A stretch of 21,806 bases of DNA, taken from the IMG/VR virus record IMGVR_UViG_3300047557_000022, positions 1 to 21,806 of that record, one strand, 5' to 3'. Every line of letters begins with the position of its first letter. The first letter of the stretch is position 1. The DNA is from a virus. The position numbers and the translations under genes were made by a program. Shown piece after piece: positions 1 to 21,806 of the stretch. The notes under the pieces were generated by a model that saw nothing but the letters and a program-made list of their open reading frames with translations, was not told where the DNA came from and ran no database searches.

Positions 1-2006
1 ACTTGGGTCACAGGAGCGGAGACCCCACCAAGCCCTTCTGACTCTCTTTGAATAACATCAGCTAACGACTCACCACCAGCAACAGTGTCCCTTCTCAAAG
101 GAACTTCGCCCGGGATAGTTCCCGGGACTGGTTGCCTTGAAGGCTGATTCGGGTCAGAAATTAACGTCTCTCTCTGAATCGGCACTTCGCCCGAGGCAGA
201 ACCCGGCACGATCTGTCTTGAAGGCTGGTTAGGATCAGAGATCAGCTCTTCTCTCGTGATAGGAGGGCCAACATCAACAACGATTCCGCCGGTCGTTGTG
301 TCAAACGTCGGCAACGTTGAGGGCAACCTCGGGCCGGTAAAATCAGACGGCCCACGGGCTGTTACACCAGAGGGAGGAATAATTAGCCCCGTCTCCGGAT
401 CAAACGCTAGTTGCGGGAAGTCGCCAAAGAACGTTTCTCTGCGGAACGGGATCTCTGCGCCTGTAACCCCAGTAGGAAGCACAACCGTAGGAGGCGATAC
501 CGCTTCTGTAGATACCGGAGTAGAGGGGGTAACCGGAGAAACGTCCGGAGAAGGCTTAAACCCAAGGTCGTCAATCATGGGCTGATCTTGGACGCCGAGT
601 TGATAGCCGAAGTCTTCCGGTTGTGCCGCAGTCGGCTGTTTCAGCGTCTTAGCAAACTCCGACTGAACGTTCGATATTGCGCTCTGGATCAACGCTTGAT
701 CTAGCGGCTTACCAGACAATGCAGCACTCAAAGCACTAGTAACGAGCGTCTTTTGCCCCGGATCAAGGTCAACAAACTTCTTGCCGTCAACGTTGATCTG
801 AGACGCACCAAGCGTTACCGCTCCTTGCAAAGCAGCAGCAGAGATCCTGTCCGACAACGACCCCGGCTGACTTAATCCCGCTTGAATAGCTTCAGTGATT
901 GCTAGCTTTGTCTTGGGATCCTTGATGTCGCTAAACCCCGGGATGCTTCCAGTAACAAGGTTCAATGCTTCACCAGCCGCTGCGCCCATAGCCGCTTCAG
1001 AAACATCCTGACCTAAGACCGCAGCCCGGGTCATTGCTGTACCCATCGACTGCGCGAACTTCTGACCCGCAGGCGAGTCAAAGATGCCTTTAGCAGTGTC
1101 CCCGATGATGTCGCCCATCTGAGCGCCAAGGTATGTTCCTGCGCTCGCTAGAACGCCCTGCTTAACGTCTCCCGTTAATACAGTCGTGAGAACACCAGAG
1201 CCAATAGCCCCGAGGGCAGCAGCAGACATCCCTTGAGCGGCGGCAGTACCAAGAGCCGCCTCTACAACAAACGATCCAATTGCTTGTCCGACACCGGGCA
1301 TCATTAAAGATGCAACCGCTACCATCGGAGCTATGTCTTTAATGTCAAAGTCAGAGCTTGACGGGCCGGGTGTCGTATAAAACACCGGAAGGCCATCAAC
1401 CATTGAGATGTTCAGAGACGTATTTTTCCCAGCGAACGTCCCGCCAAAGATGTACTGATTATCGTCTGGAGCAATCGTATTGACTGCGTAGTAATACTGA
1501 GCATCGTCGCCTTGCTTTAGAGGCTCACCAGTACGCTTGTTATAGATCTGCTTGCCAGTGGTTACCCCATCCTCTTGAACGAGCCTCTCACCAATCTCGC
1601 TCAGATCTCGAATGCCGCTTCTTACAAGCCTACTCGCCATGTAGGAGGTGGCACTATCAATACCTCCAATAGCGCCAAGATCGCCTCCGTAATACTTTTC
1701 TGTCCCTAAAGTATTCCTTTGATTTGCAATTTGTTTGGCTAATTTATTGGTGTAGTAGTCTTCCCCAAGCTCTGCGCCTAAGTCTAAATTGAGATTGCGG
1801 GCGCTCTGAGCAGCCGCTAAAAGCTGATTTTCACTTAATGACGTTGTTGTATATTTAGAAAACAGATTTCTAAACCCAAGCAACTCTTCCTCTGAAGGCT
1901 TTTGGCCTGCAAAGTAAATTTCCTCCATCCGCTGCAATATTGGTGCTTTTGGCTTATCCCCGGTATACCCCGCTCCGGGGGCTGGAGGCCCGTAAATCTC
2001 TGCCAT
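1..2006 (-). CDS. Large Ala/Gly-rich virion protein, C-terminus off the left edge (partial)
   Basis: The reading frame is open from an ATG at 2006 to the window edge, giving 668 visible residues with no stop. A GAGG ribosome-binding motif lies about 10 nt upstream, and the start is 2 nt after the TAG of the preceding gene. The N-terminus (about residues 1-215) is a soluble region rich in Tyr and Asn with the patch GGTFAGKNTSLNISMVDGLP. Residues about 220-355 are strongly Ala/Gly/Val-rich and hydrophobic. Residues about 500-640 are Pro/Thr-rich and contain two tandem 27-aa repeats. Position after the nozzle gene and the hydrophobic centre suggest an internal virion or DNA-ejection protein, or a distal tail protein. 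That role is inference; I see no lysozyme or transglycosylase motif in the visible part. Confidence 0.8.
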   Translation of the reverse strand, partial: MAEIYGPPAPGAGYTGDKPKAPILQRMEEIYFAGQKPSEEELLGFRNLFSKYTTTSLSENQLLAAAQSARNLNLDLGAELGEDYYTNKLAKQIANQRNTLGTEKYYGGDLGAIGGIDSATSYMASRLVRSGIRDLSEIGERLVQEDGVTTGKQIYNKRTGEPLKQGDDAQYYYAVNTIAPDDNQYIFGGTFAGKNTSLNISMVDGLPVFYTTPGPSSSDFDIKDIAPMVAVASLMMPGVGQAIGSFVVEAALGTAAAQGMSAAALGAIGSGVLTTVLTGDVKQGVLASAGTYLGAQMGDIIGDTAKGIFDSPAGQKFAQSMGTAMTRAAVLGQDVSEAAMGAAAGEALNLVTGSIPGFSDIKDPKTKLAITEAIQAGLSQPGSLSDRISAAALQGAVTLGASQINVDGKKFVDLDPGQKTLVTSALSAALSGKPLDQALIQSAISNVQSEFAKTLKQPTAAQPEDFGYQLGVQDQPMIDDLGFKPSPDVSPVTPSTPVSTEAVSPPTVVLPTGVTGAEIPFRRETFFGDFPQLAFDPETGLIIPPSGVTARGPSDFTGPRLPSTLPTFDTTTGGIVVDVGPPITREELISDPNQPSRQIVPGSASGEVPIQRETLISDPNQPSRQPVPGTIPGEVPLRRDTVAGGESLADVIQRESEGLGGVSAPVTQ
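90..251 (-). repeat. Two tandem 81-bp (27-aa) protein-coding repeats
   Basis: Two consecutive in-frame units (171-251 and 90-170) encode the shared core LISDPNQPSRQ, then VPG and GEVP, ending in R. The codons differ between copies (for example gat-cct-aac against gac-ccg-aat for Asp-Pro-Asn), so the repeat is conserved at protein level and is not a recent DNA duplication. Looser related segments lie on both sides, with EIPFRRETFFGD upstream in the protein and VPLRRDT at the end of the second unit. Confidence 0.8.
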
Positions 2007-2008
2007 CT

Positions 2009-2263
2009 CTATGTCCTCGGGTTTACTGCCGCTAACAATGCCGCAGCCCAGTCAAACCAATCATCATAGTCATCCGTGTTAGGGATGGCTTCATTCGTAA
2101 ACACATCAATCGCTTTTAAGCCGTTACCCCAGAGCTTCCAGTCTGTGTTCTGATCGGGGATAGCTAACTGCTGGGCAGCATACTGCTCCACCATCAAACA
2201 AGCCCATGACTCAAAGGTATGAAACCTCGGGTCATAGACAAGCGGTGACTCGGTACTAGCCAT
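2009..2263 (-). CDS. Conserved small phage protein, 84 aa, unknown function
   Basis: An acidic, Trp-rich 84-aa protein. I chose the ATG at 2263 because it forms a TGATG overlap with the stop of the nozzle gene; the TTG one codon upstream is a less likely start. The central segment (FESWACLMVEQYAAQQLAIP, then a DWKLWGNGLKAID stretch) resembles, from memory, a short protein that commonly follows the nozzle gene in aquatic phages. No signal peptide, membrane segment or catalytic motif is visible. The tight coupling between two tail genes suggests a minor virion component or assembly factor. This role is inferred from context only. Confidence 0.8.
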   Translation of the reverse strand: MASTESPLVYDPRFHTFESWACLMVEQYAAQQLAIPDQNTDWKLWGNGLKAIDVFTNEAIPNTDDYDDWFDWAAALLAAVNPRT

Positions 2264-4491
2264 CAATAACCTCTTACGTCACCCGTCTCGCCATTCAGGA
2301 TCACTCGGCCTAACTGATAGTCCCCACCGGCAACATTAGAGACGAACCTTAACCTCAGCTCTCGTCTCTGTTCTTTCATGTCAATCTTGTTTGTCGTGGA
2401 GTCGAACGTATACGGCCCGGTAGTCTTATCTTCAGACTGAGCATAAGGTCTACCAGTAACGTATAGATCCATCGTTCCTTCTAAGAGGAAGTCAGGCTCT
2501 ACCCTCTCTATCCTCAGCCACTTATTCACACCTTCCATAGCCGGTTGAGACGGGCCACCAGACACCCAGCCAAGATCATTCGTCTCAAAGTAGCTCTCAA
2601 TAGCCTCTACGTTCTGGCCGTCAATCGCGTCTACCCCAATTTCATGTTGATAGATCTGAATGCGGTTCGGAGGAAGAGAGAAGGTAAGCGATACAGATCC
2701 AGTCCCGGTAGCCGCTTGAGACATCTCAATCGCTTGTGCGTAGATATCTGTCACAGGAATAGAGAACCCCGACCCGCCGCCAAGAAGGGCGTCATCTACT
2801 TCTAAGACATCCCCTACTTGATACGCAGCACCGCGGTTCACAATCGTTACGGTTGTAACGACTCCACCCGAAACACCGATATCAGCAGTCGCATTAGCGC
2901 CAGATCCCGTAGTAAAAGGGATGTCTGTATACGAACCATCCGCATACCCAGATCCCGGGGTGATTGATCCTAGCGTCTTAATGTTGGAACTCGTAACAGC
3001 AACAACAGAAGTCCCCGTGGGAATATTAGAACCAGAGATAACCTGTCTTAAAGCTACTTGAATGTTGTAGGTGTCTAGGAAGATAAACTCACTTCCTGAA
3101 TTTACGGGCATGGTTTCCGTAAACACCGTAGTGGCAGGCAGCGTATTCCAACTAGCCTCTACAGGATAGGCAAAGACCTGCGAGAAGTATCCAGCAGATC
3201 TCCTAGCTCCTAAAGCCTGCCCAGCGTCATACCAAGTCTGTTCCCGAACGTTATAGATGATGGCATCCGTACACTCGGTCGCATCACCTCTAGGATAAAA
3301 CCACCAGATTTCCCCATATCGAGGAACCTTAGTAACCCAGACCTTCTGTCTCTGGTTGTAGTTCAGGTTGTCAAAGAACCAGTTCTGGTTCATCGAGTTT
3401 GGAATCTCTTTCACGGTTCCGTTATAAAGCAGGAACCTATCAACCCCGCACCAGTAATAGATGCCGTCATACTCAATCACGCTCTGTGACGACATGATCG
3501 ATGTCTGAGAAGAGATGATGTCGTACCGCCAGAAGGTAGGCGTAGCAAAGTTAGCCGTCCCCGGGACACCTAAGTTTGTAGGCGCATAGGACACCCTAAC
3601 TAGGGAATCTAGGCTCCAAAACAACCCAGACGGAGAGTTAGAGCCACCTCGAACCGGAAGCCCTTGTACGATCTTTCCAGTGGCTACGTTGACCGAGTTC
3701 GCATCACTTGATACCCAGTCATTCGTATTACCGGCAGAACAGTTCCTGATAAGCCCGTTGTTGCCGAAGACAAACAGGTAGGGATGAAGCGAAACCACCC
3801 CGCCTGAGACCTCAACGTTATTGTTGAACGTAGCAGTCACAGTCGCCGAAGCGGTCGCATTATTGGACATCGTTACAGTAGTGCCGACAACCGATACCAC
3901 CGTAGTATTCGCAGGAATCCCGGCTCCTGTGATTGTCTGACCCGCTCCGATAAGAGGGTTAGAGACAGCAAGCGTAAGAGTCGGGCTGAGGTTAGTCGTC
4001 GTTACCGAATCGGTAAAGACGCCAATCTGACTCATTGAGGTTCCAGTGATGTTCCCAATGAGTACAGGAGTATTGTTGTCAGAGTCAATCGCCTGAAGGT
4101 TCTGCCCGGGATGAGCTACGATAGTCTGAACCCCAGAGCCTCCAACGTCATAGAACCCGTCAAACTGCCACATATTCAGATCTGAGGCAGTGAAGTTAGA
4201 CAGGGAAAACTCTGCAATCCCCGCTCCAACTCCGTTGTCATCAATCGTCAGAACTTCTAGACCGTTGTTATATCCAGAAAAGATCGACGTAAAAGAGTTC
4301 TGAGCATTCACCCAGATACCTCTAGATGGCCCGATCATCTGATCTGAGATAACACGATATCCCAGCATCTTACGAGGGCGGCCTCTTTGAAACCTTACCC
4401 AACGACCATCGTTGTAGTAAAGCTTGTCAAATAACGTCCCGTCCCTCTGAATGCCGGGTTTCGTATCTAACGCAAAGACTTTCTGCGTCAT
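2263..4491 (-). CDS. Tail nozzle / tubular-B-like protein (P22 gp10 / T7 gp12-like) with inserted domains, 742 aa
   Basis: The N-terminus (FALDTKPGIQRDGTLFD, then GRWVRFQRGRPRKMLGYR) is a pattern I associate with the large nozzle or hub protein of short-tailed phages. Aromatic-rich segments such as YDGIYYWCGVDRFLLYNG and YGEIWWFYPRG look like beta-propeller blades. Family members are usually about 470-550 aa; this one is longer because of two apparent insertions. The first is an Ig-like module at about residues 160-222. The second, about residues 455-603, appears to contain another domain inside it. Without them the core is about 530 aa. The start overlaps the upstream stop by ATGA. The protein would form the distal part of the short tail through which DNA exits. 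The assignment rests on recalled family resemblance and gene order. Confidence 0.75.
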   Translation of the reverse strand: MTQKVFALDTKPGIQRDGTLFDKLYYNDGRWVRFQRGRPRKMLGYRVISDQMIGPSRGIWVNAQNSFTSIFSGYNNGLEVLTIDDNGVGAGIAEFSLSNFTASDLNMWQFDGFYDVGGSGVQTIVAHPGQNLQAIDSDNNTPVLIGNITGTSMSQIGVFTDSVTTTNLSPTLTLAVSNPLIGAGQTITGAGIPANTTVVSVVGTTVTMSNNATASATVTATFNNNVEVSGGVVSLHPYLFVFGNNGLIRNCSAGNTNDWVSSDANSVNVATGKIVQGLPVRGGSNSPSGLFWSLDSLVRVSYAPTNLGVPGTANFATPTFWRYDIISSQTSIMSSQSVIEYDGIYYWCGVDRFLLYNGTVKEIPNSMNQNWFFDNLNYNQRQKVWVTKVPRYGEIWWFYPRGDATECTDAIIYNVREQTWYDAGQALGARRSAGYFSQVFAYPVEASWNTLPATTVFTETMPVNSGSEFIFLDTYNIQVALRQVISGSNIPTGTSVVAVTSSNIKTLGSITPGSGYADGSYTDIPFTTGSGANATADIGVSGGVVTTVTIVNRGAAYQVGDVLEVDDALLGGGSGFSIPVTDIYAQAIEMSQAATGTGSVSLTFSLPPNRIQIYQHEIGVDAIDGQNVEAIESYFETNDLGWVSGGPSQPAMEGVNKWLRIERVEPDFLLEGTMDLYVTGRPYAQSEDKTTGPYTFDSTTNKIDMKEQRRELRLRFVSNVAGGDYQLGRVILNGETGDVRGY

Positions 4492-5744
4492 GTGAACAAC
4501 CCGCCAGAAATCCCGCCTGTAGTACCGGAACCAAACGTTCCAGTACCGTTAATCGTCAACCCCGTAGCCGTCAGACCAAACCTCTTAGTGCCTAGAATAG
4601 AGATTCCAAACTCTCCAGATCCCGGCCTGTAGATACCCGTATTCGTCTCTGTCGCAAAGTTCAACGCCGGAGCTGCTACCGTCCCGTCTACTAGGGAGAC
4701 ATTAGAGGCACCCGCAGCAATTGTTGAAGCGTTGTAGAGATTTACCGAGTCGCAGAGGAGAATGACTTGCTGACCCGCCGGAACCGTAGCAACTGCGGCT
4801 CCCGATACACCCGTTGTAAAGGTGATCTGGTAGTTCGACACCCCACCATCGGTCTGGTTCGTGATGTAGTAAACCTGAATGGTCTCTGGAAGGACAACAG
4901 TGACGTTGTTCGTAAGAGTCCCGGTGTACTTCTGAACCACATTGGCAGCTTCCGATGCAGTCAACGTGTACGATCCCGTTGTAACCGCTTTCGTCAATTG
5001 CGTAAAGTTGAACTGCGTTGAACGACCAAGACCTACGGTATACCAACCACCTCCTGAAGAAATAATGACAGCCGAGTCAGCAGGCTGCATCGCTAAAGAC
5101 GCAGTTGCATTGATAAGCTGACCGCCAGTCGGAGATATTGTCAGGGTTCCCGTTCCTCCGTTCCTGACTAAGAAGAACCAGTCTTCTCCTACTGTCGCAG
5201 CACTAGGAAGGGTTAGCGTTCCACTACCCCCTGTCCACACATACGCTGATGCTCTATCGCCATCAACCGCCGTGTAGTTAGAGGAAAAAGTGTTGACGTT
5301 ATAGGCTTGGTTGAGAGTCGATCCTATGGCTTTAAGGCCATACCCCTGAAGAACCGCAGCGTCAGCGTTACTTGTTCCTACACCGAAGGCGATCAGCCCC
5401 CACGTTCCTGCGGTCGTAGAGTTCGTCGTGATGTAGACGTACTTAGCCTCACCCGCGGCAATCGTCGTGATCGTGTTGCCGTCATAGTCCGCTAGGGTGA
5501 ACGTATTCGCCCCAACGTTTCTAACTAGAGAATCCTCGCCAACCGAGGCTTGGTTTGCAGGAGGCATCCTTAAAGTCAGGCTACCAGCAGAAGCCGTGAC
5601 GTTCATGATCCTCGCTACATAGTTGTTTGTAGCGGTTCCGTTGATCGGCCACTCTAACGTGGTGTTAGCAGACAACGTGACAGCACGGAACGAAACATCC
5701 GTTGGCTGGATCACGTTGCCATAAAACGGGCTTAGAAAGCTCAT
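4488..5744 (-). CDS. Virion beta-domain repeat protein (fibre or adhesin-like), 418 aa
   Basis: The protein contains three diverged copies of a beta-rich domain of about 95-105 aa, at about residues 18-120, 146-240 and 244-338. Shared features are a LP or MP turn, VGED followed by LVRN in the first two copies, a Gly-Asn/Gly-Gly turn, and an aromatic strand near the end. The C-terminal tail (about 350-418) has a NFATETNTGIYRPGSGEFGI segment like those near the ends of phage tail fibres, and it ends GGISGGLFT. There is no signal peptide or membrane segment. The gene is coupled by ATGA overlaps to the adaptor upstream and the nozzle downstream, so it is probably built into the tail. Its exact role (sheath fibre, adhesin or spacer) is unknown. 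Confidence 0.75.
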   Translation of the reverse strand: MSFLSPFYGNVIQPTDVSFRAVTLSANTTLEWPINGTATNNYVARIMNVTASAGSLTLRMPPANQASVGEDSLVRNVGANTFTLADYDGNTITTIAAGEAKYVYITTNSTTAGTWGLIAFGVGTSNADAAVLQGYGLKAIGSTLNQAYNVNTFSSNYTAVDGDRASAYVWTGGSGTLTLPSAATVGEDWFFLVRNGGTGTLTISPTGGQLINATASLAMQPADSAVIISSGGGWYTVGLGRSTQFNFTQLTKAVTTGSYTLTASEAANVVQKYTGTLTNNVTVVLPETIQVYYITNQTDGGVSNYQITFTTGVSGAAVATVPAGQQVILLCDSVNLYNASTIAAGASNVSLVDGTVAAPALNFATETNTGIYRPGSGEFGISILGTKRFGLTATGLTINGTGTFGSGTTGGISGGLFT

Positions 5745-6373
5745 GAATCCCTCGCTACTGCTTGACGGTCACCAATACGAGAAACATCCTCAGTCTTCAA
5801 CGTATTAACAATCGCTGAATACTGCTGCTGCCACATTGGAATCCGCTCATCATTTTTAAGGAACGGCATCGCTTGTAGAAGAGATCCGTACAGAAGAGCT
5901 TGAGGCGCATACTGAGTAAACCAGTTAGTCTGGTTAGAAGAGTCCAACGGCTGAACCCGCTCGTAGTACAGCACCTCATACGCATAGTCATCGTCCGGCG
6001 TCGGGGCGATCAACCAGTGCGTATAGTCGTAATCACAGTAAAACAAAGGAACATCTTGGCTTGCAGGGTCAGGCCAGTATTCCCTCAGATACTCGTACTT
6101 CCTGAGAAGGATAGGATTCCTCTCCCCCGCTACGGTGACGTTCATCGATACCGTCTTTCTCCAGCGAGCAGGCTTATCAATGATGGCTTCACCCTGAACC
6201 ATCGTGCTCGTGGCTACCGTAAGGTTTCCAAGGAACTTCAGATCCGCAGCTAGAACCTGCTCCGCGAGACCGATAAAAGTAGGAATCTTCTCAATCGTGA
6301 CCGTATCTGTCCGCTCAAGATACTTTTCAATATCCGAGACCAGATTGTCATAGGTCATCATGTAAGCAGGCAT
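5741..6373 (-). CDS. Head-tail adaptor / tail tubular-A-like protein, 210 aa
   Basis: A soluble protein with a helical N-terminus (MTYDNLVSDIEKYLERTD), a central beta region (PARWRKTVSMNVTV) and a helical C-terminus (PQALLYGSLLQAMPFLKNDE, then WQQQYSAIVNTLK). This order and the C-terminal 'alanine-leucine helix, PFLKNDER, YxxxxxxL' pattern fit the adaptor proteins that sit below the portal in short-tailed phages. I chose the ATG at 6373, which makes a TGATG overlap with the preceding stop; an upstream in-frame GTG at 6379 would add two residues. The next gene starts inside its stop codon (ATGA). It probably links the portal to the nozzle. A second adaptor-like gene lies at 14809-15882, so the division of labour is unclear. 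Confidence 0.75.
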   Translation of the reverse strand: MPAYMMTYDNLVSDIEKYLERTDTVTIEKIPTFIGLAEQVLAADLKFLGNLTVATSTMVQGEAIIDKPARWRKTVSMNVTVAGERNPILLRKYEYLREYWPDPASQDVPLFYCDYDYTHWLIAPTPDDDYAYEVLYYERVQPLDSSNQTNWFTQYAPQALLYGSLLQAMPFLKNDERIPMWQQQYSAIVNTLKTEDVSRIGDRQAVARDS

Positions 6374-6765
6374 CACCACACCTTTTTCTTAATAGATTCA
6401 GGCTGCGGGACATACTGTTTACCTTGCCGCATCCCATCACGCTTTGCTCGCGTAGTAGCGGCATATTCCGAAGCGGTTAGCTTCTCTCGTGCTGCTTTAG
6501 GTAGATACCGCTCACCCGTAGCCTCAGAACCCTGCGTAGATGGCTTTCCAGATCGTGTACCCCAATCCTCACGAGTCCATCTAGATAATGAATTGTCCGC
6601 TTTTTTTGGCCCTTTGTAACCACCCCCAGAAGCTTTGTACTTCTGAGTAGCTAATTGGGCCTTCCTCGCTGACCATTGACCCGGACTACCCCCCTTCCCA
6701 GAAGCTTTGACTTGAGAAACTATTCTCTTCCACTTCTCAGGATTGGACTTAACCGCGGAGGTCAT
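6373..6765 (-). CDS. Small basic conserved phage protein (DUF5872-like from memory), 130 aa
   Basis: A lysine-rich protein with KASGKGGSPGQWSARKAQLA near residue 25 and a GGGYKGP turn. Further on it has SRWTREDWGTRSGKPS and ATGERYLPKAAREKLTASEY. I recall this 'GGxPGxWSARKAQ ... RWxxEDWxT ... YLPKxA' pattern as a widespread family of unknown function in phages and some other large viruses (I believe DUF5872, not verified). No membrane segment or catalytic motif is visible. The high positive charge would allow binding to nucleic acid or to an acidic protein, but that is inference. The start overlaps the preceding stop (ATGA), and the stop overlaps the next start (TGATG), so translation is probably coupled on both sides. 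Confidence 0.8.
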   Translation of the reverse strand: MTSAVKSNPEKWKRIVSQVKASGKGGSPGQWSARKAQLATQKYKASGGGYKGPKKADNSLSRWTREDWGTRSGKPSTQGSEATGERYLPKAAREKLTASEYAATTRAKRDGMRQGKQYVPQPESIKKKVW

Positions 6766-6983
6766 TTGTCTACCTTGCCATCCAGTTTGTCAAAGATCCT
6801 AGCTAACATTCCCTTGATGTCTGCTATGTCAGACCTGTAGTCGTCTCTAGAGACATACTGAAGGGGCATATCCTGTATCCGATCTTCTATTCGGATGATC
6901 GAGCGCGAAAGGGAGTTGAGAATCCAACCCCCGCACGCGCCCGCGACCCCAAAAGCGATGTTAATCAGGGTCTGTGAATCCAT
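6762..6983 (-). CDS. Small N-terminally anchored membrane protein, 73 aa
   Basis: One hydrophobic N-terminal segment (about residues 5-25, with INIAFGVAGACGGWIL) is followed by a charged, probably helical tail ending IKGMLARIFDKLDGKVDK. The middle 'MPLQYVSRDDYRSDI' resembles, from memory, a conserved small protein of aquatic phages placed near the lysis genes. The architecture (anchor plus helical tail) would suit an accessory lysis factor or a spanin-like protein, but it is short for an inner-membrane spanin and no partner lipoprotein is seen nearby. The ATG shares its A with the TAA of the gene before it (TAATG), and the stop overlaps the next ATG. Confidence 0.75.
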   Translation of the reverse strand: MDSQTLINIAFGVAGACGGWILNSLSRSIIRIEDRIQDMPLQYVSRDDYRSDIADIKGMLARIFDKLDGKVDK

Positions 6984-7144
6984 TAAAAGCTCCGCAGTGT
7001 CTTAGCAAGACGCGCCCTTTGACCAAGCTTCTTAGAGGCCGCTTCCAGCTTCTTCATTGGGATCTTCTTACCTTCCTTGACGCCTAGTTGCTCACGAAGA
7101 GCATTTGGCTTTTTGATAGCTTTCTGGATCCACTTTTCAGCCAT
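6983..7144 (-). CDS. Small basic conserved phage protein, 53 aa
   Basis: A 53-aa open frame beginning MAEKWIQKAIKKPNALREQL and continuing with GVKEGKKIP, then a KKLxxASKKLGQRARLAKTL helix. I recognise the 'W-I-xKAIKKPxALRxQLG ... IPxKKL ... RARLAxTL' layout as a common short phage protein, often in structural clusters, with no assigned function. It is strongly basic (about 14 Lys/Arg in 53 residues). The start is 2 nt after the TAA of the 46-aa gene and the stop overlaps the next ATG (TAATG), so it is part of a coupled run of small genes. Function unknown; a role in binding DNA or assisting assembly would be a guess. Confidence 0.75.
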   Translation of the reverse strand: MAEKWIQKAIKKPNALREQLGVKEGKKIPMKKLEAASKKLGQRARLAKTLRSF

Positions 7145-7146
7145 GA

Positions 7147-7287
7147 TTACTCCGCTTGAGGCTCTTCCTTCGGGGCCGCAGCTTGTTGGACACCAGCGAT
7201 GAGGTTAGCAACCTCAACATAGGGCCGACTGCCAAGGTACTGAAGGATGGCGTTAATAAGACTTACAGGTACATTGATCGTTTCCAT
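7147..7287 (-). CDS. Small conserved phage protein, 46 aa
   Basis: The ATG at 7287 follows a GGAG ribosome-binding motif by 6 nt and opens a 46-aa frame: METINVPVSLINAILQYLGS, then RPYVEVANLIAGVQ and an Ala/Pro/Glu-rich tail. The 'LINAxLxYLGxRPYxEVxxLI' pattern is one I recall from many aquatic phages. It is acidic overall, unlike the two basic proteins that follow. No membrane segment. It is the first gene after the lysis cassette and starts a run of four short coupled genes. Function unknown. Confidence 0.7.
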   Translation of the reverse strand: METINVPVSLINAILQYLGSRPYVEVANLIAGVQQAAAPKEEPQAE

Positions 7288-7300
7288 TTGACTCTCCGTT

Positions 7301-7318
7301 ATCGGGGAAGACCCCCAT
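7301..7318 (-). terminator. Possible weak hairpin after the endolysin gene
   Basis: GGGG (7304-7307) and CCCC (7312-7315) can pair around a four-base loop, with two further A-T pairs outside one C-C mismatch. The hairpin overlaps the last base of the endolysin stop codon. There is no following T-run, so it is at most a weak attenuator or RNA-stabilising element. Confidence 0.25.
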
Positions 7319-7791
7319 CAAGATTTTGCCATATACATGGCTCTTTCATCTCTTCTTCTTATCACTAAACCCGGTAGAACCTTTCCTGCCGAGAGATTCC
7401 ACTTCTCAAACTCATTAGCCGCGCCTTCAAAGTCACCTCGGTTGTGCTTAGCTCGAAGGGTAGAAGCCTGAAGATTCCCTAGCCCAACGTTGAAAGCGAA
7501 CGAAGTGAGTGCCAGATGGCGAGGGCTAAGATCATCCACAGTACATAGTCGGCGTACCCCCGCCAGAAACCTCGCCAGATCCTGCTGGAGAATGCTGTCC
7601 ACCTCTTCATCCGTCAGTCTCCGATCCCAACCCGCCGGTATAGGTAGCTCAAGTCGTCGATCAAACGGCACGCTAATGTGACGAGGATCGATGACGTGAC
7701 CCACACCGACAGTCCACAGACGAGCAGGGCAACGGTAAGGCTCATGCTTGACTCCTTCGTGATGCCGAAGCATCTTGATTAGATCGTTCAC
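7318..7791 (-). CDS. Endolysin, T4-lysozyme-type muramidase (GH24), 157 aa
   Basis: The protein would cleave the beta-1,4 bond between N-acetylmuramic acid and N-acetylglucosamine in peptidoglycan. The N-terminus holds the family motif: Glu12, then eight residues, Cys21, then five residues, Thr27, within HHEGVKHEPYRCPARLWTVG followed by VGH. Many phage GH24 enzymes have Cys rather than Asp at the second position, so it is probably active. The C-terminal part has SFAFNVGLGNLQASTLRAKH and a RRRDERAMY segment typical of the family. No signal peptide is seen, so export should depend on the holin. The start is GTG at 7791, overlapping the holin stop as GTGA; the next ATG would leave only five residues before Glu12. 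Confidence 0.93.
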   Translation of the reverse strand: MNDLIKMLRHHEGVKHEPYRCPARLWTVGVGHVIDPRHISVPFDRRLELPIPAGWDRRLTDEEVDSILQQDLARFLAGVRRLCTVDDLSPRHLALTSFAFNVGLGNLQASTLRAKHNRGDFEGAANEFEKWNLSAGKVLPGLVIRRRDERAMYMAKS

Positions 7792-8294
7792 TTCTTGCTA
7801 AACGCCTGAGATCCAAACCAGAAACTGATGATCGACGCCCAGATGATCTGAGTGTCCGAATCCCACAAGTTCGCAATCACCTCGGCAAACGGCGTCCCAA
7901 GATGCCACGCATACGCGGCTCCAAAGACGTTAATGAAGCAGAGCAGGGCGAACATCCCGTAGGTGATCACAGGTCTTACTAGAGCGCGGGCGTTGATCAC
8001 CCACCTCGAAGCACCTTCACCGATAGCGATATCGTGAGCGTACAGGGCTTGTTTTTCCTGTAGTGCAATCTGCTGGGTCGAGACTTCAGCGTTGATCGTC
8101 AGTTGATCCGTTCTGATCTCTTCGACTCGCGCCTGTGCCTCGAACCCGGCCTTTCTGAGTTCTAGTTCCCGCTCGATCTGCATCTGAGCAAGGGTGATCT
8201 CGTGCTTCTTATCCGACCGATCTTGGAAGAAGTCAAGGAGCTTTGGAAGTCCTCCGGCGAGAAAGGAAAGCAGGGTCGTCAGAAGAGTGATCAT
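7788..8294 (-). CDS. Holin, three-TM type (Holin_3TMs-like), 168 aa
   Basis: Likely membrane segments are residues 2-20 (TLLTTLLSFLAGGLPKLLDF), 108-130 and 146-162. Between the first and second lies a charged coiled-coil stretch (about 31-85, EITLAQMQIERELELRKAGF). The C-terminal half has NARALVRPVITYGMFALLCF and ends FWFGSQAFSKK, which match my recollection of the three-TM phage holin family. It would form lesions in the inner membrane and release the endolysin. It sits directly before the endolysin (GTGA overlap) and directly after a 24-aa membrane peptide (ATGA overlap), a classic lysis cassette. Confidence 0.85.
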   Translation of the reverse strand: MITLLTTLLSFLAGGLPKLLDFFQDRSDKKHEITLAQMQIERELELRKAGFEAQARVEEIRTDQLTINAEVSTQQIALQEKQALYAHDIAIGEGASRWVINARALVRPVITYGMFALLCFINVFGAAYAWHLGTPFAEVIANLWDSDTQIIWASIISFWFGSQAFSKK

Positions 8295-8365
8295 TTACTG
8301 ATCTCCGCAAGAGTAATCATCAAGGCCGCCACCATGACCATAATGATGGCAACCAAATAGTTCAT
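8291..8365 (-). CDS. 24-aa single-TM peptide in the lysis cassette
   Basis: An ATG at 8365 overlaps the stop of the two-TM gene (ATGA), and its TGA overlaps the ATG of the holin (ATGA). The peptide starts MNYLVAIIMVMVAALMITLA and ends EISK. It is almost entirely one hydrophobic helix with a short charged C-terminus. The double four-base overlap is strong evidence of translation, because without this frame there would be an unusual 67-nt gap between coupled genes. It could be an antiholin, a holin regulator or a pinholin-like peptide; none can be chosen from sequence alone. Confidence 0.6.
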   Translation of the reverse strand: MNYLVAIIMVMVAALMITLAEISK

Positions 8366-8823
8366 TTCACCGCCGTCACCTGATCTTCGCCTTTGGTAAC
8401 CGTTACCCGGCCCTCAGTAACGTCAACCTTCATCGGCAACTCTTTACGGTCGAGCTTATCCAGACGTTCAATGAGTGACTTGATCACCTCAAACTCCGGC
8501 TTCTCCTGCTTAGGATTCGCCCCGGCGATACCGTTCAGCATTGAGATCAGGGCAGTTAAAGCTGCACCCAATAGACCCATGACGGCGGCGATCTTCTCGT
8601 TCTCAAGGACGATAGAAGCGCCCACCCCGATCACTACGATCAGGGTGATATAGAACAGCCCCTGCTTGCCGATAGCCTTACCGGCTACGTCTTTAGCAGA
8701 GGACTCCGCTTCCAGCCTCTGTAGCTCGGCCTTGGCTTGAGCCTTCAGCATACGGATTTCGTGTCTCACCGGGATATCTCGGCGAGCGTAAGCATCAGCA
8801 CGACTATCAGCGTCATCAGCCAT
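8362..8823 (-). CDS. Two-TM membrane protein, possible holin or antiholin, 153 aa
   Basis: I chose the ATG at 8823, one base after the TAA of the upstream gene; an in-frame GTG three codons earlier would overlap that gene. The N-terminal third is a charged, probably helical cytoplasmic region. Membrane segments lie at about 55-73 (GLFYITLIVVIGVGASIVL) and 78-100 (IAAVMGLLGAALTALISMLN). A charged C-terminal tail follows with helical residues around FEVIKSLIERLDKLDRKELP. Two TM segments beside a holin and endolysin suggest a second holin, an antiholin or another lysis-timing factor. I do not recognise the family with certainty. Confidence 0.75.
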   Translation of the reverse strand: MADDADSRADAYARRDIPVRHEIRMLKAQAKAELQRLEAESSAKDVAGKAIGKQGLFYITLIVVIGVGASIVLENEKIAAVMGLLGAALTALISMLNGIAGANPKQEKPEFEVIKSLIERLDKLDRKELPMKVDVTEGRVTVTKGEDQVTAVK

Positions 8824-8824
8824 A

Positions 8825-9151
8825 TTAGGCACTTACCCACGGCGGTGCGAGTGAAACCGTTACAGGGTGCTTTTGGAGTTCCAGTTGGGCTTGAACTGCG
8901 GCTTCCGTGGCCGCACGATCAACTCCGTTCGCCCAGATCCATCCCAACACTTCGTCTTGCGTGAGTTGGTCGTAAGGGACAAAGCTAGCCGGGTTCGGGC
9001 CGGGAACCGAGCAGGTTGAGTAGACAGAGGCAGAGTAGGTCTTGTCACCATCTACTTCGGTGGCAGAACACCGCCAGTGAGCACAATAGACAACATCACT
9101 GAGTCCGTCTTCTGAGACTTTGCAATCGAGACTTGAGACTTCCCAGTTCAT
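8825..9151 (-). CDS. Conserved small phage protein, 108 aa (DUF7936-like from memory)
   Basis: A soluble acidic protein that begins MNWEVSSLDCKVSEDGLSDV and has VVYCAHWRCSATE, then FVPYDQLTQDEVLGWIW, and ends near PWVSA. I recall this 'GLSDVVxxAHWR ... PYxxLTxxxVLGW' pattern as a family found beside tail-fibre genes in aquatic phages, without an assigned function. It follows the S74 fibre gene with a 2-nt gap and has a strong AAGGAG ribosome-binding site, so it may act on or with the fibre, for example as an assembly factor. That role is inferred from position only. It has four Cys residues but no clear zinc motif. Confidence 0.75.
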   Translation of the reverse strand: MNWEVSSLDCKVSEDGLSDVVYCAHWRCSATEVDGDKTYSASVYSTCSVPGPNPASFVPYDQLTQDEVLGWIWANGVDRAATEAAVQAQLELQKHPVTVSLAPPWVSA

Positions 9152-9153
9152 GA

Positions 9154-12144
9154 TTAAGCTCCTTTTGATTCAAGTACGGCGATTTTCGCCTCTAGGGTTT
9201 CAATACGGGCCATTGCTTCTTGCAGGGCTTTGATAGCCGCGAAGGTCAGGTCTTTGTTGTAGATCGTCTTGAGCGGCACGCCATCTTCCGGCGTATCACC
9301 AAACCCGTCTGAGTCTACAAACTCCGGCGCAACTTGTTCAACCTGCTGAGCGATTACGCCGATATTGAGATCATCGTGCGTCTGATCTTTGTATTTGTAG
9401 GTGACGATCTCAAGGCCGGCAATCTTGTTCCAGTATGAACCAAGCGGGGAAATGTCAGTCTTGGTGCGAGCATCAGACAGGTCTACGTTGTTGGATTGGT
9501 AGTTTGCAAGACCTCCGTTAGAACGAATTGTTGCGCGTTCTGTGTTGCCGTTATCATCGTCACAACGAAGAAAATATTGACTGGAGTTATTAGGTTGTCC
9601 TGCAAATTGGGAGACAATTCCGTACTGATTGGCTGCGGTTGCAGCCGAATTTTTGAATACAGCAACCGTTGCAAGACTGTTTGCAGTGTGTTCAACTTGA
9701 AGTTTTTGACCGCCGGATGTCGTTTTTCCAACCAACAAATCCCCACCGCTGGTGATACGGGCGCGTTCGGTGTCACTTGTGTACAGACCAAGAACGCCAG
9801 CGGCTCCGTTCACATAGCTAACAGAACCGGAAGCCGTGCCAATAGTCAGGTTCTGTGTGCCATCACTGAAGTTGGCAATATTGCCTGTCGAACCAACACG
9901 GAAATCAACACGGAAACCCGGGTTTGTAATTCCCACCCCCAAATTCCCACTAGCATCCAGCGTCATTGCTTGGGTGAAGGGAACAGTCTGCGATACGGTT
10001 CCTGTCCCGGTTCCTGTGCCGCCAGACTTCGTAAAGGTCGTGCCTACGTTGTTATTAGCAGCGCCAATCAGGGTGAAGTCTGTATTGCCAGCGGAGACAA
10101 TCGTGTAGCTATTTCCGTTCTGGGTGGACGTCAGTGATGTTGCGGCAGTTCCAACACCAAAGCCGGAGGGGGCGGCGTACCATTTATGAGCGCCGTTGTC
10201 TTGCGTGTAAGAAGTGGCGGTATTGGTTGTAATGTAGGAAATCGTACCGGCAGCGTTCCAGAAGACATTATTAGACAAGAACGTCTGGATGTTGGCACCG
10301 TTGGTGTAGTTAGAAACAGCGCCCGTTGAACCAATTTGAAATGCTTTATTAGAAGCAAACCAAGCACTAGGCGTCACCCCCAGACCGAGGTTGCCGGAGC
10401 CATCAATACGCATCGTTTCCGCAACACCGCCATTCCCAAAGATAAGGTTGTTTGCGGGGCTTCCAAAAGAGCTGCTATTAAATAGCTTAACGCCAGCCGA
10501 GCTGTGCTGAATCTGAAGATACGGATTGTATGTGCCGTCTGCATTTGCAAGGAATAAAGAATTTCCTGTTGCGGCTGTACCAGCTTGTGCACTGAGCCGC
10601 CCATTGGTGGTAGTGCTTGTACCAAGTCCAACATTCCCCGTTGTTGCTGCCACCACAAGGCTGTCAATCGGAGCAGAACCGCTAAAACTGATTGCCTGTG
10701 TAGATCCTGCTGTACCAGCACCTACTATGTTTAAGGTGCCGGTAGAGGTGAGGCGCATTTTTTCTGCGCCGTTTCCCGCTTCAAAAACTATATACGCTCC
10801 AGACGGATCATTTCTTACAAGCTGAATTGTTGATGTTCCGTTTCCGTTGTTTAATACTGTGCCAGCACCTCCAGAATTTAGTCCTGTAAAGTAAGTAAAA
10901 GCATTTGATGTAAGCCTTCCAACGCCGCCGTTTGTCGGCAACGATGATACGGATGCGTCAATAGAAATGGCACCTGAAACACTTAGTTTTGCCACCGGCG
11001 CATTCGTCCCAATCCCTACAAAATCCGCGCTGGCATCTACAAACAACAGGTTGGCGTCCGTATCGCCTTCAACTCGGAAATCTACATTCGCACCGTTCTC
11101 GTTGAATACAGCACCGCCGTTCGCAGTAAGAGCAGTAGAAATCGCCACCGCCCCGGTAGAGTCCGTCAGGACAATAGCAGCCGTACCATCTTTGGCTTTG
11201 ATGTTGGTGACTTCTAGATTGGTGAGATCAAGCGTCGAAGCATTGACCGTCCCGTTAACAGTGATCGTGGTTCCGTTAGCAGAACCAATAGTGATCGCCG
11301 TAGTAGAGCCAGTGTCCCCAGCCGTACCGATGTTGATCGTCTTGGTCTGACCAGACTCCGTGATCCCCGTACCGATGTTTAGGGTGTGAGTCTTAGTCGA
11401 ACGATCAATGGCAATATTGCCCGTCTGAGCAGTTCCGCCGACCGTGAAGGTGCCAGAGGTCTGAGACGTTCCTAGCGCGATGTTCTGAGTCGTGGCTGAG
11501 AACGTGACCGCATCGCTTGCAGTCAACGTAGTAATTGACAGGCCAGAACTCCACTGCGGAGCCGAGCCGGTTGAGGTGACTACCTGATTCGCCGTTCCGA
11601 TAGATAGGAACGTCGTGGCTCCTGCACCTGATTGATAAGGAACCGATCCAGCAGCGCCGCCAGCAAGGTTGGTTGCAGTGTTGACAGAAATAGCACTCGG
11701 AGCCGCCCACCCCGGGATAGATCCGTTAGAGGTCAGGATGTAGGTATTAAGACCGATGCCAAGCTTTGCAAGAGTGTTAGAGCCGCTTGCATAGAGAAGG
11801 TCACCAGTCGTCCAAGAACTCTGTGCCGTACCGCCATACGTCGCTCCTAGAGCGTTCGTAAGGTTCAGCGTGTTGATCGTGGCCGTCGTGCCATCAAAAA
11901 CAAAGTTTGACGACCCCGCTAAGGCTCCAGACAGGTTGTACTGGACTTGCGTAGTTGAGCCGCCAATCGTTCCAGTGCCTTTAGAAGCAATTACCTGAAC
12001 CGTTCCGCCGTTGTCCTTGTAGTACAACTTCCCATCAGTAATATTGATGGCAAGCTCACCATTGACGAGGTTTGTATTAACCGGAACTGCTGATGCGGTC
12101 GTCGAATGGTAGAGCTGAATCGGCGTGTAGTTCGTTGCGGCCAT
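9154..12144 (-). CDS. Tail fibre/spike with C-terminal S74 intramolecular chaperone domain, 996 aa
   Basis: The N-terminus has a virion-anchor type segment (GELAINITDGKLYYKDNGGT, about 29-48). Residues about 100-150 have a GGTAQSSWTTGDLLYASGSN module. A long shaft of beta-rich repeats follows, with recurring 'GxLGVGxxxP' type units (for example GIGTNAPVAKLSVSG, GNLGVGITNPG). The end is a peptidase S74 (endosialidase-type chaperone) domain: Ser890 in LSDARTKTDISPLGSYW, then IGVIAQQVEQVAPEFV (928-943), and a terminal coiled coil at about 969-993. This domain normally drives trimerisation and then cuts itself off just before the conserved Ser, with a Lys five residues on (Lys895). The fibre probably binds the host surface. 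The start has an AAGGAAA motif. Confidence 0.9.
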   Translation of the reverse strand: MAATNYTPIQLYHSTTASAVPVNTNLVNGELAINITDGKLYYKDNGGTVQVIASKGTGTIGGSTTQVQYNLSGALAGSSNFVFDGTTATINTLNLTNALGATYGGTAQSSWTTGDLLYASGSNTLAKLGIGLNTYILTSNGSIPGWAAPSAISVNTATNLAGGAAGSVPYQSGAGATTFLSIGTANQVVTSTGSAPQWSSGLSITTLTASDAVTFSATTQNIALGTSQTSGTFTVGGTAQTGNIAIDRSTKTHTLNIGTGITESGQTKTINIGTAGDTGSTTAITIGSANGTTITVNGTVNASTLDLTNLEVTNIKAKDGTAAIVLTDSTGAVAISTALTANGGAVFNENGANVDFRVEGDTDANLLFVDASADFVGIGTNAPVAKLSVSGAISIDASVSSLPTNGGVGRLTSNAFTYFTGLNSGGAGTVLNNGNGTSTIQLVRNDPSGAYIVFEAGNGAEKMRLTSTGTLNIVGAGTAGSTQAISFSGSAPIDSLVVAATTGNVGLGTSTTTNGRLSAQAGTAATGNSLFLANADGTYNPYLQIQHSSAGVKLFNSSSFGSPANNLIFGNGGVAETMRIDGSGNLGLGVTPSAWFASNKAFQIGSTGAVSNYTNGANIQTFLSNNVFWNAAGTISYITTNTATSYTQDNGAHKWYAAPSGFGVGTAATSLTSTQNGNSYTIVSAGNTDFTLIGAANNNVGTTFTKSGGTGTGTGTVSQTVPFTQAMTLDASGNLGVGITNPGFRVDFRVGSTGNIANFSDGTQNLTIGTASGSVSYVNGAAGVLGLYTSDTERARITSGGDLLVGKTTSGGQKLQVEHTANSLATVAVFKNSAATAANQYGIVSQFAGQPNNSSQYFLRCDDDNGNTERATIRSNGGLANYQSNNVDLSDARTKTDISPLGSYWNKIAGLEIVTYKYKDQTHDDLNIGVIAQQVEQVAPEFVDSDGFGDTPEDGVPLKTIYNKDLTFAAIKALQEAMARIETLEAKIAVLESKGA

Positions 12145-12153
12145 GATGTTTCC

Positions 12154-14463
12154 TTAGAAGGTTCCTCCAGAGATTCCGCTCCACTGCGGGCCTGTCGCTC
12201 CGGCAGTCAAAACGTATCCCTGTGTTCCTAACGCAAGTTTACTCAGTGTCGTAGTTCCTGTGGCAGTCAATAAATCTCCCGCCGTGTAACTTGTTTGCCC
12301 AGTCCCGCCTAGCGCAGCAGTAACAGGCACCGTCAGACTGAACTGCGTATTAGTAAGCGTTAAACCAGTTCCAGCAGAGTAAACCTGCGACGCAGATACC
12401 TGTGCAAACGTTATTGCTGTCGTGCCGAAGGTAATCGTGCCTACAGTGTTACAAACATATGTTTCCCCAGCCCCGGTATTGCCCGAGGTAACAAAGAACG
12501 CATCCCCCGCACCTAACCCATTAGGACTCTTTAGGGCGTAAGTGTCAGCGTCAGTGGCTCGGGTCAGCACCCAAGCCGTCGAGCCGTCGCCCACCACCGT
12601 CACGGTGTAAACGCCGTTCTCGAACTGGTTGGTCTGGTTGTAGATCAGAATTCGATCGCCGATAGAGGCGGTCGGGCCATCCGGGGCAAACGCAGCCAGC
12701 GTGCCAGCATTAGTCAGGGTCGCCCCAACACCAGCGGTGCCGTTGTTGTAGGTCGCATTTAGGTTCCCCGTAGTGTTAGGAACCTCATACTTGACCGGGG
12801 TGTGATAGGTAATCCCTGAAGAGACTAACGTATCAACGTACTGCTTTGTCGCAGCTTGTAACGCCGTAGAAGGGTCTTGCGTCAACGTGACGGAGGTCAG
12901 CCCAGAAAGAGTGAGCGAAGTCGCTCCTAACGCGATAGAAGTCGTTCCAACCGTTACCGTGCTGTTCTGAAGCGACGAGTTCGGAATGTTGGAAAGCGAT
13001 AGGGCATTCGTGCTTCCAAGGGCTATTGATGCTGACCCAGATATCCCGCCCGAGTAGGTAAACGAGATCGACGAGTTCGTCAGCGAACTGTTGCCGATGT
13101 TGCTAAGGGTATTGCTAGCCCCGCTGATTGTCTTGTTAGTCAGAGCCTGAGAACCTGTCAGCGTAACTACAGACGAATCAATACTGATTGTTCTGGCGGC
13201 AGATCCGTTAAAGATTGACCCAGAATCTAGCTGTAGACCTGTTCCAACCGTCAATCCGTTTGTTGTACTTGCAGTAATAGTTCCTGACGCGCCCAAGGCT
13301 ACCGTAACCCCGTTATAGGTCACAGACGAGTTCGTCAGGCTTGCATTAGCGATGTTCGACAGCGTGTTGTTGCTGCCAGAGATTGTCTTGTTCGTTAATG
13401 CTTGTGCGCCAGCTAGTGTCACGACAGTGCTGTCAATCGCTATCGTTACCGGCGTTGATCCGTTGTAACTAGTTCCTGAAAGCCCCGTCCCAATCGTCAG
13501 AGCGTTTGACGCTGTAGCCGTTACCGTTACGGAGCCGCCAAGACTGACCGACGATCCGTTGATCGTGATCGCGCTGTTAGTAAGGCTTGCGTTCCCGATG
13601 TTTGAGAGCGTGTTGCTTGCCCCGGAGATCGTCTTATTCGTTAGAACCTGAGATCCGGTCAACGTCACAACCGTCGAGTCAATCGAGATCGTTCCCGTCG
13701 AGGTAATCGGGCCTCCAGTAAGACCCGTCCCCGTATTGATCAGCGTCACCGCCCCGGTAGGCAGGCTCGACCACGACCCATCCTCGTACACCTCGAAGGC
13801 GTTCAGATCGGTGTTGTAACGGATCAACCCATCAGCACCGGCAGCTCTTTGAGCCGTTGTGCCTACAGGAACCCTGACGCCTCCAGCCCCCGGAAACACT
13901 GCGTTGTCAGCAATCCTAAAGACAGGGTCTGACGTACCGTTCCCATTAGCTACAGAGATCTCGTTCGCTGTCCCGTAGAGAACCCTAGCGTTAACAGACC
14001 CCCCTCCTATCGACAGCATCCCCGTAGAAGCAAGAGACGCTAACGACAGAACAGTCCCAGACAGAGCTACAGTAGGATTTCCAGAGACTCCGTTCCCATT
14101 AGTAATCGAGATCCCATCGCTTCCAGACACGATAGAACGGGCCACAACCGACGAAGCACTATCCTTCGCTATGATCCCCGTCAGAGCTAGCTCTAGGCTC
14201 CCAGAGGCTCCGTTAAGGGTCAAACGATAGAACGACTGCGCTCCGCCGTCTGTAAATCCTAGCCCTGTACTCGTAGACAGATACCTAGAGTTAGGAAGCG
14301 TCGGCTCGTTAACAATCGTCAGAAAGGTCTGATTGAGGATAGGAGCGTTAGCGATAGCTCCTGTAGTCGTCTGCCTTGTCTGTCCGCCCTGAACAATCGG
14401 AACCGCTTCCGTCCCGGTCAGAGGAAGCGCCTGCGGAAGCGAGGTAATCGTTACGTTTGGCAT
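12154..14463 (-). CDS. Tail fibre with three internal repeats, 769 aa
   Basis: A low-complexity Ser/Thr/Asn/Gly-rich fibre. Residues 1-36 (ITSLPQALPLTGTEAVPIVQ, then GG) form a short module seen at the start of many phage fibres. Residues 261-464 hold three copies of a 37-aa motif with core LTNKTISG, then NTLSNI and LTNS. Residues about 551-690 (YHTPVKYEVPNTTGNLNATY through GDRILIYNQTNQFENGVYTV) match a domain I recall from distal parts of tail fibres. The C-terminus has GGTGQTSYTAGDLLTATGTT and ends WSGISGGTF, with no S74 domain. The protein is probably trimeric and host-binding. The gene lies between a zinc-ribbon protein and the S74 fibre, so the phage seems to carry two kinds of long fibre. 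Confidence 0.85.
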   Translation of the reverse strand: MPNVTITSLPQALPLTGTEAVPIVQGGQTRQTTTGAIANAPILNQTFLTIVNEPTLPNSRYLSTSTGLGFTDGGAQSFYRLTLNGASGSLELALTGIIAKDSASSVVARSIVSGSDGISITNGNGVSGNPTVALSGTVLSLASLASTGMLSIGGGSVNARVLYGTANEISVANGNGTSDPVFRIADNAVFPGAGGVRVPVGTTAQRAAGADGLIRYNTDLNAFEVYEDGSWSSLPTGAVTLINTGTGLTGGPITSTGTISIDSTVVTLTGSQVLTNKTISGASNTLSNIGNASLTNSAITINGSSVSLGGSVTVTATASNALTIGTGLSGTSYNGSTPVTIAIDSTVVTLAGAQALTNKTISGSNNTLSNIANASLTNSSVTYNGVTVALGASGTITASTTNGLTVGTGLQLDSGSIFNGSAARTISIDSSVVTLTGSQALTNKTISGASNTLSNIGNSSLTNSSISFTYSGGISGSASIALGSTNALSLSNIPNSSLQNSTVTVGTTSIALGATSLTLSGLTSVTLTQDPSTALQAATKQYVDTLVSSGITYHTPVKYEVPNTTGNLNATYNNGTAGVGATLTNAGTLAAFAPDGPTASIGDRILIYNQTNQFENGVYTVTVVGDGSTAWVLTRATDADTYALKSPNGLGAGDAFFVTSGNTGAGETYVCNTVGTITFGTTAITFAQVSASQVYSAGTGLTLTNTQFSLTVPVTAALGGTGQTSYTAGDLLTATGTTTLSKLALGTQGYVLTAGATGPQWSGISGGTF
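13072..13683 (-). repeat. Three 37-aa repeats in the 769-aa fibre
   Basis: Copies lie at 13573-13683, 13327-13437 and 13072-13182 (residues 261-297, 343-379, 428-464), spaced 82 and 85 residues apart. Each begins IDSxVVTLxGxQxLTNKTIS and continues NTLSNIxNxSLTNS. A weaker fourth copy (LSNIPNSSLQNSTV) begins at about residue 490. The spacers are also similar, so the true unit is about 82-85 aa. Confidence 0.85.
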
Positions 14464-14464
14464 A

Positions 14465-14806
14465 TCAGGGCTGCTGGCTCAGACCATCAAGATTTCCGTC
14501 ATCTTCAGGCGTGGCGTTACTTTCTTCAGTAGAAATAACGTACCCACCATACCCCGTAGTGATCAGATCATTAGGCTCTACCGCTACACTGACATCAGGT
14601 CGGGGGAACCTAATCGTGATCCTCTCAGTCTTTCTCGCTGGCAGTCGGTACGGGTCAAATTCATCCGCACACCCTTGATCGCACACTGATAGTCCGGGGA
14701 AGTTCGGATCAGGCCGCATAACAGCATGAGGCCTCTTCATCTTGCAGCGATCACAGACTGCAATCGCTATATCTGAATATCCGCGGGTATCCAAGAAACG
14801 AGGCAT
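14465..14806 (-). CDS. Small zinc-ribbon-like protein, 113 aa
   Basis: Four Cys in two pairs (Cys18-x2-Cys21 in AVCDRCKMKRPH, and Cys42-x3-Cys46 in VCDQGCADEFDPYRL) look like a zinc ribbon or small zinc finger. The spacing 'CDRC ... PGLxVCxxxCxDxxxPxxL' resembles, from memory, a short family that appears in the structural gene cluster of many phages. The C-terminal 45 residues are acidic and probably flexible. It lies between the adaptor with the inserted domain (2-nt gap) and the 769-aa fibre (TGATATG junction), with a GAGG ribosome-binding motif. A structural or assembly role is more likely from context than regulation, but neither is shown. Confidence 0.8.
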   Translation of the reverse strand: MPRFLDTRGYSDIAIAVCDRCKMKRPHAVMRPDPNFPGLSVCDQGCADEFDPYRLPARKTERITIRFPRPDVSVAVEPNDLITTGYGGYVISTEESNATPEDDGNLDGLSQQP

Positions 14807-14808
14807 GA

Positions 14809-15882
14809 TTACCTCGTATATACGGAAATGTTCGGGGCAAAGTAGATCGGGGACTTGTCGCGCTCTTCGTTTTCTGCCTGCATGAAGTATTTCTCTGCCT
14901 GACCTTCCAAGTATTGCGTCCTTGCTAGGTCAACTCCCGGCAGTTCGAGGCTCATCTGGTGAGCCAACATACATTGAATGGCTAGATACCACCTTTGCGG
15001 GATCTCAAGCTCTCCAGAGAGGCTCCCAACATCCATCACTTGTCTGGAATACCAGATTGTCATCTGAATGAAGGGGTCTGAAGGCACCGGCCAGAGGTAA
15101 ATCTCACTCTGAGGGATGGTTCGGTTGAACCAATACTGGTACGGCTGGTTCGCAGTGAAGTTTTTGTTCGGCAAACTCGTGTAATCGTCCCGATTCAGCC
15201 TTGCCATCGGGATTTCAGTGGAGTTATTGCCAAAAAACAGCTCTCGAACACTGATTGTGTCGCCGCTTGTGGCCCTCATACGGTAATACTGCACCGTTTG
15301 ACCCGGTTCTACGTCATACCAAAGCCATTCGTTGTCTACCCAGACCGTTTCGCCCGGGTCTAACAGCGTATTCCAAGTAATTCCGTCCGCGGAATACTCA
15401 AAAATCACCGAAAACGTACCTGAAACACCCGGCAAAACACCAATTGCACCGATGTAAACAGGATTGTCGGTGCCGTAATCGACTGAAATATTCCCATTAG
15501 CCGAGGTTTGCGTGCATAACGTATCAATGTTGCCATCAAAGGCGTTATCTACTACACCTCCGGCGCTCGTTGCATACCCACCGGTGGTGTTCGGAGTCGG
15601 CCTGTTGAGCTTCCTATACAGAGCATTCAGTACATCATTGCCACCTACCGGAAGTTTGTAGACGTACTGATCAGCTTTTAGGCCATAGACCTTCTTCTCA
15701 ATAGCCCAGTATTGGATGCCGATGTTGATCAGGTTCGACAGGACGTAAAACAGCGACTCTCGTGCGCTCAAAACCTGCTCAGAAGTCAACTCCTCAGCAA
15801 GCTTTCCGCACCGACGAGCGCCGTGATCGATCAGCGTCTGAACACTGATGACTGTCGCCCCTACTGTTCCGCTGTATGCCAT
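14809..15882 (-). CDS. Tail adaptor protein (P22 gp4 / T7 gp11-like) with an inserted discoidin-like domain, 357 aa
   Basis: Residues 1-95 are a helical adaptor N-terminus (ISVQTLIDHGARRCGKLAEE, then SARESLFYVLSNLINIGIQY and a LPVGGNDVLNALYR segment). Residues 220-357 resume the fold: MARLNRDDYTSLPNK, then YLWPVPSDPFIQMTIWYSRQ, LELPGVDLARTQYLEGQAEK and IYFAPNISVYTR. Between them, about 97-219, is a beta-rich insert (DNAFDGNIDTLCTQTSANGN, FEYSADGITWNTLL, YYRMRATSGDTISVRELFFG) that looks like an F5/8 type C (discoidin) carbohydrate-binding module. The core probably joins portal to tail. The insert would project from the tail and could bind glycans, which is inference. The start is immediately after the TAG of the preceding gene. 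Confidence 0.75.
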   Translation of the reverse strand: MAYSGTVGATVISVQTLIDHGARRCGKLAEELTSEQVLSARESLFYVLSNLINIGIQYWAIEKKVYGLKADQYVYKLPVGGNDVLNALYRKLNRPTPNTTGGYATSAGGVVDNAFDGNIDTLCTQTSANGNISVDYGTDNPVYIGAIGVLPGVSGTFSVIFEYSADGITWNTLLDPGETVWVDNEWLWYDVEPGQTVQYYRMRATSGDTISVRELFFGNNSTEIPMARLNRDDYTSLPNKNFTANQPYQYWFNRTIPQSEIYLWPVPSDPFIQMTIWYSRQVMDVGSLSGELEIPQRWYLAIQCMLAHQMSLELPGVDLARTQYLEGQAEKYFMQAENEERDKSPIYFAPNISVYTR

Positions 15883-16287
15883 CTACCACCCCGGACAATT
15901 CCACCGCTTCATAGAGGCACGAGCACGACTGCCGCGCTCACTCTTTCTTGCAATCGGCCCCATCCTCGCACAAAACGAGTCTCTCCGCGGGCCACCCTGC
16001 GGTTGTGGAGCTTTAAGATTCGATCCCGTCTCACGGTTGTACTTCTCTCTGCCCTTAGCCGTAAGACCCGCTCCCTGCGATACAGGCAGCTTGTCTCCGC
16101 GGCCTACAGCAAGGCTCACCCCACCCTCTTTCATGCGTTCTGGGAGCTTCCCATAGGCTTTCTTGCCAACGTTTGACTGGGTGAACTCTTCGGCTACCGA
16201 GGGCTTGATCCCAACCTTCCTAGCAAACGCAGGGTTGTTCTCGACTGCTTTCATCAACCGGAACTGCGACTTAGTTTTGGCTGGCAT
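15883..16287 (-). CDS. Small basic conserved phage protein (DUF6321-like from memory), 134 aa
   Basis: A strongly basic protein. Residues 1-50 include KTKSQFRLMKAVENNPAFAR and FTQSNVGKKAYGKLPERMKE. Residues 73-131 contain GLTAKGREKYNRETGSNLKA, then RRDSFCARMGPIARKSERGS and a final KRWNC. The 'GLTxKGRxKYNxxTGSNLK ... SFCARM ... RWNC' pattern is one I recall as a domain of unknown function shared by phages and some large viruses (I believe DUF6321, not verified). Cys106 and Cys131 are in the conserved core. No membrane segment. A good ribosome-binding site (AAGGCGGG) precedes the ATG. Function unknown. Confidence 0.8.
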   Translation of the reverse strand: MPAKTKSQFRLMKAVENNPAFARKVGIKPSVAEEFTQSNVGKKAYGKLPERMKEGGVSLAVGRGDKLPVSQGAGLTAKGREKYNRETGSNLKAPQPQGGPRRDSFCARMGPIARKSERGSRARASMKRWNCPGW

Positions 16288-16288
16288 A

Positions 16289-16840
16289 TCAACCCGCCTT
16301 TAACAACAGCACCGCAAAGTTTCCATCGCTCAGCGTGATCGCCGTAGCCGCCGTTCCGCATGATCCTTGAACAATCAGGTTGTCACCAGCAGCAGCATGA
16401 ACAAGCGCCGATACCGCTACAAACATCGGATCGGTTGAGTGTGAATGAGTCTTCACAACTGTGTTGTTATAAGCAGAGGCAGTCGTCTCGTTGTAGCAGC
16501 GGAAACTGAAGTCTTTGTTGTTCGAGTCAGAAAAGGTCAGAAAGAACTGAATGAGATAGTCCCCTTCAGTATCAATCGTGATTCTATCGTTTGCAGCCGC
16601 TGGCGTTACACCGTTAGCAAGGCCATCGGTTGTAAACCCGGTGATCTTGTAAAACGTACTAGCGTTCGTGAACGTTTGCGGCGTAGTACCGCCAGCAACG
16701 TAGATTTCGCCATACGTCGCGGCAGTGACCTGAAACACTGAAGCTTGTACGTTCGCTCCTGACTGCACCAGAGGAACTAGTTCCGTCCCGTCTAATGGCG
16801 TAGTCGCCGCGGTCATTGCGCTGATCTTGGTATTAGCCAT
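16289..16840 (-). CDS. C1q/TNF-like virion adhesin, 183 aa
   Basis: Residues 1-38 are a fibre-type N-terminal module (ISAMTAATTPLDGTELVPLV, then QSG) that closely resembles the start of the 769-aa fibre. Residues about 43-183 form a compact jelly-roll-like domain: a first strand GEIYVAGG, ANDRITIDTEGDYLIQFFLT, a central FSFRCYNE, and a last strand SDGNFAVLLLKAG. This order fits C1q/TNF-like trimeric heads found at the tips of phage fibres. It is probably a short, trimeric head or tail decoration that binds the cell surface. The start ATG overlaps the TAA of the preceding gene (TAATG). Confidence 0.7.
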   Translation of the reverse strand: MANTKISAMTAATTPLDGTELVPLVQSGANVQASVFQVTAATYGEIYVAGGTTPQTFTNASTFYKITGFTTDGLANGVTPAAANDRITIDTEGDYLIQFFLTFSDSNNKDFSFRCYNETTASAYNNTVVKTHSHSTDPMFVAVSALVHAAAGDNLIVQGSCGTAATAITLSDGNFAVLLLKAG

Positions 16841-17064
16841 TACGAGATCTCCAGCAGAATTCCGCCAGTAGACTCCATCAGGACATATCCACTGTCGTCT
16901 TCTAACTCAATAAAGTAATCCGTCGGGGTCACGCCAAAGGCTACTATGACCTCGCTTCCACCAACAGCATTACCCCAGCCATCAGCAGCGTTAGCTTGTA
17001 CGCTTAACGCTGTTCCGGGGTAGACGTTAGCAAAATTAGCAACGCCAGAATAACCGACGCTCAT
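16840..17064 (-). CDS. Small virion-type protein, 74 aa, unknown function
   Basis: A 74-aa acidic protein. It begins MSVGYSGVANFANVYPGTAL, has a GWGNAVGGSEVIVAFGVTP stretch, and ends with YVLMESTGGILLEIS. The short beta-strand pattern and the terminal 'L-M-E-S-T-G-G-I-L-L-E' resemble the ends of phage virion proteins. No membrane segment or catalytic motif. ATG overlaps the stop of the 101-aa gene (ATGA), and its stop overlaps the next start (TAATG), so it is translated together with its neighbours. Function unknown; a small decoration or fibre-base component is possible. Confidence 0.75.
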   Translation of the reverse strand: MSVGYSGVANFANVYPGTALSVQANAADGWGNAVGGSEVIVAFGVTPTDYFIELEDDSGYVLMESTGGILLEIS

Positions 17065-17366
17065 GCAATGCCAGCCTGAATAAGCTTCAGCGTAGCAGAC
17101 CCAGCACCTGAGTTCACCGTCAGACGAATGCCCGTAACAGGGAACGCATAGTTGCCATCCGCTGAGGCAATCTGATCGGCAATGGTCGGATGATCAAACC
17201 ACGTCGTAAAACCTACCGCGGGGTCGTCAAACGTATGCTGGACGGTGTAGTCAACAACACCATCAACAATCACACCAAACCCGACATTGAACGGATTGGT
17301 GTTCGTATTCATTACGAAAGGAGTGGTAGACCCAGCTCCAGTCTTTGAGGCAATTTGAACCTTCAT
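17061..17366 (-). CDS. Small virion-type beta protein, 101 aa
   Basis: The protein begins MKVQIASKTGAGSTTPFVMN and appears all-beta, with YTVQHTFDDPAVGFTTWFDH and the C-terminal IRLTVNSGAGSATLKLIQAG. The layout (two sheets, alternating hydrophobic residues, Gly/Ser turns) is common to small virion proteins such as decoration proteins. I recall similar 'VxYTVQHTFDD ... WFxH' sequences in structural clusters of aquatic phages. It is the first gene after the UUCG terminator and has a ribosome-binding site (AGAGG) upstream, so some promoter or read-through must supply its mRNA. The exact role is unknown. Confidence 0.75.
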   Translation of the reverse strand: MKVQIASKTGAGSTTPFVMNTNTNPFNVGFGVIVDGVVDYTVQHTFDDPAVGFTTWFDHPTIADQIASADGNYAFPVTGIRLTVNSGAGSATLKLIQAGIA

Positions 17367-17383
17367 TGGTAACCTCTAAAGAA

Positions 17384-17405
17384 AGTGAGGGCCGAAGCCC
17401 CCACT
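17384..17405 (-). terminator. Intrinsic (rho-independent) terminator with UUCG loop
   Basis: On the minus strand, AGTGGGGGC and GCCCTCACT (nine positions, one mismatch) pair around the stable tetraloop TTCG. The run TTTCTTT follows directly. It lies 4 nt after the stop of the 457-aa gene. This is the most convincing terminator in the window. Confidence 0.8.
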
Positions 17406-17409
17406 TGGT

Positions 17410-18783
17410 TCAGACTGATCCGCCGCGCTTCTTAGCGGGGGTTACCGTCACAGACTTTTCAGTCTTGGTAACACTACCTTCAGGCGGCTTAGAGAAGAAG
17501 CCTTTGATGCCTTCAATCATTTTCTTTGGAGCACCTAGAATCGCATTACGCATTCCTTCATTTTCCTCGCGTTGAATGCGTTCCCAGTTCTCGTAAGCTT
17601 TTTGATTGCGGGCTGTCTTAGCTTGATCTTCGGCGCTTGATGTAGAACCGCCTTGAGAATATTTTTTGGTTTTCCCGCCGTGTTTATAAAACTGCCCAGC
17701 GTCTCCATATCCCGGCGCAGCAAATCGCCCTATATCTGAATCTTTCATCAGATCTTTAGCAACTTGTCTACGCTTTGATGTAGTCGTTGAGCCAAACGGA
17801 AACAACCTAGAATATTCACTTTCAGGACGATCCCCGGAAATAAATTCAACGTCTTCTTTAATGGCCTTGAATTGCTTCTTAGGGGACATACTGCTCCCCT
17901 TCATAGGCATATCAGCCGGATCTCCTCCAGCAGCCATTTTGACGTTTTTGCCATATTTGCTGTAGACCTCGTTGTTATAAGCCTTTGCGCTCTTCATTGC
18001 TGAAGCATTCTCAGACTTATGGGCCTTCAGCAACTTGGCTTCCGCCGGAGTCACCGAACCACCTTTCTTGAACGTCCCACTAAGCTGGCTGATACTAACC
18101 GGCTTCGAGGGAGTTTTGCGGCCTTGTGGCATCGCTACAGGGGCACCGCTCTTAACAACTCCCCCCGTAGCGTAGGCTTTTTTTGCTGCGCCACCTTTCT
18201 TGTAGCCGCCAGCATTGGCCTTCGCAACACCACCAGTCTTGTAGCCACCAGCGTTGCCAAGCTTCACACCACCGGTTTTAGCCGGTGAATGATCCACCTT
18301 AGCAGTGTGCATCATCGTCTCGCCCTTCTTTGATTCGATGATCCCACCCGCCTTGTAACCACCTTGGCCCATCACCACACCGCCAGTCTTCAGACCTTTA
18401 TGGGCCTTACTAGCTGGCATGGACTCATGCTTCTTGAGTTCCTTTGCGGTCTTAGCCATCTTCTTCATTTCGGCTGCGTGCTCTGCCTTTGACTCGCCGC
18501 CCTCTTTCATCATGCGACCAGCCATCCCTACCGGAGCCGCGGGAGCAGCAGCAGCAGGCATAGCCATCATCGCACGACGACGAGCTGCCATCGAGGGACG
18601 CATCGGAGCACGAGCAGGAGCCATTCCACCGCGAACAGGCATTGCTGGTGCCTGTGCAGTCGCCGTCCCCATCCCAGAAAGACCGCCCGCCTGCATCTTC
18701 TTGACGGTGCCGCCCTTCTTGAGCTTGAGTTCAACAGTAGGCTCCGTGGTCATCATCTTGACCATCGGCTTGAACTGACCCAT
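17410..18783 (-). CDS. Basic Lys/Gly-rich repeat protein, 457 aa, possible DNA-condensing virion protein
   Basis: A strongly basic protein with no recognised enzyme domain. Residues 1-34 contain ELKLKKGGTVKKMQAGG, and residues 40-90 are Ala/Pro/Met/Arg-rich. Residues 92-122 are a KEGGESKAEHAAEMKKMAKT helix. Residues 130-210 contain repeated Gly-Gly units: GGYKAGG, GGYKTGG and GGYKKGG, with four TGGV motifs and the near-copies TGGVKLGNAGGY and TGGVAKANAGGY. The C-terminal third is less repetitive, with ENWERIQREENEGMRN and IEGIKGFF segments. The composition recalls histone-like or nucleic-acid-condensing proteins. I recall related sequences in uncultured aquatic phages. A strong ribosome-binding site (AAGGAG, then AAGGA) precedes the ATG. 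The gene is flanked by two hairpins, unlike all its neighbours. Confidence 0.75.
   Translation of the reverse strand: MGQFKPMVKMMTTEPTVELKLKKGGTVKKMQAGGLSGMGTATAQAPAMPVRGGMAPARAPMRPSMAARRRAMMAMPAAAAPAAPVGMAGRMMKEGGESKAEHAAEMKKMAKTAKELKKHESMPASKAHKGLKTGGVVMGQGGYKAGGIIESKKGETMMHTAKVDHSPAKTGGVKLGNAGGYKTGGVAKANAGGYKKGGAAKKAYATGGVVKSGAPVAMPQGRKTPSKPVSISQLSGTFKKGGSVTPAEAKLLKAHKSENASAMKSAKAYNNEVYSKYGKNVKMAAGGDPADMPMKGSSMSPKKQFKAIKEDVEFISGDRPESEYSRLFPFGSTTTSKRRQVAKDLMKDSDIGRFAAPGYGDAGQFYKHGGKTKKYSQGGSTSSAEDQAKTARNQKAYENWERIQREENEGMRNAILGAPKKMIEGIKGFFSKPPEGSVTKTEKSVTVTPAKKRGGSV
18154..18396 (-). repeat. GGYKxGG / TGGV protein repeat array
   Basis: The region encodes residues 130-210 of the 457-aa protein, with three GGYKxGG units (residues 141-147, 179-185, 192-198) and TGGV at 133, 170, 183 and 207. 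On the plus strand this appears as recurring segments such as ttgtagccaccagc (18239-18252), with related copies near 18201 and 18354. Slippage or recombination between copies could change length. Confidence 0.7.
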
Positions 18784-18807
18784 TTCCTTACTCCTTAAAT
18801 AAGAACA

Positions 18808-18825
18808 CCGGGGGTTACCCCCCGG
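18808..18825 (-). terminator. GC-only hairpin between the beta-helix gene and the basic repeat protein
   Basis: CCGGGGG (18808-18814) pairs perfectly with CCCCCGG (18819-18825) around a four-base loop. On the minus strand it is followed by the A/T-rich TGTTCTTATTTA but no clean T-run. It lies just after the stop of the beta-helix gene and 24 nt before the ATG of the basic protein. It may be a weak terminator, or protect the 3' end of abundant capsid mRNA. Confidence 0.55.
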
Positions 18826-18831
18826 AATTCA

Positions 18832-19837
18832 TTAAGACGGATTCACGCCGATCCCACCCGCCGAAGCACTCGGGGCAGGCATATCGACATAAATCTGAGC
18901 AAGGGAGGAAGCGTCTGAACCGAACTCGCCAACTCCAACCATCATCGTATTCTTGATCACAACCTGACCACCAGCCGATGCCGCCAAAGTGGCAAACGCC
19001 GTCATGCTGGTCGAAGTCGAACCAATGTTGTTAATGATGGAGCAGTTCTTGAACAGCGCGTATCGATCCATGCCAGCCGCCGCACCAACCTTGAGACCAA
19101 GGGGAGTACCGGCGCTGCACTGGAACGGGAACGTGCAGTCAATAAACGAGTTACGCGCAGTGCCACCAGCAAGCTCAACCGTCGCATTCGCCGCACTACG
19201 GGCAACAGTATCGCCACCCAGCGTGCAGTTAATGAACGTATGCTCGCCGCCGCCGTTCAACAGCAGAAGCAGCATCAGCCATACCGTAGATGTTGACGTT
19301 CGAGTAAGCATTGCGCGATCCCGAGTCAGTCCATGCAATCATGCTGGCAGATCCCGTGGAGAACCCACAGAACACCGACAGATTTGCAAAGTAGCAACCC
19401 GAAGCAGTGACGTTGATAAACGCATCACTGTTGAACGTCGCAGCCGTATAGGTGCCAGTCGGCGGAGCAATCCGCGCACGCTGTGCGACCGAAGTCGGAG
19501 CAGCTACACCAATAAGGTGCGTCGCGTCTTTGTTCCAGTTCAACGTACCAGTGGTAGCAGCCGAGTTGATCGACTGAGCAAGTGCGGTACTCAGACGAGC
19601 AGAACCCGTCGAAGAACCGTTACCTACCAGCACGACCACATCGTTGTTACCAGCGGTGCATTTAGCCAGAGCACCATACAGAGTCTTCAGGGGAAGCTCA
19701 GGAGTGCCTTCGTTACCATCAGCGCCGTTCACCGGATCTACGAAGTAGTAGTTACCAGTGAACGGAAGACCGCCGATGGTTCCAAGAACCGGCACCCCAA
19801 AACTAGTAATCCCATTCGGGAAATTAGTCAGGGACAT
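18832..19837 (-). CDS. Beta-helix-like virion protein, split by a one-base frameshift (about 334 aa if restored)
   Basis: The first frame starts at ATG 19837 (GGAG 9 nt upstream) and ends at TAA 19229. It begins with FPNGITSFGVPVLG and has YYFVDPVNGADGNEGTPELP at residues 30-49, a typical opening of pectin-lyase-like beta helices. The other frame continues from about 19260 to TAA 18832 with NGGGEHTFINCTLGGD, FIDCTFPFQC and FKNCSIINN, which look like helix rungs ending in 'xxNC' or 'xxDC'. The open frames overlap at 18832-19338 and 19229-19837. Skipping one base within 19241-19263 joins them: the first frame reads an abnormal ERRRR there, the second reads NGGGE. The protein may be a head or tail fibre, spike or decoration. 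The cause could be a sequencing error, a real mutation or programmed frameshifting. Confidence 0.75.
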
Positions 19838-19861
19838 GATTTAACTCCAGTTCTCGGTTGC

Positions 19862-20776
19862 TTAGATACCCGGGGTACCGTACATCGCCCGCGGATCGGT
19901 GAAGCCCACGTCGTAACGCTCGGTGGCCTTGTACCGCATGGTGTCGGTCTCAAAGTCGCCTTCCATCGTCTTCTCCAGACGACGGCGCATCATCAGCTTC
20001 ATACCTTCGGGAGCGTCGGTCTGCACCCACCACGCCGTAGCACTGGTCAGACGCGACAGAACGGCAGCACCCTCATCCAGCAGTCCAATGGACTTGATCG
20101 GGTTGATGTCGTTGTTCGCGTTGCCAGCACGCAGGACGGACTTCAGCAGAACTTCAGCTTGGAAGACGTTGCCCGGAGCCACCACCAGTTGGCGCGGAAC
20201 CAGACGAATCTTCTTGCCGTTGTTGTCCACCGCCTGACGAATCTGGATCAGCATCTGCTCCAGAGAGGTCTGCGACAGAACCGCCGCGGTCGTCAGCAGG
20301 TTCGAGAACGTGCCGTTGACAATCGGGTGCGACGCACTGTTCAGCGAAACTCCATCACCGCCCGGATAGGACGAGTTGAAGGCGCGGTTCAGAACGTTAG
20401 CCGACAGCGTCTCTTTGGTCTCAATCAGCGACTGAGCCAGATGACGTGCATACACCTGACCGATACGGATGTGATCGCCATCCTCAACAAGAACTTTGGT
20501 CAGCGCGAAGGCAAGACCGTAGACCTTGTAGACGTACCGCTTCAGGAACAGCACACCACCCTGCTGATAGGTCACCGGGGTGCCATCAGGAAGCTGGGGA
20601 GCCGCGCCGAAGCCGTACAGAACCGGCTCTTCGTGATAGTTGCGGGGGATGCCTTCCTGCTCGCGGAAGACTCGTGACCATTCGTCCGTCCGTTGATCGT
20701 AAACGCCGTCGAAACATTCATTCAGAATTGGTTCGACAATGGAACGAAAGTCGGTACTACGCATCGGGGCTGCCAT
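19862..20776 (-). CDS. Major capsid protein (HK97-like fold, Mu gpT-like), 304 aa
   Basis: A soluble 304-aa protein that begins MAAPMRSTDFRSIVEPILNE. It has FLKRYVYKVYGLAFALTKVL (about 77-96), YARHLAQSLIETKETLSANV (109-128), the FNSSYPGGDG then SLNSASHPIVNG segment (133-155), and a C-terminal TERYDVGFTDPRAMYG. The 'LxxxHP' loop after a helix that spans 'ExxxAN' matches my recollection of gpT-like major head subunits. It would form the icosahedral shell. The ribosome-binding site is unusually strong (AAGGAGGG, 6 nt from the ATG), as expected for the most abundant virion protein, and it overlaps the upstream stop codon. It sits between a decoration-type gene and the beta-helix gene. Confidence 0.85.
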   Translation of the reverse strand: MAAPMRSTDFRSIVEPILNECFDGVYDQRTDEWSRVFREQEGIPRNYHEEPVLYGFGAAPQLPDGTPVTYQQGGVLFLKRYVYKVYGLAFALTKVLVEDGDHIRIGQVYARHLAQSLIETKETLSANVLNRAFNSSYPGGDGVSLNSASHPIVNGTFSNLLTTAAVLSQTSLEQMLIQIRQAVDNNGKKIRLVPRQLVVAPGNVFQAEVLLKSVLRAGNANNDINPIKSIGLLDEGAAVLSRLTSATAWWVQTDAPEGMKLMMRRRLEKTMEGDFETDTMRYKATERYDVGFTDPRAMYGTPGI

Positions 20777-20783
20777 GACTTAG

Positions 20784-20791
20784 CCCTCCTT
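20784..20791 (-). promoter_or_regulatory. Strong ribosome-binding site of the capsid gene
   Basis: On the minus strand the sequence TAAGGAGGGCTAAGTC precedes the ATG at 20776. AAGGAGGG is the best Shine-Dalgarno motif that I saw in the window, and its first two bases belong to the TAA stop of the preceding gene. This fits high translation of the major capsid protein. Confidence 0.8.
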
Positions 20792-21413
20792 ATACGGCAA
20801 TCGGCGAGTAATTCGTGGTAGCTACACGAATCTGGCCGTATTGATGTTGAGCAATAGTGGCGCGAACGATTACAAAGTTATCGCCCCAGTCGTTGTCCGG
20901 ATATGGAGCAATATCAACGATACGCATCTGCGCTTCGCCGTTAGCACCCACCAGCGAGGTGGACAGCGTGGCTTGCGACAGACCCGTGGTCGTCGAACCG
21001 TCCGTGGTGTTGCTCAGGTCGGCCTCATCACCAATCGAGGTCTGGAGCAACGAACCGTCAGCCTGAATCTCGTAAACGATGCTGGGATCGCTGTAGAAAT
21101 AGGCGACAACCGAACCAACTTGGAACGACTCGTTGGCAGGCCAGTAGTTAGAAACACGACGACGGCCAGTAGCATCCGTCCACTCGACGCCAGCAAAAGC
21201 TCCGAGGAACGCATCACCAGCACCGGCGACGACAATATAACCGCCCGTATCCATCTTGACCGGCTGGCCCTTCAGGATGTTGGACGCATAGCCAGCAGAG
21301 ACATTTCCGCTGGTCGAAACTGCTTGAATACCGTTGGCAAGCGCCTGTGCGCGATCCAGACCGCTCGGGTGAAACGCGGGACGCAGGCCAAACGGAGCAC
21401 TAGTTGCAGACAT
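20790..21413 (-). CDS. Putative capsid decoration / head structural protein, 207 aa
   Basis: The protein begins MSATSAPFGLRPAFHPSG and then has an all-beta middle with ILKGQPVKMDTGGYIVVAGA, GDAFLGAFAGVEWTDATGRR and NESFQVGSVVAYFYSDPSIV. The C-terminal part ends DWGDNFVIVRATIAQHQYGQ. I recall the 'SAPFGLRPxxHPSG' opening from genes next to the capsid gene in aquatic phages. No enzyme motif or membrane segment is visible. Position directly before the major capsid gene, with a strong AAGGAG site, supports a head decoration or stabilising role. A scaffold is less likely because it is beta-rich rather than a charged helical protein. Confidence 0.65.
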   Translation of the reverse strand: MSATSAPFGLRPAFHPSGLDRAQALANGIQAVSTSGNVSAGYASNILKGQPVKMDTGGYIVVAGAGDAFLGAFAGVEWTDATGRRRVSNYWPANESFQVGSVVAYFYSDPSIVYEIQADGSLLQTSIGDEADLSNTTDGSTTTGLSQATLSTSLVGANGEAQMRIVDIAPYPDNDWGDNFVIVRATIAQHQYGQIRVATTNYSPIAV

Positions 21414-21430
21414 TGCAAGCTCCTTGATGG

Positions 21431-21806
21431 TTACCCATGAAATACGGGCGTTTTGACTTGTTCGTCCAGCATCCCAAAACCTTCACCCTCGACCTCACCG
21501 AGAGACCTGCCTCGGCTATCTCGACCCTGAGCCTGCTCGGCTTGATACCGAACCTTCTCGGCTTCCTCCATCGGAAGCTGATGGTGCATATGCAACATGA
21601 CATCCTGATACAAGTCCATAGGAATCTTGTACAAGACCATCTCGTTGCATGAGATAAAACCAGTGTTCTCGCCAGCTTTTACGCGGTAATTTTCGAACCC
21701 GGGAATCTCTTCTGCTTTCACAGGTACATACCCAAGCCGCATCCGCTTATCAATACTGTCGTAACTGTTGGTGGTCGAAAGCCAGCAAATATGCCATCCC
21801 GGGATC
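21431..21806 (-). CDS. Conserved phage protein, N-terminus off the right edge (partial, 124 visible aa)
   Basis: The frame is open through the right edge, and an in-frame ATG at 21742 is internal. Visible residues before that ATG include WHICWLSTTNSYDSIDKR, which joins smoothly to MRLGYVPVKAEEIPG, so the true start lies outside the window. Then come FISCNEMVLYKIPMDLYQDV, MLHMHHQLPMEEAEKVRYQA and a Gly/Asp-rich tail that ends KTPVFHG. I recall this 'RxxGWxPV ... GEN(T)GxI ... LxKIP(M)xLYQ' layout as a short protein between portal and capsid genes of aquatic phages. Function unknown; an assembly role is possible from position. Confidence 0.7.
   Translation of the reverse strand, partial: IPGWHICWLSTTNSYDSIDKRMRLGYVPVKAEEIPGFENYRVKAGENTGFISCNEMVLYKIPMDLYQDVMLHMHHQLPMEEAEKVRYQAEQAQGRDSRGRSLGEVEGEGFGMLDEQVKTPVFHG

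Follow-up and report, generated by a model that had tools for sequence, protein, structure and literature searches.

A family of tiny genes for predicted single-span membrane peptides, mobile among positions in tailed-phage lysis cassettes

Introduction

Does a frame of only 24 codons, squeezed between the genes of two larger membrane proteins in a phage lysis cassette, encode a peptide, and what might such a peptide do there? The question arises from a 21,806-nucleotide stretch of DNA of a phage with an aquatic bacterial host (IMG/VR record IMGVR_UViG_3300047557_000022), which was analysed at its full length and is called the window in the following. An initial annotation, made from the letters alone, had described the frame as fitting exactly between a two-TM protein gene and a holin gene with ATGA overlaps on both sides, and as encoding one hydrophobic helix that is easily missed by gene callers and may regulate holin triggering. 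We followed up these claims with loci collected from IMG/VR contigs, which were anchored on the downstream 168-aa protein (H168), the two-TM protein (T134), a 150-aa protein (S150), a C-terminal-TM protein with a weak match to phrog_32327 (R167) and a 96-aa two-TM protein (X96).

Results

The features of the region are collected in Table 1. The 24-codon frame (copy B) does lie between the T134 and H168 genes with an ATGA overlap at each end, and the single hydrophobic helix is likewise borne out, as the predicted transmembrane segment has a hydropathy of 2.9 over 17 residues.

Table 1. Features of the peptide-containing lysis cassette in the window.
Feature	Position	Strand	Basis and remarks
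73-aa TM and charged protein, phrog_462 'lipoprotein'	6762-6983	(-)	downstream of the lysozyme gene; spanin candidate
Phage lysozyme (endolysin), Phage_lysozyme PF00959	7318-7791	(-)	family match; overlaps H168
H168, 168-aa protein, phrog_6637 (annotated as of unknown function), putative holin	7788-8294	(-)	long helix and two or three membrane helices
Peptide copy B, MNYLVAIIMVMVAALMITLAEISK, 24 aa, single TM	8291-8365	(-)	ATG start; sequence, relatives, selection
ATGA overlap, peptide B stop / H168 start	8291-8294	(-)	sequence
GGAG, Shine-Dalgarno-like site for the H168 gene	8303-8306	(-)	in the peptide B codons for Ala-Glu; 8 nt ahead of ATG
ATGA overlap, T134 stop / peptide B start	8362-8365	(-)	sequence
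T134, two-TM protein, 135 aa from GTG 8769	8362-8769	(-)	very conserved; holin-like by architecture only
GTGA overlap, peptide A stop / probable true GTG start of T134	8766-8769	(-)	sequence, pN/pS, relatives
Peptide copy A, MGKCLIWLMTLIVVLMLTLAEISR, 24-aa frame	8766-8840	(-)	GTG start; pN/pS; relatives L008, L089, L090, L094, L099, L104, L279
108-aa DUF7936 protein	8825-9151	(-)	family match; upstream of peptide A, 16-nt overlap

The lysozyme gene is found two genes downstream of copy B, and an S74 tail fibre gene lies upstream of the peptide genes, beyond T134 and the DUF7936 gene. In relatives, the peptide is also found in cassette context, flanked on one side by the tail fibre/DUF7936 genes and on the other by membrane protein genes that cluster with an endolysin gene. 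In L088- and L407-type cassettes it stands alongside H135, a holin-family protein (GTA_holin_3TM, PF11351/phrog_3427), which is a neighbour of the peptide and not the peptide itself. H168 gave no holin-family match above threshold; against PF11351, only 2/32 members matched, sporadically and under the curated cut-off (best E 0.21), and a profile comparison of H168 with H135 was negative for holin homology with a probability of 7.9%. AlphaFold models of H168 and T134 were of low confidence (pTM 0.33-0.34), that of H168 showing a long helix followed by membrane helices, and the Foldseek matches obtained with the neighbour models were uninformative. The assignment of H168 as a putative holin is thus based on its position and architecture.

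By our estimate, 24 open codons arise by chance in about 1 in 3 cases, so that the open frame is weak evidence by itself, and it is the comparative data that lift copy B above chance. We obtained 66 distinct relatives over the last 22 codons, two of which represent the C-terminal ends of a longer frame of 53 aa, with the family consensus M-[NK]-Y/F ... hydrophobic ... M(-9)-x-x-L(-6)-A(-5)-[E>G,R,K,D]-[IV]-[SA]-x. Leu at -6 is present in 66/66 relatives and Ala at -5 in 65/66, where the conservation is partly ascertainment, as the harvest demanded residues -6 to -2. Independent of this ascertainment are the use of all six Leu and four Ala codons at these positions as well as Met at -9, which is found in 63/66 relatives although it was no search criterion. 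Furthermore, the intervals of 47-71 nt between R167 and the next gene, which were compiled with no motif filter applied, are open and have LA[E/G/D]x as their end. A collection-wide pattern search for the peptide returned mostly chance matches. The Glu residue is changed to Gly in L405 and L406 (LAGISQ), as compared to LAEISQ in the near-identical relative L407.

Across the 66 relatives, pN/pS is 0.60 in the peptide frame, while the other two frames give 0.78 and 1.84; in the closest clade the values are 0.40 versus 0.98 and 2.75. Neutral simulations (n=200), which were run on a rough tree estimated from the 66-nt sequences, gave 0.92+/-0.05, and 0/200 were as low as 0.60. The mean hydropathy across the family is 2.69 compared to a simulated neutral maximum of 1.85; judged by this margin, hydropathy is under selection across the peptide family. 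None of the indels observed (-24 nt in L366, -12 nt in L090 and +21 nt in L015) breaks the frame, and stop codons or frameshifts at the same place, named at the outset as what would speak against a coding role, were absent from the relatives. With selection in the peptide frame, synonymous change at conserved residues and in-frame indels, copy B is almost certainly a genuine coding gene.

The view that such frames are easily missed by gene callers is supported. The initial annotation had itself overlooked a second one in the window. Copy A shares 10/24 positions with copy B (42%), including the end LAEIS, and occupies the region in which the T134 ORF had been listed as beginning, at 8832, with a further ATG at 8823. 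Upstream of GTG 8769, seven distinct copy-A sequences gave a pN/pS of 0.50 in the peptide frame versus 1.65 in the T134-extension frame. In relatives without copy A, T134 starts 2-6 residues ahead of a conserved E-I-x-x-L-K motif, and several of them carry GTG or ATG where the window has GTG 8769. Based on the pN/pS values and these start positions, the true start of T134 is probably GTG 8769 rather than the listed 8832, with 8766-8840 encoding peptide A. The long N-terminus of T134 (MADDAD...) was rejected as the main coding frame on account of its pN/pS; its ATG is conserved all the same, and a longer form of T134 may be made from there.

Among the loci read, two 24-aa copies flanking T134 occur only in the window. 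From ~9200 to 8750 the window matches the L090/L008 lineage and from ~8740 to 7334 the L082/L003 lineage, each of which has one peptide copy. On this pattern of matches, two cassette lineages have recombined in the window, and a crossover near the T134 start united both copies. An origin by tandem duplication was rejected in view of the lineage switch near 8750.

The position of the peptide gene varies between cassettes. It precedes H168 in the window and in L002-L005, precedes T134 as copy A, and lies between R167 and S150 in L006 and L009. Counted over distinct starts, it is found ahead of H162 in 26/49 cases and ahead of X96 in 22/68, but ahead of H168 in only 6/92; as the peptide is missing from many cassettes that carry the same H168, lysis does not require it. 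The peptide gene can be followed by H168, H162, S150, T134, X96 or the 53-aa frame, which amounts to at least five different proteins, and in L238, L241 and L293 copy A is still present while T134 is down to nine codons. In other cassettes the peptide is cleanly absent: in L012, R167 overlaps H168 directly by ATGA, and an ATGA overlap of the upstream gene with the 168-aa gene without the peptide is likewise seen in L414, so that coupling is not the special job of the peptide. Where the peptide is present, its junctions are ATGA, GTGA, TGATG or TAATG, so that the coupling geometry survives when the peptide is gained or lost. Judging from these placements, the peptide gene is mobile among lysis-cassette positions.

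Further short frames were seen at or near these positions. In L088 and L091, the 53-aa frame (2840-3001; charged N-terminal helix and TM) follows a 23-aa copy and ends in LAEIDW, possibly as a longer family member or by convergence of its end. Upstream of S150, L294, L309, L310 and L312 have unrelated-looking short single-TM frames (e.g. MNEDDKDVAALGFIVAVVGF...) in the peptide slot. In L413, an apparent deletion at ~3450-3500 joins R167 and the peptide region with truncation of both, a natural case of loss.

Discussion

We tentatively propose, at a little under even chances, that the family, shown above to belong to tailed-phage lysis cassettes, comprises inner-membrane peptides of about 23-24 residues with a single span which tune the larger lysis membrane proteins. 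Made by ribosome handover over ATGA, GTGA or TGATG junctions in step with its neighbours, the peptide would insert into the host inner membrane and pack against H168 or the proteins that take its place, possibly also against T134, and this packing would tune when or how efficiently the larger proteins trigger. The regulation of a holin, as suggested by the initial annotation, is held with the same reserve. The lack of a constant next gene across cassettes weakens the case for a specific partner, and the putative status of H168 as a holin weakens that for a tuner of a holin proper. Somewhat unlikely, in our judgement, is the farther-reaching reading as a plug-in lysis regulator, in which a ~72-bp gene with ATGA junctions is dropped by recombination before different lysis membrane proteins with the coupling kept; if it holds true, phages re-tune lysis by gain, loss or doubling of one tiny helix.

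Less probable again is a peptide that is membrane-active itself, as a pinholin-like or type-I-toxin-like helix that oligomerises, collapses the membrane potential and aids lysis without a partner. Such a self-sufficient agent would fit the absence of a fixed neighbour, and in size and composition the peptide is like the small type I toxins IbsC and TisB, which have 19-29 residues and one hydrophobic helix and depolarise the inner membrane (PMC8309996), a precedent that keeps the mini-holin idea alive. This resemblance is physical only, however. Unlike the toxins, the peptide is encoded in a phage operon with coupled overlaps and has a conserved L-A-x-[IV] end. The strictness of the L-A motif at the C-terminus points to a specific contact and not just to hydrophobicity in general, and the cassette never lacks other membrane proteins.

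We rate lower still a moron-like membrane peptide with a role outside lysis, such as the exclusion of superinfecting phages or an effect on a membrane complex of the host, that sits in the cassette for late expression. Among small bacterial proteins with a single TM helix, many act as modulators of membrane complexes in the host, and the patchy distribution of the peptide and its movement between sites would suit such a role. In the loci read, however, no copy lies outside the cluster from fibre to endolysin, although the use of cassette genes as search anchors biases this result.

That the frame acts mainly as RNA, as a coupling leader whose Shine-Dalgarno site delivers ribosomes to the next gene with the peptide as a by-product, we consider improbable. 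In most copies, the Ala-Glu codons (GCG-GAG) do place GGAG at Shine-Dalgarno distance, 8 nt ahead of the next ATG, and matches of at least 4 nt are found at 52/67 junctions versus 37% of control windows. Where Glu is replaced by Gly, Arg or Lys, the codons stay purine-rich, so that part of the conservation at -4 is probably exerted at the RNA level. On the other hand, LAE or LAD is kept where the codons spoil the site, as in copy A (GCC-GAG, GCG-GAA), L009/L283 (GCA-GAA) and L088 (GCT-GAT), Leu at -6 is invariant as a residue through six codons, selection is strong also outside the last six codons (0.35), and L012 couples its genes directly. A pure Shine-Dalgarno leader as the sole explanation was rejected on the retained LAE/LAD residues and the selection on the peptide, and selection appears to act at both the RNA and the peptide level. 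A mere chance frame, finally, is left with a negligible probability: a stretch of 24 codons between genes may lack a stop by chance, but selection is confined to the peptide frame, residues are conserved through synonymous change and at several sites, and indels stay in frame.

Few lysis-cassette genes of phages for which the sequence gives evidence of selection would be as small as the peptide gene. It illustrates how genes can be shuffled within lysis cassettes by way of ATGA junctions while the coupling geometry is kept, and natural cassettes with zero, one or two copies before the same downstream gene represent a simple test system.

The family is outside every family model searched: comparison with Pfam, PHROG and NCBIfam models gave no match, to holin and antiholin families included. 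Among isolated phages, tblastn with two peptides gave no match, where low-complexity filtering may mask such queries, and the peptide was present in none of the isolated-phage loci read. A spanin (o-spanin lipoprotein) was rejected as there is no lipobox Cys; Cys is lacking in copy B, occurs only at position 4 in copy A and is absent from most relatives. Small phage gene families have been predicted at scale (Fremin et al. 2022, as cited in PMC11323111), and going by that citation these are overlooked tiny phage genes like the peptide, whose family such large-scale catalogues could contain. The nearest functional precedent would be, by analogy, LysF1b of the F1 mycobacteriophages, a single-TMD holin-like protein whose deletion alters lysis timing and efficiency (PMC13056207). 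LysF1b differs from the peptide in its N-terminal TMD with a cytoplasmic part, in its hosts and in having a known function; like the peptide, it is a single-span protein encoded in the lysis cassette, where it adjoins a two-TM holin-like protein (PMC13056207).
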